A stretch of 64,000 nucleotides of DNA from an uncultured Paracoccus sp. (GTDB lineage: Bacteria > Pseudomonadota > Alphaproteobacteria > Rhodobacterales > Rhodobacteraceae), in assembly GCF_937873615.1 (NCBI RefSeq), contig NZ_CALMYP010000015.1:186001-250000 (forward strand). Direction: 5' to 3'. Numbering within the stretch: the stretch's first letter is position 1; the number at the start of each line of letters is the position of its first letter. The position numbers and the translations under genes were made by a program. Shown here piece after piece: positions 1-64,000 of this stretch. A model generated the notes under the pieces. The model did no database searches. It worked only from the letters and a program-made list of their open reading frames with translations, and was not told the origin of the DNA.

Positions 1-642
1 GATCTGCGCCGCGCCCATGGCCAGCCCGGTGATCCACAGGGGCTTGCCGACAAGCGCGAAGGCCACCAGCCCGCCCAGGTTCGAGGCGAAGTTCAGCAGC
101 TTCGTATGCGCTGTGGCCCTGAGGATACCGTAGCCCGCCAGCATCACGAAACCCAGCATGAAGAACGCCCCGGTTCCCGGCCCGACCAGCCCGTCATAGA
201 AGCCGATCAGCGGCACAACGAAGGCGGTGAACTGGGCGGGCGTGATGCGGGCCGTGCGGTCGGCATCGCTGAGCCCGGGTTTCAGCGCGAAAAAGGCCGC
301 GATGCCAATCAGCAGGATCGGCAGCAGATAGCGCAGCGCCTGCGTCGGGATCAGCGTCACGCAGAAGGCCCCGGCCATCCCGGCGGCAAAGGCAAGCGCG
401 GCTGCCCCGATCTGCCGGCGCGGGTTCACATGGCCGGATACGGCATAGCTGATTGCCGCCGTGGCCGCGCCGAAGACGCCCTGCACCTTGTTCGTCGCCA
501 GTGCCTGCGCCGGCGGCACACCGGCCAGCATCAGCATCGGCACGGTGATCAACCCGCCACCGCCGGCAATGGCATCGACGAAACCCGCCGCAAAGGCGGC
601 AGCGATCAGCATCAGGACGAGATCGAGCGAGAGTTCGAACAT
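1..642 (-). CDS. TSUP (TauE/SafE) family membrane permease, 3' end cut by window
   Basis: Read on the minus strand from an ATG at 642, the product begins with a hydrophobic segment containing AGFVDAIAGGGGLITVP and then TNKVQGVFG, the N-terminal hallmark of TSUP (TauE/SafE) permeases. These are inner-membrane proteins that move sulfite, sulfonates or small organic acids. The frame stays open to base 1, so about 214 codons are visible and the C-terminal end lies outside the window. It diverges from the nitronate monooxygenase with only 34 bp between the starts. The substrate cannot be told from sequence. The family call is firm because of the glycine-rich motif in the first helix. Confidence 0.8.
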   Translation of the reverse strand, partial: MFELSLDLVLMLIAAAFAAGFVDAIAGGGGLITVPMLMLAGVPPAQALATNKVQGVFGAATAAISYAVSGHVNPRRQIGAAALAFAAGMAGAFCVTLIPTQALRYLLPILLIGIAAFFALKPGLSDADRTARITPAQFTAFVVPLIGFYDGLVGPGTGAFFMLGFVMLAGYGILRATAHTKLLNFASNLGGLVAFALVGKPLWITGLAMGAAQI

Positions 643-676
643 CCGCGCTTGATCCTTCGTGCCGCGAGGATTGTAA

Positions 677-1711
677 ATGGCGGAAACGAAGGGGGCGATG
701 ATGCTTTTGGAACGGATCGGAATGCGGGTGCCCGTGGTGCAGGCGCCGATGGCCGGGGTGACGACGCCGGCGCTGGCGGCGGCGGTGGCGAATGCGGGCG
801 GGCTCGGCTCGCTCGGCGTGGCGGCGATGGATGCCGCGCGGGCAGGGCAGGAGGTGCGCGCCACCCGGGCGCTGACCTCGGCAAGGTTCAATGTGAATGT
901 CTTCTGCCACCGCCCGCCCCGACGCGATGCGGCGAAGGAAAAGGCCTGGCTCGACAGCCTCGCCCCCGATTTCGCCCGCTTCGGCGCAGCGCCGCCCGAG
1001 ATGCTGAGCGACGGCTATCGCCCCTTTGCCGATGACCCCGAGATGCTGGCCATGCTACTGGCCGAAAGGCCCGGCGTGGTCAGCTTCCATTTCGGCCTGC
1101 CGGCGCCCGAGCAACTGGCCGCCCTGCGCGACAGCGGCGCGGTGCTGCTGGGCTCGGCCACCAATATCGCCGATGCGCTGGCAATCGAGGCGGCGGGACT
1201 GGACGGGATCGTGGCGCAGGGCTGGCAGGCCGGCGGGCATCGCGGCGTCACCGATGAAAACGCCCCGGATGCTCGGCTGGAGACGCTTCCCCTGCTGTCC
1301 GCGCTCAAGGATATCGGCCTGCCGCTGATCGCGGCGGGCGGGATCATGTCACGCACCGATGTTCAGGCGGCGCTGGATGCCGGTGCCGTGGCCGCGCAAT
1401 GCGGGACCGCCTTTCTTGTGGCGGACGAGGCCGGGACCTCGGCCCCCCATCGCGCGGCGCTGACCGCTGGCCGGACACGGATGACGCGGGCGATCTCTGG
1501 CCGGCCGGCGCGGGGTGTGGAAAACCTCATCAGCAGCCGCGGCGACAGCGCCGCCCCCGATTACCCGCTGCCCTATTCGGCGCTGAAGGCGCTGCACGGG
1601 GTGGCCTCGAAAGCCGGCGAATATGGCTATGGCCCGTTCTGGGCCGGGACGGAATGCGCAAGGGCCAGGTCCGGCACTGCCGCCGAAATCCTGTCACGGC
1701 TGGCCCCCTGA
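677..1711 (+). CDS. Nitronate monooxygenase (2-nitropropane dioxygenase family)
   Basis: A 344-residue FMN-dependent TIM-barrel enzyme that oxidises alkyl nitronates, including the natural toxin propionate-3-nitronate, to an aldehyde or keto acid plus nitrite. The sequence shows VQAPMAGVTTP (21-31), the QGWQAGGHRG segment (181-190) with the active-site histidine typical of class I enzymes, the phosphate-binding AAGGI (219-223) and GTAFLV (243-248). Length is normal for the family. In-frame ATGs at 698 and 701 are alternative starts. It stands alone between a divergent TSUP gene and a convergent ABC operon, so context gives no substrate. It may simply be a detoxification enzyme. Confidence 0.88.
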   Translation: MAETKGAMMLLERIGMRVPVVQAPMAGVTTPALAAAVANAGGLGSLGVAAMDAARAGQEVRATRALTSARFNVNVFCHRPPRRDAAKEKAWLDSLAPDFARFGAAPPEMLSDGYRPFADDPEMLAMLLAERPGVVSFHFGLPAPEQLAALRDSGAVLLGSATNIADALAIEAAGLDGIVAQGWQAGGHRGVTDENAPDARLETLPLLSALKDIGLPLIAAGGIMSRTDVQAALDAGAVAAQCGTAFLVADEAGTSAPHRAALTAGRTRMTRAISGRPARGVENLISSRGDSAAPDYPLPYSALKALHGVASKAGEYGYGPFWAGTECARARSGTAAEILSRLAP

Positions 1712-1749
1712 CGCAGCCCACGGTGGTTGCCGACAAGACGGGGCGGGGA

Positions 1750-2760
1750 TCAGGCCGGGACGGCAATAGTGTCCTTCGGGTCCCAGCCCAGCCAGACCTC
1801 TCCCTGCTCCGGCAGGATCGGGATATCGCGGTCGCGGTCGATGACCTTCCATTGCGTGCCGTCCACATCGACGATGCTGGTTGCCATGGAACCGGCGAAG
1901 ACCCGGTGCAACATCCGGCCGCGTATCGCATTGCCGGTCTCGGGGCGCGCCTGGCCGATGGTCAGCATCTCGGGGCGGATCGCGTAGAGTTGCGGGCCGT
2001 TCGCCGGGGGCAGGGACAGCCCCCCCAGCCGGCTTTCGGGGATCCAGTTGGCCTCGCCCAGAAAACCGGCGCAGAAGCTGTCGGCGGGGCGATCATAGAC
2101 CTCGCGCGGGGGGCCAGACTGGACGATCCGGCCGGCGCGCAGGATGCCGATCCGGTCGGACAGGGTCAGCGCCTCTTCCTGGTCATGGGTGACGAAGATG
2201 GTGGTGATGCCGATCTCGCGCTGGATCCGCTTCAATTCGAACTGCATCTCGACGCGCAGGCTTTTATCCAGCGCCGACAGGGGTTCGTCCAGCAGCAGCA
2301 CGCGGGGATTGGTGACGATGGCGCGCGCCAGCGCCACGCGCTGCTGCTGGCCGCCGGAAAGCTGGGCGGGCTTTCGCCGGGCCATGGCGCCAAGCTGGAC
2401 CAGCTCCAGCGCCTCGGCGATGCGGCGGCGTTCCTCGGCGGCGGGGATCTTGCGCACGCGCAGGCCGAAGCCGACGTTATCGGCCACCGTCAGGTTCGGA
2501 AACAGCGCGTAATTCTGGAACATCATCCCGATATCGCGCCGCTCGACCGGGATCCGGCCGACATCCTGATCGCCGATGCGGATGGTGCCGGCATCGGGAA
2601 AATGAAACCCGGCGATCATGCGCAGCAGCGTGGTCTTGCCGCTGCCCGATGGGCCGAGCAGCGCGAAAAGACCGCCTTCCGGGAAATGCTCGGTGATATC
2701 GTCCAGCACCTTCACCGTGCCGAAGCTTTTCGAGACATGGGCGACATCGACCGAGGACAT
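1750..2760 (-). CDS. ABC transporter ATP-binding protein, PotA-like
   Basis: The ATPase of the polyamine-type importer in this operon, 336 residues. Visible motifs are Walker A GPSGSGKTT (36-44), Q-loop glutamine 82, signature LSGGQQQ (134-140), Walker B VLLLDEP (154-160) and the switch histidine 192. They are followed by a C-terminal TOBE-like regulatory region of about 100 residues, as in PotA and FbpC types. It is the last gene of the operon that starts at the ADP-ribosylglycohydrolase, and its ATG abuts the stop of the upstream permease at 2760. The true substrate is probably not spermidine, given the glycohydrolase and sugar kinase in the same operon. Confidence 0.93.
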   Translation of the reverse strand: MSSVDVAHVSKSFGTVKVLDDITEHFPEGGLFALLGPSGSGKTTLLRMIAGFHFPDAGTIRIGDQDVGRIPVERRDIGMMFQNYALFPNLTVADNVGFGLRVRKIPAAEERRRIAEALELVQLGAMARRKPAQLSGGQQQRVALARAIVTNPRVLLLDEPLSALDKSLRVEMQFELKRIQREIGITTIFVTHDQEEALTLSDRIGILRAGRIVQSGPPREVYDRPADSFCAGFLGEANWIPESRLGGLSLPPANGPQLYAIRPEMLTIGQARPETGNAIRGRMLHRVFAGSMATSIVDVDGTQWKVIDRDRDIPILPEQGEVWLGWDPKDTIAVPA

Positions 2761-3545
2761 CAGTTCTCTCCCCCGAATCTGGAATATCGCGCCGCGATCA
2801 GCACGAGGGCCATGGAAATGGCGATAATGATGGTCGAGATCGCATTGATCTCGGGCGTGAAGCCCTTGCGGATGGCGGTGTAGATCAGGACCGGCAGGGT
2901 GCTGTCGCCGGGCTCCGACAGGAAATAGGAAACCACGAACTGATCGAAGCTGACCGCGAAGGCGAACAGCGCGCCGGCGATGATGCCGGGCAGGATCCAG
3001 GGCAGGGTGACCCGGCGCAGCACCGTCCAGCTGCCGGCGCCAAGCGCGCGGGCGGCTTCTTCCAGCGTCGGGTCGAAGCTGCTCATCCGGGCCGAAACGG
3101 TGACGATGACATAGGGCAGGGCCAGCGCCACATGGCCGATGATGACGGCGGGCGTTCCGCGTCCGATGCCGATGGAAAAGAAGAAGATCAGCATCGCCGT
3201 GCCAGTGATCAGCCAGGGAATGGCGATGGGCGGAAACAGCAGCGCCTGCAACAGCTGCTTGCCCCGGAACTGATAGCGGAACAGCGCCACCGAGGCCGCC
3301 GTGCCAAGCGCCGTGGCGATCACGGTGGTCGCGCCGGCGATCAGGATCGAGCGGATCGAGGCGTCGATGATCTGATCGTTCCGGGCCAGGTCCGCATACC
3401 AGCGGGTCGAGAATTCGAAGGGCAGTTGGTAGAAGGGCGAGGCGTTGAAGGACATCGCCGCCATGACCATGATCGGCGCGTAGAGAAAGACCAGAATCAG
3501 CGCCAGCCAGACGCGGCCCAATATGCCCAACAGCCGAAGCGTCAT
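2760..3545 (-). CDS. ABC transporter permease, PotC-like
   Basis: A 261-residue inner-membrane permease with about six hydrophobic segments and the cytoplasmic EAARALGAGSWTVLRRVTLP loop that docks on the ATPase (the EAA motif). It pairs with the upstream PotB-like permease, whose stop overlaps this start by 4 bp (ATGA, 3542-3545). It is typical in length and order for the second permease of spermidine/putrescine-type importers (PotD-B-C-A order in transcription). Substrate specificity is set by the binding protein, not by this subunit. Confidence 0.92.
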   Translation of the reverse strand: MTLRLLGILGRVWLALILVFLYAPIMVMAAMSFNASPFYQLPFEFSTRWYADLARNDQIIDASIRSILIAGATTVIATALGTAASVALFRYQFRGKQLLQALLFPPIAIPWLITGTAMLIFFFSIGIGRGTPAVIIGHVALALPYVIVTVSARMSSFDPTLEEAARALGAGSWTVLRRVTLPWILPGIIAGALFAFAVSFDQFVVSYFLSEPGDSTLPVLIYTAIRKGFTPEINAISTIIIAISMALVLIAARYSRFGGEN

Positions 3546-4405
3546 GCTGCCCCCCGTCTCAATGCCGGCGCGGCCAGGCCAAGGATGACCAGTACCACCG
3601 CGAGCAGCACGAAGGACAGCGCCGCCCCGAGCGGCCAGTTATAGACAGCGACGAACTGATCCTCGATCACCGTGCCGTAATAGGTGCCGACGCGCCCGCC
3701 AAGGATGCGCGGCTCCATGAAAGAGCCGACGATGGGCACGAAGACCAGCACCGCCCCGGCGATCAGTCCGCTGGCCGAAAGCGGGATCAGCAGCCGGCGA
3801 AGGATGGTGAGGGGCGAGGCGCCCATGCTGCGCGCGGCGTCGATCAGCTTGTCGTCGATGGCCTGCAGGGCGAGATAGCTGGTCAGGATCACATAGGGCA
3901 GATAGCTGTGGACCAGCCCGATGATGACGGCGCCTGTCGTGAACATCAGGTTCAGCCGGATGTCGAAGGGCAGCACCGCCTCCAGCCCCAGTTCCAGCAC
4001 GCCATTGCCGCGCAGGACGATGGCCCAGGAGAAGATGCGAACCAGCGAATTCGACCAGAAGGGCAGGATGACCAGCAGAAACAGCGCCTCGCGGCTGCGG
4101 CCCCTGATGCTTTTTGCCAGCACGAGCGCGCAGGGAAAGCCGACCGCCAGACAGATCAGCGTGACCGTGCTCGCCAGGATCAGCGATTTGCGCAGCAGGA
4201 TGAGATAGGTCGGGCTGGCGAAGACCTCGCGGTAATTGTCCAGCGTCAATTGCCACGCGGTGTCTCCGCCCGGCATCTCGCTGGCGAAGCTGAAGAACAG
4301 CATGGCCGACAGTGGCAGGAAGATCGCCACCGTCAGCCAGAGATAGGCCGGCGACAGAAGTGTCGCCAGCCTGCGGCGCTCTCCCCTTGTCAGGGTTCCG
4401 GACAT
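3542..4405 (-). CDS. ABC transporter permease, PotB-like
   Basis: A 287-residue permease with hydrophobic spans and the EAA-type loop around DAARSMGASPLTILRRLLIP, which contacts the ATPase. It is the first permease of the importer, lying 16 bp downstream of the binding-protein stop and overlapping the PotC-like gene by 4 bp. The family (MetI-like/BPD transport) is certain. The assignment to the PotB side of the heterodimer rests on gene order and on the long N-terminal part before the first periplasmic loop. Confidence 0.92.
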   Translation of the reverse strand: MSGTLTRGERRRLATLLSPAYLWLTVAIFLPLSAMLFFSFASEMPGGDTAWQLTLDNYREVFASPTYLILLRKSLILASTVTLICLAVGFPCALVLAKSIRGRSREALFLLVILPFWSNSLVRIFSWAIVLRGNGVLELGLEAVLPFDIRLNLMFTTGAVIIGLVHSYLPYVILTSYLALQAIDDKLIDAARSMGASPLTILRRLLIPLSASGLIAGAVLVFVPIVGSFMEPRILGGRVGTYYGTVIEDQFVAVYNWPLGAALSFVLLAVVLVILGLAAPALRRGAA

Positions 4406-4421
4406 CGGCGCGCCGCGCGCC

Positions 4422-5456
4422 CTATTGCGCGGCCTTCAGCGCCTGCCAGAGCTTCAGATAGGTCTCGCGATCCTCGTCGCTCAGCGGGGCCTGAAACTGA
4501 ACCCGGGCCAGCAGGTCGGGATCGGCCACCACCTGCTTGTTGAACGAGGTATCGGGCAGGGCCTCAATCGCCTTGGCATTGGCCGAGGTCGGTGCGCCTT
4601 CCAGATCCCATTTCACATAGAATTCCGGGTCGATCATCCAGTCGATGAACTGGGCCGCGGCCTCTTTCCGGGTCGAGCTTTCGGGGATGGACAGGCTGTC
4701 CAGCCAGCCGATGGCGCCTTCCGCGGGCACCACGAAGGCAATCGGCAACCCCTGCGCGATGGAGCGCGCGGCAGAACCGGACCAATAGGTCGCCACGTCG
4801 AATTCACCGGCGGCCATATACTGGTTCCAGTCGTTCTCGCTGCCCCAGAAGGTCCGCAATTGCGGCATCAGCGAGGCCAGCTTGTCGCGCACCGCGTCGA
4901 GGTCCTGAATGTCGTTGATGTCCTGCCCCGTCGCCAGCGCGCCGAACTGCACCGCCTCGACCGCGTCGTCGCGGATCGAGACCCGACCCTGATGCGCCGG
5001 ATCCCACATGGTGTCCAGCGAGGCGGGCGGATCGGGGTAAGCGCCGGTGTTGACGGCAATCGAGGTCAGCCCCCAGGTCCAGGGCACGCCATAGACCTGG
5101 CCATCATGGACCAGCTTGCTGTCGCCGGCGAAATTCGGGGTGATATCGGCGAAATTCGGGATGGCGGCGGTGTCGATGGGGGCGATCAGATCTTCGGCCA
5201 TGGCCTGCGCGGTGAAGGCGGCATTGATCATGACCACGTCATAAGCGCCCGGATTGGTGCGCAGCTTGGTCAGCATTTCCTGTTCCGAGTTGAAATATTC
5301 GTTCACGACCTTATGCCCGGTCGCGGCCTCGAACGCCTCCAGCGACCAGCCGATATCGGTGCCGTAACCCTGCCAGTTCAGCACCCGGATTTCATCGGCT
5401 GCGGCAGCATGGGCGGCGAAAGCCAGCGCAGTTGCGGCGATCAGCGAGAGTTTCAT
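4422..5456 (-). CDS. ABC transporter substrate-binding protein, PotD/spermidine-putrescine family
   Basis: A 344-residue periplasmic binding protein. The start at 5456 is chosen because it gives a clean signal peptide (MKLSLIAATALAFAAHAAA, cleavage near residue 20) and has a GGAGGAAGAC ribosome site just upstream. The mature protein begins EIRVLNWQGYG, the standard opening of PotD-type proteins, and shows the two-lobe pattern with conserved VVMINAAF and VPWTWG segments. It follows the PfkB kinase by about 41 bp and precedes both permeases. Family ligands are polyamines, but other small molecules are bound by relatives. The operon suggests a glycoside or nucleoside-like ligand. Confidence 0.9.
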   Translation of the reverse strand: MKLSLIAATALAFAAHAAAADEIRVLNWQGYGTDIGWSLEAFEAATGHKVVNEYFNSEQEMLTKLRTNPGAYDVVMINAAFTAQAMAEDLIAPIDTAAIPNFADITPNFAGDSKLVHDGQVYGVPWTWGLTSIAVNTGAYPDPPASLDTMWDPAHQGRVSIRDDAVEAVQFGALATGQDINDIQDLDAVRDKLASLMPQLRTFWGSENDWNQYMAAGEFDVATYWSGSAARSIAQGLPIAFVVPAEGAIGWLDSLSIPESSTRKEAAAQFIDWMIDPEFYVKWDLEGAPTSANAKAIEALPDTSFNKQVVADPDLLARVQFQAPLSDEDRETYLKLWQALKAAQ

Positions 5457-5497
5457 GTCTTCCTCCTCAGGGTTTGGTTGGCCCGTGTCACCACGGC

Positions 5498-6400
5498 CTA
5501 AAGCAGCTTCATGACTTCGTCGCGAGGCGGCGGGGTTGCCGGCCCGTCGCGGGTCGTGGACAGGGCAGCGGCAATATTGGCGTAGCGCGTGGCCCGCAGA
5601 GGATCGCCTGACCGCGTCAGCTCGGCGATGAAACTGCCGATATGGCAATCGCCGGCGCCGTTGCTGTCGATGGCCTTGACCTCGGGCGCGGGCAGTTTGT
5701 CCAGCCGCCCCTCGGTTGCCAGCCAGGCGCCATCGGCACCGCGTCGCAGGACGGCACCCTGCCGGTTTCTGGCCAGACCCATCGCGACCCGACCGGGCTT
5801 GTCGAAGCCGACCAGGGTTACGCCCTCCTCGAAATTGGCGCTGATCCAGTCGGCGCGGGCGAAAACCGGGGCCAGAAGCTCCGACGAGATTTCGGCCACG
5901 ATGGGGGACGGGTCGAACAATACCTTGATTTCTGGCGGCAGGGCCGAGATCCAGCCTGACACCGCCCGCGCGGCAGCAGGATAAAAGAGCGTATAGCCCG
6001 ACAGCATGACCCAATCCCCGGGCGATACCTCGATCCGGGCCAGATCGGCTTCGGTGACATGCCCCTCGGCGCCGTGATTGGAAACGAAAGTCCGTTCTCC
6101 GTCCGGCTCCAGCAGCACAGTGCACAACCCCTGATCGAGGTCGGGATGGGTGCCGCCGATATGGGGAATGGCCTGTTCCGCCAACAGTTTGCGGGTCATC
6201 TCTGCGAATGGCCCGGTGCCAATGGTGCCGCCAAGCGCGGCCTCCATCCCGGCTGCACGCGCCGCCACCAGAGAGTTCGCCCCGCCGCCCGGCGCGGCGA
6301 GAAAGCCGGTTACAATCCCTTCTTCGCCCGAGGCCGGGATTTCCCGCACCCGGTAGACGAGGTCCACCACCGGTCCGGTGATCTGGATCAGCTTCGTCAT
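5498..6400 (-). CDS. PfkB-family sugar/nucleoside kinase (ribokinase-like)
   Basis: A 300-residue ATP-dependent kinase of the ribokinase fold. The N-terminal substrate lid carries the PGGGANSLVAARAAG glycine motif (37-51). The anion hole and catalytic base are in DSNGAGD (245-251, base D251), a small variant of the usual DTxGAGD. It overlaps the ADP-ribosylglycohydrolase by 4 bp, so the two are translationally coupled. The pairing of an ADP-ribosylglycohydrolase-family protein with a PfkB kinase also occurs in E. coli yegU-yegV. The likely role is phosphorylation of the sugar set free by the glycohydrolase. The exact sugar is not known. Confidence 0.88.
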   Translation of the reverse strand: MTKLIQITGPVVDLVYRVREIPASGEEGIVTGFLAAPGGGANSLVAARAAGMEAALGGTIGTGPFAEMTRKLLAEQAIPHIGGTHPDLDQGLCTVLLEPDGERTFVSNHGAEGHVTEADLARIEVSPGDWVMLSGYTLFYPAAARAVSGWISALPPEIKVLFDPSPIVAEISSELLAPVFARADWISANFEEGVTLVGFDKPGRVAMGLARNRQGAVLRRGADGAWLATEGRLDKLPAPEVKAIDSNGAGDCHIGSFIAELTRSGDPLRATRYANIAAALSTTRDGPATPPPRDEVMKLL

Positions 6401-7416
6401 TGGCGTGCCTCCATGTCGCGGTGGCGCAAGGCAAGCAACTGCCGCGCGATGGCCGGGATGTCCAGCCGGTTTGCCGACGTGACCCGCCCAATTGCATCCT
6501 TCGGCAGCGAGGAGGCACCCGCGCAGGCGCCGGCCATTGCCCCGGCAATGGCGCCGATCGTGTCGGTATCATCGCCGATATTGGCCGCAATCAGCATGGC
6601 CTGCCAGCCGTCGCCGCCGGCCAGCATGACCAGCCCGAAGGCCGCAGCGACCGATTCATGGCTTTGCACAGAACTGCCGGTCGTCGCAATCAGCCGATCC
6701 AGATCGCCCGTCCTTGCCACATCCAGCGCCGTCTCGATCCGGGCGGCCATATCGCCGATGCCGGCACTGCTGCCCCACCCCTGACCGAGGCGCGCGGCAT
6801 CGAGTGCATGGGGCAGGGCGTCTTCGAAATCCGCCCCGTCGATGCCGGCCGAGACGACCATCGCCACGGCTGAGGCGGCGGCAATCGCCTCTCCGGTGTG
6901 ATGGGTGACGCGGCTGGTCGCGACCACACGGGCCACGATCCACTCAGGCTCTGGCGTGGTGGCTATGCCGACCGGGGCGATCCGCATGGCCGCGCCATTG
7001 GTTGTCCCGGCCCGTCCGGTCTCGGTCGGAGATGCCCCGGCCATGAGCGCATCAAGCGCCGCTTTGGTCGACGGGCCAAGCAGGTCACGCAGCCCGCGCG
7101 CCCTGATCCCGTCTTCCCAGGCGACGAGATCCCGGGCCCATTTCCGCTCATCGAACCGCTCGGCATCGGCGATCAGGCGGCGGGCGAGAAGCAGGCTCTG
7201 TTCGGTATCGTCGGTGATCTGCCCTGCCGTCAGGCCGTGAGAGACCGGGTGATCGTCGAAAGGGGCGACGAAGTCCTTGATCCGACCGTAACGGGCTTGA
7301 ATATCGGCGCGTGACAAGGTTTGCGATGGCATGCCGAGCGCATCACCGATGGCGAGGCCGAACAGCGCGCCCTCGGCACGGTCGAAGGGGGTATATTTCG
7401 CGGTTGCAGCCGTCAT
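6397..7416 (-). CDS. ADP-ribosylglycohydrolase (DraG/YegU-like) family protein
   Basis: A 339-residue all-helical Mg-dependent N-glycoside hydrolase. Metal-binding signatures are visible near the N-terminus, ITDDTE (67-72), and near the C-terminus, GDDTDT (281-286), along with the opening AEGALFGLAIGDALGMP. Classical members remove ADP-ribose from proteins (DraG). Others, such as E. coli YegU, sit in metabolic operons. Here it is the first gene of an operon with a sugar kinase and a complete ABC importer, so a metabolic N-riboside is more likely than a protein target. The ATG at 7416 is preferred; a GTG at 7422 is possible. A promoter and palindrome lie upstream at about 7530-7571. Confidence 0.88.
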   Translation of the reverse strand: MTAATAKYTPFDRAEGALFGLAIGDALGMPSQTLSRADIQARYGRIKDFVAPFDDHPVSHGLTAGQITDDTEQSLLLARRLIADAERFDERKWARDLVAWEDGIRARGLRDLLGPSTKAALDALMAGASPTETGRAGTTNGAAMRIAPVGIATTPEPEWIVARVVATSRVTHHTGEAIAAASAVAMVVSAGIDGADFEDALPHALDAARLGQGWGSSAGIGDMAARIETALDVARTGDLDRLIATTGSSVQSHESVAAAFGLVMLAGGDGWQAMLIAANIGDDTDTIGAIAGAMAGACAGASSLPKDAIGRVTSANRLDIPAIARQLLALRHRDMEARQ

Positions 7417-7529
7417 CCGCACCCCATCGTCAGGCTGAACCGATCAACGTTCTGCATTGCCGGGCGGCGATCCCTTCCGGTTTGGACTTTGAATCAGATG
7501 CTTGCATACCTGTCTGCGCCTACCCGACC

Positions 7530-7571
7530 ATATCAGACCGGACAGACGTTTGGAGTCAATAATTTTTATTG
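7530..7571 (-). promoter_or_regulatory. Candidate promoter and AT-rich operator for the ADP-ribosylglycohydrolase operon
   Basis: The 215-bp gap between 7417 and 7631 holds a perfect 15-bp palindrome, CAATAATTTTTATTG (7557-7571), unusual in such GC-rich DNA. On the minus strand a TTGACT (-35-like, 7559-7554) overlaps it. A TGATAT (-10-like, 7535-7530) follows after 18 bp, pointing at the glycohydrolase gene. No other gene is visible in the gap. The regulator is unknown, since none is encoded in this operon. Confidence 0.4.
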
Positions 7572-7631
7572 GTTAACAAATGGTTGACGCGATTGCGGCT
7601 GGAGGCGCGCCGGCTTTCGTCTTTCTTGCGG

Positions 7632-8918
7632 TTAGCCGCCTGTCGTCGCGTTGGGGTGACTGAAGCGGGCCAGCGTTTCGGTCTTGATCTGGATCGAGAA
7701 TCCCGGCTGCGAGGGGGCCATATAGGCCCCGCCCCGAACCTCGCAGGGATCGCAGAAATGTTCGTGCAGGTGATCGACATATTCGATCACCCGGCCCTCG
7801 CGGGTGCCGGAAACGGCGATGTAATCCAGCATCGACAGGTGCTGGACATATTCGCACAAGCCCACCCCCCCGGCATGGGGCCAGACCGGCAGCCCGTATT
7901 TCGCCGCCATCAGCTGCACCGCCAGCACCTCGTTCAGCCCGCCAAGGCGGCAGGCGTCGATCTGGACCACGTCGATGGCACCGCCGGCGATGAACTGCTT
8001 GAACATGATCCGGTTCTGGCACATCTCGCCCGTGGCCACCCGCACCGGCGCCACCGCCTGCCGGATCGCGCGATGGCCCAGCACGTCGTCGGGCGAGGTC
8101 GGCTCCTCGATGAACCAGGGCCTGGCGAAATCCAGCGCCTTGACCCAGTCGATGGCCTGATCGACCTCCCAGACCTGATTGGCGTCGATCATCATGGTGA
8201 TGTCCCAGCCAAGCTCCTCGCGGGCGATGGTCAGGCGGCGGATATCGTCCTGCAGATCGCGGCCGACCTTCATCTTCACATGGCTGAACCCGGCTTCCTT
8301 CGCCTCGCGGCAGAGCCTGCGCAGCTTGTCGTCGGGATAGCCCAGCCAGCCGGCCGAGGTGGTGTAGCAGGGATAACCCTGCGCCTGCAGATCGGCGATG
8401 CGATCCGCCTTGCCGTCCTGCGCACGTTCCAGAATCGCCAGCGCCTCGGCGGGCGTCAGCGCATCGGTGAGATAGCGGAAATCGACGATCTTCAGGACCT
8501 CGGCCGGGGACATCTCGCCGACCAGCCGCCAGACCGGCTTGCCCTCGACCCGCGCCCAGAGATCCCAGACCGCGTTGACCACGGCGCCCGTCGCCAGATG
8601 GATCACCCCCTTGTCGGGGCCGACCCAGCGCAGCTGGCTGTCGCCGGTGACATGGCGCCAGAACCGGCCCGGATCCTCGCGGATCCAGTCCATGTCCAGC
8701 CCGACGACGCGGGGGGCAAGCGCCCTGATCGCGGCCACGCAAAGCTCGTTGCCGCGACCAATGGTGAAGGTCAGGCCGTGACCCTCATGTCCGCCATCGG
8801 TTTCCAGCACCACATAGGCCGCCGAATAGACCGGGTCGAGGTTCATCGCATCCGAACCGTCAAGCGCGCCTTCGGACGGAAATCTCAGGTCATATGTCCG
8901 CAGCCCGGTGATCTTCAT
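7632..8918 (-). CDS. L-fuconate dehydratase (enolase superfamily)
   Basis: A 428-residue enolase-superfamily enzyme predicted to dehydrate L-fuconate to 2-keto-3-deoxy-L-fuconate. Visible residues are the KMKVGR catalytic lysine pair, metal ligands in MMIDANQ, WFIEEP and ATGEM, the Asp of QIDACRLGG and the catalytic His of WPHAGG. These match the fuconate dehydratase subgroup, as does the unusually long N-terminal region with TFTIGRGNE. It is the last gene of the fucose operon and its ATG overlaps the FAH hydrolase stop (8915-8918). A related acid-sugar dehydratase specificity cannot be excluded, but the lactonase, SDR and FAH neighbours fit L-fucose well. Confidence 0.9.
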   Translation of the reverse strand: MKITGLRTYDLRFPSEGALDGSDAMNLDPVYSAAYVVLETDGGHEGHGLTFTIGRGNELCVAAIRALAPRVVGLDMDWIREDPGRFWRHVTGDSQLRWVGPDKGVIHLATGAVVNAVWDLWARVEGKPVWRLVGEMSPAEVLKIVDFRYLTDALTPAEALAILERAQDGKADRIADLQAQGYPCYTTSAGWLGYPDDKLRRLCREAKEAGFSHVKMKVGRDLQDDIRRLTIAREELGWDITMMIDANQVWEVDQAIDWVKALDFARPWFIEEPTSPDDVLGHRAIRQAVAPVRVATGEMCQNRIMFKQFIAGGAIDVVQIDACRLGGLNEVLAVQLMAAKYGLPVWPHAGGVGLCEYVQHLSMLDYIAVSGTREGRVIEYVDHLHEHFCDPCEVRGGAYMAPSQPGFSIQIKTETLARFSHPNATTGG

Positions 8919-9760
8919 TTGTCGGCCACCACGTCCTGACGCTGCTGGCCAAGGCCCTCGATCCCCAGTTCGACCACATCGCCCGCCTTCAGGAAGCGCG
9001 GCGGTTTCATCCCCAGCCCGACGCCGGGAGGGGTCCCGGTCGAGATCACGTCGCCCGGATGCAGCGACATGAATTGCGACAGGTAGCTGACCAGATGCGC
9101 CACCCCGAAGACCATGGTCGAGGAACTGCCATCCTGCATCTTCTCGCCATTCACGGTCAGCCACATCTTCAGATTCTGGGGATCGGCGATTTCGTCCTTC
9201 GTCACCAGCCAGGGGCCGATCTGGCCGAAATTGTCGCAGCTCTTGCCCTTGGTCCACTGGCCCGAGCGTTCGATCTGGAAGGCGCGTTCCGAGACATCGT
9301 TGGTTACCGCATAGCCGGCGACATATTCCATAGCCTCGGCTTCGCTGACATATTTGGCGTGGCGGCCGATGATGACGGCCAGTTCTACCTCCCAATCGGT
9401 CTTTTCCGAGCCGCGCGGGATCACGATCGGATCGTTCGGCCCGCAGATGGCCGAACTGGCCTTCATGAAGATGATCGGCTCCTTGGGGACCTCGGCCCCG
9501 GTTTCGGCGGCGTGGTCGGAGTAATTCAGCCCGATGCAGATGAACTTGCCGGTCCCGCCGACACAAGGACCAAGGCGCGGATCGCCAGAGACCAGCGGCA
9601 GGCTGGCCGGGTCGATCCGGCCAAGCTCGGCCAGTTTCGCGGGGTCGATGGCCGCGCCCGCGCCATCCGCAATATGCCCCGAAAGGTCGCGGATCCGGCC
9701 GTCGGTGTCGATCAGGCCCGGCTTCTCGGCGCCGGCCATGCCATAACGTACGAGTTTCAT
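8915..9760 (-). CDS. Fumarylacetoacetate hydrolase family protein, likely 2,4-diketo-3-deoxy-L-fuconate hydrolase
   Basis: A 281-residue FAH-fold enzyme with the signatures CIGLNYSDHAAE, WEVELAVIIG and STGTPPGVG. The Glu/Glu/Asp metal site is formed by these segments. In the non-phosphorylative L-fucose pathway this family cleaves 2,4-diketo-3-deoxy-L-fuconate to pyruvate and L-lactate. It sits between the SDR that would make that diketone and the dehydratase that would make its precursor. An AAGGA ribosome site precedes the ATG at 9760. Related FAH proteins act on other diketo acids, so the substrate is inferred from context. Confidence 0.87.
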   Translation of the reverse strand: MKLVRYGMAGAEKPGLIDTDGRIRDLSGHIADGAGAAIDPAKLAELGRIDPASLPLVSGDPRLGPCVGGTGKFICIGLNYSDHAAETGAEVPKEPIIFMKASSAICGPNDPIVIPRGSEKTDWEVELAVIIGRHAKYVSEAEAMEYVAGYAVTNDVSERAFQIERSGQWTKGKSCDNFGQIGPWLVTKDEIADPQNLKMWLTVNGEKMQDGSSSTMVFGVAHLVSYLSQFMSLHPGDVISTGTPPGVGLGMKPPRFLKAGDVVELGIEGLGQQRQDVVADK

Positions 9761-9771
9761 CTCATGTCCTT

Positions 9772-10503
9772 TCAGATTGTCCAGCCGCCGTCGATGCAGA
9801 CGGCCTGACCGGTGGTATAGGTTGCGCCCGCGAGGTAAAGGGCGAGATCGGCGATCTCTGTCGCCTCGCCGATGCGGCCCATGGGCTGGCGGGCGATGAA
9901 ATCGCGCTTGGCCTTGTCGTAATCGCCCGTCGCCGCCAGCCGGTCATCCAGCGAGGGCGAATGCACCGTGCCCGGGCAGATCGCGTTGCAGCGGATGCCT
10001 CGGGTCACATAATCCGCTGCGACCGCCTTGGTCAGGCCCAGAACCGCCGCCTTGGTGGTGCTGTAGGCGAAGCGGTTCGGCACGCCCTTGATGGAGCTTG
10101 CGACCGAGCTCATGTTTATGATGCAGCCCTCGCCGCGGTCCAGCATCCCGGGCAGGACCGCGCGGATGGTGCGGATCATCGAGCGCACGTTCAGGTCGAT
10201 GGCGAAGTCGAAATCCGTATTCGGCATGTCCAGAATCGTGCCGGCATGAACGAAGCCGGCGCAGTTGAACAGCACATCGACGGCCCCGATCCGCGCCACC
10301 AGATCGTTCACCGCCGAGGTATCGAGCACGTCCAGCCCATGCGCCCTGATCCCCGGCACCGCGCCGAGCGTGGCCAGCCCGGCCTCGTTGATATCCGTCG
10401 CATGGACGCTCGCCCCGGCGCGGGCGAAGGCTTCGGCGGTGGCGCGGCCGATCCCTTGGGCTGCGGCGGTGATCAGGACGGTCTTTCCGGTCAGGTCGGT
10501 CAT
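9772..10503 (-). CDS. SDR oxidoreductase, likely 2-keto-3-deoxy-L-fuconate dehydrogenase
   Basis: A 243-residue short-chain dehydrogenase. The cofactor loop reads [11 protein letters not shown]. An acidic residue after the second strand (ATDINEAG) indicates NAD preference. The catalytic pair is in [10 protein letters not shown] (Tyr and Lys), with MSSVASS supplying the Ser. The usual NNAG is FNCAG. Homologues convert 2-keto-3-deoxy-L-fuconate to the 2,4-diketo acid that the next gene would cleave. The start overlaps the MaoC gene stop by 4 bp (10500-10503). Confidence 0.87.
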
Positions 10504-10949
10504 GCCGCCCCCCTTTTCTGGATGATGTAGATATGTTCGCAGGCCAGCACGGTCCGGTCATCCTGATTCAGCACCTCGACCTTCTCGAACAGCCGCCCGT
10601 GATCGGCGCGTTTCGGGTCGTCCTCCTTGCGGGCGGCGGTGACGCGGGTGCGGATGGTGTCGCCGATGAAGACCGGGCGGACAAAGCGCAGCCGGTCGTA
10701 ACCATAGGAAAAGGCGACCGGATTGATCACCGTCGCGGTCAGCCCGATGCCGATGGCGAAGACCATGGTGCCATGGGCGATGCGCTGGCCGAACTCGCTG
10801 TCCGCCATGAAGACCGCATCCATGTGATGCGGAAAGAAATCGCCGGTATGGCCGGCATGGGTGACGAAATCGGTTTCCGTGATCGTGCGGCCGAAGGTGG
10901 TGCGGCTTTCGCCGATCTCGATATCCTCGAAATAGCGGGTGATTTCCAT
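10500..10949 (-). CDS. MaoC-family (R)-hydratase/dehydratase
   Basis: A 149-residue hot-dog-fold protein of the MaoC family. It opens [15 protein letters not shown] and carries the hydratase motif region [12 protein letters not shown], with the acidic residue and histidine needed for (de)hydration, then the [12 protein letters not shown] helix. Its start overlaps the Gfo/Idh stop as TGATG. Family members hydrate enoyl-CoA thioesters, which no other step of the L-fucose pathway needs. The CaiB/BaiF CoA-transferase at 20584-21765 could provide such a substrate. This suggests a CoA-dependent branch; the reaction is unknown. Confidence 0.85.
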
Positions 10950-11995
10950 CAGGGCGGGCTTTCGATTGGCGTGGCGGGCTGGCGGGAGGAGACGAAGGAG
11001 GCCTCGACCAGCGCCATGGTCTTCCAGGCGTCTTCCACCGGGGCGATCAGATCTTCCTCGCCGCCGGCGGCGCGTTGCAGGTTGTGCATCCGCCCGGTGA
11101 AGGCATCGGGAAACCATGCGCCCTGCAGAGGAACATCCATCCAGTCGCCGGCTTTCGGGCGTATCTGCAGGATATCGACCTCTCCCTTCGGGTAGTTCAG
11201 ATTGACGCCCAGTTGCAGAAAGGCCGCGCCCTCGGTCCCGGCCAGGCGCATCTCGCAGGCCTGATGCGGGCGGCCGTAATCCCAGTCGTGGTTGACCGAG
11301 AGCGTGCAGCGGACGCGGTCGCCGTAATCCAGAATGGCCGAGGTGCGGGTCTGCGCGACCCTGTGGCCGGGATGGCCCATGGTCTTGGCATGGATGCCCA
11401 GGGGATCGCCCAGCATCATGCGGATGCTGTCGAGGTAATGGATCGAATGCATGGTGATCTCGATCCGGGGCAGGCCGTCCAGAAAGGCCCAGAGGCTCCA
11501 GGGTGTCGCCATGACGCCGTGCATTTCCACGTCCACCACCTCGCCCAGCCAGCCTTTCGCGATGGCGTCGCGCAGGGCGATCATCATGGGCGCAAAGCGC
11601 AGCTGGAAATTCACCGCCGCCAGCAGCCTGCGTTCGCGGCAGACCGTCAGGATTTCGGTCGCACCGGCAAGGTCCATGCCCATGGGCTTCTGGATCAGCG
11701 CCGGCGCGCCTTCCGGCAGCGCCCGCAGGATGCCGGCATGGGCGGCGGGCGGGGTGGCCAGATCGAAGACCGCGCCCTCGACCCGCGCGGCGTCCTCGAT
11801 TGAGGCGAAGACCGGCAGGCCCAGTTCTGCCGCCTTCTTGCGGTCGGGATCGTAGATGCCGGCGATGTCGTAGCCGCCTTTGGCATAGGCCGGCAGATGC
11901 GCATCGCGGGTGATCGAGCCCGCGCCGAAGATCACGATGGGCCGGCGCGTTGCCGGTTCCGGCCAGTGCTGGCGCAGCGAGAGGGGATCATGCAT
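10949..11995 (-). CDS. Gfo/Idh/MocA family oxidoreductase
   Basis: A 348-residue NAD(P)-dependent oxidoreductase. The start at 11995 is used because it gives the Rossmann opening [16 protein letters not shown] close to the N-terminus and overlaps the mutarotase stop. The catalytic lysine motif is present as IQKPMG (usually EKP). The C-terminal half has the beta-sheet substrate domain with a histidine-rich [10 protein letters not shown] segment. Within this operon it may be the aldose 1-dehydrogenase producing the lactone substrate of the downstream-located lactonase, but the family is broad and this role is inferred. Confidence 0.87.
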
Positions 11996-12317
11996 GGAAA
12001 AACACCTCCTCCATCGGTGCCCACCATTCGCCATCCTTCGCGCTGTCCAGCGGGCGCTGGCAGGGCATGCAGAGCGCCCACCACTCCTGCGTCACCGGAT
12101 CGGCGGCCATCTTCGCCTGATCGGCCTGCCAATCCTCGCCGTGATATTCGAAATGCGAGAACAGCAGGTTTTCCGGCTCGCGCAGGTAGATGACGTAATT
12201 GCGGATATGGCAGGCGCTGATCATGGCCAGAACGCCGGGCCAGGCGGCGGCATGGAGCGCCTTGTATTCGGCGATCTTCTCTGGCGCGAGGCCGATGACG
12301 GAACCCATGCGGATCAT
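11988..12317 (-). CDS. L-rhamnose/L-fucose mutarotase (RhaM/YiiL-like)
   Basis: A 109-residue ferredoxin-like protein of the L-rhamnose mutarotase family, which interconverts alpha and beta anomers of 6-deoxyhexoses. It begins MIRMGSVIGL and keeps the conserved EYKALHAAAWP histidine segment, NYVIYLREPENLLFSHFEY, the WW pair and the EVFF end. Length matches the 104-residue E. coli enzyme. It overlaps the enolase-family gene by 4 bp and the Gfo/Idh gene by 8 bp. Its presence is strong evidence that the imported sugar is a 6-deoxyhexose such as L-fucose or L-rhamnose. Confidence 0.88.
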   Translation of the reverse strand: MIRMGSVIGLAPEKIAEYKALHAAAWPGVLAMISACHIRNYVIYLREPENLLFSHFEYHGEDWQADQAKMAADPVTQEWWALCMPCQRPLDSAKDGEWWAPMEEVFFHA

Positions 12318-13435
12318 GGCGCGGCCTCGGTGATCGAGCGGGTGAATTCGGGAATGGCGCGCCCGGCGATGGCGTCCAGATCCCAGTCGATGCCAAGCCC
12401 CGGGGTTTCGGGGGCGAAGGCCTGTCCGTTTTCGATGCGCAACCCGGACTGGGTGATCTCGTCCAGTTGCGGGATATATTCGACATAGCGCCCGTTCTGC
12501 ACCGCGCAGACCAGCGAGGCATGAAGCTCCATCAGGAAATGCGGGCAGACGGGGATATCGAAGCCCTCGGCCATATGGGCGACCTTCAGCCAGGGGGTAA
12601 TGCCGCCGATACGCCCGGCATCGACCTGAATGATCCCGCAGGCGTCGCGGGCGGCATATTCGGCGAAATGGCGGATGGAATAGAGCGATTCGCCGACAGC
12701 GATGGGAATGGGCGTCGATGCGGCCAGCGAGACATGGCCCGCGATATCGTCGGCGGGCAGCGGCTCCTCGATCCAGGCGAGGTTGAAGGTGGCAAGCGCC
12801 TCGGCCCGGCGGCGCGCGCTGTCACGCGCAAAGCCCTGATTGGCATCGGTCATGATCTCGTAGCCGTCGCCCACGGCCTCGCGCAGCGCGGCGATGCGGG
12901 CCACGTCCTCGGCGATGACGGGGCGGCCGATCTTGACCTTGGACCCGGTAAAGCCCTGCGCCTGCGCGTTCAGCGCGTCCTCGACAATCGCCTCGGTCGG
13001 CAGGTGCAGCCAGCCGCCCTCGGTCGTATAGCAGGGCGCGGATGGCCGCGCGCCGCCGGCCATCCGCCACAGTGGCAGCCCGGCCTTGCGGCAGCGCAGG
13101 TCCCAAAGTGCTGTGTCGATGGCCGCCAGCGCGATCGAGGTGATGGCGCCGATGGTGGTGGCATGGGTCAGGAATTCCAGCTCGTGCCAGATCGCCTCGA
13201 CCTCGGTCGCCTCGCGCCCGATCAGGCGCGGGCAAAGGTGATCGGCCAAGAGCCGCATGACCGAGGACCCGCCCGTGCCGATGGTATAGGAATAGCCCAT
13301 GCCCTGCCCGCCATCGCTGTCGGTGATGGCGACCAGCGGGGTTTCTTGACTGACGAAGCTCTGGATCGCATCCCGGCGTTCGACCTTGGGGGCCAGATCG
13401 ACCATGGCCAGCTGGATGCGTTCGATCCGGGCCAT
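12314..13435 (-). CDS. Mandelate racemase/muconate lactonizing enzyme family protein (second enolase-superfamily enzyme)
   Basis: A 373-residue enolase-superfamily enzyme distinct from the fuconate dehydratase of the same operon. All catalytic parts of the MR subgroup are visible: the KVKIG lysine pair, metal ligands in MTDANQG, WIEEPL and VGESLYS, and the Asp/His dyad in QVDAGRIGG and CPHF. That set supports acid-sugar dehydration or racemisation at carbon 2. The start at 13435 forms TGATG with the ATPase stop. The substrate is not identifiable. A second acid sugar, or the other epimer, is the simplest idea. Confidence 0.87.
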   Translation of the reverse strand: MARIERIQLAMVDLAPKVERRDAIQSFVSQETPLVAITDSDGGQGMGYSYTIGTGGSSVMRLLADHLCPRLIGREATEVEAIWHELEFLTHATTIGAITSIALAAIDTALWDLRCRKAGLPLWRMAGGARPSAPCYTTEGGWLHLPTEAIVEDALNAQAQGFTGSKVKIGRPVIAEDVARIAALREAVGDGYEIMTDANQGFARDSARRRAEALATFNLAWIEEPLPADDIAGHVSLAASTPIPIAVGESLYSIRHFAEYAARDACGIIQVDAGRIGGITPWLKVAHMAEGFDIPVCPHFLMELHASLVCAVQNGRYVEYIPQLDEITQSGLRIENGQAFAPETPGLGIDWDLDAIAGRAIPEFTRSITEAAP

Positions 13436-14529
13436 CACGCATCCCTCAGGCTGAGGCCGGATTCGGCATCGAACAGATGCGCCCGCGACAGGTCGAACTG
13501 GAATTCGACCACCTCGCCCCGGCGCAGGTGGCGCGGGTTCAGCATCCGGCTGGTCCATTCCTGCCCGCCGAAGCGGATGAACAGCAGGGTCTCGTTGCCG
13601 AGCGGTTCGGTCAGCTCGACCTCCAGCGGGCGGGTCTCGACCTGCGTGCCGGCGTGAAGGCCGTGGCCGGTCGGATAAATGTCGTCAGGACGCAGCCCGA
13701 AGGTGACCCGCTGCCCTTCGCTGACGCGGTCGCGGAATGCCTGCGGCAAGGGCAGTTCGGCGCCGTCGGGCGCGCGCAGCCGGTCGCCCCTCACCTCGGC
13801 CTCGATCATGTTCATCGGCGGAGAGCCGATGAAGCCGGCGACAAAGCGTGTGGCCGGGCGGTTGAAGACCTCGTCGGGGGTGTCGGCCTGCTCGATATGG
13901 CCGTCGCGCATGATGACGATGCGGTCGGCCAGGGTCATCGCCTCGACCTGATCATGGGTGACATAGACCACGGTCGCGCCCAGCCGGGCATGCAGCTTCT
14001 TGATCTCGGTCCGCATCTGGCCGCGCAGCTTGGCGTCGAGGTTGGACAGCGGTTCGTCGAACAGGAACACGTCCGGGCTGCGCACGATGGCGCGGCCCAT
14101 GGCGACGCGCTGGCGCTGACCGCCGGAAAGCTGGGCCGGGCGGCGGTCCAGCAATGGCTCGATCTCCAGCGCGCGGGCGGCCTCGGCCACGGCGGCGTCG
14201 ATCTCGGCCTGCGGGCGCTTGGCGATCTTCAGGGTGAAGCCCATGTTCTCGCGCACGGTCATATGCGGGTAAAGCGCATAGGACTGGAACACCATCGAGA
14301 TATTGCGCTGGCGCGGCGCAAGGTCGTTGACCAGCCTTTCGCCGATCAGGATATCGCCGCCCGAGATCTCCTCCAGCCCCGCGATCATGCGCAGCGTGGT
14401 GGACTTGCCGCAGCCCGAGGGGCCGACAAGCGCCACGAATTCGCCATCGCTGACGGCAAGGTCGATGCCCTTCACGGCATGGAAGCCGCCATATCTCTTG
14501 TCCAACCGGTTCAGTGTCAGATCGGCCAT
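13435..14529 (-). CDS. CUT1 sugar ABC transporter ATP-binding protein (UgpC/MsmK-like)
   Basis: A 364-residue ATPase with Walker A GPSGCGKST (36-44), signature LSGGQRQ (134-140), Walker B VFLFDEP (154-160) and switch His192. A long C-terminal MalK-type regulatory domain contains TFGLRPDDIYPTG. It energises the carbohydrate importer formed with the two upstream permeases and the binding protein. It lies 4 bp after the inner permease and leads directly into the enzyme genes of the same operon. Confidence 0.94.
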   Translation of the reverse strand: MADLTLNRLDKRYGGFHAVKGIDLAVSDGEFVALVGPSGCGKSTTLRMIAGLEEISGGDILIGERLVNDLAPRQRNISMVFQSYALYPHMTVRENMGFTLKIAKRPQAEIDAAVAEAARALEIEPLLDRRPAQLSGGQRQRVAMGRAIVRSPDVFLFDEPLSNLDAKLRGQMRTEIKKLHARLGATVVYVTHDQVEAMTLADRIVIMRDGHIEQADTPDEVFNRPATRFVAGFIGSPPMNMIEAEVRGDRLRAPDGAELPLPQAFRDRVSEGQRVTFGLRPDDIYPTGHGLHAGTQVETRPLEVELTEPLGNETLLFIRFGGQEWTSRMLNPRHLRRGEVVEFQFDLSRAHLFDAESGLSLRDA

Positions 14530-14533
14530 GGTC

Positions 14534-15400
14534 CTATCCCTTCACCGCGCCGGCGGTCAGGCCGGACACGAGATGTTTCTGCACCGCATAGGTCAGCGCC
14601 AGCGCCGGCACGATCATCACCACGGCAAGCGCGCACATGCCGCGCCAGTCGATGGTGAATTCCGCAGTGTAATCCAGAAGCCCGACCGGCAGCGTCTTGC
14701 TGTTGGTCGAGCGCGTCAGTTGCGAGGCGAGCGCGAATTCGTTCCACGCCGTCAGGAAGGCGAAGATGCCGGCGCTGGCAATGCCGGGACGGGCCAGCGG
14801 AAACTCGACCGTCCAGAAGGCCTGCCAGCGGGTGCAGCCGTCGATCTGCGCCGCCTCGGCCAGATCGCGCGGGACCTGACGGAAGAAGCCGTCGATCAGC
14901 CAGACCGTGAAGGGCACGTTCATCGCCACATAGGCGAGGATCAGCCCGAAATGCGTGTCGATGATGCCAAGCTTCGCATAGATGAAAAACAAAGGCAGCG
15001 ACAGCGCGATACCGGGCACCGTCCGCGTCAGCATCAGGCCAAGGAACCAGCCCGACTTGCCCCGGAAGCGATAGCGCGCGAAGGCATAGCCGCCGGCCAT
15101 GCCGATCGCCAGCGCGATCACGGTCGAGGTGACGGCGATGATGATCGAGTTGCGGAAATAGGCGATCACCGGGATGCCACCAGAGCCGACGCCGGAAAAC
15201 ATCGCCACATAGGCATCGAAGTTCAGTTCATGCGGGATCCAGACCGGGGGCTTGGCCATGATCTCGACCGTGGGGCGCAGCGAGTTCAGCACGATCCACA
15301 GCCCCGGCAGGCAGATGATCGCCATGGCCAGAAACAGCGCGATATTCAGCCCCCAGCGGGTCAGGCGCTTGCGGATGCGGGATGATCTGTTGGCGTCCAT
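14534..15400 (-). CDS. CUT1 sugar ABC transporter permease (MalG-like)
   Basis: A 288-residue permease. The ATG at 15400 is chosen since it lies just after the upstream permease stop and gives a short charged N-terminus (MDANRSSRIRKRL) before the first membrane span. Six hydrophobic spans are visible, with the EAA loop DLAEAAQIDGCTRWQAFWTV. It ends in the long periplasmic and last-helix pattern of MalG-type proteins. It pairs with the MalF-like permease at 15402-16298. Confidence 0.93.
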   Translation of the reverse strand: MDANRSSRIRKRLTRWGLNIALFLAMAIICLPGLWIVLNSLRPTVEIMAKPPVWIPHELNFDAYVAMFSGVGSGGIPVIAYFRNSIIIAVTSTVIALAIGMAGGYAFARYRFRGKSGWFLGLMLTRTVPGIALSLPLFFIYAKLGIIDTHFGLILAYVAMNVPFTVWLIDGFFRQVPRDLAEAAQIDGCTRWQAFWTVEFPLARPGIASAGIFAFLTAWNEFALASQLTRSTNSKTLPVGLLDYTAEFTIDWRGMCALAVVMIVPALALTYAVQKHLVSGLTAGAVKG

Positions 15401-15401
15401 G

Positions 15402-16298
15402 CTACCACTCCGCCGCGATCTGTTCGCGGGATTGCGCGAGTTTGCGGAAGAAGATGACCGTGAACAGGATCGATAGCAGGATCGCGACATAGGCCATGGC
15501 ATTGGCCATGCCCATCTTGGAATCGGCGTATCCGGTGCGCGCGATCAGCGTCCAGAGCACCTCGGTCCGTCGCGCCGGGCCGCCATCGGTCATGATCTTG
15601 ATGATGTCATAGGCCCGCGCCACATCCAGCGAGCGGATGGTCATGGCGATGAAGGCGAAGGGCATCAGGAAGGGCCAGGTCACAAAGCGGAAGGTCTGCC
15701 AGGGCGTGCAGCCATCGACGCGCGCGGCCTCCAGCGGGTCGCGGGGCATGGCCATCAGCCCGGCCAGGATGAAGATCGCGAAAACCGAGGTCGAGGACCA
15801 GATCTCGGCCACGACGATCGAGAAGAAGGCCAGATGCTGGTCGATCAGCCAGGGGATCGCGCTATTGGTCAGCCCCAGCGATTGCAGGGCGTTGTTCACC
15901 AGCCCGACATTGTCGTTGAACATGAACTTGAACTGGAAGCCCACCAGCACCGGCGAGAACATCATCGGAAACATCAGCAGCGTGCGCAGGATGCGCTGCC
16001 CGCGGCTGGCGCGCTCGATCAGCAGGGCAAGACCGAGGCCGAGCAGCATTTCCAGGTTCAGCGCCACGGTCAGCAGCAGCACCGTGCGCCCGAAGGCCGA
16101 CCAGAACTGGCCGTCGCCCATCAGCCGGGCATAGTTGCGCAGGCCGACGAAGTCATAGATCGAATCCGGCCGGGTCAGCCGGAACGGGGTCAGGCTGGAC
16201 CAGAAGGACAGGATCAGCGGCAGGATCACCACCGCCAGCAGCACCAGAACCGCCGGCAGCAGCAGCAGGATATGCGGGGATAGACGCCAGGGTTTCAT
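15402..16298 (-). CDS. CUT1 sugar ABC transporter permease (MalF-like)
   Basis: A 298-residue permease beginning MKPWRLSPHILLLLPAVLVLL, with six membrane spans and the EAA loop PLEAARVDGCTPWQTFRFVT that contacts the ATPase. It is separated from the binding-protein gene by 59 bp holding a strong hairpin (16327-16349), the usual arrangement that keeps binding-protein mRNA more abundant than permease mRNA. Confidence 0.93.
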   Translation of the reverse strand: MKPWRLSPHILLLLPAVLVLLAVVILPLILSFWSSLTPFRLTRPDSIYDFVGLRNYARLMGDGQFWSAFGRTVLLLTVALNLEMLLGLGLALLIERASRGQRILRTLLMFPMMFSPVLVGFQFKFMFNDNVGLVNNALQSLGLTNSAIPWLIDQHLAFFSIVVAEIWSSTSVFAIFILAGLMAMPRDPLEAARVDGCTPWQTFRFVTWPFLMPFAFIAMTIRSLDVARAYDIIKIMTDGGPARRTEVLWTLIARTGYADSKMGMANAMAYVAILLSILFTVIFFRKLAQSREQIAAEW

Positions 16299-16326
16299 CG
16301 CGTTCCGCTTCTTGCGTTAGGGGATG

Positions 16327-16349
16327 AAGGGGGCCATCGCGGCCCCCTT
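16327..16349 (-). terminator. Intercistronic hairpin between binding-protein and permease genes
   Basis: A perfect 9-bp stem, AAGGGGGCC / GGCCCCCTT, with a 5-nt loop lies 9 bp after the binding-protein stop. On the transcribed (minus) strand it is followed by TTCATCC, not a T-run. It is therefore more likely a partial attenuator or RNA-stabilising element than a full terminator. Confidence 0.6.
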
Positions 16350-16357
16350 TTCGGCGA

Positions 16358-17662
16358 TCAGAGCTCGCCTGCGTCCTCAAGGACCTGCGTCGCTTCTTCG
16401 GCGGCGGCGTTCAGCGCATCCTCGACCGATTTGTCGCCAAGGATCGCGGCCTGAAGCTCGGGATAGACGACATTGGTGATCTCGATCCAGCTCGGCGTGC
16501 GCGGCACCGGATAGGCGCCCTGCGCGGCCACCTGGAAGGCGGCGAGCGCCTCGGCACGGTAAGGATCGCTGGCCGCTTCGGCGATGATGTGATCCCAGAC
16601 CGCGTTGCGCGTCGGCAAGGGGCCGGCGCCGCTTTCCAGCTTCTGGCTGTCCTCGTTGGTCAGGAACCAGACCAGCGAGGCGGCGGCCTCGGGCGTGGCG
16701 CAATCCTCGGTCACGGAAAAGCCGTGGAAGCCCGACCAGCCGCTGCGCGCGCCCGAGGATCCCTTGGGCGGCGGGGCCACGCCGACATTGCCGGCGATCT
16801 TGCTGGAAGCCGGGTCGTTGAAGAAGCCCATCCAGCCCGGCCAGTCATGGTCGATGGCGACGGTGCCCGAGGCGAAGCCCTGCCCGAGATCGTCCCAGAG
16901 GTAATTCGGCACCCCGCTCGGCACCGCGCCGGCCTTGTAGAGATCGACGAACCATTGCAGCGTCGCCGCCCCGGCTTCCGAGTTGAAGGCGGGCTTGCCC
17001 TCGGCATCCAGAAACTCGCCGCCATTCGACAGCAGCATTTCATAGAAGCGCCCGGCGATGGCCTCTTCCTTGCCGGCATATTGGGTGCCGTAGAAATCCG
17101 GCGGGTTGGCGAAGAACTTCGCCTGATCGGCCAGTTGGTCCCAAGTGTAGGGCGGGGCCAGATCATAGCCGAGTTTTTCCTTGAAGGCGATCTTGTTTGC
17201 CTCATCCTCGTAAAGCGATTTCTGGTAATAGACCGCCGAGACATCGAACTGCGCCCGGGGCAGCATGACCAGCTTGTCTTCCAGCGTCGCCGCGTCCAGC
17301 GTGGCGGGCACGAAATCCGCCAGGGCCTCTGCCGGCAGAAGCGCGCGCAGATCGGCATAGATGCCGGGATATTGCGGCGCGAAGGACGAGTGGTTCGAGC
17401 CGACGCACCAGCCAAGCTGGCCGGTGGCGATGTCGGATTTGATTTCGCGATCCAGCTCGAAATGGTTTTTCTTCGAGATCACGTCGACCTTGGCGCCGGT
17501 CGCCGCCTCCCATTCGGCGATGCGGGCGTAGAGTGCCTCGTATTGCTGGCCGCCGATCAGCTTGGCCTGAACGGTCACGCCGTCGAACTTGCCGGGCAGG
17601 TCCTGCGCCATGACGCCGGTGGCGCCGACCAGAACCAGCGCGGTGGTGGTCAAGAGTTTCAT
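16358..17662 (-). CDS. CUT1 sugar ABC transporter substrate-binding protein
   Basis: A 434-residue family 1 extracellular solute-binding protein and the first gene of the 11-gene fucose operon. The ATG at 17662 follows a strong AGGGAGGAAGAC ribosome site. The N-terminus (MKLLTTTALVLVGATGVMA) is a signal peptide, cleaved near residue 18-19. The mature part shows the typical KVDVISKKNHFELDREIKSD lobe and the WSGFHGFSV / LVWFLTNEDSQKLES C-terminal pattern. Ligand prediction from the linked enzymes is L-fucose or another 6-deoxy sugar or its glycoside. Confidence 0.92.
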   Translation of the reverse strand: MKLLTTTALVLVGATGVMAQDLPGKFDGVTVQAKLIGGQQYEALYARIAEWEAATGAKVDVISKKNHFELDREIKSDIATGQLGWCVGSNHSSFAPQYPGIYADLRALLPAEALADFVPATLDAATLEDKLVMLPRAQFDVSAVYYQKSLYEDEANKIAFKEKLGYDLAPPYTWDQLADQAKFFANPPDFYGTQYAGKEEAIAGRFYEMLLSNGGEFLDAEGKPAFNSEAGAATLQWFVDLYKAGAVPSGVPNYLWDDLGQGFASGTVAIDHDWPGWMGFFNDPASSKIAGNVGVAPPPKGSSGARSGWSGFHGFSVTEDCATPEAAASLVWFLTNEDSQKLESGAGPLPTRNAVWDHIIAEAASDPYRAEALAAFQVAAQGAYPVPRTPSWIEITNVVYPELQAAILGDKSVEDALNAAAEEATQVLEDAGEL

Positions 17663-17722
17663 GTCTTCCTCCCTTGAGCACCGGGTTGCCGCATGTTTGA
17701 TCATGCATCAGTAAGTGCTCTG

Positions 17723-17740
17723 TTCATATACAAAGATGAA
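17723..17740. promoter_or_regulatory. Candidate IclR operator, upstream of the binding-protein operon
   Basis: TTCATATACAAAGATGAA has perfect TTCAT/ATGAA arms around an 8-bp spacer. It lies 61 bp upstream of the binding-protein start in the divergent region shared with the IclR gene. The same half-sites recur at 17791-17808 and upstream of the CoA-transferase gene. Confidence 0.4.
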
Positions 17741-17790
17741 TGCTAGTTTGTGTCAAGAACCTTCTGGAATGCTTGCAAATTTCGGCATTT

Positions 17791-17808
17791 ATGAATTGGA
17801 CAATTCAT
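17791..17808 (+). promoter_or_regulatory. Perfect 18-bp palindrome at the IclR start, probable autoregulatory operator
   Basis: ATGAATTGGACAATTCAT has 8-bp perfect arms and a 2-bp centre. It ends next to the GGAGGAAC ribosome site of the IclR gene (ATG 17818). Binding here could block both transcription and ribosome access. IclR proteins commonly repress their own gene from palindromes of this size. Confidence 0.5.
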
Positions 17809-17817
17809 GGAGGAACG

Positions 17818-18591
17818 ATGACCGAAGAGGATCGTTACCGTGCCCCGGCCTTGGACAAGGGGCTGGATATGCTGGAATTGCTGGCTGAAATCGACGGCGG
17901 GCTGACCCAGGCCGAGATTGCGAAAAGCCTCGGCCGGACCCCGAACGAGCTTTACCGGATGCTCGACCGTTTGCAGCGGCGCGGCTATGTCACCCGAATC
18001 GATGGCGACCGTTTCGCGCTGACGCTGAAGATGTTCGGCCTCGCGCAACTGCACGCGCCGACGCGGCGGCTGGTCAGCTATGCCACGCCCCTGATGCGAG
18101 ATCTGGCCGGGCGCGCCCGGCAGGCGGTGCATCTGGCCGTCTTCGACCGGGGGCAGGTCGTCGTCGTCGCCCAGCAGGAGGCGCCGACCTATTGGGGGAT
18201 CAGCATCCGCGTCGGTTCGCATATCGGGCTTTTCGATACCGGATCGGGCCATATCCTGCTGGCCTTCAACACGCCCGAGCGGCGCGAGATGATGCTGACC
18301 GAAAACCGTGCCGAAGCCGGTCGCACCGTGCCTCGGGCGCTGGCCGAACGCTTCAACCGCATCCGAGAGCAGGGCTATGAAAGCATGCCCTCGGCGCAGA
18401 CGGCGGGGGTGTTCAACCTGTCGGCGCCGATCCTTGCCGGGGATGGCAATGCCATCGCGGCGCTGACCGTGCCTTACATTCCGCTGGTGAACGCAGCCGA
18501 CGCGCCCGACATGTCCGATTGCACGCATCTGCTGGTCGAAACCTGCCAGAGACTGTCCGAAATGGCCGGCATGCGCGAGGAGAGCGCCTGA
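17818..18591 (+). CDS. IclR-family transcriptional regulator of the fucose locus
   Basis: A 257-residue regulator. The ATG at 17818 is preferred for its GGAGGAAC site. The winged helix-turn-helix covers roughly residues 15-70 (GLTQAEIAKSLGRTPNELYRMLDRLQRRGYV). A GAF-like effector domain follows from about 75 to the end, with the conserved SAPILAGDGNAIAALTVP segment. It diverges from the sugar ABC operon and is cotranscribed with the lactonase. Palindromes at 17791-17808 and elsewhere are candidate sites. Effector, likely a pathway intermediate, is not known. Confidence 0.9.
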   Translation: MTEEDRYRAPALDKGLDMLELLAEIDGGLTQAEIAKSLGRTPNELYRMLDRLQRRGYVTRIDGDRFALTLKMFGLAQLHAPTRRLVSYATPLMRDLAGRARQAVHLAVFDRGQVVVVAQQEAPTYWGISIRVGSHIGLFDTGSGHILLAFNTPERREMMLTENRAEAGRTVPRALAERFNRIREQGYESMPSAQTAGVFNLSAPILAGDGNAIAALTVPYIPLVNAADAPDMSDCTHLLVETCQRLSEMAGMREESA

Positions 18592-18619
18592 GAGAGCGAG
18601 GCGCAAGGGGAGGAGAGAG

Positions 18620-19465
18620 ATGACCGCAATCATCGACACGCATCTGCACTTGGTGGACCGCAGCCGGTTGACCTATCCATGGCTGGCCGAAGCGCCGGCG
18701 CTGGACCGCGACTGGAGCCATGCCGAATACGCGGGTGAGGCCGCAGCCGCCGGAATTGCCCGCGCGCTTTACATGGAGGTCGATGTGGCCGGCGACATGA
18801 TCGGTGCCGAGATCGACGTGATCGAGGCCCTGCCGCCGCGCACCGATACCCCCATCGCCGGCATCATCGCCGCCTGCCGGCCCGAGCAGGACGGCTTTGC
18901 CGCCGAGATCGAGCGGGCGCAGGACCGCGCCTCGGTCGTGGGCTTCCGGCGGGTGCTGCATGTGATGCCGGACGAGCTGTCGCAGACCGCGCTGTTTCGC
19001 GACAATATCCGCAGGCTCGGCCCCGCCGGGCTGCCCTTTGATCTGTGCGTGCAGGCGCGGCAATTGCCGCTGGCCACGGCGCTTGTCGATGCCGCGCCCG
19101 AAACGCAATTCGTGCTGGATCACTGCGGCGTGCCCGACATCGCCGGCGGGGCCTATGACGATTGGGCGCGCGATATCGCCGCGCTGGCGCTGCGCGACAA
19201 TGTGGTGGCCAAGGTCTCGGGCCTGCCGGCCTATGCGGCCGAGGGCTGGACCGCCGCCGACCTGCGGCCATGGGTTCATCACGTCGCCGAATGTTTCGGC
19301 CTCGACCGGCTGGTCTGGGGCAGCGACTGGTTCGTCTGCACCCTGGGCGGCGGGCTGACGAAATGGGCCAGCGCCAGCCGGGCGCTGTTCGACATGGTCT
19401 CGGAGCAGGAGCGCGAGATGCTCTTCTCCGGCAATGCCGCCCGGATCTGGAACCTGCCGGGCTGA
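18620..19465 (+). CDS. Amidohydrolase-family lactonase, likely L-fuconolactonase
   Basis: A 281-residue TIM-barrel hydrolase of the amidohydrolase 2 family (PDC/fuconolactonase type). Metal and catalytic residues appear in DTHLHLVD near the N-terminus, VLDHCGVPDI in the middle and WGSDWFV near the C-terminus. Homologues open L-fucono-1,5-lactone to L-fuconate, the substrate of the dehydratase at 7632. It follows the IclR gene by 28 bp, with a GGGGAGGAG ribosome site. Other sugar lactones are possible substrates. Confidence 0.87.
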   Translation: MTAIIDTHLHLVDRSRLTYPWLAEAPALDRDWSHAEYAGEAAAAGIARALYMEVDVAGDMIGAEIDVIEALPPRTDTPIAGIIAACRPEQDGFAAEIERAQDRASVVGFRRVLHVMPDELSQTALFRDNIRRLGPAGLPFDLCVQARQLPLATALVDAAPETQFVLDHCGVPDIAGGAYDDWARDIAALALRDNVVAKVSGLPAYAAEGWTAADLRPWVHHVAECFGLDRLVWGSDWFVCTLGGGLTKWASASRALFDMVSEQEREMLFSGNAARIWNLPG

Positions 19466-19471
19466 TCCGGC

Positions 19472-20587
19472 TCAGCCGGCGGTGAAGGTGGCGGCGAAAA
19501 GCCGGCCCATATCGTCGATGGCCGCGCCGAAATCGCCATCCTTCAGCGCCTGCGCGATCCGTGCCGAGGCCGCGTCCTGAAACGGCATATAGCCGTCATG
19601 GCGCGGGCGCAGCACGGCCCCGGCCAGCGTGCGTGCGGTGCCGGAATAGAAGCCGCCGGCCTCGGCATCGACATTCGCGTCATGCCAGGCCTCGCCATGA
19701 CCAACCTGCCCGCCAGAACCGGCATAGAGCCCGCGCTGAACCTCTGGACCGGCGACATGGCGGGCGAAGGCGATGGCGGCCTCGGGCTTGGTGGAAAAGG
19801 CCGACACCGCGATCCCGGTTCCGCCAAGCGCCGATCCCGCCACGCCTGCGCCGGGCCGGGTTTCGGCGATGTCATGGAAGGACAGGCGCTTGCCCGGCGC
19901 ATCGCGGCGGGAATAGCTGACATAGCCATAGGCCAGCGGCACGCAGGCGATCTGGTCGCCCGCTGCCATCCGTTCATAGACCTCGATAGGGTCCCAGTCA
20001 TAGCAGGCGGGATCGACAAGTGCGGCGAGTGCTGCCAGCCGTTCCAGCGCCGCGATCCCGGCCTTGCGGTCGACGAATTGGCCGGGGCCCTCGGTCCTGA
20101 CCGGATGGCCGGCATTGGCCACCAGCGTCAGGAAAGACATCAGGATATGTGGCGCCCTGAGCGGGATCGCGACCCGGCCCGATTTCGCCAGGTCAAGCAC
20201 CTCGTCCCAAGTCGCGGGCGCTTGCCCGATCAGGTCGGGCCGGATCGCCTGCACCTGGGTCGCGGCGTCGATCGGATAGGCCCATTGCTTCCCCTGCCAG
20301 ACATAGCTGGGATAGGACAGCCCGACACTGGCCCGCGCGATCTCGGGCGCGTCGGGCAGGGGATGCAGGCAGCCCTCGGCGGTGATCTGGCCGACATGGG
20401 GGTGGTCGATGACGATCAGGTCGTATTCGCGGGCCAGCGTCTCGACCGGGTAGCTTTCGAAATCCTGCAGCGAGCGCTTGTCCCAATGGATGCCGACACC
20501 GGTATCGCGCTGCCATTCGGCCGAAACCGCGACCATCGGATCGTAGCCGCGCGGGTGGTTCCAGGTCATTCCCCTGAGCGTGGTCAT
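19472..20587 (-). CDS. Solute-binding-protein-like protein without a signal peptide
   Basis: A 371-residue protein with the fold pattern of family 1 extracellular solute-binding proteins (segments LIVIDHPHVGQI, YPSYVWQGKQWAYPIDAATQVQA, GTGIAVSAFSTKPEAAIAF). Its N-terminus, MTTLRGMTWNHPRGYDP, is neither hydrophobic nor cleavable, so it should remain in the cytoplasm. Its ATG overlaps the CoA-transferase stop by 4 bp, so the two are coupled. No permease is encoded with it. A cytosolic ligand-binding or accessory role for the CoA-transferase is possible; no function is established by the sequence. Confidence 0.75.
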   Translation of the reverse strand: MTTLRGMTWNHPRGYDPMVAVSAEWQRDTGVGIHWDKRSLQDFESYPVETLAREYDLIVIDHPHVGQITAEGCLHPLPDAPEIARASVGLSYPSYVWQGKQWAYPIDAATQVQAIRPDLIGQAPATWDEVLDLAKSGRVAIPLRAPHILMSFLTLVANAGHPVRTEGPGQFVDRKAGIAALERLAALAALVDPACYDWDPIEVYERMAAGDQIACVPLAYGYVSYSRRDAPGKRLSFHDIAETRPGAGVAGSALGGTGIAVSAFSTKPEAAIAFARHVAGPEVQRGLYAGSGGQVGHGEAWHDANVDAEAGGFYSGTARTLAGAVLRPRHDGYMPFQDAASARIAQALKDGDFGAAIDDMGRLFAATFTAG

Positions 20588-21765
20588 AGCCCGAATTCCT
20601 TGCGGATCTGTTCCGTCTGATCGCCGACGCGGGGGGCTGCGCGCGCGTTCGCGGGGCGGCGCCCGTCCAGCGTCAGCGGCGAGCGTGTGGTCCTGATCCT
20701 CACGCCATCCTCGCGCGTGACCAGTTGCAGCATGTCCAGCCTGGCAAAGCCCTCGCTGGCCAGAAGCTCGGGCCAGTTCATGACCTCGGCGCACCAGATA
20801 TCGGCGGGTTGCAGGATCGACAGCCAATGCGCGACCGTGCCGCTGGAAAGGCGCTCCGCCAACGCCTCCTTGATCTCGTCGCGGCGGCGGAAGCCGGCAT
20901 CGGGCTGGCCCTCGGTCAGATCGGGCATGTCGAGCAGCGCGAACAGTCCCGGCAAGGGCGTCATCGCCAGCGCCAGATGGCCATCCTCGCAGGCATAGAC
21001 GCCGTAGGGCGCCGACAGATAGGCATGGGCGCTGTTGCGCGCGGCCCGGCTGGGCAGGCGACGGCCATCGTTCAGATAGGTGGTCAGCACCTCGAATTGC
21101 AGGTCGATCAGGGCCTCCAGCAAGCTGGTCTCGACCAGCCGGCCACGCCCCGAGACGCCGCGCCCGACAAGCGCGGCCAGAATCCCCTGGCTCAGCGCCA
21201 CGCCGGCCATCATGTCGGCCACGGCAAGGCCCATCGGCACCGGCCCCTGTCCGGCATCGCCGCTGAGCCAGGTCAGCCCGGAGCGCGCCTGTGCCAGCAG
21301 GTCCTGCCCCGGCAGCCCGACCCATGGGCCGGAGGTGCCGTAACCGCTGATCGAGCCATAGACGATGCGCGGATTGATCGCCTGCACCGCCGGCCAGTCC
21401 AGCCCCATCCGCGCCGCCACGCCGGGGCGGAAATTCTGGATCACCACATCGGCCTGCGCCAGCAGCCGTTTCAGCGCCGCCAGATCGCCCGCGTCCTTGA
21501 GGTCGAGCGCGATGCTTTCCTTGCCGCGATTGATGGCGTGAAAGATCGTGCTGTCGCCGCCGATCTCGGTATCGGACAGGTAAAGCTGGCGCGACAGGTC
21601 GCCTGCGCCTGGGCGTTCCACCTTGATCACCCGCGCGCCAAGGTCCGAGAGCCGCAGCGAACAATAGGGCCCGGACAGGAACTGGCTGAGGTCAACGACG
21701 ACCAGCCCGGCCAGCGGCAGGTCCTGCGGATCCGGCGGCGCGGATGCGGATGAAAGATCTGCCAC
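20584..21765 (-). CDS. CaiB/BaiF (family III) CoA-transferase
   Basis: A 393-residue CoA-transferase. The GTG at 21765 is chosen because GGAGGG lies 6 nt upstream; an ATG at 21813 falls inside a palindrome and has no such site. The N-terminal Rossmann-like part reads LVVVDLSQFLSGPYCS. The catalytic aspartate is D184 in AVADMMAG. Members move CoA between carboxylic acids without free ATP use. Its place beside the fucose locus, with matching palindromes upstream, suggests co-regulation. Substrate unknown; a sugar-derived acid or lactate is conceivable. Confidence 0.88.
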   Translation of the reverse strand: MADLSSASAPPDPQDLPLAGLVVVDLSQFLSGPYCSLRLSDLGARVIKVERPGAGDLSRQLYLSDTEIGGDSTIFHAINRGKESIALDLKDAGDLAALKRLLAQADVVIQNFRPGVAARMGLDWPAVQAINPRIVYGSISGYGTSGPWVGLPGQDLLAQARSGLTWLSGDAGQGPVPMGLAVADMMAGVALSQGILAALVGRGVSGRGRLVETSLLEALIDLQFEVLTTYLNDGRRLPSRAARNSAHAYLSAPYGVYACEDGHLALAMTPLPGLFALLDMPDLTEGQPDAGFRRRDEIKEALAERLSSGTVAHWLSILQPADIWCAEVMNWPELLASEGFARLDMLQLVTREDGVRIRTTRSPLTLDGRRPANARAAPRVGDQTEQIRKEFGL

Positions 21766-21800
21766 CGAAGGCCCTCCAGGTTTCCTTCCTCCGGGGCAGG

Positions 21801-21815
21801 TTATGAAATTCATAA
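21801..21815 (-). promoter_or_regulatory. Palindrome upstream of the CoA-transferase operon
   Basis: TTATGAAATTCATAA is a perfect 15-bp palindrome with a single central base, 36 bp upstream of the GTG start. It shares ATGAA/TTCAT half-sites with the IclR-proximal palindromes. Confidence 0.45.
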
Positions 21816-21827
21816 ATGGTTGGCAAG

Positions 21828-21839
21828 TTCATATATGAA
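21828..21839 (-). promoter_or_regulatory. Second palindrome upstream of the CoA-transferase operon
   Basis: TTCATATATGAA is a perfect 12-bp palindrome 12 bp beyond the first one. Two sites spaced like this suit a dimeric-of-dimers IclR protein. The rest of the 268-bp gap up to 22033 contains no recognisable gene. Confidence 0.45.
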
Positions 21840-22033
21840 GTTATCGGTGACGTGTCCTGCCGGCTGCCGGGCGGGGCGTGGCACTCAGGAATTTTCAATC
21901 AGGCTCGCCTCTTGTCGTAGAAATCATACGAAATGGTTTATTTGCTCGCTTGATGTGCGGCCTGACCCGGCATAAAAGGGCGCAAATTTGGCTGCTGGCA
22001 GATACGCGGCGGCCCCAAAGATCGGGTGTCCAG

Positions 22034-22744
22034 ATGCAGGATATCGTTGTTTCCGTTCATATTCCGAAAACCGGCGGCACCAGTTTCCGGCGCATACTCG
22101 AAGACTGTTATGGTCGCGCGATCCTTGAGGATTACGATTGGCTGAAGCGACCGAAAGCACTGGCCGGCACCGATCTCGATGCCAGCGATGACCAGATCCG
22201 CGCCGCCCTGAAGGGTGTGCGCTGCATCCACGGCCATTTCCCGGCCCAGAAATACAAGCGCCTGCGCGAGATCGAGGGGATCCGCCCGATCTTCATCACA
22301 TGGCTGCGCGACCCGGTGGAGCGTGCCGTGTCGGCCTATTATTTCCTGCGCGCCAACCCCTCGAACCAGCCGGTTGCGGACATGCCGCCCTGGGAACAGG
22401 GTGCCAAGACAATGAGTGCCGAGGAATTCCTGACCCAAACGAAATACGGTGCCAACCGACAGGCCGCGCAGTTGCGCAACATGCCGCTGGAAGGGTTCGA
22501 CTTTATCGGCTGTACCGAGGCCTATGACGCGTCGATCGAGGTCTTCAACAAACTCTTTCGACCCGGCCGCCCGCTGCACAAAGTGCCTGTCGAACGCAAG
22601 AATCCCGACCGCAAGGGCGACCGCTACGACCTGACCCCGCGTGTCCGCAAGGCCCTGGTCGAGATGAACGGGCATGATTTCGCGCTGCACCGCTATGCGC
22701 AGGGCTGGGTGCAGGGGGCGCATCGCGTGTTGCGCCCGCTCTGA
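22034..22744 (+). CDS. Sulfotransferase family protein
   Basis: A 236-residue PAPS-dependent sulfotransferase-like protein. The phosphosulfate-binding P-loop is HIPKTGGTS (9-17). The 3'-phosphate site is RDPVERAVS (92-100), the pattern of carbohydrate and Golgi-type sulfotransferases. The start at 22034 puts the P-loop at the usual distance from the N-terminus; an ATG at 21953 is possible. It has no linked biosynthetic genes and lies between divergent/convergent catabolic operons. It may modify a surface polysaccharide. Orphan position and AT-richer upstream DNA hint at separate acquisition. Confidence 0.82.
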   Translation: MQDIVVSVHIPKTGGTSFRRILEDCYGRAILEDYDWLKRPKALAGTDLDASDDQIRAALKGVRCIHGHFPAQKYKRLREIEGIRPIFITWLRDPVERAVSAYYFLRANPSNQPVADMPPWEQGAKTMSAEEFLTQTKYGANRQAAQLRNMPLEGFDFIGCTEAYDASIEVFNKLFRPGRPLHKVPVERKNPDRKGDRYDLTPRVRKALVEMNGHDFALHRYAQGWVQGAHRVLRPL

Positions 22745-22795
22745 TCCTCAGGGTTATCAGTGTATTAAAGGCTTCTCGACAAGCGCAGCGGGTCG

Positions 22796-24436
22796 TTAGT
22801 CCGTCCCAAGCGCCTTTGCCCGGTCGCGCAGGATGAATTTCTGGATCTTGCCGGTCGAGGTCTTCGGCAATTCGTCGAAGATCACCGTCCGGGGCGCCTT
22901 GAAATGGGCCATGTTCTGCCGGCAGAAGGCGATCAGCTCGGCCTCGGTCAGGTTGCGGCCCGGTTTCAGGGTGACGAAGGCGCAGGGCGTTTCGCCCCAT
23001 TTTTCGTCCGGGCGGGCGACGATGGCCGCTTCCAGAACGTCGGGGTGGCGATAAAGCACGTCCTCGACCTCGACCGAGGAGATATTCTCGCCGCCCGAAA
23101 TGATGATGTCCTTCAGCCGGTCCTTGATCTCGACATAGCCGTCGGGATGCATGACGCCAAGATCGCCCGAGGCGAACCAGCCGCCACGGAAGGCGGTATC
23201 GGTGGCGGTCGGGTTCTTCACATAGCCCTTCATGACATTATTGCCGCGCATGAAGATCTCGCCGATGGTCTGACCATCCGGCGGCACCGGCGCGAGCGTC
23301 TCGGCATCGGCGACCATCAGCCCGTCGAGAGCGATATTGCGCACCCCCTGCCGCGCCTTCAGCCGGGCCCGGCCCGCGCTGTCCAGCCCGTCCCATTTCG
23401 ACTGCCAGGCACTGACCACCGAGGGGCCATAGGTCTCGGTCAACCCGTAGACCTGCGTCACCTCGACACCCATCGCCTCCATATTGGCGATGACGGCGGC
23501 AGGCGGGGGCGCGCCTGCGGTCATTACCTTCACCTCGTGGTCGAAATCCTTCAACTCGTCCGGGGCATTGACCAGCATCTGCAGGATGATCGGCGCGCCG
23601 CAGAAATGGCTGACCTTTTCGTCGCGGATCAGCTGGAAGACCGGCTCGGGCCGGACCGCGCGCAGGCAGACGCAGACGCCGGCATTGGCGGCGATGGTCC
23701 AGGGGAAGCACCAGCCGTTGCAATGGAACATCGGCAGCGTCCACAGATAGCGCGCATGATGCGCCATGCCCCAGGTGACGATATTCGACATCGCGTTCAG
23801 CATCGCGCCGCGATGGTGATAGACGACGCCCTTGGGATCGCCGGTCGTCCCTGAGGTGTAATTCAGGCTGATCGCATCCCATTCGCTTTCGGGCATGATC
23901 CAGTCGAATTCCGGGTCGCCCTCGGCGAGAAGCGCCTCATAGGTCAGCGCGCCGATCCTGTGACCGCCCTCGAAGCTTGAATCTTCGATATCGACGACCA
24001 GCAGGTCGGGAATATGGGCGATCCTGACGGCGCGTTCGGCGACCTCGGCGAATTCGGGATCGACCAGAAGCACCTTCGCCTCGGCATGGTTGAGGATGAA
24101 GGCCACGGCTTCCGCGTCGAGCCGGGTGTTGATCGTGTTCAGCACCGCGCCGGCCATGGGCACGCCGAAATGCGATTCGAACATTTCCGGGATATTGGCC
24201 GCGATCACCGAGACGGTATCGCCCTTCGAGATCCCCCGCGCCGCAAGCGCACTGGCCAGCCGCCGGGTGCGGGCATAGGTCTCGGCCCAGTTGCGGCGGA
24301 TGTCGCCATGCACGACGGCAGGCAGATCGGGATAGATCGCAGCCGTCCGGGCGATGAAGGACAGGGGCGAAAGCTGCACGAAATTCGCCGGATTCGCCTC
24401 CAGCCCCTGATCGAAGATATTGGTTTGCGTGGCCAT
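22796..24436 (-). CDS. Acyl-CoA synthetase (AMP-forming, fatty/short-chain acid ligase)
   Basis: A 546-residue adenylate-forming ligase. Motifs are YTSGTTGDPK (193-202), YGLTETYGPS, the hinge region GYVEIKDRLKD and the catalytic lysine K530 in KTSTGKIQK. The ATG at 24436 gives the common opening MATQTNIFDQ of this subfamily and has an upstream GAGGGGATGA. The subfamily includes medium-chain and 3-methylmercaptopropionate-type ligases; the chain length cannot be read from sequence. It is a single-gene unit, convergent with the sulfotransferase. Confidence 0.9.
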   Translation of the reverse strand: MATQTNIFDQGLEANPANFVQLSPLSFIARTAAIYPDLPAVVHGDIRRNWAETYARTRRLASALAARGISKGDTVSVIAANIPEMFESHFGVPMAGAVLNTINTRLDAEAVAFILNHAEAKVLLVDPEFAEVAERAVRIAHIPDLLVVDIEDSSFEGGHRIGALTYEALLAEGDPEFDWIMPESEWDAISLNYTSGTTGDPKGVVYHHRGAMLNAMSNIVTWGMAHHARYLWTLPMFHCNGWCFPWTIAANAGVCVCLRAVRPEPVFQLIRDEKVSHFCGAPIILQMLVNAPDELKDFDHEVKVMTAGAPPPAAVIANMEAMGVEVTQVYGLTETYGPSVVSAWQSKWDGLDSAGRARLKARQGVRNIALDGLMVADAETLAPVPPDGQTIGEIFMRGNNVMKGYVKNPTATDTAFRGGWFASGDLGVMHPDGYVEIKDRLKDIIISGGENISSVEVEDVLYRHPDVLEAAIVARPDEKWGETPCAFVTLKPGRNLTEAELIAFCRQNMAHFKAPRTVIFDELPKTSTGKIQKFILRDRAKALGTD

Positions 24437-24541
24437 GTCGTCATCCCCTCCCCATTGGCGCTGGCGGGTCCGCCCCCGCCGCGGCGCCTTGTTGGCACAA
24501 TACGCGTCCATTGTATCGCGGAATGCGCCGATAAGCTCATT

Positions 24542-24591
24542 AAGCCTGCCACCAGGACAAGCGGAATCATGGCGCGGTAATGGGCAGGCTT
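24542..24591. repeat. Inverted repeat in the gap before the acyl-CoA synthetase
   Basis: AAGCCTGCC (24542-24550) and GGCAGGCTT (24583-24591) are perfect 9-bp arms 32 bp apart, just after the dehydrogenase stop at 24596 on the minus strand. They may form a long-loop terminator or an operator. No T-run follows. The remaining gap (24437-24595) shows only a weak ACAAT/ATTGT repeat. Confidence 0.35.
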
Positions 24592-24595
24592 TCGC

Positions 24596-25474
24596 CTATT
24601 CGCCCTTTTCGGCCATCAGATCGACCTGCCGGGGCAAAAGTTCCTCGCCATGACCGCCTGCGACCAGCCGGGCCATGATCGCGCGCGTGGCCTCGGCGAT
24701 CAGGTGCGGGCTGCCGACCTCCTCGGCCATGGCATTGTAATAGGTCAGGTCCTTGAGGCTGTTCGAGACGGTGAAGCGCAGCTGATCGACCGCGCCATCC
24801 AGCAGGAAGGGCGCCATCCGGTCGAGGCCCGCGCCATATCCGCCGCCGCGTTTCAGGCAATCGACCAGCACCGCGTCCGAAATCCCCGCCGCGCGGGCGC
24901 AGGCGGCAGCTTCGGCGATCAGCGTGACCGAACCGAGCGAGACGAAGTTGTGCAGCAGCTTCAGACGGTGGCCGGAACTGACCGGCCCGGCATAGAAGCG
25001 GTTCTCCGAAAAGGTTTCCAGCATCGGGGTGATGCGCGCGACGATCTCGGGCGCACCGCCGATCAGCAGGTTCAGCCGGCCCTCGGCGGCCTCCTTCGGG
25101 GTCCGGGTCATGGCGGCATCGACGAAATGGGCACCGCGCGCCTCGACCAGCCCGGCAAGCGCCAGCGTCGATTCCGGGATCGCGGTCGAACAATCGACGA
25201 CCACCATGCCGGGGCGCAGCGCCGCCAGCAGATTGCCCGATCCGGTCAGGACATCCTCGACCTGCGGGGTGCCGGTGACGCAGAGCAGCAGGATATCGCA
25301 TTCCGCCGCAAGCCCCGCCACATCGTCGAAGGCCTGCGCGCCGGCTTCCAGCAGGTCGTCGCTCGGCTGGTTGCCGGGATGGCTGAGATAGCCGAGCGGC
25401 CAGCCCTTGGCGACGATGTTCAGCGCGATGCCATGCCCCATCAGCCCGACGCCGATCACTCCGATCCGTTCCAT
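24596..25474 (-). CDS. Beta-hydroxyacid dehydrogenase family (3-hydroxyisobutyrate dehydrogenase-like)
   Basis: A 292-residue NAD(P)-dependent dehydrogenase. The ATG at 25474 has a GGAGAG site 7 nt upstream and yields the Rossmann opening IGVIGVGLMGHGIA. The catalytic lysine sits in LKLLHNFVS. The substrate loop, normally DAPVSGG, reads DAAMTRTPKEAAEG. The RT-x(3)-A spacing recalls 4-hydroxybutyrate/sulfolactaldehyde reductases (YihU type) more than true hydroxyisobutyrate dehydrogenases. It lies 33 bp after a TRAP permease gene and is probably cotranscribed. The substrate is an acidic aldehyde or hydroxy acid. Confidence 0.85.
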   Translation of the reverse strand: MERIGVIGVGLMGHGIALNIVAKGWPLGYLSHPGNQPSDDLLEAGAQAFDDVAGLAAECDILLLCVTGTPQVEDVLTGSGNLLAALRPGMVVVDCSTAIPESTLALAGLVEARGAHFVDAAMTRTPKEAAEGRLNLLIGGAPEIVARITPMLETFSENRFYAGPVSSGHRLKLLHNFVSLGSVTLIAEAAACARAAGISDAVLVDCLKRGGGYGAGLDRMAPFLLDGAVDQLRFTVSNSLKDLTYYNAMAEEVGSPHLIAEATRAIMARLVAGGHGEELLPRQVDLMAEKGE

Positions 25475-25507
25475 GCCTGTGCTCTCCATCTTCCCGATCC
25501 GGTTTGG

Positions 25508-26779
25508 TTACAGCCCGCGTGTCAGGTAAAGACTGATCGCGGGGATATAGGTAATCAGCAGCAGCGCCAGCACCACCGTCGCCAGCGGCATCAGCAGGGA
25601 CCGGAACATGCGCTGCACCGGGATCTGCGCCACCGATGCGGCGGCGAACAGGTTCACGCCAAGCGGCGGGGTGATCATCCCCATGGCCAGGTTCACGATC
25701 ATCACCACGCCGAAATGCACCGGGTCGATGCCGTAACCGATGGCGATGGGGGCCAGCACCGGGCCCAGCACGAGGATCGCGGCCGAGGTCTCGATGAACA
25801 TGCCGACAGCGAACAGCAGCAGATTGATCGCCAGCAGGAATTGCCACTGGCTGGTGAAATTGCCCTCGGCCCAGGTGCCGATGATGCGCGGCAGGCCCGA
25901 CAGGTTGACGAGGAAGGACAGAAGCCCCGCCGTGCCGATGATCAGCATGATCGCGGCGGTCGAGACGGCGGCGGTGCGGAAGATGCCGGGCAGGTCGGCG
26001 GGGCGGATCTCTCGATAGACGAACATGCCGACCAGCAGGGCATAGCCCACGGCGACGGCGGCGGCCTCGGTCGGGGTGAAGACGCCGCCGTAGATCCCGC
26101 CGAGGATGATGACCGGCAGCATCAGCGCCCAGAAGGCGCGATAGGTGCTGGTCAGGATCGACAGGCGCGCATCGCCATCCTGCTTGCCATGGCCGCGCAT
26201 CCGGCACCAGATCTGGACCATGCCGACCAGCAGGGCCGCAATCAGGATGCCCGGCCCGATCCCGGCCATGAACAGCTTGGTGACCGAGGTCTCGGTCGAG
26301 ACGGCATAGATGATCATCGGCACCGAGGGCGGGATGATCACGCCCAGCTCCGCCGAGGAGGCCTGAATGGTCGCGGCCATCGGCGTCGGATAGCCATGCG
26401 CGACCATGGCCGGGATCAGGATCGCCCCGATCGCATAGGTGGTAGCGACCGAGGAGCCCGAGATCGCGGCGAAGATCATGCAGGTCACGACGCAGGTGCT
26501 GGCCAGCCCGCCCTGCATCCCGCCGATCAGCGATTTGGCGAAATCGACCAGCCGGGCCGAGACGCCGCCGCGCGACATCAGGTTGCCGGCAAGGATGAAG
26601 AAGGGCACCGCCAGCAGCGGAAAGCTGTCGAGGCTGGTGAAGATCTTCTGCGGCACCACCAGAAGCGGCATGGAGGAGAAGAAGCTGATCCCGAACATCG
26701 CCGACAGGCCGATGGCCACTGCGACCGGCACCGACAGGCCAAAGAGGATGATCAGGCAGGCGGCAATGGCGGCGTTCAT
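25508..26779 (-). CDS. TRAP transporter large permease (DctM)
   Basis: A 423-residue membrane protein with about 12 hydrophobic spans and DctM signatures such as AELGVIIPPSVPMIIYA and GMITPPLGVNLF. It forms the transport channel of a TRAP system with the DctQ subunit, whose gene overlaps it by 4 bp (26776-26779). No periplasmic DctP gene is linked. The neighbouring dehydrogenase suggests uptake of a hydroxy or keto acid. Confidence 0.93.
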   Translation of the reverse strand: MNAAIAACLIILFGLSVPVAVAIGLSAMFGISFFSSMPLLVVPQKIFTSLDSFPLLAVPFFILAGNLMSRGGVSARLVDFAKSLIGGMQGGLASTCVVTCMIFAAISGSSVATTYAIGAILIPAMVAHGYPTPMAATIQASSAELGVIIPPSVPMIIYAVSTETSVTKLFMAGIGPGILIAALLVGMVQIWCRMRGHGKQDGDARLSILTSTYRAFWALMLPVIILGGIYGGVFTPTEAAAVAVGYALLVGMFVYREIRPADLPGIFRTAAVSTAAIMLIIGTAGLLSFLVNLSGLPRIIGTWAEGNFTSQWQFLLAINLLLFAVGMFIETSAAILVLGPVLAPIAIGYGIDPVHFGVVMIVNLAMGMITPPLGVNLFAAASVAQIPVQRMFRSLLMPLATVVLALLLITYIPAISLYLTRGL

Positions 26780-27273
26780 GCGGCCTCCTCGCGGTCGTCG
26801 GGCCGCTCGGGCGGGTCGAGATGGCCAAGGATCACGCCGGGGATCGCCAGCAGGCAGCCGACCGGGATGGCGGCGTAAAGCCAGCTCATCGAGACGCCGA
26901 GCATGGCGACCTGCTGGTTCTGCACCCGCAAGGTCATCAGCACGCCATACCAGCCGAGCACGACCAGAAACAGCAGCGTCAGCCCGGTCACCAGGGCCAT
27001 GACCGCGCGACGCGCGCCGTCGGGCAGGATGCTGCGGATGAATTCCAGCGAGATCATCGCCCCGGTGCGAAAGCCCACGCCCACGGCGATGAAGACCATC
27101 CAGATCACCGTCGCGCGCGAGGCGACCTCGGACCAGCCCGAGGCGCTGCCGAGCACGAAGCGCGTGAACACCTGATAGATCACCAGCACCGAGGCCACCG
27201 CCAGCAGAAGAGCCGCGATATTATGGGTCAGGGCCATCAGCCACTCGGCCGCCTTTCGCGCCGATCTCAACAT
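26776..27273 (-). CDS. TRAP transporter small permease (DctQ)
   Basis: A 165-residue four-span membrane subunit. The ATG at 27273 is supported by AAGGAGGAACCC; the open frame upstream to 27369 lacks such a site. Hydrophobic spans include NIAALLLAVASVLVIYQVF and the conserved region WSEVASRATVIWMVFIAVGVG. It leads the dctQ-dctM-dehydrogenase operon. The 196-bp gap to the divergent aldehyde dehydrogenase (27274-27469) shows no clear palindrome or promoter by eye. Confidence 0.9.
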   Translation of the reverse strand: MLRSARKAAEWLMALTHNIAALLLAVASVLVIYQVFTRFVLGSASGWSEVASRATVIWMVFIAVGVGFRTGAMISLEFIRSILPDGARRAVMALVTGLTLLFLVVLGWYGVLMTLRVQNQQVAMLGVSMSWLYAAIPVGCLLAIPGVILGHLDPPERPDDREEAA

Positions 27274-27469
27274 GGGTTCCTCCTTGGCCGGGCGGGTCGC
27301 GCGTTCGGTCGCGCTGTCATGCAGCCCCGGCTTGCTGGCCTTCATCTCAAGTTCAACGGAATTTGTCACCCTCTGAAACGGCAGGCCCCGGCGCGGGTAT
27401 GGGCATCGCGTCTCGCTTCGGCTATCCCGCTTCGGGCAAGACCTGCTGCCATCGAAGGGGGAAAATCAC

Positions 27470-28930
27470 ATGAACATCCAACAATCGCTCTGGTTCGATC
27501 CGACCATGATCTTCATCGGCGGCGAGTGGCAGGCGCCCGGCAATCCGGCGACGATCCCGGTCGAAAACCCCTCGACCGGCGCGGTGATCGGTGCCATCGG
27601 TCAGGGGACGGCGGCGGATGTCGACAAGGCCGTTGCTGCCGCGGAACTGGCGCTGGCGGGCGAATGGGGCCGGACCCCGGCGCTGGAACGCGGCCGGATC
27701 CTGACCCGGATGGCAAGGCTGGTGATGGAGCGGGCCGAGGAACTCGCGTTCCTCGAATCCACCGATGTCGGCAAGCCGATGAAACAGGCCCGCAACGATT
27801 CCATCGCGCTGGCGCGTTATCTCGAATTCTACGGCGGTGCCGCCGACAAGCTGCATGGCACGACCATCCCTTATCAGGAAGGTTTCACCGTCTATACCCT
27901 GCGCGAACCGCATGGTGTCACTGCCCATATCATCCCCTGGAACTACCCGATGCAGATCCTCGGGCGTTCGGTCGGGGCGGCGCTGGCGATGGGCAATGCC
28001 TGCGTGTTGAAACCGGCCGAGGATGCCTCGCTGTCCTCGCTTGCCTTCGCGGCGCTTGCCGCCGAAGCCGGGCTGCCGGCGGGCGCGCTGAACGTGGTCA
28101 CCGGCTACGGGGCCGAGGTCGGGGCGGCTTTGTCGGCGCATCCGGGGGTGGATCATGTCTCCTTCACCGGATCGGTCATGACCGGGCGGCATATCCAAGA
28201 GGCGGCGGCCAGGAATGTCGTGCCGGTGACGCTGGAACTGGGCGGAAAATCCCCGCATATCGTCTTCGACGATGTCGATCTGGAAGCGGCGCTGCCGACG
28301 CTTGTCGGGGCCTGCGTGCAGGGGGCCGGGCAGACCTGTTCGGCGGCATCGCGGGTGCTGGTGCAGCGCGGCATCTATGACGAGGTCCGCCGGCGCATGG
28401 CCGAGGTCTATGCCGGGCTGGAAGTCGGCCCCGCGCCCGATAACCGCGATCTCGGTCCGCTGGTTTCGGCCAAGCAGAAGAAGATCGTCTCGGATTATAT
28501 CGCGCTCGGCAAACGCGACCTGACCGTGGCGGCGGAAGGCACGATCCTTCCCGATGCGCCAAAGGCCGGGCATTACGTCGCGCCCATCCTTTTCGCCGAG
28601 GTGCCCCCCGATCACCGGCTTGCGCAGGAAGAGGTCTTCGGCCCGGTGCAGGTCCTGATCCCCTTCGAGGACGAGGCCGAGGCGCTGCGGATCGCCAATG
28701 GCACCGAATACGGGCTGGTTGCGGGTCTGTGGACCCGCGACGGCGCGCGGCAGATGCGCATGGCGCGCAAGCTGAATGTGGGTCAGGTCTTCATCAACAA
28801 TTACGGCGCCGGCGGCGGGATCGAACTGCCCTTCGGCGGGGTCGGCAAATCCGGCCATGGCCGCGAAAAGGGGTTCGAGGCGCTTTACGGCTTCTCGCGC
28901 CTGAAAACCGTCACCGCCCAGCACGGATAG
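27470..28930 (+). CDS. NAD(P)-dependent aldehyde dehydrogenase
   Basis: A 486-residue aldehyde dehydrogenase that oxidises an aldehyde to an acid. Visible are the oxyanion/cofactor segment IIPWNYPMQIL, the general base in LELGGKSP and the nucleophilic cysteine in GQTCSAASR, followed by EEVFGPVQVL and the end motif LPFGGVGKSGHGREKG. The closest general types are betaine, gamma-aminobutyraldehyde and vanillin-like dehydrogenases; substrate is undetermined. It diverges from dctQ, and an FMN reductase follows 89 bp downstream. Confidence 0.9.
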   Translation: MNIQQSLWFDPTMIFIGGEWQAPGNPATIPVENPSTGAVIGAIGQGTAADVDKAVAAAELALAGEWGRTPALERGRILTRMARLVMERAEELAFLESTDVGKPMKQARNDSIALARYLEFYGGAADKLHGTTIPYQEGFTVYTLREPHGVTAHIIPWNYPMQILGRSVGAALAMGNACVLKPAEDASLSSLAFAALAAEAGLPAGALNVVTGYGAEVGAALSAHPGVDHVSFTGSVMTGRHIQEAAARNVVPVTLELGGKSPHIVFDDVDLEAALPTLVGACVQGAGQTCSAASRVLVQRGIYDEVRRRMAEVYAGLEVGPAPDNRDLGPLVSAKQKKIVSDYIALGKRDLTVAAEGTILPDAPKAGHYVAPILFAEVPPDHRLAQEEVFGPVQVLIPFEDEAEALRIANGTEYGLVAGLWTRDGARQMRMARKLNVGQVFINNYGAGGGIELPFGGVGKSGHGREKGFEALYGFSRLKTVTAQHG

Positions 28931-29019
28931 CTGCGACGCCGATTGATGTGCTGCCGCTTGCAGCGGATCGCAAGGCGGTTAGGTTGATCCACAGGAAACC
29001 ATTCACGCAAGGAGCACCA

Positions 29020-29556
29020 ATGCCCCGGATTCTCGGACTGTCTGGCAGCCTGCGCAAGGCGTCGTTCAATGCGGGGCTTCTGCGCGCCGCCCGCGATCTG
29101 GCACCCGAAGGGGCCGTGATCGAGATCGGCGATATCCATCAGGTGCCGCTTTACAATGCCGACGAGGAAGCCGCCCATGGCCTGCCCGCCCCGGTCCAGA
29201 AGCTGCAATCGCAGCTGGATGCGGCGGATGGCCTGCTGCTGGTGACGCCGGAATACAACAATGGCGTGCCGGGCGTGTTCAAGAACGCCATCGACTGGAT
29301 GTCGCGCGGGTCGGGGCTCAAGATGTTCGCGGGCAAGCCGGTCATGCTGATCGGCGCCTCGCCGGGCGGCTTCGGCACCATCCTGTCACAGAACGGCTGG
29401 CTGCCGATCCTGCGCACGCTCAAGACCGAGCTGTGGGAGGGCCGGATGCTGGTTTCGCGCGCCGGGCAATTGTTCGACGATCAGGGCAATCTGACCGACG
29501 ACAAGAACCGCGAGGCCCTGCGCGATCTGGTCGCCGGATTTGCCGGCAGTCTTTAG
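29020..29556 (+). CDS. NADPH-dependent FMN reductase / quinone reductase-like flavoprotein
   Basis: A 178-residue flavodoxin-like reductase. The FMN phosphate loop is GLSGSLRKASFN near the N-terminus. TPEYNNGVPGVFKNAIDW is the family signature that contacts the flavin ring. The ATG at 29020 follows AAGGAGC. Such proteins reduce quinones, azo dyes or chromate with NADPH. It is convergent with the SDR remnant and the glyoxalase-esterase fusion, genes that also suit quinone detoxification. Confidence 0.88.
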   Translation: MPRILGLSGSLRKASFNAGLLRAARDLAPEGAVIEIGDIHQVPLYNADEEAAHGLPAPVQKLQSQLDAADGLLLVTPEYNNGVPGVFKNAIDWMSRGSGLKMFAGKPVMLIGASPGGFGTILSQNGWLPILRTLKTELWEGRMLVSRAGQLFDDQGNLTDDKNREALRDLVAGFAGSL

Positions 29557-29657
29557 GCGACGCGCTGCCAGCGGCTGACCTGCGGGCGGCCGTCCAGCAG
29601 CGCCACCCCGCGTCCGAAGCCGGACCCGGCGCCGGTGATGAGGACGGTCTTGCTCAT
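29553..29657 (-). pseudogene. Internally deleted short-chain dehydrogenase remnant (34 codons)
   Basis: The minus strand from ATG 29657 to TAA 29553 encodes MSKTVLITGAGSGFGRG, a perfect SDR cofactor-binding start. It then jumps straight to LLDGRPQVSRWQRVA and stops. Everything from the second strand through the YxxxK site, some 200 residues, is missing. The frame is intact across the join, as after an in-frame deletion. The start overlaps the stop of the fusion gene by 4 bp (ATGA), so a full SDR probably once closed this operon. A functional micro-peptide is unlikely. Confidence 0.75.
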
Positions 29658-31183
29658 GCCATCTCCTCCGCCATCCATTCGGTTGCCGCGTCCAGATCGG
29701 CCTGTGCCAACTCGTGCCCGGCCTCGATCAGCCGCGCGTCCAGATCGGCGCCGCCCGCCACCAGCGCCTGTTCCAGCGCCGGGGCCATGCGGTTGAACGG
29801 GTCGCGAAGCCCCGAGAGCATCAGCACCCTTGTGCCGGCAAGATCGGCGGCCGGTGGGTTTTCCAGCGCCTGCACCGGGCGCAGCAGGATGGCGCGGCGG
29901 ACCACACCGGGGTGAAGCTGCATGATCGCGCCCAGCAGGTTCGCGCCATTGGAATAGCCGAGGAAACCGATCCGGTCCGCATCCAGCCCGTAACCCCTGA
30001 TCGCGCCCGCCATGAAAGCCGCGAAAGCCTCGGCTTCCGCTGCAATATCGGCCTGATCGTAGGTCACCGCGTCGAAGCGGCGGAACCAGCGGTTGATGCC
30101 TTCCTCGGTCGAGCGGCCGCGCAGGCCCAGAAGCGTGGCGCGCGGGTTCAGTTTCGCGGCCAGCGGCATCAGGTCGGTCTCGTTGCCGCCGGTGCCGTGC
30201 AGCAGCACGATCACGCTGCCGTCGGGGTCGTCCGGCGTATGAAAGCGGTGGATGAAGGGCAGGTCGCGCATCGGCATCCTTTCCTCGCCCGGTCGGGCGA
30301 ATTGCGGCAGCATGAGTTTCAGATCGGCGGCACGCGCGGCATCGCCGGGCGGGATCATCAGGGTCTCGCCCAGATGCTCCGGCGGCTCGTCGACGGTGAA
30401 GCCGGGGGCGTCGGTTGCATATTCGAACAGGGTTCCGGCAGGCTCGCGGACATAAAGCGACAGGAAATACTTGCGGTCATGAACGTTGGTGGCGCTGTCC
30501 ACATCCTTCAGCGCCAGTCGCATCCGGCGCACGGCATCGACATCCGGCGCCCGGAAGGCGACGTGATCGAAGATCGAGGTTCCGGGGATGCCCGGAAAAT
30601 AGCCGCGCGCATCGCGGATATCGACCGCATCCCTGTCCGAGACCATGCGGCGGCTGTTGCCCTCGGTCCGGTCGGGGCGATAGCCGAAGCGGGCGGTGAA
30701 TGCCGCCGTCGCCTCGGGGTCGTCGGTCAGGATGGTGACGCCGCGGATGCGGGTGGGGGCCGCCGGGTCGGGCAGTGGCGCGGTCGCGGGCAGGTCGATG
30801 CCGACCAGCTTGACGATGATCCCGTCGGGATCCTTCAGGCGCAGCACGGTTTCGCCGAATTCCCGCGTCGGGCCTTCGACCGGGACATGCGCGGCCATGG
30901 CGCGTTGCAGCCAGTCGCCGATGCTTTCGGGCGGGACGGCAAAGGCGATTTCGCTGACCTGACCCAGCCCGGTGCGGCCGGGTGCGCCGGCCTCCCAGAC
31001 CAGGAAGGTGACGATACTGCCGGGGCTGCCGGCGGCATCGCCATAGAACAGGTGCAACTGCTCGGCATCCTCGTAACCGCCGGTCTGCTTGACCAGCCTG
31101 AGACCCAGGAAGCCGGCATAGAAATCGACATTGTCCTGCACCCGCCGGGTGATGGCGGTGACGTGATGGATGCCGGCGGTCAT
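29654..31183 (-). CDS. Glyoxalase-family ring-cleavage dioxygenase fused to an alpha/beta-hydrolase (MhqO-MhqD-like fusion)
   Basis: A 509-residue two-part protein. Residues 1-290 hold two vicinal-oxygen-chelate repeats of the MhqO/PcpA-like type, with likely metal ligands H7, H207 and E254. Residues 300-509 are a carboxylesterase/phospholipase domain with LLHGTGGNE and a complete triad: S411 in GYSNG, D461 and H490. In Bacillus, MhqO and MhqD are separate proteins that handle hydroquinone and quinone stress. Here they are joined in one frame with no break. The start overlaps the GST stop by 4 bp. A role in ring opening of hydroquinones followed by ester or lactone hydrolysis is inferred. Confidence 0.87.
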   Translation of the reverse strand: MTAGIHHVTAITRRVQDNVDFYAGFLGLRLVKQTGGYEDAEQLHLFYGDAAGSPGSIVTFLVWEAGAPGRTGLGQVSEIAFAVPPESIGDWLQRAMAAHVPVEGPTREFGETVLRLKDPDGIIVKLVGIDLPATAPLPDPAAPTRIRGVTILTDDPEATAAFTARFGYRPDRTEGNSRRMVSDRDAVDIRDARGYFPGIPGTSIFDHVAFRAPDVDAVRRMRLALKDVDSATNVHDRKYFLSLYVREPAGTLFEYATDAPGFTVDEPPEHLGETLMIPPGDAARAADLKLMLPQFARPGEERMPMRDLPFIHRFHTPDDPDGSVIVLLHGTGGNETDLMPLAAKLNPRATLLGLRGRSTEEGINRWFRRFDAVTYDQADIAAEAEAFAAFMAGAIRGYGLDADRIGFLGYSNGANLLGAIMQLHPGVVRRAILLRPVQALENPPAADLAGTRVLMLSGLRDPFNRMAPALEQALVAGGADLDARLIEAGHELAQADLDAATEWMAEEMA

Positions 31184-31809
31184 TTTCCCGCTTCCCGTGC
31201 CAGCACCCGTTGCACCGCCGGATCGGCGGCCAGCCGGTCATGCAGCGCCTGCACATGCGGATAGGGGGCAAGGCCACCCGGCAGCAGCTTTATCGCCCAA
31301 CGGATCATCGGGAAGGCATAGGCGTCGATGACCGAGCGGGTGCCGCGCCCCGCGCCCAGCACCCAGTCGCGCCCGTCGAGATGGGTGTCGAGGATGCCGA
31401 GCTGTCTGGCCACCAGCTTCTGCCCGGCCTCGACCACCGCCGTCTTCGCGGCCTCGTCCGGGTCGGTCGTATAGCGGAAGGGCATGAAGATCGGCCAGAA
31501 GGCGGCATGCAGATCGCTGGTGAAGAAGGCCGACCAGCGATGCGCCTCGGCCTTCTCGCGCAGGGTCTCGCCGCCGGACAGCCCGGCCTCGGGGTGTTTC
31601 TGCGCCAGGTAATCGAGGATCGCGCCGGCCTGGGTCAGCAGCCAGCCATCCTCCTCGCGCAGCGTCGGCACCGCGCCGGCCGGGTTCACCGCCAGCAATT
31701 CCTTCGATCCGAACTGGACCTTCACCGCCTCATAGGGCGCGCCGATCCATTCCAGCACGATATGCGGGGCCAGAGAGCAGGCGCCAGTGGCGTAATAGAG
31801 CGTGGTCAT
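31180..31809 (-). CDS. Glutathione S-transferase
   Basis: A 209-residue GST. The ATG at 31809 has GAGGTG upstream and gives the beta/theta-type opening MTTLYYATGACSLAPHIVLEW, with the GACS serine/cysteine region near residues 9-12. The thioredoxin-like half contains VNPAGAVPTL (cis-Pro) and LTQAGAILDYLA. An all-helical C-terminal half follows. It is the first gene of the operon with the glyoxalase-esterase fusion and diverges from the MarR gene. It likely conjugates or isomerises electrophilic aromatics. Confidence 0.88.
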   Translation of the reverse strand: MTTLYYATGACSLAPHIVLEWIGAPYEAVKVQFGSKELLAVNPAGAVPTLREEDGWLLTQAGAILDYLAQKHPEAGLSGGETLREKAEAHRWSAFFTSDLHAAFWPIFMPFRYTTDPDEAAKTAVVEAGQKLVARQLGILDTHLDGRDWVLGAGRGTRSVIDAYAFPMIRWAIKLLPGGLAPYPHVQALHDRLAADPAVQRVLAREAGK

Positions 31810-31940
31810 GAAAGCACCTCGAATGATGTTGGGCCGGGAATTTCCTGCCCCAGACGAAAGCGCTTCCCCGGTCAGAGTCAATGTCGCGCCCGCCGAACGC
31901 CGGGTTTCGATTGACCGCACATGGTCCGAAAAGCCGGCAC

Positions 31941-31989
31941 CCAAATATGATTATTGACAATAATGATTATGATGGATAATCATATTTGG
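31941..31989. promoter_or_regulatory. Nested palindromic operator and promoter between GST and MarR genes
   Basis: Two perfect 14-bp arms, CCAAATATGATTAT (31941-31954) and ATAATCATATTTGG (31976-31989), flank an inner perfect palindrome TTATTGACAATAA (31951-31963). A TTGACA -35 box (31954-31959) lies inside, and GATAAT (31975-31980) is a possible -10 with a 15-bp spacer. The right arm runs into the GGAGGGAGAG ribosome site of marR. The layout is typical of an autorepressed MarR gene controlling both directions. The rest of the 194-bp gap is featureless. Confidence 0.65.
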
Positions 31990-32003
31990 AGGGAGAGAAT
32001 CGC

Positions 32004-32489
32004 ATGATCGCATCGAACGAATTGCGCGCGGCGCCGGGTGCCGAGGATCCGGCAGCCACCATCACCGACAGCATGGCGGCAGAGCTTGTGGGCTATAACC
32101 TCAAGCGCAGCTACCTCGTTGTGCGCAATGCCGCGCAGGAGGTGCTGGAACCGATGGGCCTCAAGGTCGTGTCGATGACGGCGCTGTCGCTGATCGTCGA
32201 CAATCCGGGCATCGCGCCGTCGCAGATCGCCGATACGCTGCAGATGGAGCGGCCCAATATCGTCGTCATCATCGACGAGCTGGAAACGCGGCAGCTGATT
32301 TCCCGCGCGCGCTCCAAGCTGGATCGCCGCCGTTTCGCGCTGACCGCGACCGTGCGGGGCCGGCGGTTGCGCGACCAGGCGTCCGCATCGGTCGCCAAAG
32401 CCGAATATGCCGCACTCGGCGCGCTGAGCGATACCGAGATTGCCCAGTTGCTGGATCTGCTGCGCCGCATTCGCGGCGCTAAAGACTAA
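32004..32489 (+). CDS. MarR-family transcriptional regulator
   Basis: A 161-residue winged-helix repressor. The ATG at 32004 lies 6 nt after GGAGGGAGAG. The DNA-binding part includes PGIAPSQIADTLQMERPNIVVIIDELETRQLISR, followed by the wing with RRRFALTATVRG. It sits between the GST/fusion operon and the TRAP/hydroxycinnamate operon, 55 bp before dctP. Two roles fit: a CouR/FerC-like sensor of hydroxycinnamoyl-CoA for the downstream genes, or an MhqR-like quinone sensor for the divergent genes. It could serve both. Confidence 0.9.
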   Translation: MIASNELRAAPGAEDPAATITDSMAAELVGYNLKRSYLVVRNAAQEVLEPMGLKVVSMTALSLIVDNPGIAPSQIADTLQMERPNIVVIIDELETRQLISRARSKLDRRRFALTATVRGRRLRDQASASVAKAEYAALGALSDTEIAQLLDLLRRIRGAKD

Positions 32490-32544
32490 CGGAAACCCCG
32501 CCCGCGAAGAAAACGGATCGCGGCGCGGATCAAGGGAGGAAGAG

Positions 32545-33645
32545 ATGAAGGCATTTACCATTTCACTGGCGCTCGCCGGGGCAATCGCGGCGTCCGCCGC
32601 CGGCGCAGACACCATCCGCGCCACCAGCGGTTTCGGTCCGGCCCATGTGCTGGCCACCGCCATGTATCCGGAAATCGACGCCCGGCTACAGGAATTCACC
32701 AATGGCGCCTGGAACCTGAGCGATACGCCCTCGGGTCTGGTCGCGCCGAACGAGATGAGCACCGCGCTGCGCGATGGCGTCTCGGAGATGGGCGGGCTGC
32801 TGCTGCCCTATTTCCCGGCAGATTACCCGGAATCGGCGCTGCCCTCGGAAGTGTCGTTCCTCGGCAGTTCGAACGCGGTCGTCTCGGCGGCGGTGACCGA
32901 ATATCTTGCCACCTGCGCGGAATGTCAGGCCGAGTTCAACGGCAACGGCCAGGTCTATCTGGCCTCGGATGCGACGCCGGCCTATAACCTGCTGACCATG
33001 AAGCCGGTGCGCAGCACCGCCGACCTGAAGGGCCTGCGCGTTCGCACCGGCGCGCCGCTTTATGCCGCCTTTATCGAGCAGCAGGGCGGTATCCCGGTTC
33101 AGATGCCGTCTTCGGAACTGTTCGAATCGCTCAGCTCGGGCGTCATCGACGGCACCTTCTCGGCCAATCATGAGATCGTCGCGAACCGCCTTGGCGACGT
33201 GGTGAAATATGTCACCGAAATCGAGGAAGGCGTGTTCAACGGCGCCGCCACCGGCACCGCCAGCGCGCTTCTGTGGTCGCGGATGTCGCCCGAGGACCGC
33301 GCCGCACTGGCCCGGGCCACGCAATACGGCATCGGTCAGGCCATGGCGGTCTTCCACCGTGACGCAGAGGCGGCGCGCGAGACTGCGGGGCTGGAATTCA
33401 TTCCCGCCGACGACACGCTGAAAGCGGCGAAGGAAGCCTTCAATGCCGAATATCTGGCCGGCGCCGCCGCCCGCCTGGAAGAGCGTGGCGTGACCGACGC
33501 GCAGGCCAAGATCGACCGTTACACGGCGCTGATCGAGAAATGGGAAGGCCTGATCACCCCGGACATGACGCCCGAGGAAATGGGTCAGGTCCGCTATGAC
33601 GAGATCTTCGGCAAGCTCGACATGGCTAGCTACGGCCAGCAGTAA
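32545..33645 (+). CDS. TRAP transporter substrate-binding protein (DctP)
   Basis: A 366-residue periplasmic protein. The ATG at 32545 follows AAGGGAGGAAGAG, and the N-terminus MKAFTISLALAGAIAASAAGA is a signal peptide cleaved around residue 21. DctP features include LKGLRVRTGAPLYAAFIEQ, where the conserved arginine usually grips the substrate carboxylate, and QMPSSELFESLSSGVIDG. It is the first structural gene of the operon with dctQ, dctM and aromatic acyl-CoA enzymes. The predicted ligand is a phenylpropanoid or other aromatic acid. Confidence 0.92.
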   Translation: MKAFTISLALAGAIAASAAGADTIRATSGFGPAHVLATAMYPEIDARLQEFTNGAWNLSDTPSGLVAPNEMSTALRDGVSEMGGLLLPYFPADYPESALPSEVSFLGSSNAVVSAAVTEYLATCAECQAEFNGNGQVYLASDATPAYNLLTMKPVRSTADLKGLRVRTGAPLYAAFIEQQGGIPVQMPSSELFESLSSGVIDGTFSANHEIVANRLGDVVKYVTEIEEGVFNGAATGTASALLWSRMSPEDRAALARATQYGIGQAMAVFHRDAEAARETAGLEFIPADDTLKAAKEAFNAEYLAGAAARLEERGVTDAQAKIDRYTALIEKWEGLITPDMTPEEMGQVRYDEIFGKLDMASYGQQ

Positions 33646-33662
33646 CGCCCTGACACACTTGT

Positions 33663-33685
33663 CCGCGCCGGGTGATCCGGCGCGG
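33663..33685 (+). terminator. Intercistronic hairpin between dctP and dctQ
   Basis: CCGCGCCGG and CCGGCGCGG form a perfect 9-bp GC stem with loop GTGAT. No T-run follows. Like the hairpin at 16327-16349, it lies between a binding-protein gene and its membrane subunit genes and probably protects or limits read-through of the mRNA. Confidence 0.6.
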
Positions 33686-33714
33686 CACCCCATCCGCCTC
33701 GGGGAGGACGCGGA

Positions 33715-34254
33715 ATGAAATCCATCGAGACTGTGATTGCGCGGGTCAGTATCGTTCTTGGCTCTCTCGTGCTGGTCGCCATGATGATGCAGGTCGTGGT
33801 CGACGTCTTCATGCGGACCTTCCTGGGCACCGGCTTTCCGGCCACGCCCGATCTGGTCGGCAAGTATTACATGGTTGCCGTCAGCTTCCTGCCGCTGGCC
33901 ATGACCGAGATCCACCGCCGCCATATCGAGGCCACGATCTTCACCCAGAAGCTGACCGGCCTGCCGCGCAAGGCGGTGTTCCTGTTCGGCTTCGTCGTCG
34001 CGCTGATCGTCTTCGCGGTGATGGCATGGGGGTCTTTCGGTGAGGCGATGAAACAGACCGGGCGCGGCGCCTATATCGAGGTCGGCACGGCGCATTTCCC
34101 GACCTGGCCCAGCTATTGGATCCTGCCGATCTCCTTCTCGCTGATGATCGTCGTTCTGGTTCTGCGCATCATCGAGATCCTGACCGGCCAGTTCGATGAT
34201 GGCGAGGCCGACCCGCTGGAGGAAATCCAGTCCCACATGATGGAGGCCGACTGA
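33715..34254 (+). CDS. TRAP transporter small permease (DctQ)
   Basis: A 179-residue membrane protein with four spans, including VLGSLVLVAMMMQVVVDVFM and the conserved YMVAVSFLPLAMTEIHRRHIE, which resembles DctQ subunits of aromatic and sialic acid systems. It starts 69 bp after dctP, and its stop shares bases with the dctM start as TGATG (34252-34256). Confidence 0.92.
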   Translation: MKSIETVIARVSIVLGSLVLVAMMMQVVVDVFMRTFLGTGFPATPDLVGKYYMVAVSFLPLAMTEIHRRHIEATIFTQKLTGLPRKAVFLFGFVVALIVFAVMAWGSFGEAMKQTGRGAYIEVGTAHFPTWPSYWILPISFSLMIVVLVLRIIEILTGQFDDGEADPLEEIQSHMMEAD

Positions 34255-35534
34255 TGGAGCCGTTCACGATTGGACTTCTGGCGCTTGCCGGCCTTCTGCT
34301 GCTGATCGGGCTGCGCGTCCCCATCGGGGTCAGCCTGATCGCGGTCAGCTTCCTGGGCATCTGGGGCATTGCCGGATCGCTTCCCGCCATGTCGATGCTG
34401 ACGACGATCCCCTATTCGTCATCCGCAAGCTGGACGCTGAGCTCGATCCCGATGTTCCTGCTGATGGGCTATATCGCCTATCATTCCGGCCTGACGCGGG
34501 GGTTGTTCGAGGCCGCGCGCGTCTGGTGGGGCTGGATGCCGGGCGGGCTGGCCATCGCCTCGCTGGCCGGGGCCTCGGGCTTTGCGGCGGTGTCGGGTTC
34601 CTCCGTCGCCTGCTCGGCTGCCATCGGCCGCATCGCCATCCCCGAGATGCACCGCCAGGGCTATGACCTGCGCATCGCCACCGGTTCCGTCGCCGCCGGC
34701 GGCACCATCGGGGCGCTGATCCCGCCCTCGATCATCCTGATCCTCTTCGGCATCCAGTCGAACAGCAATATCAACTCGCTTTTCCTTGGCGGGCTGTTCG
34801 TCGGGCTGGCCTCGCTGGCCTTCTATATCGCCGCCGTGCTGGTCGTCTGGGCGCGCAATCCCGAACGCCTGCCGCGTGCCGAGGCACATTCCATGGGCGA
34901 CCGCTGGGGCAAGACGCTGGAAATCTGGCCGGTTCTGGTCCTGATCATCGCCGTGCTGGGCGGCCTTTTCGGCGGCTTCTTCACCGCGACCGAGGCCGGC
35001 GCCTTCGGGGCCTTCATGGCCATCGTGATCGGCCTTGTCCGCCGCTCGCTGACCTGGGGCGGGTTCAAGGAAAGCATGGTGGACACGCTTCTGTCCTCGG
35101 GCGGGCTGTTCATCATCGCGGTCGGCGCCAACCTGTTCACGCGGCTGGTGGCGATGTCGGGCCTGTCTGCCGAGATCGGGCAATTCGTCGAGGGGCTGGG
35201 CCTGAACAGCTTCATGCTGCTGCTGCTGATCACGCTGATCTACCTGGCCATGGGCATGTTTCTGGAACCCATCGGGGCGCTGCTGCTGACGCTGCCGCTG
35301 TTCCTGCCGCTGATCCAGGCGCATGGGATCGACGTGATCTGGTTCGGCCTGCTGGTCGCCAAGCTGCTGGAGATCGGCATGATCACCCCGCCTGTCGGCC
35401 TCAACGTCTTCGTCATCCATTCCGTCGCGCGCGATTATGTCCGGCTGGAGCAGGTCTTTGCGGGGATCATCCCCTTCCTGCTGGCCGATTTCGCGCTCGT
35501 TCTTACCATGCTGCTGACCCGCGGCCTTTTCTGA
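34254..35534 (+). CDS. TRAP transporter large permease (DctM)
   Basis: A 426-residue membrane protein with about 12 spans. Signature segments are SGSSVACSAAIGRIAIPEM, GGTIGALIPPSIILI and GMITPPVGLNVFVIH. It forms the sodium-driven channel with DctQ and DctP of this operon. It is followed after 12 bp by the SDR gene of the same transcription unit. Confidence 0.94.
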   Translation: MEPFTIGLLALAGLLLLIGLRVPIGVSLIAVSFLGIWGIAGSLPAMSMLTTIPYSSSASWTLSSIPMFLLMGYIAYHSGLTRGLFEAARVWWGWMPGGLAIASLAGASGFAAVSGSSVACSAAIGRIAIPEMHRQGYDLRIATGSVAAGGTIGALIPPSIILILFGIQSNSNINSLFLGGLFVGLASLAFYIAAVLVVWARNPERLPRAEAHSMGDRWGKTLEIWPVLVLIIAVLGGLFGGFFTATEAGAFGAFMAIVIGLVRRSLTWGGFKESMVDTLLSSGGLFIIAVGANLFTRLVAMSGLSAEIGQFVEGLGLNSFMLLLLITLIYLAMGMFLEPIGALLLTLPLFLPLIQAHGIDVIWFGLLVAKLLEIGMITPPVGLNVFVIHSVARDYVRLEQVFAGIIPFLLADFALVLTMLLTRGLF

Positions 35535-35546
35535 GGAGCCTCTGCC

Positions 35547-36314
35547 ATGAAGATCGACAAGCAGATTGCAATCGTCACCGGGGCCGGCAGCGGCCTGGGC
35601 GAGGCGACGGCACGCCGGCTGGCCGCGCAGGGCGCGAAGGTGGCGGTGCTGGATCGCAGCCTCGATGCCGCGAAGGCGGTCGCGGGCGGGATCGGCGGGC
35701 TGGCGCTTGGCGCCGATGTCACCGACCAGCAGGCCATCGCGCAGGCCTTTGCCGAGATCGAGGCCGAACTGGGCGCTGCCCCCCGCATCGCCGTCAATTG
35801 CGCCGGCGTCGGCACCGCCGGGCGCATCCTGCCGCGCGAGGGCGACCTGAACATCGACGCCTTCGAACGCACGGTGAAGATCAACCTGATCGGCACCTAT
35901 ACGGTCATGGCCCATGCCGCGCGCGGCATGGCGGCGCAGGACCCGCTGGACGCCGACGGCGCGCGCGGCGTGATCGTCAACACCGCCTCCATCGCCTATC
36001 AGGACGGCCAGATCGGGCAGGCGGCCTATGCCGCGTCCAAGGGCGGCGTCGCCTCGATGACCTTGCCGGCGGCGCGCGAACTGGCCCGTGTCGGCATCCG
36101 CGTGATGACCGTGGCCCCGGGCCTGTTCGAGACCTCGATGTCGGCTGGGCTGACGCCCGAATTCAAGAAATCGCTGGAAGCCAGCCTGCCCTTCCCCTCG
36201 CGCATGGGCTTGCCCGACGAATTCGCCATGCTGGTTCAGCAGATCGTCGAGAACCCGGTCCTGAATGGCGAGGTGATCCGTATCGACTGCGCCGTGCGCA
36301 TGGCCCCGAAATAA
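35547..36314 (+). CDS. SDR family 3-hydroxyacyl-CoA dehydrogenase-like oxidoreductase
   Basis: A 255-residue short-chain dehydrogenase of the type II 3-hydroxyacyl-CoA dehydrogenase (HSD10-like) group. The cofactor loop is VTGAGSGLGEA, the acidic residue of LDRSLD marks NAD use, and the catalytic Tyr/Lys are in YAASKGGV after VNTASIA. The long insert before it and the ending RIDCAVRMAPK are usual for this group. In this operon it would oxidise a 3-hydroxy-3-arylpropionyl-CoA made by ligase and crotonase. Confidence 0.88.
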   Translation: MKIDKQIAIVTGAGSGLGEATARRLAAQGAKVAVLDRSLDAAKAVAGGIGGLALGADVTDQQAIAQAFAEIEAELGAAPRIAVNCAGVGTAGRILPREGDLNIDAFERTVKINLIGTYTVMAHAARGMAAQDPLDADGARGVIVNTASIAYQDGQIGQAAYAASKGGVASMTLPAARELARVGIRVMTVAPGLFETSMSAGLTPEFKKSLEASLPFPSRMGLPDEFAMLVQQIVENPVLNGEVIRIDCAVRMAPK

Positions 36315-36325
36315 GGAAAAGCAAG

Positions 36326-37096
36326 ATGACCAAGGGCAAATATACCGAAGGCCGGATCGACGGCCGCATCGCCGAGCTGGAACTGATCCGCGAGGAAAAG
36401 CGCAACGCCATGTCCGATGGGCTGATGGCCGAGATCGAGGCCTTCTATGCCGCGCTTCCGTCCGATGTGCGCGTGGTGATCCTGCACGGGCGGGGCGGGC
36501 ATTACTGTTCCGGGCTGGACCTGGCCGAGCATGTCTCGCGCAGCGCCGAGGAAGGCGTCTACCATTCACGCAACTGGCAGCGGGTCATGGACATGATCCA
36601 ATATGGCGGCACCGTCACCGTCAGCGCCATGACCGGCGCGGTGATCGGCGGCGGGCTTGAACTGGCCTCCTCGACCCATGTGCGCATCGCCGAGCCGTCG
36701 GTGATCTTCCAGCTGCCCGAGGGCCGGCGCGGCATCTTCGTCGGCGGCGGTGCCTCGGTCCGGGTGGGCCGGATCATCGGCCCCGACCGCATGGTCGAGA
36801 TGATGCTGACCGGGCGCAAATACAATGCCGAGGAAGGGCTGCGCCTCGGCCTTGCCCATTACGCCGTGGGCGAGGGCGAGGCCCTGCCCAAGGCCCGTGA
36901 ACTGGCCGCGACCATCGCCGATAACGCGCCGATGTCGAACTATTTCATGGTCCAGGCCCTGCCGCGCATCCATGACATGTCGCGCTCGGACGGGTTCTTC
37001 GCCGAAAGCCTGGCCGCCGCGCTTGTCCAGACCACGCCGGATGCGGCGGAAGGGCTGAACGCGTTCCTTGAAAAACGTCAGCCGGTCTTCCGCTGA
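36326..37096 (+). CDS. Crotonase/enoyl-CoA hydratase family protein
   Basis: A 256-residue crotonase-fold enzyme. The CoA and oxyanion-hole segments are HYCSGLDLAEHV and MTGAVIGGGLELASSTHVRI. The second active-site region is IFQLPEGRRGIFVGGGAS. It lacks the exact pattern of the hydratase-lyase that turns feruloyl-CoA into vanillin, so simple hydration of a cinnamoyl-CoA is the more cautious prediction. It lies between the SDR (11 bp) and the CoA ligase (25 bp). Confidence 0.87.
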   Translation: MTKGKYTEGRIDGRIAELELIREEKRNAMSDGLMAEIEAFYAALPSDVRVVILHGRGGHYCSGLDLAEHVSRSAEEGVYHSRNWQRVMDMIQYGGTVTVSAMTGAVIGGGLELASSTHVRIAEPSVIFQLPEGRRGIFVGGGASVRVGRIIGPDRMVEMMLTGRKYNAEEGLRLGLAHYAVGEGEALPKARELAATIADNAPMSNYFMVQALPRIHDMSRSDGFFAESLAAALVQTTPDAAEGLNAFLEKRQPVFR

Positions 37097-37121
37097 CCTC
37101 GCGCCCCGAAGGGAGATGACG

Positions 37122-39005
37122 ATGACCGATATCCCGCCCCTGACCCCCGACAATATCGAAGAGCGTGCCGCCTGGGCGCGCGCCCATACCGCGACCGAAT
37201 GGGTGCCCCATGACACGTTGCGAGAGGATCGGGCCGATGGCACCATCATCCTGCGCGCCGCGCAGCCGATGGACGAGGTTGCGCCCAATACCGGGCATTG
37301 GCTGCATCTCTGGGCCGAACGCACGCCCGACAGCGTGGCCCTGTCCGAACGCGCCGATCCGGCGGCGGCGGGCGGGGACTGGCGCAATGTGACTTATGCC
37401 GCGCTGCTGGCCCATGTCCGGGCGGTGGCCTCGGGGCTGCTGGCGCGCGGGTTGGGGCAGGGCGACACCATCGCCTTCATGTCCGGCAACAGCGTCGATC
37501 ACCTGATCCTGTCCTTGGCCGCGCAATATGTGGGCGTCCCGGTGGTGCCGCTGGCCGAGCAGTATTCGCTGATCGAGGAAGCCCATGGCCGGCTGGTCTT
37601 CGTGCTGGAGAAGGTGCATCCGAAACTGGCCTTCGTGGACGATGCGGGCCGCTATGCCGCCGCCCTGCGCCTGCCCGAGCTTGCCGGGGTCGAGATCGTC
37701 GCCAGCCGGACCGAAGGCGCGCCGCGCGAGGTGACCGCCTTCGCCGATCTGCTTGCCACCGCCGATCAACCCGATCTGGACAAGGTCCATGCCGGCGTCG
37801 GGCCGGAGACCCTTGCGAAGATCCTGTTCACGTCCGGTTCCTCCAGCGAGCCCAAGGGCGTGCTGACCACCCATGGCATGATGTGCGCCAATCAGGCCCA
37901 GCACAGCCCGATCATGCCCTATCTGCGCAGCCACCCGCCGCGCGTCACCGACTGGCTGCCCTGGAACCATGTCTTCGGCGGCAGCGCCAATGTGAACATG
38001 ATCCTCTCGAACGGCGGCACGCTGACCATCGACCTCGGCAAGCCGACCGCCCGGGGCTTTGCCACCACGCTTGCGAACCGGCGCGAGCATCCGGGCACTT
38101 TGGCGTTCAACGTCCCCGTGGGCTTCGCCATGCTGACCGAGGCCGCCGCCGAAGATGCCGAGATCCGCGCCAAGCTGTTCAGCGAGTTGGACCTGATCTT
38201 CTATGCCGGCGCCTCGCTGCCGCAGGAGGTCTGGCTGCGCCTCGAACGCTTCTGCATCGAGGAACGCGGGGGCCTGCCGATGATGGCCTCAAGCTGGGGG
38301 CTGACCGAGACCGCGCCGGCCTGCGTCATGGTCCATGAACCCATCGGGCGCTCCGGCGTGATCGGGGTGCCGATGCCGGGGGTCGAAGTCAAGCTGATCC
38401 CCGATGATGACATGCGCTGCGAGATCCGGGTGAAGGGGCCGAACGTCACCAAGGGCTATTTCAACGACCCCGAAAAGACCGCCGCCGCCTTCGATGAGGA
38501 AGGCTTCTTCATCACCGGCGACGCGGTGCGTTTCGTGAATCCCAAGGACGCCTCGCGCGGGCTGATCTTCGACGGCCGCGTGTCCGAGGATTTCAAACTG
38601 CTGACCGGCACCTGGGTGCAGGCCGGCACGCTGAGGATGCAGGTGCTGGACCGGCTAAAGGGGCTGGTGCAGGACGTGGTCGTCTGCGGTCACGACCGGG
38701 GCGAGGTCGGGCTGTTCATCTTCCCGATCCCGCGCAGCGTCTCGGACGCCACCCAGTCGCAGGGCGCGCTGATCGAGCCGCATCTGGCCGCGAGGATCGA
38801 GACCGAGTTGCGCGACATGAACGCCGCCGTCACCGGATCGGCCAAGCGCATCACCCGCGCCATGATGCTGGCCGAGCCGCCCTCGCTGGCCGATCACGAG
38901 GTTACCGACAAGGGCTCGCTCAACGTCAAGAAGATCCTGACCCGCCGCGCCGATCTGCTGGAACGGCTTTATGACAACGAAGACCCGGCGCTGATCCGCG
39001 TCTGA
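37122..39005 (+). CDS. Feruloyl-CoA synthase-like AMP-binding acyl-CoA ligase
   Basis: A 627-residue ligase, the exact size class of feruloyl-CoA synthases. The ATG at 37122 is preferred because GGGAG lies 7 nt upstream; the ATG at 37116 is too close. Motifs are FTSGSSSEPKG (236-246), SSWGLTETAP, DGRVSEDFKL with the conserved hinge aspartate, and the C-terminal DKGSLNVKKIL lysine. It should activate a hydroxycinnamate or similar arylpropenoate with ATP and CoA after import by the TRAP system. Substrate is inferred from family and context. Confidence 0.87.
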   Translation: MTDIPPLTPDNIEERAAWARAHTATEWVPHDTLREDRADGTIILRAAQPMDEVAPNTGHWLHLWAERTPDSVALSERADPAAAGGDWRNVTYAALLAHVRAVASGLLARGLGQGDTIAFMSGNSVDHLILSLAAQYVGVPVVPLAEQYSLIEEAHGRLVFVLEKVHPKLAFVDDAGRYAAALRLPELAGVEIVASRTEGAPREVTAFADLLATADQPDLDKVHAGVGPETLAKILFTSGSSSEPKGVLTTHGMMCANQAQHSPIMPYLRSHPPRVTDWLPWNHVFGGSANVNMILSNGGTLTIDLGKPTARGFATTLANRREHPGTLAFNVPVGFAMLTEAAAEDAEIRAKLFSELDLIFYAGASLPQEVWLRLERFCIEERGGLPMMASSWGLTETAPACVMVHEPIGRSGVIGVPMPGVEVKLIPDDDMRCEIRVKGPNVTKGYFNDPEKTAAAFDEEGFFITGDAVRFVNPKDASRGLIFDGRVSEDFKLLTGTWVQAGTLRMQVLDRLKGLVQDVVVCGHDRGEVGLFIFPIPRSVSDATQSQGALIEPHLAARIETELRDMNAAVTGSAKRITRAMMLAEPPSLADHEVTDKGSLNVKKILTRRADLLERLYDNEDPALIRV

Positions 39006-39015
39006 GGAGGTAAAC

Positions 39016-39888
39016 ATGGTCGATTTTTCCAAAGTCCGCGCCATCGACATCCACACCCATGCCGAGGAACCCTGCGGCTGCCATGCCGATGACGGCTATG
39101 ACGATCTGCAGACGACGATGGCCAGCTATTTCGGCGCGCCCTGGCAGCATCCGCCGACCATCCCGCAGACCGCCGCCCATTACCGCGAACAGAACATCGC
39201 CGCCGTCATCTTCCCCGTCGATGCCGAGCGCGAGACCGGCTATCGCCGCTATTCCAATGACGAGGTGCTGGAACTGGTGAAGAAGAACGACGACGTTCTG
39301 ATCCCCTTCGCCTCGATCGACCCCTGGAAGGGCAAGATGGCGGTCCGCGAGGCCCGGCGCCTGATCGAGGAACACGGCGTCAAGGGCTTCAAGTTCCACC
39401 CGACCATGCAGGGCTTCTACCCGAACGACCGCATGGCTTACCCGTTCTATGAGGTGCTGGCCGAACACAAGTCGGTGGCGCTGTTCCATACCGGCCAGAC
39501 CGGGGTCGGCTCGGGGATGCACGCCGGCAACGGGATGCGGCTGAAATATTCCAACCCGATGTATCTCGACGATGTCGCGGTGGATTTCCCCGACATGAAC
39601 ATCATCGCCGCGCATCCTTCCTTCCCCTGGCAGGAAGAGGCGCTTTCCGTCGCGCAGCACAAGCCCAATGTCTATATCGACCTGTCGGGCTGGTCGCCGA
39701 AATACTTCCCGCCGATCCTGCTGCGCTATGCCAACACCATGCTGAAGAAGAAGATGCTCTTCGGGTCGGACTGGCCGATGATCTCGCCGGAAAAATGGCT
39801 GGATGCCTTCGACAAGGCCGATTTCCGCGACGAGGTGCGTCCGCTGATCCTGAAGGAAAATGCCATGCGCCTGCTTGGCGTGGCCTGA
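39016..39888 (+). CDS. Amidohydrolase-family (ACMSD/decarboxylase-type) metal-dependent enzyme
   Basis: A 290-residue TIM-barrel enzyme. Metal ligands are visible in DIHTHAEEP at the N-terminus, FKFHPT, ALFHTG, IIAAHPSFPW and the final FGSDWPM aspartate. The family contains hydrolases and non-oxidative aromatic acid decarboxylases. Its place between a feruloyl-CoA-synthase-like ligase and a feruloyl esterase makes an aromatic substrate likely, for example hydrolysis of a beta-keto thioester or decarboxylation, but the reaction is not known. Confidence 0.82.
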   Translation: MVDFSKVRAIDIHTHAEEPCGCHADDGYDDLQTTMASYFGAPWQHPPTIPQTAAHYREQNIAAVIFPVDAERETGYRRYSNDEVLELVKKNDDVLIPFASIDPWKGKMAVREARRLIEEHGVKGFKFHPTMQGFYPNDRMAYPFYEVLAEHKSVALFHTGQTGVGSGMHAGNGMRLKYSNPMYLDDVAVDFPDMNIIAAHPSFPWQEEALSVAQHKPNVYIDLSGWSPKYFPPILLRYANTMLKKKMLFGSDWPMISPEKWLDAFDKADFRDEVRPLILKENAMRLLGVA

Positions 39889-39941
39889 TTTCGTTACCTG
39901 ATTTCGCGGCGCGAGGAGGCGCTGCCATAGGAGGAATTGCC

Positions 39942-41585
39942 ATGAAATCCGTTCTCTACAGCAGCGCGGCGCTGTTCTTCGCCGCACCTGCCTTCGCGCT
40001 CAGCTGCGACGGGCTGACGCCCGAAGCGCTCGGGCTGGAGGGCGTGACTTTCACCGAGGTCGCCGCGGTGCCGGCGGGCGAAGACAGCCCGGCCGCGCAA
40101 TGCCGCATCAGGGGCCGCATGGCCGAACGCAGCGGCAGCGATGGCCGCGACTATGCGCTGTCCTTCGAGCTTGCCTTGCCCGAGGACTGGAACGGCGATT
40201 TCGTCCACCAGTTCAACGGCGGCAACGATGGCGTGGTAAAGCCCGCCACCGGGGCGCTGGAATCCGGCACCGGCGATCAGTCGCCGCTGGCGCGCGGCTT
40301 TGCCGTCATCAGCAGCGATGCCGGCCATGACGGGGCGCTGTTCAAGGATCGCGGCCTCGCCGGCGGTTCTGCCTTCGGGCAGGATTTCGAGGCCCGGCAG
40401 ATGTATGGCTACAAGGCCGTGGCCACCCTGCAACCCGTGGCGGAACAGATGGTCGAGGGGTTCTATGAACAGCCCATCGCCCATCGCTATGGCATCGGCT
40501 GCTCCAATGGCGGGCGTCACGCCATGGTCGCGGCCTCGCGGATGCCGGACACGTTCGACGGGCTGCTGATCGGCGCGCCCGGCTTCCACCTGCCGCGCGC
40601 CGCCGTCCAGCACGCGCTCGATGCCCAGAGTTTCGCCGCCGTGAACGCCGATATCCGCAAGGCTTTCGCGCCCGAGGATCTGCGGCTGGTCGCGGATGGC
40701 ATCCTTGCCGCCTGCGACGGGCTCGACGGGCTGCAGGACGGTCTGGTGAACGACACCGCCGCCTGTCAGACGGCTTTCGACGTGATCGCGCTGCAATGCG
40801 CAGAGGGGCAGAATTCGGCCTGCCTCTCGCCCGGGCAGGTCACTGCCTTGCAGACCATCCATGCCGGGCCGAAAGGGGCCGAGGGCCAGCAGCTTTATGC
40901 CGACTGGGCCTGGGATCCGGGCATGGCCGGGGCTGACTGGCGCTTCTGGAAGCTGGAAAGCACCGTCCCGCCGTGGGAGAACATGCCAATCATCGCGGTG
41001 ATGGGCGCCTCCTCGCTGGCGCAGGCCTTCACGGTGCCGCCGACCGAGGTGGGGGGAACGCCGCAGGACCTGCTGCAATTCCTGCTCGATTTCGACATCG
41101 CCACGCAGGCGGGCGAAATCGACGCCACCAGCGACGCCTTCCCGGAATCGCCGATGCAGGTCATGGCCCCGCCCGGCTCTGACAACCCGGAACTGACCGA
41201 ATTCCGCGATGCGGGCGGCAAGATGATGATCTATCACGGCGTCGCCGACCCGGTCTTTTCGGTCAATGACACCGCCAACTGGTTCGCGAAGCTGAACGCG
41301 AATAACGGCGGCGATGCCGGTTTCGCCCGCTTCTACCCGGTGCCGGGCATGAACCATTGCCATGACGGGCCGGGCGCCGACGCTTTCGACCTGCTCACCC
41401 CGCTGGTCGCCTGGGTCGAGGACGGAACCGAGCCCGGCCTCGTCACCGCCACCGTCCGCGCCGATAACGAGGATGCGCCCGAGGCTCTGCGGGGTGCCAC
41501 CCGTCCGCTTTGCGCCGCCCCGCAGGTGGCGCGCTTCAAGGATGGCGATGCGGCAAGCGCTGCCAGCTTCGCCTGCGAGGAGTGA
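39942..41585 (+). CDS. Secreted tannase/feruloyl esterase
   Basis: A 547-residue tannase-family esterase. The ATG at 39942 follows TAGGAGGAATTGCC, and a signal peptide (MKSVLYSSAALFFAAPAFA) directs it to the periplasm. The family-specific CS-D-HC catalytic pattern is complete: C187-S188 in GIGCSNGGR, D436 in YHGVADP and H472-C473 in GMNHCHDG, where the two cysteines form the disulfide that joins Ser and His. A DGLDGLQDGLV segment resembles the lid calcium site. It would release hydroxycinnamic or gallic acids from plant esters such as chlorogenate, feeding the TRAP importer. Confidence 0.9.
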   Translation: MKSVLYSSAALFFAAPAFALSCDGLTPEALGLEGVTFTEVAAVPAGEDSPAAQCRIRGRMAERSGSDGRDYALSFELALPEDWNGDFVHQFNGGNDGVVKPATGALESGTGDQSPLARGFAVISSDAGHDGALFKDRGLAGGSAFGQDFEARQMYGYKAVATLQPVAEQMVEGFYEQPIAHRYGIGCSNGGRHAMVAASRMPDTFDGLLIGAPGFHLPRAAVQHALDAQSFAAVNADIRKAFAPEDLRLVADGILAACDGLDGLQDGLVNDTAACQTAFDVIALQCAEGQNSACLSPGQVTALQTIHAGPKGAEGQQLYADWAWDPGMAGADWRFWKLESTVPPWENMPIIAVMGASSLAQAFTVPPTEVGGTPQDLLQFLLDFDIATQAGEIDATSDAFPESPMQVMAPPGSDNPELTEFRDAGGKMMIYHGVADPVFSVNDTANWFAKLNANNGGDAGFARFYPVPGMNHCHDGPGADAFDLLTPLVAWVEDGTEPGLVTATVRADNEDAPEALRGATRPLCAAPQVARFKDGDAASAASFACEE

Positions 41586-41587
41586 CC

Positions 41588-43066
41588 ATGACCGAGTTCC
41601 ACGCGCCCGTTGACGATATCCTGCAGTCGCTGAACCTTGCCGGGCGCGACCTGCCCGGCTGGGACGGCGAGACGGCAGCCGAGATCGTCGGCCATTTCGC
41701 CAGCTTTGCCGAGGGCGTTCTGGCGCCCCTGGACGAGATCGGCGACCGTCAGGGTTGCCGGCTGGAAAACGGCCGGGTGCGGATGCCGGACGGCTTCGGC
41801 GACGGCTTCCGCCAGCTTGCCGAAGGCGGTTGGCAGGGGCTGCGCGTGCCCGAGGAATTCGACGGCATGGGGCTCGATGCGATGATTGCGGCGGCGGTGT
41901 CCGAGATCTTCTCGGGCGCGAACCACTCCCTGCAGATGGTGACCAATCTGGTCCCCGGCGCGGTCGAGGTGCTGCTGCATTTCGGCAGCGACGAGCAGAA
42001 AGCGCGTTATATTCCCGCGCTTGCCGGGGGCGAGTTGCTGGCGACCATGGCCCTGACCGAGCCGGGCGCGGGATCGGACCTTTCGGCGATCCGCACCCGC
42101 GCCGTGCAGGATGGCGGGGGTTGGCGGATCGAGGGCGAGAAGATCTTCATCTCCGGCGGCGATCAGGACATGTCGGCGGGGATCCTGCATCTGGTTCTGG
42201 CGCGTTCCGGCCCTGCCGATAGCGGGGTGCGGGGGCTGTCGCTGTTTCTGTGCCCCTCCGATCTGGACGGCGCGCGCAACGCCGTCACCGTCACACGCAT
42301 CGAGGAAAAGATGGGCCTGCACGCCTCGCCCACCTGCCAGTTGGCCTTCGACGGAGCGCAGGCGGACCTGATCGGAGAGGAAGGCGGCGGGCTGAAGGCG
42401 ATGTTCACGCTGATGAACCATGCCCGCATCGACGTGGCCCTGCAGGGCGTGGCCCATGCGGCACGGGCCGCCGATCTTGCGCGTCGTTATGCGGCCGAAC
42501 GGGTGCAGGGCCGTGGGGCGGATGGCCAGCCCGTCACCATCGACCAACACCCGGACGTGGCCCGCATGATCGCCGAATGCGACCGCATCGCCCGGGCTGG
42601 CCGGCATCTGTGCCACCTGACCCAAGCGGCGATCGAGCGCGGGGATGCGCGCGATTTCGTCGATTTCATGACCCCGATCTGCAAATATGCCTGCACCGAG
42701 GGCGGCATCCGTGCCGCCGATCTGGCGATACAGGTGCTGGGCGGTTACGGCTATCTGCAGGAATACCGGGCTGAGCAGAACTGGCGCGACGCCCGCATCT
42801 GCTCGATCTACGAAGGCGCGAACGGCATCCACGCCCGGATGACCGCGACCCGTGGCCTGTCGCTGAATGGCGGTGCGGGCGCGCGGGCCTTCGCGGCCTT
42901 CCTGCGCGAAAGCGACGCCGCGATGGTCGATGCGGCAGCGGCGTGGGAGGCTGAGGCCGCGCGCCTTGCCGCCCTGTCCGATCCGCTGCCCGAGGCCCAT
43001 GCCTTCATGGAGATGACCAGCGATCTGGCGCTGCGGGCGAGCGCGGCGCGCCTTGCTGCCGGCTGA
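41588..43066 (+). CDS. Acyl-CoA dehydrogenase
   Basis: A 492-residue FAD-dependent dehydrogenase that starts 2 bp after the tannase stop. Conserved segments are MALTEPGAGSDLSAI, EGEKIFISGGDQDM, QVLGGYGYLQEY and the catalytic glutamate in IYEGANGIHA. The extra C-terminal region is typical of the longer FadE5/AcdA-like class that accepts aryl or long-chain substrates. It may oxidise dihydrocinnamoyl-CoA to cinnamoyl-CoA, letting the pathway also use phenylpropionates. Confidence 0.9.
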   Translation: MTEFHAPVDDILQSLNLAGRDLPGWDGETAAEIVGHFASFAEGVLAPLDEIGDRQGCRLENGRVRMPDGFGDGFRQLAEGGWQGLRVPEEFDGMGLDAMIAAAVSEIFSGANHSLQMVTNLVPGAVEVLLHFGSDEQKARYIPALAGGELLATMALTEPGAGSDLSAIRTRAVQDGGGWRIEGEKIFISGGDQDMSAGILHLVLARSGPADSGVRGLSLFLCPSDLDGARNAVTVTRIEEKMGLHASPTCQLAFDGAQADLIGEEGGGLKAMFTLMNHARIDVALQGVAHAARAADLARRYAAERVQGRGADGQPVTIDQHPDVARMIAECDRIARAGRHLCHLTQAAIERGDARDFVDFMTPICKYACTEGGIRAADLAIQVLGGYGYLQEYRAEQNWRDARICSIYEGANGIHARMTATRGLSLNGGAGARAFAAFLRESDAAMVDAAAAWEAEAARLAALSDPLPEAHAFMEMTSDLALRASAARLAAG

Positions 43067-43122
43067 GCGGTCTTGATCTGATCGGGTCCGGCGGCGCAGA
43101 TTGTCCGAAAAAGGATGCTGCC

Positions 43123-43194
43123 ATGACCCGGACCACACCCCCAGACCACGCCGCCAACGAGGCGGTCAATCCGCACCCCAGGGGGCAGGCATGA
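43123..43194 (+). CDS. Possible 23-residue leader peptide or remnant ORF before the GST gene
   Basis: An ATG at 43123 with AAGGA 8 nt upstream opens a 23-residue frame rich in Pro, His and Arg (starts MTRTTPPDHAANEA). Its TGA overlaps the GST start as ATGA (43191-43194). The overlap matches the coupling style of this operon, but the peptide matches nothing known to me. It could be a translational-coupling leader or the relic of a deleted gene. Confidence 0.3.
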   Translation: MTRTTPPDHAANEAVNPHPRGQA

Positions 43195-43829
43195 GGTTTT
43201 ACGGCTATTTCCGCTCGTCCTCGGCCTATCGCTGCCGGATCGCCTTCAACCTGAAGGGCATCCGCCCCGAGACCGAATTCGTCAATTTGCGCGACGGTGT
43301 GCAGCGTCTCGAATCGTTCCGGCGGATGAACCCGCAGGGTCTGGTGCCGGCGCTGGATACGGGCGAGGGGGTGCTGACCCAGTCGCTTGCCATCGTCGAA
43401 TGGCTGGATGAAACCCACCCCGCGCCGCCATTGCTGCCGCCCGATGCCATTGCCCGCGCCCATGTCCGCGCCTTCGCCCAGATCATCGCCTGCGAAATTC
43501 ACCCGCTGCATAACCTGCGCGTGCTGAACCATATCAAGCAGGCTTACGGTCAGGATCAGGATGGGGCGGATGCCTGGTGCCGGCGCTGGATCGGCGAGGG
43601 GCTGGCGGCCTGCGAGGCGATTGCCGCCGCCCGCACCCATGCTGGCGCCTTCACCTTCGGCGATACGCCCGGGCTTGCCGATATCTGCCTGATCCCGCAG
43701 ATGTTTGCCGCCGACCGTTTCGGACTGGACCTGCAACCCTTCGGCCGGTTGCGAGAGATCCGCGCCGCCTGCGACGCGCTTCCCGCCTTTGCCGAGGCAC
43801 ATCCCGCGAAGCAGCCCGATGCGGTCTGA
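43191..43829 (+). CDS. Zeta-class glutathione S-transferase / maleylacetoacetate (maleylpyruvate) isomerase
   Basis: A 212-residue zeta-class GST. The hallmark SSSAYRCRIAFNLKGI (about 9-24) is the SSCxWRVRIAL-type glutathione site. It is followed by MNPQGLVPAL and QSLAIVEWLDE, and the C-terminal GDTPGLADICLIPQ. Members isomerise cis-to-trans double bonds of ring-opened products of homogentisate or gentisate. It closes the phenylpropanoid operon and is convergent with pcaQ. No homogentisate or gentisate dioxygenase is present in the window, so its substrate is open. Confidence 0.88.
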   Translation: MRFYGYFRSSSAYRCRIAFNLKGIRPETEFVNLRDGVQRLESFRRMNPQGLVPALDTGEGVLTQSLAIVEWLDETHPAPPLLPPDAIARAHVRAFAQIIACEIHPLHNLRVLNHIKQAYGQDQDGADAWCRRWIGEGLAACEAIAAARTHAGAFTFGDTPGLADICLIPQMFAADRFGLDLQPFGRLREIRAACDALPAFAEAHPAKQPDAV

Positions 43830-43835
43830 GGCCGT

Positions 43836-44753
43836 TCAGGCAAGGCCGAGCCTTGTCACCGCTTCGCCCGCCGCGCGGGCGAAAAGCCGCATCTCGGGCG
43901 TTTCACGGTCCGAGGTACGGCGCATCAGCCCGACCGGCCCCTCGGTGCCCTGCGCATCGAAAGGCAGCCGGACCAGCCGTCCATCGGCAATCTCGTTTCC
44001 GACCACGCCCGAGGAAATCACCCAGACCGCATCGCTGCGTGCCGTATGGACTCGACCGAAAGCGCCCGAGACGGTCTCGATCCGGCGCAGGGGGATGGGG
44101 ATGCCTTCTGCGATCAGCCAACGTTCGACGAAAGGCCGGATCGCGGCCCATGGCGGCGGGAAGATCACGGTGAATTCCTCGGTCAGGCGCTGCAATGAGG
44201 GGTTTTCCAGGATCGGATGGCCGGGGCGGGTGACGAAGACCACATCCTCCAGATAAAGCTGCGCGAAGCTGAGGCCGCGCATCGTATCCGGCGCCCCGAG
44301 CCGGCCCAGCACCAGATCGAGGCTGCCGGCGCGAAGCTGGTCGGTCAGGTGCTCGTGCGAGCCGTCGGCGATGGTCAGCAGCAGGTCCGGCGCGAGGTCT
44401 TCCAGCACCGTGACCAGTTCCGGTAGCAGCCGCGCCGCGACCGAGGGCAGCGCCCCCACCCGCAGCCTTGGCACCGATTGGCGCAACTGGTCCGAGGCCC
44501 CGTCGAGCCCGCGTTCCAGCGCGCCGAGGCCGGCCTGCGCGAAATCGAACAGCACCTCGCCCTGCGGTGTCAGATCCACCCCGCCGCGTCCGCGCGTCAG
44601 CAGGCAGCTGCCGAGGATCTCCTCCAGTTCCGCCAATGTGCGTGAAATCGCCGGCTGGGTCAGGTTCAGCCGCTCTGCCGCGCGTTTCAGGCTGCGCGCC
44701 TTGGTGATTTCGACGAAGGCCTCGATATGGCGGAGCTTGATTCTGCGATCCAT
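43836..44753 (-). CDS. pcaQ: LysR-family regulator of protocatechuate genes, PcaQ-like
   Basis: A 305-residue LysR regulator. The helix-turn-helix covers about residues 5-60 (SLKRAAERLNLTQPAISRTLAELEE), followed by a periplasmic-binding-like effector domain. The opening MDRRIKLRHIEAFVEI and the position divergent from pobA-pcaDCHG match PcaQ of alphaproteobacteria, an activator responding to beta-carboxymuconate and related intermediates. The 92-bp divergent region holds inverted repeats that may be its sites. Confidence 0.88.
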   Translation of the reverse strand: MDRRIKLRHIEAFVEITKARSLKRAAERLNLTQPAISRTLAELEEILGSCLLTRGRGGVDLTPQGEVLFDFAQAGLGALERGLDGASDQLRQSVPRLRVGALPSVAARLLPELVTVLEDLAPDLLLTIADGSHEHLTDQLRAGSLDLVLGRLGAPDTMRGLSFAQLYLEDVVFVTRPGHPILENPSLQRLTEEFTVIFPPPWAAIRPFVERWLIAEGIPIPLRRIETVSGAFGRVHTARSDAVWVISSGVVGNEIADGRLVRLPFDAQGTEGPVGLMRRTSDRETPEMRLFARAAGEAVTRLGLA

Positions 44754-44756
44754 TAC

Positions 44757-44772
44757 TTACCTGTTTTGGTAA
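44757..44772. promoter_or_regulatory. Candidate PcaQ binding site between pcaQ and pobA
   Basis: TTACC and GGTAA form a perfect inverted repeat with a 6-bp spacer, next to the pcaQ start. Two more repeats follow toward pobA: TATGGCGCATA (44776-44786) and ATGCAATCCTGCAT (44813-44826). The first resembles the dyad spacing of LysR boxes, though not the published ATAACC-N4-GGTTAT exactly. Confidence 0.4.
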
Positions 44773-44845
44773 TCATATGGCGCATAATCTCAATTTTCAT
44801 GCCGATTTCCATATGCAATCCTGCATGGGAGGGAGGAGTTTTCAC

Positions 44846-46015
44846 ATGCGCACACAAGTCGTCATCATTGGCGGCGGTCCGTCCGGGCTGCTTCTCGGTC
44901 AGCTTCTGCACAAGCAGGGGATCGAGGCGGTCGTGCTGGAACGCAAGACCCGCGATTATGTTCTGGGCCGGATCCGTGCCGGCGTGCTGGAAACCGGCCT
45001 TGTCCGGCTGATGGAGGAGGCCGGCGTTGCCGATCGCCTGCACAAGGAAGGCTATGTCCATGACGGCACCCAGGTCGCCTTCGGTGGCGAGATGTTCCAT
45101 GTCGATTTCAAGGCCCTGACCGGAACCCCGGTCATCGTCTATGGCCAGACCGAGGTGACGCGCGATCTTTACGATGCGCGCGAGGCCGCAGGCGCCCCGA
45201 CCGAATTCGAGGTCGATCATGTCGCCATCCACGATGCCGATACCGATGCGCCTTATGTGACCTATGAACAGCACGGCCAGCAGAAGCGCATAGATTGCGA
45301 TTTCGTTGCCGGCTGCGACGGGTTCCACGGTGTCAGCCGCAATACCATCCCGCTGGGCGTGCGCCGCGAATACGAGAAAACCTATCCCTTCGGCTGGCTT
45401 GGCGTCCTGTCGGAAACCCCGCCCGTCCATGACGAGTTGATCTATGCCAATTCTGAACGCGGCTTCGCGCTGTGCTCCATGCGCAACGAGAATCTGTCGC
45501 GCTATTACATCCAATGCGCGCTGTCCGATCATGTTGAGGACTGGACCGACACCGCCTTCTGGGAAGAGTTGAAGCGCCGCATTCCCGAAGACATCGCCGC
45601 GAAGCTGATTACCGGCCCGACCATCGAGAAATCCATCGCCCCCCTGCGCAGTTTCGTGACCGAGCCGATGCGTTGGGGCCGGCTGTTCCTGTGTGGCGAT
45701 GCCGCCCATATCGTGCCGCCGACCGGGGCCAAGGGCCTGAACACGGCGGCGAGCGACGTGCATTACCTCTATCACGGGCTGGTCCAGTTCTATCGCGACA
45801 AGGACAGCGAGGGCATCGACCGCTATTCCGAAAGGGCGCTGCTTCGGGTCTGGAAAGCCGAACGTTTCAGCTGGTGGTTCAGCGGGCTTTTGCACCGTTA
45901 CCCGGATATGAGCCCCTTCGATCTGAAGATGCAGGCCGCCGATATCGCCTTCCTGCGCGACAATGAAAGCCAGCAGCGCGCCTTCGCCGAAAACTATGTG
46001 GGATTGCCTTACTGA
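44846..46015 (+). CDS. pobA: 4-hydroxybenzoate 3-monooxygenase
   Basis: A 389-residue FAD monooxygenase that converts 4-hydroxybenzoate to protocatechuate with NADPH and oxygen. The ATG at 44846 follows GGGAGGAG. FAD-binding motifs are VIIGGGPSGLLLGQ near the N-terminus, the CDGFHGVSR DG motif and GDAAHIVPPTGAKGLN. The RIRAGVLE segment contacts substrate and flavin. Length equals the family's 390-394. It leads the pca operon and overlaps pcaD by one base (TGATG). Confidence 0.95.
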   Translation: MRTQVVIIGGGPSGLLLGQLLHKQGIEAVVLERKTRDYVLGRIRAGVLETGLVRLMEEAGVADRLHKEGYVHDGTQVAFGGEMFHVDFKALTGTPVIVYGQTEVTRDLYDAREAAGAPTEFEVDHVAIHDADTDAPYVTYEQHGQQKRIDCDFVAGCDGFHGVSRNTIPLGVRREYEKTYPFGWLGVLSETPPVHDELIYANSERGFALCSMRNENLSRYYIQCALSDHVEDWTDTAFWEELKRRIPEDIAAKLITGPTIEKSIAPLRSFVTEPMRWGRLFLCGDAAHIVPPTGAKGLNTAASDVHYLYHGLVQFYRDKDSEGIDRYSERALLRVWKAERFSWWFSGLLHRYPDMSPFDLKMQAADIAFLRDNESQQRAFAENYVGLPY

Positions 46016-46803
46016 TGCAGATCATCGACACAAACGGGATCGGGCTGCATGTCGCCGATCAGGGGCCGAAAGACGGCAAGCCGGTGGTTTTCGCCAATTC
46101 GCTGGGGACCGATCTCAGGCTGTGGGACGCGCTTTTGCCGCTGCTGCCCTCGGGCCTGCGTCTGGTGCGTTACGACAAGCGCGGCCACGGGCTGAGCGCC
46201 AATCCGGCGGGACCCTATACCGTTGAGCAACTGGCGGACGATGCCGCCGGGTTGATCGGCGCGCTCGGGCTGAAGGATGTGGTCTTTGTCGGCCTGTCCA
46301 TCGGCGGGCTGATCGGGCAGGCACTGGTGCTGCGGCACCCGGACCTGCTGAAGGCGCTGGTGATCTCGAACAGTGCCGCCAAGATTGGCACCGATCAGAT
46401 GTGGAACGACCGCGTCAATGCGATCCGCGAATTCGGGCTGCAGGTCGTGGCCGCGCCGACCATGGAACGCTGGTTCTCGCCCGCCTTCCGCGCCACGCCC
46501 GATCTGGCCCTGTGGCAGCGCATGTTGGAACGTCAGCCGGCCGATGGCTATATCGCCTGCTGCCAGGCCATCGCTGCCGCCGACCTGCGCAAGCAGGTGC
46601 CAGGTCTGAAACTTCCGGTGCAGATGATCGCCGGCAGCCTCGACGGCTCGACCCCGCCGGAACTGGTCCGGGCCTCGGGGCAGCTTATCCCGGGCGCGGG
46701 TTATTCCGAAATCGACGGCGCTGGCCATCTGCCCTGCGTCGAGGCCGCGCCGGCCTATGCGAAGATTCTCAATGCATTCCTGAAGGAGGTCGGACATGTC
46801 TGA
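46015..46803 (+). CDS. pcaD: 3-oxoadipate enol-lactonase
   Basis: A 262-residue alpha/beta hydrolase that opens 3-oxoadipate enol-lactone to 3-oxoadipate. The nucleophile is in GLSIGGLIGQ, the oxyanion strand in FANSLGTDLRLW and the histidine in GAGHLPCVEAAP, with the acid in GSLDGSTPPE. It follows pobA directly and overlaps pcaC by 8 bp. Confidence 0.94.
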   Translation: MQIIDTNGIGLHVADQGPKDGKPVVFANSLGTDLRLWDALLPLLPSGLRLVRYDKRGHGLSANPAGPYTVEQLADDAAGLIGALGLKDVVFVGLSIGGLIGQALVLRHPDLLKALVISNSAAKIGTDQMWNDRVNAIREFGLQVVAAPTMERWFSPAFRATPDLALWQRMLERQPADGYIACCQAIAAADLRKQVPGLKLPVQMIAGSLDGSTPPELVRASGQLIPGAGYSEIDGAGHLPCVEAAPAYAKILNAFLKEVGHV

Positions 46804-47176
46804 TCGTTACGATGCCGGCATGAAGGTCCGGCGCGAGGTTCTGGGCGATGCCCATGTCGACCGGGCCGAGGCCCAGAAGACCGAATTCGACCTGCCCTTC
46901 CAGGAAATGATCACCGAAGGTGCCTGGGGCACGGTCTGGGCGAGCGACGGGATTTCCCGCCGCGAACGCTCCATGCTGACGCTGGCGCTTCTGGCCGCCA
47001 CCGGCAATTTCGAAGAAATTCCCATGCATATCCGTGCCACCGCCCGCACCGGTGCCACCAAGCGCGACGTGTTGGAAGCGTTCCAGCATGTGGCGATCTA
47101 TGCAGGGGTCCCCCGCGCGAACCATGCCCTGAAACTGGCGAAGCAAACCTATACCGAAATGGAGGGTAGCCAATGA
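46796..47176 (+). CDS. pcaC: 4-carboxymuconolactone decarboxylase
   Basis: A 126-residue AhpD-like helical protein that decarboxylates gamma-carboxymuconolactone to the enol-lactone used by PcaD. Family segments are [25 protein letters not shown] and [19 protein letters not shown]. It overlaps pcaD upstream and pcaH downstream by 4 bp, giving the common D-C-H-G order. Confidence 0.94.
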
Positions 47177-47895
47177 AACCTGCAGAATTCTATCAACGCG
47201 ACCGCCACCGGCATCCGCCGGCACTGACACCCGATTACAAGACCTCGGTGGCCCGCTCGCCGCGCTACAGCATGATTTCGCTGCAGCAGTCGGTCTCGGA
47301 AATCACCGGGCCGGTCTTCGGTCATAACGATATCGACCCGATCGACAACGATCTCATCAAGAACTACGCCAAGGACGGCGATCCGGTTGGCGAGCGGATC
47401 ATCGTCCATGGCCGGGTTCTGGACGAGAATGCGCGCCCGGTGCCGAACACGCTGGTCGAGGTCTGGCAGGCCAATGCCGGTGGTCGTTACCGGCACAAGA
47501 AGGACACCTATCTGGCCCCCATCGACCCGAATTTCGGCGGCTGCGGGCGGACCATCACCGATGAGAACGGCTATTACTTCTTCCGCACCGTCAAGCCCGG
47601 CGCCTATCCCTGGCGCAACTGGGTGAACAACTGGCGCCCGGCGCATATCCATGTCTCGGTCTTCGGCTCGGGCTTCTGCCAGCGGTTGATCACCCAGCTT
47701 TATTTCGAGGGCGACCCGCTGATCCCGCTTTGTCCGATCGTGGCGACGATCCCGGACCCGGATGCGGTTCAGCAGCTGATCGCGAAGCTGGACATGAACG
47801 CCTCGGTGCCGCTCGACTGCATCGCCTACAAGTTCGACATCGTGCTGCGGGGTCGCCGCTCGACCCTGTTCGAAAACCGGCTGGAGGGGAACTGA
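47173..47895 (+). CDS. pcaH: Protocatechuate 3,4-dioxygenase beta subunit
   Basis: A 240-residue intradiol dioxygenase subunit carrying the non-haem ferric site. All four iron ligands are recognisable: Y106 in GGRYRH, Y145 in GAYPW, and H158 and H160 in PAHIHVS. With PcaG it cleaves protocatechuate to 3-carboxy-cis,cis-muconate. It is 1 bp from pcaG. Length matches known beta subunits. Confidence 0.96.
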
Positions 47896-47896
47896 G

Positions 47897-48589
47897 ATGA
47901 CACAGAAACTCGATTACCTGAAGGAATCGCCCTCGCAGACCGCCGGGCCTTACGTCCATATCGGGCTGGCGCCGGGGGCTGCGGGCTTCGACATCTACAA
48001 GCAGGAACTCGGCTGGGACATTGCCGGCCACAAGGCCAAGGGTCAGCGGATCCGGGTCGAAGGCGTCGTCATCGACGGCATGGGCAGCCCGGTGAAGGAC
48101 GTGCTGCTGGAAGCCTGGCAGGCCAATTCGGAAGGCCATTACGCCCATCCCGAAGGCGGCGGCAAGGTCGAGGACGGCTTTCGCGGCTGGGGCCGGGTCA
48201 TCACCAATTTCGAGACCGGCGAATGGGGTTTCGACACGGTGAAGCCGGGCGCAGTTCATGCGCGGGTCAAGCTGGGTTCGGGCGTGGCAGAAAAGGTCGC
48301 CTCAAGCGATCCCGACTGGCAGGGCCGCATGGACAGCCATGCCCCCATGGCACCGCATATCAACCTGTGGATCGTCGCGCGCGGGATCAATATCGGGCTG
48401 AATACGCGCATGTATTTCGAGGACGAGACCGAAGCGAATGCCGTCGACCCGGTGCTGAACCTGATCGAATGGGAAAATCGTCGCGGCACCCTGCTTGCAA
48501 AACGGGCCGGAGAACGCGACGGTGTACCGGTCTATCGCTTCGAAATCCGCCTGCAAGGCGACAATGAGACGGTCTTTTTCGATGTCTGA
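47897..48589 (+). CDS. pcaG: Protocatechuate 3,4-dioxygenase alpha subunit
   Basis: A 230-residue alpha subunit with the opening ESPSQTAGPYVHIGLAPG that lines the active site of the partner subunit. The paralogous fold is shown by VLLEAWQANSEGHYAHP and APHINLWIVARGIN. The ferric ligands of the beta subunit are replaced, as expected for PcaG. Its last 8 bases overlap the BKACE gene start. Confidence 0.95.
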   Translation: MTQKLDYLKESPSQTAGPYVHIGLAPGAAGFDIYKQELGWDIAGHKAKGQRIRVEGVVIDGMGSPVKDVLLEAWQANSEGHYAHPEGGGKVEDGFRGWGRVITNFETGEWGFDTVKPGAVHARVKLGSGVAEKVASSDPDWQGRMDSHAPMAPHINLWIVARGINIGLNTRMYFEDETEANAVDPVLNLIEWENRRGTLLAKRAGERDGVPVYRFEIRLQGDNETVFFDV

Positions 48590-49421
48590 ACAAAATCCCT
48601 GCATCATCTGCGTGGCCATCACCGGGTCACTTCCCACCAAGGAAAACAACCCGGCGGTGCCGATCACCCTGGCCGAGCAGATCGAAAGCACGCAAGAAGC
48701 CTTCGAGGCCGGCGCCAGCATCGCGCATTGCCATGTGCGCGACGACGAGGGCAAGCCGACCTCGGACCCCGAGCGTTTCGCGGCGCTGAAGGAGGGGCTG
48801 GAAAAGCACTGCCCCGGCATGATCGTGCAGCTTTCGACGGGCGGACGCTCGGGTGCGGGGAATGCGAGGGGCGGCATGCTGCCCCTTGCGCCTGATATGG
48901 CCAGCCTTTCGGTCGGGTCGAACAATTTCCCGACCCGCGTCTATGAAAATCCGCCGGATCTGGTGGATTGGCTGGCATCCGAAATGCTGAAATACGACGT
49001 GAAGCCGGAAATCGAGGCTTTCGATCTGTCGCATATCCTGCAGGCGGCGGCGATGCACAAGGCGGGCAAGATCAAGGATACGCCTTATGTGCAATTCGTC
49101 ATGGGCGTGAAGAACGCCATGCCGGTCGACCGCGATGTGTTCGATTATTACATCCACACCGTCAAGCGGCTGTTCGGCGACGATGTCGCCTGGTGCGCGG
49201 CCGGGATCGGGCCGAACCAGATCGTGCTGAACGAATGGGCGATCTCCTCGGGCGGCCATGCCCGCACCGGGTTGGAGGATAACGTCCGTCTCGACAAGGA
49301 TCGGTTGGCCCCGTCCAACGCCGCGCTGGTGAAGCGTGCGGTCGAGCTTTGCGAGAAATACGAGCGCCCGGTCGCCAGCTTCGCGCAGGCGCGCCAGATC
49401 CTCGGGCTTCGGGCCGCCTGA
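48582..49421 (+). CDS. BKACE (DUF849) beta-keto acid cleavage enzyme
   Basis: A 279-residue TIM-barrel enzyme of the Kce/BKACE family. It condenses a beta-keto acid with acetyl-CoA, giving a new CoA thioester and acetoacetate. Metal ligands are H49 and H51 in AHCHVRD and E232 in RTGLEDN. The start at 48582 lies inside the pcaG end (ATGTCTGA), and its stop forms TGATG with pcaB, so it is fully embedded in the pca operon. The natural beta-keto acid here is 3-oxoadipate, which would give succinyl-CoA plus acetoacetate and bypass PcaIJ and PcaF, none of which is in the window. Confidence 0.9.
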   Translation: MSEQNPCIICVAITGSLPTKENNPAVPITLAEQIESTQEAFEAGASIAHCHVRDDEGKPTSDPERFAALKEGLEKHCPGMIVQLSTGGRSGAGNARGGMLPLAPDMASLSVGSNNFPTRVYENPPDLVDWLASEMLKYDVKPEIEAFDLSHILQAAAMHKAGKIKDTPYVQFVMGVKNAMPVDRDVFDYYIHTVKRLFGDDVAWCAAGIGPNQIVLNEWAISSGGHARTGLEDNVRLDKDRLAPSNAALVKRAVELCEKYERPVASFAQARQILGLRAA

Positions 49422-50722
49422 TGGTCTCTGCCCTGTTCGCGAGGCTTCTGGGCGACGCCGAAATGGCGGCGCTGATGGGGGATGAGGCGGCGATCTCGGC
49501 CATGCTGCGGGCCGAGGCGGCGCTGTCGCGCGCGCAGGGCAGGCTGGGCATCATCCCGAAGGATGCGGCGGCGGCGATTGCCAAAGCCGCTGAGACCCTG
49601 CGGCCCGAACCTGATGGGCTGGCGGCGGGCGTGGCGCGTGCCGGCATCGCCGCGCAGCCGGTGATCGGCGCGCTGAAGACGGCGGCGGGCGATCATGCGG
49701 TTTGGGTGCATTTCGGCGCCACCTCGCAGGATATCGTCGATACCGGGCTGATGATCCAGCTGTCGCAGGCGCTGGCGCTGCTGCGCTCGCGCCTGTCGGA
49801 TATGTCGGATCTGCTGGCCGCGAAGGCCCACGAATATGCCGATCTGCCGATCCCGGCCCATACCCGTTTCCAGATCGCCGCGCCGACCACACTCGGCGCC
49901 AAGATCGCCATCTGGCGCGCGCCGCTGCTGCGGCAATTGCAGCGGCTGGACGAATTGCTGCCGTGCCTGCTGAATGTCTCGCTTTACGGCGCGGCCGGGA
50001 CATCTGCCGCCTTGGGCGAGCAGGCCGGCGCGATCCGGCAGGCCATGGCGGCGGAGCTGGAACTGGGCGCGCCCGAAACGCCTTGGCACAGCACGCGCGA
50101 CATGATCGCCGAACTCGGCGGCTGGCTGTCGCTGACCACCGGCGCGCTTGGCAAGATCGGCGCCGATCTGGTGCTGTTGGGACAATCGGAACTGGCGCAG
50201 GTCAGCGCCGGGACCGGGGGCGCGTCTTCGACCATGCCGCAGAAATCGAACCCGGTGGCGGCGGAAACGCTGGTCACGCTGGCGCGGCTGAACGCGGGCG
50301 ATCTGGGGGCGCTGCATCAGGCCATGGTTCACGCTTACGAGCGTGACGGTTCGGTGCTGGAGATGGAATGGGCGCTGCTGCCGGCGATGCTGGAACGCAC
50401 GGCGGCGGGTCTGGCCATCGGGCAGGACCTCGCCCGGACGCTCCGTGCCAATCCGGCCCAGATCGAGGCCGCGTTTGCCGCCGACCGTGGCATGATGCTG
50501 GCCGAAGCGGCGGGTTTCCTGCTGGCGCGAGAGATGCCGCGCCCGCAGGCCCTTAAGATCGTGGCCGAGGCGCTTGCCGCCATGCAGGCCGATACCTCGC
50601 TGACGCTGGCCGAGGCGCTGCAACCGCTGGCCCCCGGGCACGACTGGGCCGCGCTGCTGGCGCCCGAGCGTAATCTCGGGCAGGCGCCGCAGATTGCCCG
50701 CGCGGTGGCCCCGCAAGCATGA
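49421..50722 (+). CDS. pcaB: 3-carboxy-cis,cis-muconate cycloisomerase
   Basis: A 433-residue fumarase/aspartase-superfamily enzyme that forms 4-carboxymuconolactone. The superfamily signature GASSTMPQKSNPVAAET is clear, as is the VHFGATSQDIVDTG substrate region. It supplies PcaC with substrate. Length is close to the roughly 350-450 range of PcaB proteins. It overlaps the BKACE gene by one base and the TSUP gene by 4 bp. Confidence 0.93.
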   Translation: MVSALFARLLGDAEMAALMGDEAAISAMLRAEAALSRAQGRLGIIPKDAAAAIAKAAETLRPEPDGLAAGVARAGIAAQPVIGALKTAAGDHAVWVHFGATSQDIVDTGLMIQLSQALALLRSRLSDMSDLLAAKAHEYADLPIPAHTRFQIAAPTTLGAKIAIWRAPLLRQLQRLDELLPCLLNVSLYGAAGTSAALGEQAGAIRQAMAAELELGAPETPWHSTRDMIAELGGWLSLTTGALGKIGADLVLLGQSELAQVSAGTGGASSTMPQKSNPVAAETLVTLARLNAGDLGALHQAMVHAYERDGSVLEMEWALLPAMLERTAAGLAIGQDLARTLRANPAQIEAAFAADRGMMLAEAAGFLLAREMPRPQALKIVAEALAAMQADTSLTLAEALQPLAPGHDWAALLAPERNLGQAPQIARAVAPQA

Positions 50723-51453
50723 CCGAGGCGCTGTTGATTGCCTTCGTGGCATTCCTGCTCGGCGGCATTCTGAAAGGTGCCATCGGGGCCGGCACGCCGG
50801 TGGTGGTGATCCCGATCATGTCGATCTATTTCGACGTGCCCTATGCGGTCGCTGTCTTCGCGCTGCCGGCGCTTGCGTCGAATATCTGGCAGGGCTGGCG
50901 CTATCGGCACAACCTGCAGGATCGGACCTTCGTCTGGCGGCTGGTCGTTTCGGCGGCGGTGGGCGCGTTTATCGGCACGGCGCTGCTGGCCTCGCTGCCC
51001 TCGGACTGGCTGTCGCTGACCGTAGCAGCATTGGCGCTGATCTATGTCGGCTTTCGGCTGATGAAACCGGACTGGTCGCTGAATTACGGCATCGCCCGCG
51101 CGCTTGCCGTGCCGGCGGGCTTCGTGTCGGGGATATTGCAGGGAGCGGCGGGGATTTCGGCCCCGGTCTCGGTCACCTATCTGCACGCCATCCATATGCC
51201 GCGAGAGCGGTTCATTCCGACCATTTCGGCCATGTTCGCGGCCATGTCCATCGTCCAGCTTCCCTCGCTGGCGGGGATGGGGGTGATGACCTGGCAGGTC
51301 TTCGCGATCAGCATTGTGGCCTGCCTGCCGTTGTTCATGGGCATGCCCATCGGCGCGGCCCTGGTGCGACGGGTCGGTGCGAAACTGTTCGACAGGCTCA
51401 TCATGGCGATGCTGCTGGTCATCGCCATGATGCTGATTGCCAAGGCGGTCTGA
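50719..51453 (+). CDS. TSUP (TauE/SafE) family membrane permease in the pca operon
   Basis: A 244-residue membrane protein with about eight hydrophobic spans and the glycine-rich openings GGILKGAIGAGTPVVVIPIM and GFVSGILQGAAGISAPVSV of TSUP proteins. It overlaps pcaB by 4 bp, so it belongs to the pca operon. No other aromatic acid transporter is present there, which makes it a candidate carrier for 4-hydroxybenzoate, protocatechuate or a related acid. Export of an intermediate is also possible. Confidence 0.87.
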   Translation: MTEALLIAFVAFLLGGILKGAIGAGTPVVVIPIMSIYFDVPYAVAVFALPALASNIWQGWRYRHNLQDRTFVWRLVVSAAVGAFIGTALLASLPSDWLSLTVAALALIYVGFRLMKPDWSLNYGIARALAVPAGFVSGILQGAAGISAPVSVTYLHAIHMPRERFIPTISAMFAAMSIVQLPSLAGMGVMTWQVFAISIVACLPLFMGMPIGAALVRRVGAKLFDRLIMAMLLVIAMMLIAKAV

Positions 51454-51456
51454 GCC

Positions 51457-53532
51457 TCAGTTCAGATCGGCAAAACCCTTGCCCTCGCTGACCAGCGTGC
51501 GGATCAGCGCCGGCACGGCCCAGCTTTTGGGATCCTCTGCGGCAAGGGCCTCGTATTCCGCCAACAATGCCGGCAGGCCCCATTCATCGGCCAGCCGCAT
51601 CGGTCCGCCGCGCCAACGCGGGAAGCCGTAGCCATGGACCAGAACCAGATCGACATCGGCAGGCCGGTTGGCGATGCCTTCTGCGACGATATCGGCGCCC
51701 TCGGCGATCATCGACAGGGCGAGGCGGCGGGCGATTTCCGCGGCGCTGAAATCGCGGCGTGTCACCCCGGCTTCCGAGGAGGCGCGGCGGACCTCGTCAT
51801 CGACCGCCTCTGACGCCACCGGCTTGCCGTCCTGATAGTCATACCAGCCCGCGCCGGTCTTGCGGCCAAGCCGCTTCAGGTCTTCGACCATGCGGTCGGC
51901 GACGGGGACGTAACGGCCCTTGAAAATCTCGCCCGCGTCGCGCTTGCGCTTGCGGTTGGCATAGGCGATGTCGAGGCCGGACAGATCCTGCACCGCGTAG
52001 GGCCCCATGGCCATGCCAAAGCCGGTCGCGGCCTTGTCCACCTGTGCCGGCAGCGCCCCTTCCAGCAGGGTCACATCCGCCGTCTGGCGATAGCGGGTCA
52101 GGATGCGGTTGCCGATGAAGCCGTCGCAAACCCCTGCCTCGACCGCGATCTTGTTCAGCCGTTTGGTCAGGGCGAAGGCGGTGGCGAGGGTCTGCTTCGA
52201 CGTGCCCTCGGCCCGGATCACCTCGACCAGCTTCATCAGATGGGCGGGCGCAAAGAAATGCAGGCCAAGAAAGCGCGAGGGGTTCGAGACCACCTCGGCG
52301 ATCCGGTTCACGTCGAGATAGGAGGTATTGGTGGCAAGGATCGTATCTTCCGGCAGCCCCGCCGCCAGCCGTGTGAACAGCGCGCGCTTCACGTCGAGAT
52401 TTTCGAACACCGCCTCGATCACCATGTCGACCGGGGGCAGGGGCGTGTCGGCGCCGCTGATGAAATGGAAGGTTTCGGACTTGCGGCGAATGGATTCGGC
52501 GGCGTCCAGCTTGCCGCGACTGACCGCCTCGTCGAACAGCTTCTGCACATTGGCGCGGGCGCGGGTCTCGGCCTCGGCATCGTTTTCCAGCAGGGTGATC
52601 TCGATCCCGGCTGAGTTCAGCGCATAGGCGATGGCCGCCCCCATGGTGCCGCCGCCCGCGACCAGCACATGATCGACGGGCGCGGGGTCGAGCTTCTTCA
52701 ACTCGGCTGAGGCACCGGCCCCGCGTTCGGCAAAGAAGATGTGACGCAGCGCGCGGGCCTGTTCGCCGGCGCGCAGGTCAAGGAAAGCGGCACGCTCTGC
52801 CGCCATGCCCTCGGGCAGGGGCAGGGTCGCGGCATGTTCCATCAGCTCGATGGCTTTCAGCGGTGCGATCTGGCCGCGCATCCGCTTTTTCGCCGTGTCG
52901 CGGGCGGCTTGCGCGGCCTCGGGTGCTGCGGCAGGGGCGGGCAGGTCGGCGATGGCGGGGCCGAGATTGGACAGGTCCAAGGCAAGTGCCGCGTCCAGCG
53001 GATCCTCGGCCAGTGCATCGACCATCCCCTGTGCGAGCGCCGCCTTGCCCTTCAGCACCGCCCCGGTCGAGATCAGCGGCAGCGCCTTGTCCAGCCCGAT
53101 CAGGCGCGGCAGGCGCTGCGTCCCGCCAGAGCCGGGCACCACGCCAAGCGTCACTTCCGGCAGGCCGATCATGGCCGCAGGCGCGGCGATGCGATAACGG
53201 CAGGCAAGCGCGATCTCATAGCCGCCACCAAGTGCCGCGCCATTGATCGCGGCGATGGCGGGCAGTTCTGCCAGCGCGTTCAGCACGTCGGGTAACTGTG
53301 GATCCAGCGCCGGGCCGTCGAATTCCTTCGCATCGGCCCCGGCGACGAAGCTGCGCCCGGCCCCGGTCACGACCACCCGCTCGATCCGGCCAGCCTCAAG
53401 CGCCGCCTTCGCCTCGGCGCAGGCGGCCAGAAGGCTGGCGCGCACCGCCTGCGAGATCACGTTCACCGGCGGGTTGTCCACGGTCAGAATCAGGGCATTG
53501 CCACGATATTCGCGGCTCACAGGGTCGGTCAT
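51457..53532 (-). CDS. FadB/FadJ-like enoyl-CoA hydratase/3-hydroxyacyl-CoA dehydrogenase
   Basis: A 691-residue bifunctional beta-oxidation enzyme. Residues 1-190 form the crotonase half, with [20 protein letters not shown] and [20 protein letters not shown] containing the catalytic Glu. From about 290 the NAD-binding half has [29 protein letters not shown] and [15 protein letters not shown], then two C-terminal dehydrogenase domains. The ATG at 53532 follows AAAGG. It stands alone, convergent with the pca operon. It may serve fatty, dicarboxylic or aryl-CoA side-chain oxidation. Confidence 0.92.
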
Positions 53533-53640
53533 GGAAGGGCCTTTCAACGCGTCTTTACGGGCAGAGGGACTTTGTCAGGCGAGATATAGCAGATCGCCCG
53601 CATCGGGCCACCATGTTGGCGCAAACGGTGCGGGGTCACC

Positions 53641-54369
53641 CTAGCCGATGGCGTCGAGCGCCGCGCGAAGGGCGCGAATCCGGGCGGCACTGGTCATGCG
53701 CGCGCCGGGCGGCTGGAAGCCAAATTCCGCGACCTGCGGCAGGTCAGGCGATGGCGCGTTGACCGAGGCCGAGGCATGGATCTCGCGCAGCGGCAGTTGG
53801 GTGGCAAAAAGCGCGGCATTGGCCTCGGACACGCCGCCGCCGGGCATGACACTGACCAATGGCGCGGCGTCGGCCATCTGCGCCAGCCGCTCGATCCCCG
53901 CCAGTGCGGTTGCTGCCCCGCCCGAGGACAGCACCCGGCGGATGCCCAGATCGGCGGCAAGGCGCATGGCTTCAACGGGGTCCGGCGCTAGGTCGATGGC
54001 GCGGTGCAGCGTCACCTCCATCCCCTCGGCGGCGCGGATCAGGTCGGCCAGCATCTCGGCATGAAGGCGACCGTCGTGATGCGAGGCGCCGATGACGATA
54101 CCGGCCAGCCCGGCGCTGCGGGCGGCTGCGATCTCGGCCCGCATGGCGGTCAGTTCATCCCGGCTCCAGACGAAATCGCCGGCGCGGGGGCGGATCATCG
54201 CCATGGCGGGCAGGGGCGATGCGGCGGCCAGTTCCATCAACCCGGCCGAAGGGGTCAGCCCACCAAGGGCGAGCGCGGCGCAAAGCTCGATCCGGTCGGC
54301 CCCGCCTGCGGCGGCGGCGCGGATGCCTGCGGCATCGTCGACGCAGATCTCCAGTGCGATCCCGGTCAT
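53641..54369 (-). CDS. cutC: CutC-family protein
   Basis: A 242-residue TIM-barrel protein of the CutC family. Characteristic segments are GGADRIELCAALALGGLTPS, MIRPRAGDFVWS, EVTLHRAID and LSSGGAATALAGI. It was named for copper homeostasis, but its enzymatic role is uncertain and many homologues lie in sugar operons. Here it is the last gene of the RpiR-linked minus operon and overlaps the MFS gene by 4 bp, so a metabolic role is at least as likely as copper handling. Confidence 0.92.
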   Translation of the reverse strand: MTGIALEICVDDAAGIRAAAAGGADRIELCAALALGGLTPSAGLMELAAASPLPAMAMIRPRAGDFVWSRDELTAMRAEIAAARSAGLAGIVIGASHHDGRLHAEMLADLIRAAEGMEVTLHRAIDLAPDPVEAMRLAADLGIRRVLSSGGAATALAGIERLAQMADAAPLVSVMPGGGVSEANAALFATQLPLREIHASASVNAPSPDLPQVAEFGFQPPGARMTSAARIRALRAALDAIG

Positions 54370-55634
54370 GCCTGCCCTCGTCGTATCAGCAGGCCCGCGC
54401 CCAGAAGCCCGGCCAGCCCGCTGAGGATTGCCGCCGCCGGATAGCCCTGCAGGCCGGCGCCGATGGCGAAGATGCCGGCACCGATGGCGCCGCCCAGGAA
54501 CATGTTGACCGCGATCAGCGAGGCCGACAAGCCGGGCCGGTCGCTGATCAGGTCGAGAAGATAGGAAATCGGGATCGAGATGATGCCGGCGGCCCCCACC
54601 CCTGCCAGCAGGCTGGCGGCGAAGACATGCATCGGCTCTGTCGCCAGTGCCAACCCGATCAGATAGCCCAGATAGATCGCGGTTGCCGCCGCCAGTGCCG
54701 TGGTCAGCGACAGGCGGCGCAGCGACCAGGTCCAGGCGAACATGAAGACGACTTCCAGCAGCGCGACCATGCCGATGGCGACACCGACATCCTCGGGCGT
54801 GCCGCCGGCCTGTCCGGTCACGATCAGCGGCAGCACCGCGCCGTTCACATGCAGGACCTGGCTGATCAGCGCCACGCCGATCACCGGGACCAGCAAGCGC
54901 GGGCGCAGGACCTGCAACATGTCGCCGAAGACCGATCCGGGCAGGCGGACCTGCACCGGCCGGTCGGTGCGGCCCGAACTGGGCGCGACCGGCGAGGTGC
55001 CGGTGCCGCCGATCGGGGGATCCGCCTCAGCCTCGGGCGCGGGCCGGTCGGGGTCGAGCCAGAAACCCACCGTGCCCATGCAGGCAAGTGCCGCCAGCGC
55101 CGCGATCAGATAGGCCGCGATCATGCTGCTTTGTCCGGCCAGCAGCGCGCCGACCGCGCCCGGCACCAGCACCCATGACAGCGAGATCGCCATGCGCATC
55201 ACCGCGTTGACGATCTGCGTTTCGGCGGCGTCGAACAGGTGCGACTGCGCGCGGACATTGCCGAACAGCATCGAGTTGGTGGCGTGAAACAGCGCCAGCG
55301 GACCGATGGCCGCCAGTCCGAAGACGAAGGCCGAAGGTGCCGCCCAGACCATGCCGTAGCCCAGGACGCCGAAGCCCGAGACCAGGATCAGCGGCAGGCG
55401 ATAGCTGTGGAACCGGTCCGAAAGCGCGCCGATGGCGATGGCCATGACGACATTGGTGATCGAGGCGATCAGCGCGATGGCGGCATAGCCCTGATCCGAC
55501 AGGCCAAGCTCTCGGATGCCGATGACCGATTGATAGGGCGAGGTCGCGGCCCCCGCCAGCCCGTAAAGAAAGATCGCGGCGGCCGAGACCCGCACCACCT
55601 TGTGCCGGCGCAGGATGGTTATCCACGGGTTCAT
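54366..55634 (-). CDS. MFS transporter, sugar efflux (SetA/SetB)-like
   Basis: A 422-residue membrane protein with 12 predicted spans and the MFS loop GALSDRFHSYRLPLIL after the second span. The central cytoplasmic loop (about 205-245) is long and polar. SetA-like features include the opening FLYGLAGAATSPYQSVIG. Set proteins export sugars and glycosides; direction here is unknown. It overlaps CutC and the M81 gene by 4 bp each. Confidence 0.87.
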   Translation of the reverse strand: MNPWITILRRHKVVRVSAAAIFLYGLAGAATSPYQSVIGIRELGLSDQGYAAIALIASITNVVMAIAIGALSDRFHSYRLPLILVSGFGVLGYGMVWAAPSAFVFGLAAIGPLALFHATNSMLFGNVRAQSHLFDAAETQIVNAVMRMAISLSWVLVPGAVGALLAGQSSMIAAYLIAALAALACMGTVGFWLDPDRPAPEAEADPPIGGTGTSPVAPSSGRTDRPVQVRLPGSVFGDMLQVLRPRLLVPVIGVALISQVLHVNGAVLPLIVTGQAGGTPEDVGVAIGMVALLEVVFMFAWTWSLRRLSLTTALAAATAIYLGYLIGLALATEPMHVFAASLLAGVGAAGIISIPISYLLDLISDRPGLSASLIAVNMFLGGAIGAGIFAIGAGLQGYPAAAILSGLAGLLGAGLLIRRGQA

Positions 55635-57079
55635 TCGGGGGCGCGGCCTTGCGGAAAGCGGGCCGAGGGCTCGGCCTTCGCTGTGAAGGTCGTGTCCGGT
55701 GCATAGGGCAGGGCGCGCTGCGGGCGGTGGCGGTTTTCCAGCCGGGCGATGTCCTGATTGACCGCGCCATCGGTCAGCGCCATCAGGTTCGGATTGGCGA
55801 GCGGCGCGAGCTCCGGCGAGAGATATCCCGATTTCACCACCACCAGCCGCGCCTTGGCCGGATCAAGGCCCAGCCGGGTGAAATCGGCGATGTCGTGATA
55901 AGGCCGTCGCCGCGCCGCCAGCACCACCCGAATCCCGCCGATTCGAACCACCGCCTGCCGTTCCGCCGGATCGCCGGGGTCGAGCAGCCGTTCCACCTCG
56001 GCCTGTGCCGTGACCGAAACCCCCGCCGGATCGAGGCTGGCACCGATGCGCAACTCCAGCCGCGCGCCTTTGCCGGCGTGGAAGCAGGCGGAGGTGGCCG
56101 GCGCGTCGGTGATGCCGGCAAGGATTGCGTCCTGCCAGCCCTGCCCGATCAGTGCTGCCAGCACATCGGCGCGGTCGCCCACGCCGCCGCCCGTGGGGTT
56201 GTCGCCGCTATCGGCGAGGATCACGGGGTGGGTCGGGGAGGTCTGTGCCAATGCCAGCATCTCGTCCAGCGATCCGGTGACGGGGCCGAAGCGGAAGGCG
56301 TCGCGGGCGGCCCAGAAATCGGCGGCGATACGTTCTGCTGCGGCACTGGCTGCGGCGCGGTCGGTGCCGGTGACGATGGCGGCGGCGGTGGCGCGCGGCT
56401 CGTCCGCCCAGACATAGCCGATCATCAGATCGCTGCGCCAGACGCCCGGCCCTTCCAGCGCAGGCAGCGCCGCGTAAAGCCCGCGCGCCGGTTCATCGAC
56501 GGTCGAGGAACGCTCTCCCGGCAAGAGCAGCGGCACCGGCACGCGGACCACGCCGGGCCGGGTGCCGCTGCGAAGCGCGCGCAGCAGCATGGTGAAAGCA
56601 GCCTCCATCGTCTCGGCCACGTCGATATGGGGCGCGGTGCGATAGGCGGCGAAGATGTCGATGGCGTCGACGATCGGCTGCGAGACATTGCCATGCAGAT
56701 CGTAGCTGACCGCAATCGGCAGCTCGGGGCCGATCAGATCGCGGACGGCACCGATCCAGTCGGCCTCGGCATCGAACATGCCTTCGACCTTCATCGCGCC
56801 ATGCATGGCCAGATAGACCCCGTCGACCGGCAATGCGGCGCGCAGCCTGTCCAGAAACTCGGCCTTCAGCGCGTCATAGCAGGCGCGCCCGACCGGCCCG
56901 CTGGGCACGGCACGGGCATGGAGCAGCGGCGCGATCTCGGCATCGTGGCGGGCAAGGAAGGCGAAATAGTCATGCGCCACCAGTTCCGCACCGCGCAGCA
57001 CCCGGAAATCCCCCGGCCCCATGAGCGCGGGGGAATAGGTCGAGCATTCGGTATGAATTCCGCCGACAGCGATGCGCAC
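55631..57079 (-). CDS. M81 family metallopeptidase (MlrC-like), first copy
   Basis: A 482-residue protein of the MlrC/DUF1485 family, named after microcystinase C, which degrades linearised cyanobacterial peptides containing D-amino acids. Probable metal-site residues are in GGIHTECSTYSP (7-18), AMHGAM (91-96), D127-x-H129 in SYDLHG and H151 in APHIDV. The C-terminal domain carries VVKSGYLSPEL. It lies between GH20 (18 bp) and MFS (4-bp overlap). The actual substrate of most family members is unknown. Confidence 0.9.
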   Translation of the reverse strand: MRIAVGGIHTECSTYSPALMGPGDFRVLRGAELVAHDYFAFLARHDAEIAPLLHARAVPSGPVGRACYDALKAEFLDRLRAALPVDGVYLAMHGAMKVEGMFDAEADWIGAVRDLIGPELPIAVSYDLHGNVSQPIVDAIDIFAAYRTAPHIDVAETMEAAFTMLLRALRSGTRPGVVRVPVPLLLPGERSSTVDEPARGLYAALPALEGPGVWRSDLMIGYVWADEPRATAAAIVTGTDRAAASAAAERIAADFWAARDAFRFGPVTGSLDEMLALAQTSPTHPVILADSGDNPTGGGVGDRADVLAALIGQGWQDAILAGITDAPATSACFHAGKGARLELRIGASLDPAGVSVTAQAEVERLLDPGDPAERQAVVRIGGIRVVLAARRRPYHDIADFTRLGLDPAKARLVVVKSGYLSPELAPLANPNLMALTDGAVNQDIARLENRHRPQRALPYAPDTTFTAKAEPSARFPQGRAPE

Positions 57080-57097
57080 GGGTCCGTCTCCTTCCGC

Positions 57098-59002
57098 TCA
57101 GAGGGTGGGATGCAGGCGCACCTGCGCCGCGAAACGCAGCCAGTCCTTGCCGGGTTTCTGCGTCCAGGCGGCTTCGGCGACGGCGGGCAGGCGCGGGAAG
57201 ACCATGTCGTTGAACCAGGCCGTGGTGGTGAAATGCTCGCACCAGATGCAGGACTGGATGCCGCGCATCCGGGGTCGCAGGCGCTCGGGGAAATCGCCCT
57301 CGGCCTCGTAGCCATAGGTCTTTTCGGGCGGCACCGGCCCGGCCCAGCCGGCCCCGTTTTCCAGCCAGTCAGGGCCCTGGACCATGTCCATGTAATAGGC
57401 CTGACCCGGGGTCATGACCACGTCATAGCCCTGTCCGGCCAGTTCGATTCCGACCTCGGGGTTTTCCCAGGCCATCAGGACGGTGTCTTCGGTGTCGATG
57501 CCGCCGCCATGGGCAAGCTCGTTCCAGCCGACCATGACCTTGCCGCGCGCGCTCAGCATCGCCTTCACCCGGCGGGCGAACCAGCTTTGCATCTCGAACG
57601 TGCCCGACAGCCCCTCGCGCTGCATCAGGATCCGCGCCTGTGGCGAGGCGAGCCAGGCATTCTTTGCCACCTCGTCCCCGCCGATATGGAAATATCGCGA
57701 CGGGAAGATCCCGGCCAGTTCGTCGATGATCGTCTCCAGCACCTCGAAGGTGGCGGGGATGCCGGGATTCCAGGAATTGTTGGGATAGCCCTGCACCGGG
57801 GCATAGCTGTGCGGCGGCTCGTCCGGGTCGACCAGGAAGGGCAGCGCGGCCAGCACGCAGGCGGCATGGCCGGGGGTCTCGATCTCGGGCATGACCTCTA
57901 TCCCGAGGGCGCCCGCATGGGCGACGACGGCGCGCATCTGGTCCTGACTGTAGAACCCGCCCGAAGGTTCCGGCCCGTCGCCAAGCTGGGGCGGCATGCC
58001 GGGCAGGTCATGGCCGCGCGTGGCACCGGCGGCGGTCAGTTCGGGATAGGCGCGGATCTCGGCCCGCCAGCCCTCGTCATCGGTCAGATGCCAGTGGAAC
58101 AGGTTCATCCTGTACCAGGCGAGGATGTCGATGACCCGCGTGACCTCCTCAAAGCGCCAGAAATGGCGCGAGACATCGAGGTGACTGCCGCGCCAGCCGT
58201 AACGCGGCGCGTCCTCGATCGCGCCCGAGGGCGGGAAGCGGAAATCCGGGTCGGTGAAGGCGCCGTGCAGCATCTGCGCCAGTGCGATCAGCCCGTAACG
58301 GCGCCCGGCCTCGGTGCTGGCGCTGAGCGTGATGTCAGCGCCGAAATCCAGCCGATAGCCTTCGGCTGGAAGGGCCGGATCCCCGGCAAAGGCAAGCGCG
58401 CGGCTGCCCGGCGCGGGCGAGAGTTGGAACAGCTTGCGCGCCGCCGGGAACAGCCGCGCATGCAGCGCATCGACCGAAAGCATCAGCCGCCGGTCGGCCA
58501 GCGAGGTTCCCTCGGCTGCATGCAGCATGACCGGGGCCGGGCCGGGCGTGGCCTCGATCCGGTTCGGCCAGGGCAGCAGCGCGAAGGGCAGGGTCAGCCG
58601 CCCCTGCGGCAGGCGGGGCGGCGGCGGGGCGGGGGTCTCGTGGCCTTGAACCAGATCGCCGATCTGGATCGGCTGATGCTCGCCCGTGGCATGTGTGATC
58701 CAGGCGGTCTTGGCGGCGTCATTGCGGTGGAACGGCATCCGGAACAGGCCCGAGGCGCTGAAGCGCCAGCTTTCGCCCGGCGCCAGCCGCAGCCCTTCGG
58801 GCGGGGCGAATTCGTGAAAATTCGCCACCCGGCGCAGCAGGGTTGCACCGACGATTTCATGCTCGGGCATGATCCGGGTGATGGTGGTGATCGACAGGGT
58901 GAAATCCGTCAGCGCCTCCTCGCCGAGGTTGTGGAGCGTGACGGTCCAGCAGCCATCGGGGGCGGGCACAGGCGTCCAGGCGTTTTCGAGGAACAAGACC
59001 AT
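57098..59002 (-). CDS. Beta-N-acetylhexosaminidase (GH20), apparently cytoplasmic
   Basis: A 634-residue glycoside hydrolase family 20 enzyme that removes terminal beta-GlcNAc or GalNAc. The catalytic Asp-Glu pair is D443-E444 in HIGGDEVAK. Other family marks are LDVSRHFWR, NLFHWHLTDDEGWR and MPEIETPGHA. An N-terminal domain (to about 230) precedes the barrel. The N-terminus MVLFLENAWTPVPA is not a signal peptide, so it should act on imported chito-oligosaccharides or muropeptides inside the cell. It lies in the RpiR-linked operon. Confidence 0.92.
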   Translation of the reverse strand: MVLFLENAWTPVPAPDGCWTVTLHNLGEEALTDFTLSITTITRIMPEHEIVGATLLRRVANFHEFAPPEGLRLAPGESWRFSASGLFRMPFHRNDAAKTAWITHATGEHQPIQIGDLVQGHETPAPPPPRLPQGRLTLPFALLPWPNRIEATPGPAPVMLHAAEGTSLADRRLMLSVDALHARLFPAARKLFQLSPAPGSRALAFAGDPALPAEGYRLDFGADITLSASTEAGRRYGLIALAQMLHGAFTDPDFRFPPSGAIEDAPRYGWRGSHLDVSRHFWRFEEVTRVIDILAWYRMNLFHWHLTDDEGWRAEIRAYPELTAAGATRGHDLPGMPPQLGDGPEPSGGFYSQDQMRAVVAHAGALGIEVMPEIETPGHAACVLAALPFLVDPDEPPHSYAPVQGYPNNSWNPGIPATFEVLETIIDELAGIFPSRYFHIGGDEVAKNAWLASPQARILMQREGLSGTFEMQSWFARRVKAMLSARGKVMVGWNELAHGGGIDTEDTVLMAWENPEVGIELAGQGYDVVMTPGQAYYMDMVQGPDWLENGAGWAGPVPPEKTYGYEAEGDFPERLRPRMRGIQSCIWCEHFTTTAWFNDMVFPRLPAVAEAAWTQKPGKDWLRFAAQVRLHPTL

Positions 59003-59020
59003 GATGGGATCCTTCGGGTC

Positions 59021-59791
59021 CTAATAGTCGCGCGACTGGGTGAAGGTGCGCGCCAGTGCGGGAATGCCGGCGGTCAGCCCGCAATCGACGGGCAGAAGGG
59101 TGCCGGTGATCGCGGCCGCCAAGGGCGAGGCCAGGAAGCCCACCGTCTCGGCCACGTCCACGGGGTTGACGATGCGACCAAGGGGATAATGCGCGGCGGC
59201 TTCCTCGAACACTGCCGGATTGGCCTCGGCGCGGGCCTGCCAGGCGCGGGTGCGCACGGTGCCGGGGGCGATGGCATTGCAGCGCAGCCCGTAGCGGCCA
59301 TATTCGACCGCGATCAGCCGGGTCAGGTGGATCATGCCGGCCTTGGCCGCCGAATAGGCAGGGTGCCCGAAGACCGACATGCCATTGACCGAGGCGATAT
59401 TGACCACCGCCGAGGGCTGCGCCGTCAACTGATCGGCAAGCGCCTGAAAGACGTAATAGGCCGCATCGAGATTGAGCGAGATATCCGCCCGCCAGCTTTC
59501 CGGCCCGGTGGCGTGAAGGCTGGGACCAAGCGCCGCGCCGGCATTGTTGACCAGCGTCACCGCCTGCCCGGCGGCGCGGACCTGATCGGCCAGCCTCGCG
59601 CAGCTGTCCGGGTCGGTCACATCGACCTGAACCGCCAGCGCCTTCGGGCCCAGTTCCCCGGCCACCGCTTCCGCGCCGGCCAGATCGCGGTCGGCCAGCA
59701 CCACCCGGTCGTGATCGCCCAGAAGCCGGCGGGCAATGGCCTGGCCGATATCCCCGGCGGCGCCGGTCACGATGGCAACGTGTTCTGGCAT
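59021..59791 (-). CDS. SDR family oxidoreductase
   Basis: A 256-residue short-chain dehydrogenase. The cofactor loop is VTGAAGDIGQA, followed by LADRDLAG (NAD-type), LVNNAGAA, the Ser of NIASVNG and the catalytic Tyr/Lys in YSAAKAGM. The ATG at 59791 is preferred because its spacing to AAGAGG is better than for the adjacent ATG at 59794. In this operon it likely oxidises a sugar or amino-sugar-derived alcohol; no more can be said. Confidence 0.86.
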   Translation of the reverse strand: MPEHVAIVTGAAGDIGQAIARRLLGDHDRVVLADRDLAGAEAVAGELGPKALAVQVDVTDPDSCARLADQVRAAGQAVTLVNNAGAALGPSLHATGPESWRADISLNLDAAYYVFQALADQLTAQPSAVVNIASVNGMSVFGHPAYSAAKAGMIHLTRLIAVEYGRYGLRCNAIAPGTVRTRAWQARAEANPAVFEEAAAHYPLGRIVNPVDVAETVGFLASPLAAAITGTLLPVDCGLTAGIPALARTFTQSRDY

Positions 59792-59832
59792 CATATCCTC
59801 TTGTCAGTTGTTGGTCTTGTTGGTGTGCGTCG

Positions 59833-60780
59833 TCAGTCGCCCAGAATCTGGCGGTCGTCGCCATCGCGATGGCGGATCAACTGCTGCTTGATCCCGCGCA
59901 GCAGCCTGGCCGAGCGGTCGCGGTCGGCATAGGCGACCAGATTGGCGATGATGTCGATGACGGCCAGGAAGGCATAGCGGGTCGAGGTCGCGCGGAAGAT
60001 ATTGCGCCCCTCGGGCAGGTCGATGGCGATCACCACATCGGCGGCCTGGGCCACGGGCGATCCTGCCTGGGTCAGGGCGACGGTCCGGATGCCGCGCTCG
60101 CGCAGCAGTTGGAAGCAGCGGCGAAGCTCGACATTGCGGCCGCTGAACGAGGATCCGAAGACCACCGCCCCCGGTTCCGCTGCGGCGGCCTGCATCAGGT
60201 TCAGCCCGTGATCGGTCGAGGCGGTGATCCGGCAGCCCAGCCGGAACAGGCGGTTCTGCAACTCGTTCACGATCATCGAGGAATTGCCGCCGGCACCGAA
60301 GGCATAGATCATCGGGGCATCGGCCAGCAGTCCCGCCGCCTTGGCGACCGCGTCCAGATCCAGCCCGCGATGGGCTTCGAACAGCGCGTTCTGGGCCTTG
60401 GTCACGATATCCTCGGCGATCTCGGCGGGGGTCGTGGTCGGGGTCTCCGGGTTCAGATAGCGCAGCCCGACATAGGCGCTTTTCGCCAGTTGCACCTTGA
60501 AATCGGAGAACGAGGCGCAACCCAGCCTGCGGCAGAAGCGCGTCACCGTGGGCGGCGAGACCCCGGCGCGTTCGGCGATCTCGGTGATCGAGGCGCCGGT
60601 GGCGAAATCCACATCCTTCAGGATTTCCTGCGCGAGCTTGCGTTCCAGCGCCGAGACCAGCCCTTCCTCGCTGACCAGCGTGGCGATGATGTCGGGCGCG
60701 CCGGTGCTGTCGGTCCGGGCCTGACCGTCCGAATGCTGCCGCGCGGCGCTGCGCGGATCGGGGCTTTGGGAATTGGGCAT
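59833..60780 (-). CDS. MurR/RpiR-family transcriptional regulator
   Basis: A 315-residue regulator. The N-terminal HTH_6 domain includes SITEIAERAGVSPPTVTRFCRRLGCASFSDFK (about 63-94). The C-terminal SIS sugar-phosphate-binding domain shows IYAFGAGGNSSMIVNELQNRL and VVFGSSFSGRNVEL. Family members sense phosphorylated sugars such as GlcNAc-6-P or MurNAc-6-P. It leads the minus operon with SDR, GH20, M81, MFS and CutC, and diverges from a second M81 operon. Repeated AT-rich sites lie in the 113-bp promoter region. Confidence 0.9.
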   Translation of the reverse strand: MPNSQSPDPRSAARQHSDGQARTDSTGAPDIIATLVSEEGLVSALERKLAQEILKDVDFATGASITEIAERAGVSPPTVTRFCRRLGCASFSDFKVQLAKSAYVGLRYLNPETPTTTPAEIAEDIVTKAQNALFEAHRGLDLDAVAKAAGLLADAPMIYAFGAGGNSSMIVNELQNRLFRLGCRITASTDHGLNLMQAAAAEPGAVVFGSSFSGRNVELRRCFQLLRERGIRTVALTQAGSPVAQAADVVIAIDLPEGRNIFRATSTRYAFLAVIDIIANLVAYADRDRSARLLRGIKQQLIRHRDGDDRQILGD

Positions 60781-60790
60781 GGCCAGTCCA

Positions 60791-60803
60791 GAAATTTGTT
60801 TTC
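60791..60803. promoter_or_regulatory. Candidate RpiR site 1
   Basis: GAAATTTGTTTTC lies 10 bp upstream of the rpiR start on the minus-strand side. It differs from site 2 at only two central positions. Such near-palindromic GAAA/TTTC sites are typical of RpiR-family operators. Confidence 0.4.
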
Positions 60804-60811
60804 TCTTGTTC

Positions 60812-60841
60812 TTGACATTTAGCCATGATGATCGCGAATAT
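60812..60841 (+). promoter_or_regulatory. Candidate promoter for the hypothetical-M81-aldolase operon
   Basis: TTGACA (60812-60817) is a perfect -35 box, and GAATAT (60836-60841) is a weak -10 after 18 bp. A minus-strand TTGACT (60850-60845) may serve rpiR. The promoters lie between the two candidate RpiR sites. Confidence 0.4.
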
Positions 60842-60863
60842 GCCAGTCAAATCTGCCGTAGCA

Positions 60864-60876
60864 GAAATTAATTTTC
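60864..60876. promoter_or_regulatory. Candidate RpiR site 2
   Basis: GAAATTAATTTTC contains the perfect 10-bp palindrome AAATTAATTT and lies 18 bp before the GTG start of the plus operon, downstream of its candidate promoter. That position would allow repression. Confidence 0.45.
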
Positions 60877-60893
60877 ATATGAGGTGCCCGGAC

Positions 60894-61397
60894 GTGAGCC
60901 TGCGCGATCCTTTCCAGAATCCCTTCCCGGCTGACGATCCGGATCGCCGCAGCATCTGGGAGATGCTGGTGCCGCGCGATATCGAGGCGTTCCTGAGCGC
61001 CGACTGGCAGATGGTGGCCGGCGATTTCATCGCGCCCGGCTTTACCGGAATCAGCGGCAATCACCAGCCCGATCCGCAGGGCTATACGCTGGCCTTCCCG
61101 ACGCTGGAGGCCTATCGCGACGAATGGCTGCGTCAGGCGCGCGCATTCGGGGCCGACCGCGATGCCGGTGCCTTTGCCGGCGATCCCCGTCAGGGCATTT
61201 TCGCCGCCACCCGGCTGGAGGAGATCGAGATCACCGGCGACGCGGCGCTTGTGCGCAAGAAATTCGACGGCGCGCTGGACAAGGCCGATGGCAGCCGCGA
61301 CCGGATGAACTGGCAGACGCTCTATATCTGTCGCCGCGATGCCGGGCACTGGAAGATCGCCGGTTTCGTGGGTTACCTGCCCTACAGGGCCGCGTGA
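60894..61397 (+). CDS. Hypothetical protein, SnoaL/NTF2-like
   Basis: A 167-residue protein of unknown function. The GTG at 60894 is chosen because GAGGTG lies 7 nt upstream; the ATG at 60879 has no ribosome site. No signal peptide or membrane span is visible. The pattern of an N-terminal helix (DIEAFLSADWQMVAGDF), mixed strands and a C-terminal QTLYICRRDAGHWKIAGFVGYLP resembles small cone-shaped NTF2/SnoaL folds. It is coupled to an M81 gene (TGATG), so it may assist or precede that enzyme. Confidence 0.7.
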   Translation: MSLRDPFQNPFPADDPDRRSIWEMLVPRDIEAFLSADWQMVAGDFIAPGFTGISGNHQPDPQGYTLAFPTLEAYRDEWLRQARAFGADRDAGAFAGDPRQGIFAATRLEEIEITGDAALVRKKFDGALDKADGSRDRMNWQTLYICRRDAGHWKIAGFVGYLPYRAA

Positions 61398-62890
61398 TGG
61401 TGCGGCGGGTCTTCGTCGCGGCGCTGGCGACCGAGACGAACACGTTTTCGCCCATCGTCATCGACCGGCAGGGATTCGAGGGCTCGCTTTACGCCCCGCC
61501 CGGCCAGCATCCGGCCACGCCGACGCTGTGCACCGCGCCGATCACGGTCGGGCGCAGGGTCTGCGCCGACAAGGGCTGGACATTGATCGAGGGCACCGCC
61601 GCCTGGGCCGACCCCGCCGGTCTGGTCGCGCGTGGTGCCTACGAATCGCTGCGCGACGAGATTCTGGATCAATTGCGCGCGGCGCTGCCGCTCGATGCCG
61701 TGGTGCTGGGTCTGCACGGTGCCATGGTCGCGCAGGGATATCTGGACCCCGAGGGCGATCTTCTGAGCCGTGTCCGCGAGATCATCGGCCCCGATGTGCT
61801 GCTTTGCGCCAGCCTCGATCCGCATAGCCATCTGACCGCGAAGCGGGTCGCGGCGGCGGATTTCTTCGTCGCCTTCAAGGAATTCCCGCATACCGATTTC
61901 GTCGAGCGGGCCGAAGACCTGTGGCGGATCGCGGTCGATACGCTGGAAGGCCGGGTGCGACCGGTCATGTCGGTGCATGATTGCCGGATGATTGATGTCT
62001 TTCCGACCTCGCGCCAGCCGATGCGCGGTTTCGTCGACGAGATGATGCGGATCGAGGCCGAGGCGCCGGGCGTGCTGTCGCTGTCGGCGATCCATGGGTT
62101 CATGGCCGGCGATGTGCCCGAGATGGGCACGAAGATGATCGCCGTGACCGATGGCGATGCGGCACTCGGTCGGGAACTGGCCCGGACCCTGGGCGAGCGG
62201 CTTTACGCCAATCGCGGCCGCCACATCATGCCCGCCATCGACGAAAGACAGGCGGTGGCGCAGGCCATGGCCGCGCCAGGCGGGCCGGTGGTGATCGCAG
62301 ATATGTGGGACAATCCCGGCGGCGGCACGGCGGGCGATGCCACGGTCCTGCTGCGGGAATTGATGCGACAGGGCGCGCGCGGCGTGGCCATCGGCACGAT
62401 CTGGGACCCGATTGCCACCCGGCTTTGCATCGTCGCGGGCGAGGGGGCGGAACTGCCCCTGCGCTTCGGCGCGAAATCCGCGCCCCTGACCGGCGATCCC
62501 GTCGATGCGGTGGTACGCGTCCAGCAGGTCGCGCCCGAGGCCGAGATGCGCTTCGGCGAAAGCGTGGTGCCTTTCGGCCCCGCCGTGCGCGTGGCGCTTC
62601 TGGATGGCGCGGGTGCCGAGACCGGGATCGAGGTGATCCTGAACACCATCCGCGCGCAAAGCTATGATCCGTCGCTGTTCTCGGCACTTGGGATCGACCC
62701 GCTCGGCCAGAAGATTCTGGTGATCAAGTCGACCAATCATTTCTATGCCGCGTTCTCGAAGATCGCGTCGCAGATCATCTATTGCTCGGCCGGGAAGCCC
62801 TATCCGAACGACCCGGCGACGACGCCCTATCGCCATGTTCGCCGCGACATCTGGCCCCGCAATGCCGCCCCCGCAGGAGACCGAGAATGA
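61397..62890 (+). CDS. M81 family metallopeptidase (MlrC-like), second copy
   Basis: A 497-residue MlrC-family protein divergent from the first copy. It has ALATETNTFSP at the N-terminus (the usual His position is Thr), LGLHGAM (104-110), D141-x-H143 in SLDPHSH and H165 in FPHTDF, so the core metal set is kept. The C-terminal domain includes ADMWDNPGGGTAGD and LVIKSTNHFYAAF. It sits between the NTF2-like gene and the D-threonine-aldolase-like gene. Substrate unknown. Confidence 0.9.
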   Translation: MVRRVFVAALATETNTFSPIVIDRQGFEGSLYAPPGQHPATPTLCTAPITVGRRVCADKGWTLIEGTAAWADPAGLVARGAYESLRDEILDQLRAALPLDAVVLGLHGAMVAQGYLDPEGDLLSRVREIIGPDVLLCASLDPHSHLTAKRVAAADFFVAFKEFPHTDFVERAEDLWRIAVDTLEGRVRPVMSVHDCRMIDVFPTSRQPMRGFVDEMMRIEAEAPGVLSLSAIHGFMAGDVPEMGTKMIAVTDGDAALGRELARTLGERLYANRGRHIMPAIDERQAVAQAMAAPGGPVVIADMWDNPGGGTAGDATVLLRELMRQGARGVAIGTIWDPIATRLCIVAGEGAELPLRFGAKSAPLTGDPVDAVVRVQQVAPEAEMRFGESVVPFGPAVRVALLDGAGAETGIEVILNTIRAQSYDPSLFSALGIDPLGQKILVIKSTNHFYAAFSKIASQIIYCSAGKPYPNDPATTPYRHVRRDIWPRNAAPAGDRE

Positions 62891-63975
62891 GCTTTCCCTG
62901 GCCCGACCCCGGCACACCCTTGGCCGAGGTGCCGACGCCCATGCCGGTCCTTGACGAGGATCGGCTGGCCGCCAATATCGCCCGCGCGCAGGATTACATG
63001 GCGCAGCACGGGCTGAACTTCCGGCCCCATATCAAGACCCACAAGCTGGCCTCGGTCGCGCGCCAGCAGCTTGCCGCAGGCGCAATCGGGCTGAACTGCC
63101 AGAAACTGACCGAGGCCGAGGCATTCGCCGAAGCCGGCTTCGACGATATCCTGATCACCTATAATATCCTCGGCCCGGCGCGGCTGGCGCGGCTGAAGGC
63201 GCTGAATGGCCGGATCGGCGGGCTGAAGGTCTGCGCCGACAGTGCCGGGACGGTGGCGGGCTATGCCGATGCCTTCGACACGGAACGCCCTCTTTCGGTG
63301 CTGGTCGAATGCGATACCGGCGGCGGGCGTTGCGGTGTGCAGAACCCGCAGCAGGCGGCGGAACTGGCGCGGATGATCGCGTCCCGCCCGGGCCTGCACT
63401 TCGCCGGGCTGCTGACCTATCCCGCGCCCGGCGGGGCTGTGGCGGTGCAGGCCTTTCTGACCGAGACGATGGCGCTGCTGGCGGCTGACGGCATCGACTG
63501 CCCGATCCGCTCGAACGGGGGCAGCCCGGACCTGTGGAATGCGCATCTGGTCACCGCCGCGACCGAGCATCGCGCCGGCACTTACGTCTATAACGACCGC
63601 GCCATGCTGCGGGCCGGGGAATGCGGGTCCGAAAATCTGGCGATGCAGGTGCTGGCAACGGTGGTGTCGCGCCCGACGCCTGGCCGCGCGGTGCTGGATG
63701 CGGGGTCGAAGGCGCTGACCTCGGATCTGCTCGGTTTCACCGATCACGGGTTGATCGAATCGCTGCCCGGCGCCCGCATCCGCTCGCTGTCCGAGGAACA
63801 TGCCGTTGTCGATCTGTCTGACTGCAACGGCCCATTGCCGGCGGTCGGTGCGCAGGTCGGGATCGTGCCGAATCACTGCTGCGTGGTCTCGAATCTCTTC
63901 GACCGGGTGGTGTTCCACAGGGGCGGCATCGTCACCCGGGTTGAGCCGCTTCTGGCCCGTGGCACGGTCTGGTGA
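62887..63975 (+). CDS. D-threonine aldolase / D-serine dehydratase-like PLP enzyme
   Basis: A 362-residue fold-type III (alanine racemase-like) PLP enzyme. The lysine that binds PLP lies in RPHIKTHK (46-53). The C-terminal metal site is in PNHCCVVSN, the H-x-C pattern of D-threonine aldolases and D-serine dehydratases, next to DAGSKAL. These enzymes cleave or dehydrate D-beta-hydroxy amino acids. It overlaps the second M81 gene by 4 bp. Pairing with M81 proteins suggests catabolism of D-amino-acid-containing compounds. Confidence 0.88.
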   Translation: MSFPWPDPGTPLAEVPTPMPVLDEDRLAANIARAQDYMAQHGLNFRPHIKTHKLASVARQQLAAGAIGLNCQKLTEAEAFAEAGFDDILITYNILGPARLARLKALNGRIGGLKVCADSAGTVAGYADAFDTERPLSVLVECDTGGGRCGVQNPQQAAELARMIASRPGLHFAGLLTYPAPGGAVAVQAFLTETMALLAADGIDCPIRSNGGSPDLWNAHLVTAATEHRAGTYVYNDRAMLRAGECGSENLAMQVLATVVSRPTPGRAVLDAGSKALTSDLLGFTDHGLIESLPGARIRSLSEEHAVVDLSDCNGPLPAVGAQVGIVPNHCCVVSNLFDRVVFHRGGIVTRVEPLLARGTVW

Positions 63976-64000
63976 TGAAAAACACGGCGCAGAACGTGAA
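63975..64000 (+). CDS. Start of a downstream gene, cut by the window end
   Basis: The TGA of the aldolase-like gene forms TGATG with an ATG at 63975, and eight codons (MKNTAQNV) follow to the window end. The coupling matches the rest of the operon, so a further gene very probably continues, but nothing can be said of its product. Confidence 0.45.

Follow-up and report, generated by a model that had tools for sequence, protein, structure and literature searches.

The window analysed here, a 64,000-nucleotide stretch of a contig from an uncultured Paracoccus sp., contains a pair of overlapping genes on its minus strand. One (20584–21765) encodes a family III (CaiB/BaiF) CoA-transferase, termed CoAT below, with 393 residues from its likely start. 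The other (19472–20587) encodes a 371-residue protein with a solute-binding-protein (SBP) fold, termed cSBP, which lacks a signal peptide and is predicted to be cytosolic. The ATG of cSBP lies at 20587 and the stop codon of CoAT ends at 20584, a 4 bp overlap that confirms the start–stop overlap described in an earlier note on this DNA; reading frame, length, strand and coordinates were confirmed too, and the Pfam matches agree with the note's description of an SBP body.

The cSBP protein matched PF13416 at 54.6 bits (cut-off 27) and PF01547 at 32.3 bits (cut-off 26), and did not reach the MalE equivalog NF007011 (35.8 bits versus a curated cut-off of 291). Its conserved GMTWxHPRG motif starts at residue 6, and so lies close to the N-terminus. 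We assessed signal peptides through N-terminal hydrophobicity and the open frame upstream: none of 121 cSBP members exceeded the threshold for a hydrophobic, signal-like N-terminus, versus 52 of the 69 secreted SBPs of such loci, and in 38 of 118 members a stop codon closes the frame no more than 20 codons upstream of the motif. On this family-wide comparison of N-termini and upstream frames we rejected a misread start or a hidden signal peptide, and no conserved upstream start that would yield a signal peptide was found, in keeping with the earlier note. The location of cSBP is therefore most simply predicted to be the cytosol. Residues W9, R13, W35, D61, D107, G255, G256, Q294, W301 and R327 are invariant in all 121 members, the motifs TWxHPRG and WALPIDAATQV are specific to the family, and sequence comparison sets the family apart from other SBPs.

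CoAT showed a full-length match to PF02515 (326.8 bits, cut-off 23.3), in agreement with its previous assignment to the CaiB/BaiF family, while none of the NCBIfam equivalogs listed for it reached its cut-off, the best scoring 191 of 750 bits. Its reading frame is open up to an ATG at 21813; translation probably starts at the GTG at 21765, which has a GGAGG sequence 7 bases before it. The catalytic-type Asp, which we take to correspond to Asp169 of FRC, is kept in all 109 aligned paired CoATs. CoAT thus resembles formyl-CoA transferase, succinate-HMG CoA-transferase and YfdE in its whole-length PF02515 match and catalytic-type Asp, but differs from them in that its usual neighbour is a binding protein. 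A further likeness is to benzylsuccinate CoA-transferase, which consists of two family III subunits (PDB 9FN0): Bacteroidota carry a tandem CoATa–CoATb with cSBP, as do two loci of another proteobacterial class, whereas the window holds a single CoAT, and the further partner has a binding-protein fold.

Two perfect palindromes, TTATGAAATTCATAA (21801–21815) and TTCATATATGAA (21828–21839), are possible operators of the pair; given the probable GTG start, they lie upstream of the CoAT gene and not within it. A third, ATGAATTGGACAATTCAT (17791–17808), stands just before the likely start (MTEEDRYRAP) of an IclR-family regulator on the plus strand (17818–18591; frame open from 17740). All three share ATGAA/TTCAT half-sites, as had been noticed before. 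Of the regions upstream of CoAT hits, 2 of 111 contain a loose version of the palindrome, as do 11 of 68 regions upstream of secreted-SBP hits; it is thus hardly conserved, and we rejected a conserved operator as evidence for one regulon.

Between the regulator and cSBP, on the plus strand, lies a gene for a COG3618-type, L-fuconolactonase-like amidohydrolase (18620–19465). The remaining genes of the locus are on the minus strand. A secreted SBP (16358–17662, N-terminus MKLLTTTALVLVGATGVMAQ) belongs to a CUT1-type ABC system (13435–16298) with permeases at 15402–16298 and 14534–15502 and an ATPase at 13435–14529. Beyond it lie an MR/MLE enolase-superfamily protein resembling sugar-acid dehydratases (12314–13435), a protein similar to the L-rhamnose/L-fucose mutarotase RhaM (11994–12317; 74% to an annotated Qingshengfaniella gene), a Gfo/Idh/MocA oxidoreductase (GFO, 10949–12034), a MaoC-type enoyl-CoA hydratase (10500–10949) whose GDFFPHH motif retains its Asp and His in all 68 aligned sequences, an SDR dehydrogenase (9772–10503) that is a candidate 2-keto-3-deoxy-fuconate dehydrogenase, an FAH-family hydrolase (8915–9760) whose best model is 2,4-didehydro-3-deoxy-L-rhamnonate hydrolase, and a second MR/MLE protein (7632–8924), a candidate fuconate dehydratase. 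The earlier claim that no permease accompanies cSBP is therefore incorrect, as a full ABC system with its own secreted SBP lies in the same locus. An anti-phage defence role of the locus was discarded, there being no PADLOC match.

The mutarotase, dehydrogenase, lactonase, MR/MLE, SDR and FAH genes are candidates for steps of the oxidative L-fucose (diketo-hydrolase) pathway, a scheme of which is given in PMC5507952. The label of L-fucose locus, which the earlier note had used, is plausible but only partly upheld, with the specific models tested falling below their curated cut-offs: the lactonase gene scored 91.7 bits against the L-fucono-1,5-lactonase model NF052480 (cut-off 400), and the FAH-family gene 422.8 bits against NF053535 (cut-off 500). 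The pathway is not known to involve a CoA-transferase, MaoC protein or cytosolic binding protein, and passages of PMC5507952 describe none, whereas the window locus has all three, with the cytosolic placement predicted. Passages of the Sinorhizobium (S.) meliloti fucose literature concern a different transporter; among the S. meliloti locus tags looked up, only SMb21114 was found in open papers.

Relatives of cSBP, at least 551 in number, occur in Alphaproteobacteria, another proteobacterial class, Bacteroidota and Streptomyces; 80 of the loci we analysed are those of the closest of these relatives, many of them from Mesorhizobium. Of 116 cSBP loci, 106 have a CoAT gene no more than 400 bp away on the same strand, with CoAT first in 93 pairs and cSBP first in 13, and the start codon lies exactly 4 bp inside the preceding gene in 80 of 93 cases measured, one of which (L014) overlaps a gene other than CoAT. 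Conserved pairs of a CoA-transferase and a signal-less binding protein, a search for which the earlier note had proposed, are thus found in several phyla, and the homologues are not routinely alone with ABC permeases. Searches started from CoAT gave the same picture when the best few candidates per genome were scored: 16 of 398 genomes of the phylum and 5 of 121 close relatives had a match at E ≤ 1e-80, and all 16 and all 5 have cSBP beside it (Fisher p of 1e-26 and 1e-7, respectively, uncorrected for relatedness). All 20 CoAT matches examined adjoin cSBP or sit one gene away from it. No CoAT was found within 400 bp in the other 10 of the 116 loci, 6 of which had no same-strand CoAT match in the DNA examined, and several cSBPs without an adjacent CoAT adjoin ManD or MR/MLE genes; a neighbouring CoAT is therefore not absolutely required. 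No cSBP–CoAT gene fusion, which could have served as proof of contact, was seen in the loci tested. Overall, a partnership of cSBP and CoAT across bacteria is well supported, and the earlier idea of a cytosolic binding protein tied to a CoA-transferase is sustained by the pairing and the signal-less N-termini, though not in the absence of a permease on which it had also drawn.

The wider neighbourhood was surveyed through BLAST matches to chosen reference proteins, so that divergent neighbours will have been missed; loci L155–L159 lie outside these counts. Among the 99 loci flanked by 6 kb or more of sequence on both sides, 91 have a MaoC or crotonase match, 67 a CUT1 and 31 a CUT2 permease match, and 16 no ABC permease or ATPase match. 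The type of transporter varies, with a RhaT symporter in Bacteroidota, an MFS protein in Streptomyces and a TRAP system in Rhizobium Q54. We compared protein distances across loci in which all ten proteins were present (43 of 121, 19 after dereplication), leaving out of the alignments cSBP matches below 120 bits, CoAT rows shorter than 330 residues or more than 400 bp away, and other rows under set lengths or 45% identity. The distances of cSBP correlate best with those of CoAT (r of 0.90), which was its top correlate in 984 of 1000 subsamples, followed by RhaM (0.75), GFO (0.68), the ATPase (0.67), MaoC (0.66), IclR and the secreted SBP (0.47 each) and the permeases MSD1 (0.32) and MSD2 (0.29), whereas the secreted SBP follows the two permeases at 0.95 and 0.91. 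The correlation with the importer ATPase counts against the partnership, and as the cSBP and CoAT genes move as a unit, both co-variation and co-occurrence can stem from linkage alone. That cSBP distances follow CoAT more than IclR or the permeases favours a delivery or subunit role over sensing.

Proteins of the CUT1 type (SBP_bac_8/SBP_bac_1), such as the trehalose/maltose-binding protein 1EU8 and LpqY (7APE), have the fold and several motifs in common with cSBP, and D61, G255–G256 and R327 of cSBP align with D, GG and R positions that presumably bind sugar in 1EU8. Unlike these proteins, cSBP has no signal peptide, carries its own motifs, neighbours a CoA-transferase and does not co-vary with permeases, although it does with the ATPase. 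Sequence searches of solved structures listed transport-type sugar-binding proteins, and the matches listed include no enzyme built on this fold. MqnA, MqnD and (4,5-)dihydroxyphthalate decarboxylase are cytosolic enzymes with the type II binding-protein fold and thus a precedent for such a role, though none is among those matches. Bacteroidota, sphingomonads and a haloarchaeon have another signal-less protein, SBP2, which is less closely related. In profile comparison it came nearer to the window's secreted SBP (20% identity, 99.7% probability) than to cSBP (14%, 97.8%), so we rejected a close sister relationship between the two signal-less proteins; as SBP2 also strongly matches 1EU8, we claim no special descent for it.

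On balance, we favour the view that cSBP is a cytosolic sugar-acid-binding partner of CoAT in CoA-dependent catabolism of (deoxy)sugars, a sugar-binding-protein fold that would have left transport for a branch in which MaoC or crotonase usually supplies an enoyl-CoA hydratase and sugar dehydrogenases are usually present as well. A GFO or SDR dehydrogenase and a lactonase would convert the (6-deoxy)sugar to the aldonate; cSBP would close on this acid, or on the lactone, to hand it to CoAT or orient it there; CoAT would attach CoA to the carboxylate group; a water molecule would then be removed or added beside the thioester by MaoC or crotonase; and the SDR and FAH enzymes would take up the product at their end of the pathway, with CoA going to the next acid. 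Physical contact between cSBP and CoAT, a sugar acid as the ligand and the hydratase reaction are inferred, and the order of the steps is putative. Against this view, cSBP changes faster than its neighbours, and CoA-dependent dehydration would be redundant in the window, which has two MR/MLE dehydratase-like genes, and in Ponticoccus, which has a UxaA pair in its MaoC operon.

A more specific and more doubtful proposal is that CoAT, cSBP and MaoC or crotonase together form a CoA-dependent sugar-acid dehydratase that takes the place of the metal-dependent aldonate dehydratases of the IlvD/EDD or enolase-superfamily type. The acid would be charged with CoA, water would be lost beside the thioester and CoA would pass straight to the next acid, with the former transport protein as an obligate substrate-presenting subunit. 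This would explain operons of dehydrogenase, CoAT, cSBP, hydratase and FAH genes that have no IlvD/EDD gene nearby: the 11 genomes tested gave no PF00920 match in the 20 kb around cSBP, and the FAH-family protein of L155 has 9KKT as its best structure match and the 2-keto-3-deoxy-D-arabinonate dehydratase 2Q18 as the next. Against it, MR/MLE genes lie about 5–11 kb from a cSBP in G776, G838, G752 (contig 26), G619, G525, G566 and G042 (contig 3); a search of the surrounding 20 kb gave none in G655, G060, G009, G042 (contig 27) and G752 (contig 35).

Possible too, but again rather unlikely, is that cSBP is not a CoAT subunit but itself an enzyme of binding-protein fold that works on the intermediates of this pathway, for instance by opening the lactone. 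The large number of invariant residues, Trp, Arg, Asp and Tyr among them, would fit this, as would the members without an adjacent CoAT that lie beside sugar-acid genes (L014, L112–L114, L145, L146) and a clade with SDR–CoAT–cSBP–crotonase order (L107–L109, L155–L157) that has no lactonase among the reference matches; the transport-type structure matches argue the other way, as does the faster change of cSBP (mean distance of 0.41 versus 0.19–0.30 for its neighbours). A ligand sensor acting on the regulator, or allosterically on CoAT, seems improbable: IclR matches in 79 of the 99 long-flank loci and the palindromes common to both promoters of the window would suit it, but co-variation with IclR is low, 20 of the 99 loci have no IclR match and the pair also occurs with LacI genes. 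We give still less weight to the idea that cSBP buffers or stores a free sugar or sugar acid in solution and has no link to what CoAT catalyses: the conserved cleft-type residues of the fold would allow storage, but its close association with a single CoAT subfamily in different phyla speaks against it. Least credible is an ordinary importer subunit with a misread start or another route of export. Although the fold and the many loci with ABC importers recall one, we rejected it on the low permease co-variation, the CoAT pairing and the loci without an ABC match, among them three sphingomonad loci with an epimerase–SDR–CoAT–cSBP–crotonase run; in addition, the N-termini are not signal-like and the importer of the window owns a secreted SBP.

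The cSBP module points to an undescribed form of CoA-dependent sugar use. We found no description of the cSBP–CoAT system in open full-text literature, nor a route via sugar-acid CoA thioesters in the open literature searched. Solute-binding proteins are usually named as transporters, whereas the cSBP family appears to be part of cytosolic CoA chemistry, to which SBP2 may likewise have moved. If so, Proteobacteria, Bacteroidota, Streptomyces and perhaps haloarchaea would process sugar acids in the form of CoA thioesters, and annotations of the family as extracellular or ABC proteins would be wrong in both place and function. Plasmid records, for which the PLSDB gene tables are incomplete, do call cSBP relatives extracellular or ABC-transporter binding proteins. 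Finally, and in favour of the sugar-acid reading, Persicobacter, Croceibacterium and Halostagnicola carry an alpha-L-fucosidase gene close to the module.

The 371-residue protein of solute-binding-protein fold (cSBP) is encoded on the minus strand at 19472–20587 and scores above the cut-off for both SBP_bac_8 (54.6 bits against 27) and SBP_bac_1 (32.3 bits against 26), bearing out the earlier note's reading of this frame. Its ATG overlaps the end of the CaiB/BaiF CoA-transferase gene (CoAT) by 4 bp, as had been claimed; the CoAT open frame spans 20584–21813 on the minus strand, with GTG 21765 as the likely start, since a GGAGG is positioned for it. The two perfect palindromes described there are confirmed at 21801–21815 and 21828–21839, and their half-sites recur in a third palindrome (17791–17808) before the likely start of the IclR gene. 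On the opposite strand, adjoining the pair, 21878–22744 matches Sulfotransfer_2 (28.5 bits, cut-off 22).

None of 121 cSBPs reached an N-terminal hydrophobicity of 2.0 (median 0.69, maximum 1.75), in agreement with the proposed lack of a signal peptide, whereas 52 of 69 secreted solute-binding proteins (SBPs) did so in the same test (median 2.16). The two groups are clearly separated, although the window's own secreted SBP, at 1.55, indicates that the test overlooks some genuine signals. The conserved motif GMTWxHPRG starts a few residues past the cSBP start codon, and in 38/118 cSBPs the 20 codons ahead of it include an in-frame stop. From these signal-less N-termini, cSBP is predicted to be cytosolic.

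A search across genomes for conserved pairs of a CoA-transferase and a signal-less binding protein found CoAT within 400 bp of cSBP, on the same strand, at 106 of 116 loci, with CoAT first in 93 pairs and cSBP first in 13. CoAT lies 0.8–6.5 kb away at four loci (L118, L119, L145, L146), and no CoAT match was found on the cSBP strand in the DNA examined at six (L014, L070, L096, L112–L114). The start codon was exactly 4 bp inside the preceding gene in 80 of 93 cases measured, including L014, where the overlap is with another gene. Seven long-flank loci showed no match to secreted SBP, permeases, Gfo/Idh/MocA oxidoreductase (GFO), the mutarotase-like RhaM, IclR or COG3618; CoAT adjoins cSBP in five of these (L009, L024, L068, L084, L139) and not in the other two (L113, L118). 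Tandem CoATa–CoATb genes, perhaps a two-subunit CoA-transferase, accompany cSBP in L012, L015, L115, L138 and L139. On Sinorhizobium meliloti 1021 pSymB (L009:6839–7989), the CoAT by cSBP is split across two frames near its end, reflecting either a broken gene or a sequence error.

The reverse search, with the window CoAT as query (E ≤ 1e-80) in genomes not picked for cSBP, gave matches in 16/398 genomes of the phylum, all among the 18 that carry cSBP, and all 20 matched CoAT genes adjoin cSBP or lie one gene off. In the remaining two (G642, G655) the CoAT that adjoins cSBP or lies one gene off is more distantly related; G402 and G664 hold an extra cSBP copy without a nearby CoAT. Among close relatives CoAT was found in 5/121 genomes, with cSBP adjacent in 5/5. 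The CoAT match of G525 (C1:1707862–1709019) contains one TAA.

Distance matrices of cSBP and CoAT correlated at 0.92 over 109 pairs, compared with a maximum of 0.29 in 500 shuffles. At 43 loci with ten proteins each, cSBP correlated at 0.92 with CoAT and 0.53–0.59 with permeases; after dereplication to 19 dissimilar loci the values were 0.90 for CoAT, 0.67 for the importer ATPase and 0.29–0.32 for permeases, with secreted SBP following the permeases at 0.91–0.95. Of 1000 subsamples, 984 ranked CoAT as the protein best correlated with cSBP. With GFO, the enoyl-CoA hydratase MaoC, IclR and RhaM removed, the partial correlation was 0.80 for CoAT and ranged from −0.04 to −0.33 for secreted SBP and permeases. 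The history of cSBP does follow that of CoAT more than that of the permeases; linkage alone could be the source of this co-variation.

The claim that no permease accompanies the pair fails, as a CUT1 ABC importer (13435–16298, minus strand) is encoded in the locus together with its own secreted binding protein (16358–17662, also given as 16358–17704, minus strand); the latter matched no Pfam family at E 0.1, although homologues carry annotations as sugar ABC binding proteins. The minus-strand run from 17662 down to 7632 comprises the importer, MR/MLE, rhamnose/fucose mutarotase, GFO, MaoC, SDR, FAH and a second MR/MLE protein, while the plus strand carries IclR and a COG3618 lactonase-like amidohydrolase. 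This set would fit an oxidative 6-deoxyhexose (L-fucose-type) pathway, and the label "L-fucose locus" is plausible, but the specific enzyme models score under their cut-offs (fuconolactonase against the amidohydrolase, 91.7 bits, cut-off 400; FAH hydrolase against the FAH protein, 422.8 bits, cut-off 500). Nearby alpha-L-fucosidase genes support L-fucose for related modules in Persicobacter, Croceibacterium and Halostagnicola.

Across cSBP loci the type of transport changes and the CoA chemistry persists. Where at least 6 kb flanked cSBP on both sides (99 loci), CoAT matched in 96, MaoC or crotonase in 91, CUT1 permease in 67 and CUT2 in 31, and 16 had no ABC permease or ATPase match. Bacteroidota have cSBP-CoATa-CoATb-SBP2-GFO and MaoC alongside a RhaT symporter and genes of SusC/D type, annotated ABC permease and ATPase being absent from 45 kb and 49 kb. 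Streptomyces combines cSBP, FAH, CoAT, MFS, MaoC and aldehyde dehydrogenase; Rhizobium Q54 has TRAP, CoAT, crotonase and cSBP on one strand and an ABC system on the opposite one; sphingomonads (L155–L157) have epimerase-SDR-CoAT-cSBP-crotonase; and in Ponticoccus cSBP-CoAT faces FAH-SDR-UxaA-UxaA-MaoC-GFO-mutarotase. FAH-family proteins of 385–400 aa lie near cSBP at L155:7631–8785, L118:9251–10453 and in L127; that of L155 resembles PDB 9KKT and 2-keto-3-deoxy-D-arabinonate dehydratase 2Q18, and the others are its relatives (57–58% to the L118 protein). These loci are perhaps a pentose (Weimberg-like) form of the module.

SBP2, a second, CUT1-like binding protein (L115:13436–14668, L116:9992–11179, L117:9992–11227; also L012, L015, L142, L143, L159), lacks a hydrophobic N-terminus in 8/8 cases (Rufibacter start uncertain). 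Its neighbour is GFO at three loci of Bacteroidota and four of sphingomonads; in the haloarchaeon Halostagnicola it lies close to genes for MaoC, GFO, mutarotase, acyl-CoA ligase and CoAT. In G619's family it occurs in 3/149 genomes (E ≤ 1e-40), the carriers of the cSBP closest to that of Croceibacterium, 5–7 kb from cSBP; in Croceibacterium it adjoins a CUT2-like ABC system with a separate binding protein of its own.

Among mainly preselected positions, W9, R13, W35, F43, D56, D61, P63, G66, D107, A109, P217, Y225, G255, G256, G258, Q284, G293, Q294, W301 and R327 are invariant in 121/121 cSBPs. In alignments with trehalose/maltose-binding proteins, D61, GG255–256 and R327 fall on a D, GG and R, residues that bind the sugar in those proteins. 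The CoAT Asp is kept in 109/109, and the MaoC Asp and His in 68/68. The cSBP cleft would hold a sugar or sugar-acid ligand, which would be handed over to CoAT. A search 20 kb to either side of cSBP in 11 genomes found no IlvD/EDD gene; the boldest reading, CoA-dependent dehydration of aldonates, is not forced, because MR/MLE genes lie about 5–11 kb from cSBP in several of 10 genomes examined and two are in the window.

The cSBP–CoAT system is real and conserved, and undescribed within the open literature searched. Taken singly, the parts are members of known superfamilies; no system known to us or found in these searches couples a cytosolic binding protein with a CoA-transferase. In open full-text literature (subscription papers and preprints lying outside this scope), no paper combined CoA-transferase, solute-binding protein, MaoC and mutarotase, or joined CoA-transferase, solute-binding protein, sugar acid and hydratase; fucose, CoA-transferase and MaoC came together only in one paper, on seaweed bioplastics (PMC9676036). 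Portions of the fuconate papers PMC5507952 and PMC11378808 mention no such pair, and a portion of PMC3454389 describes a different fucose transporter.

Plasmid searches (E ≤ 1e-10) with three distant cSBP queries (window, Rufibacter, Microvirga) returned identical totals of 145 records and 154 places, setting the family apart from the bulk of transport SBPs. Scanning species genomes gave at least 551 confirmed relatives, of which the best 80 supplied the loci taken from that scan. cSBP occurs in 7/121 genomes of the window's close relatives, 6/289 of its class, 18/398 of its phylum, 2/229 of G525's class (a different class of the same phylum) and 5/149 of G619's family (Croceibacterium query), a patchy and widespread distribution, as for a mobile catabolic module. 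A second clade (L013, L107–L109, L136, L155–L157), about 40% identical to the window cSBP, is flanked by its own CoAT type and crotonase, with SDR and, at most loci, an aldose-epimerase-like protein (DUF4432 in L155); it likely serves a different sugar. The cSBP match of G042 (C3:24327–25448; L004, L105) carries one in-frame TGA.
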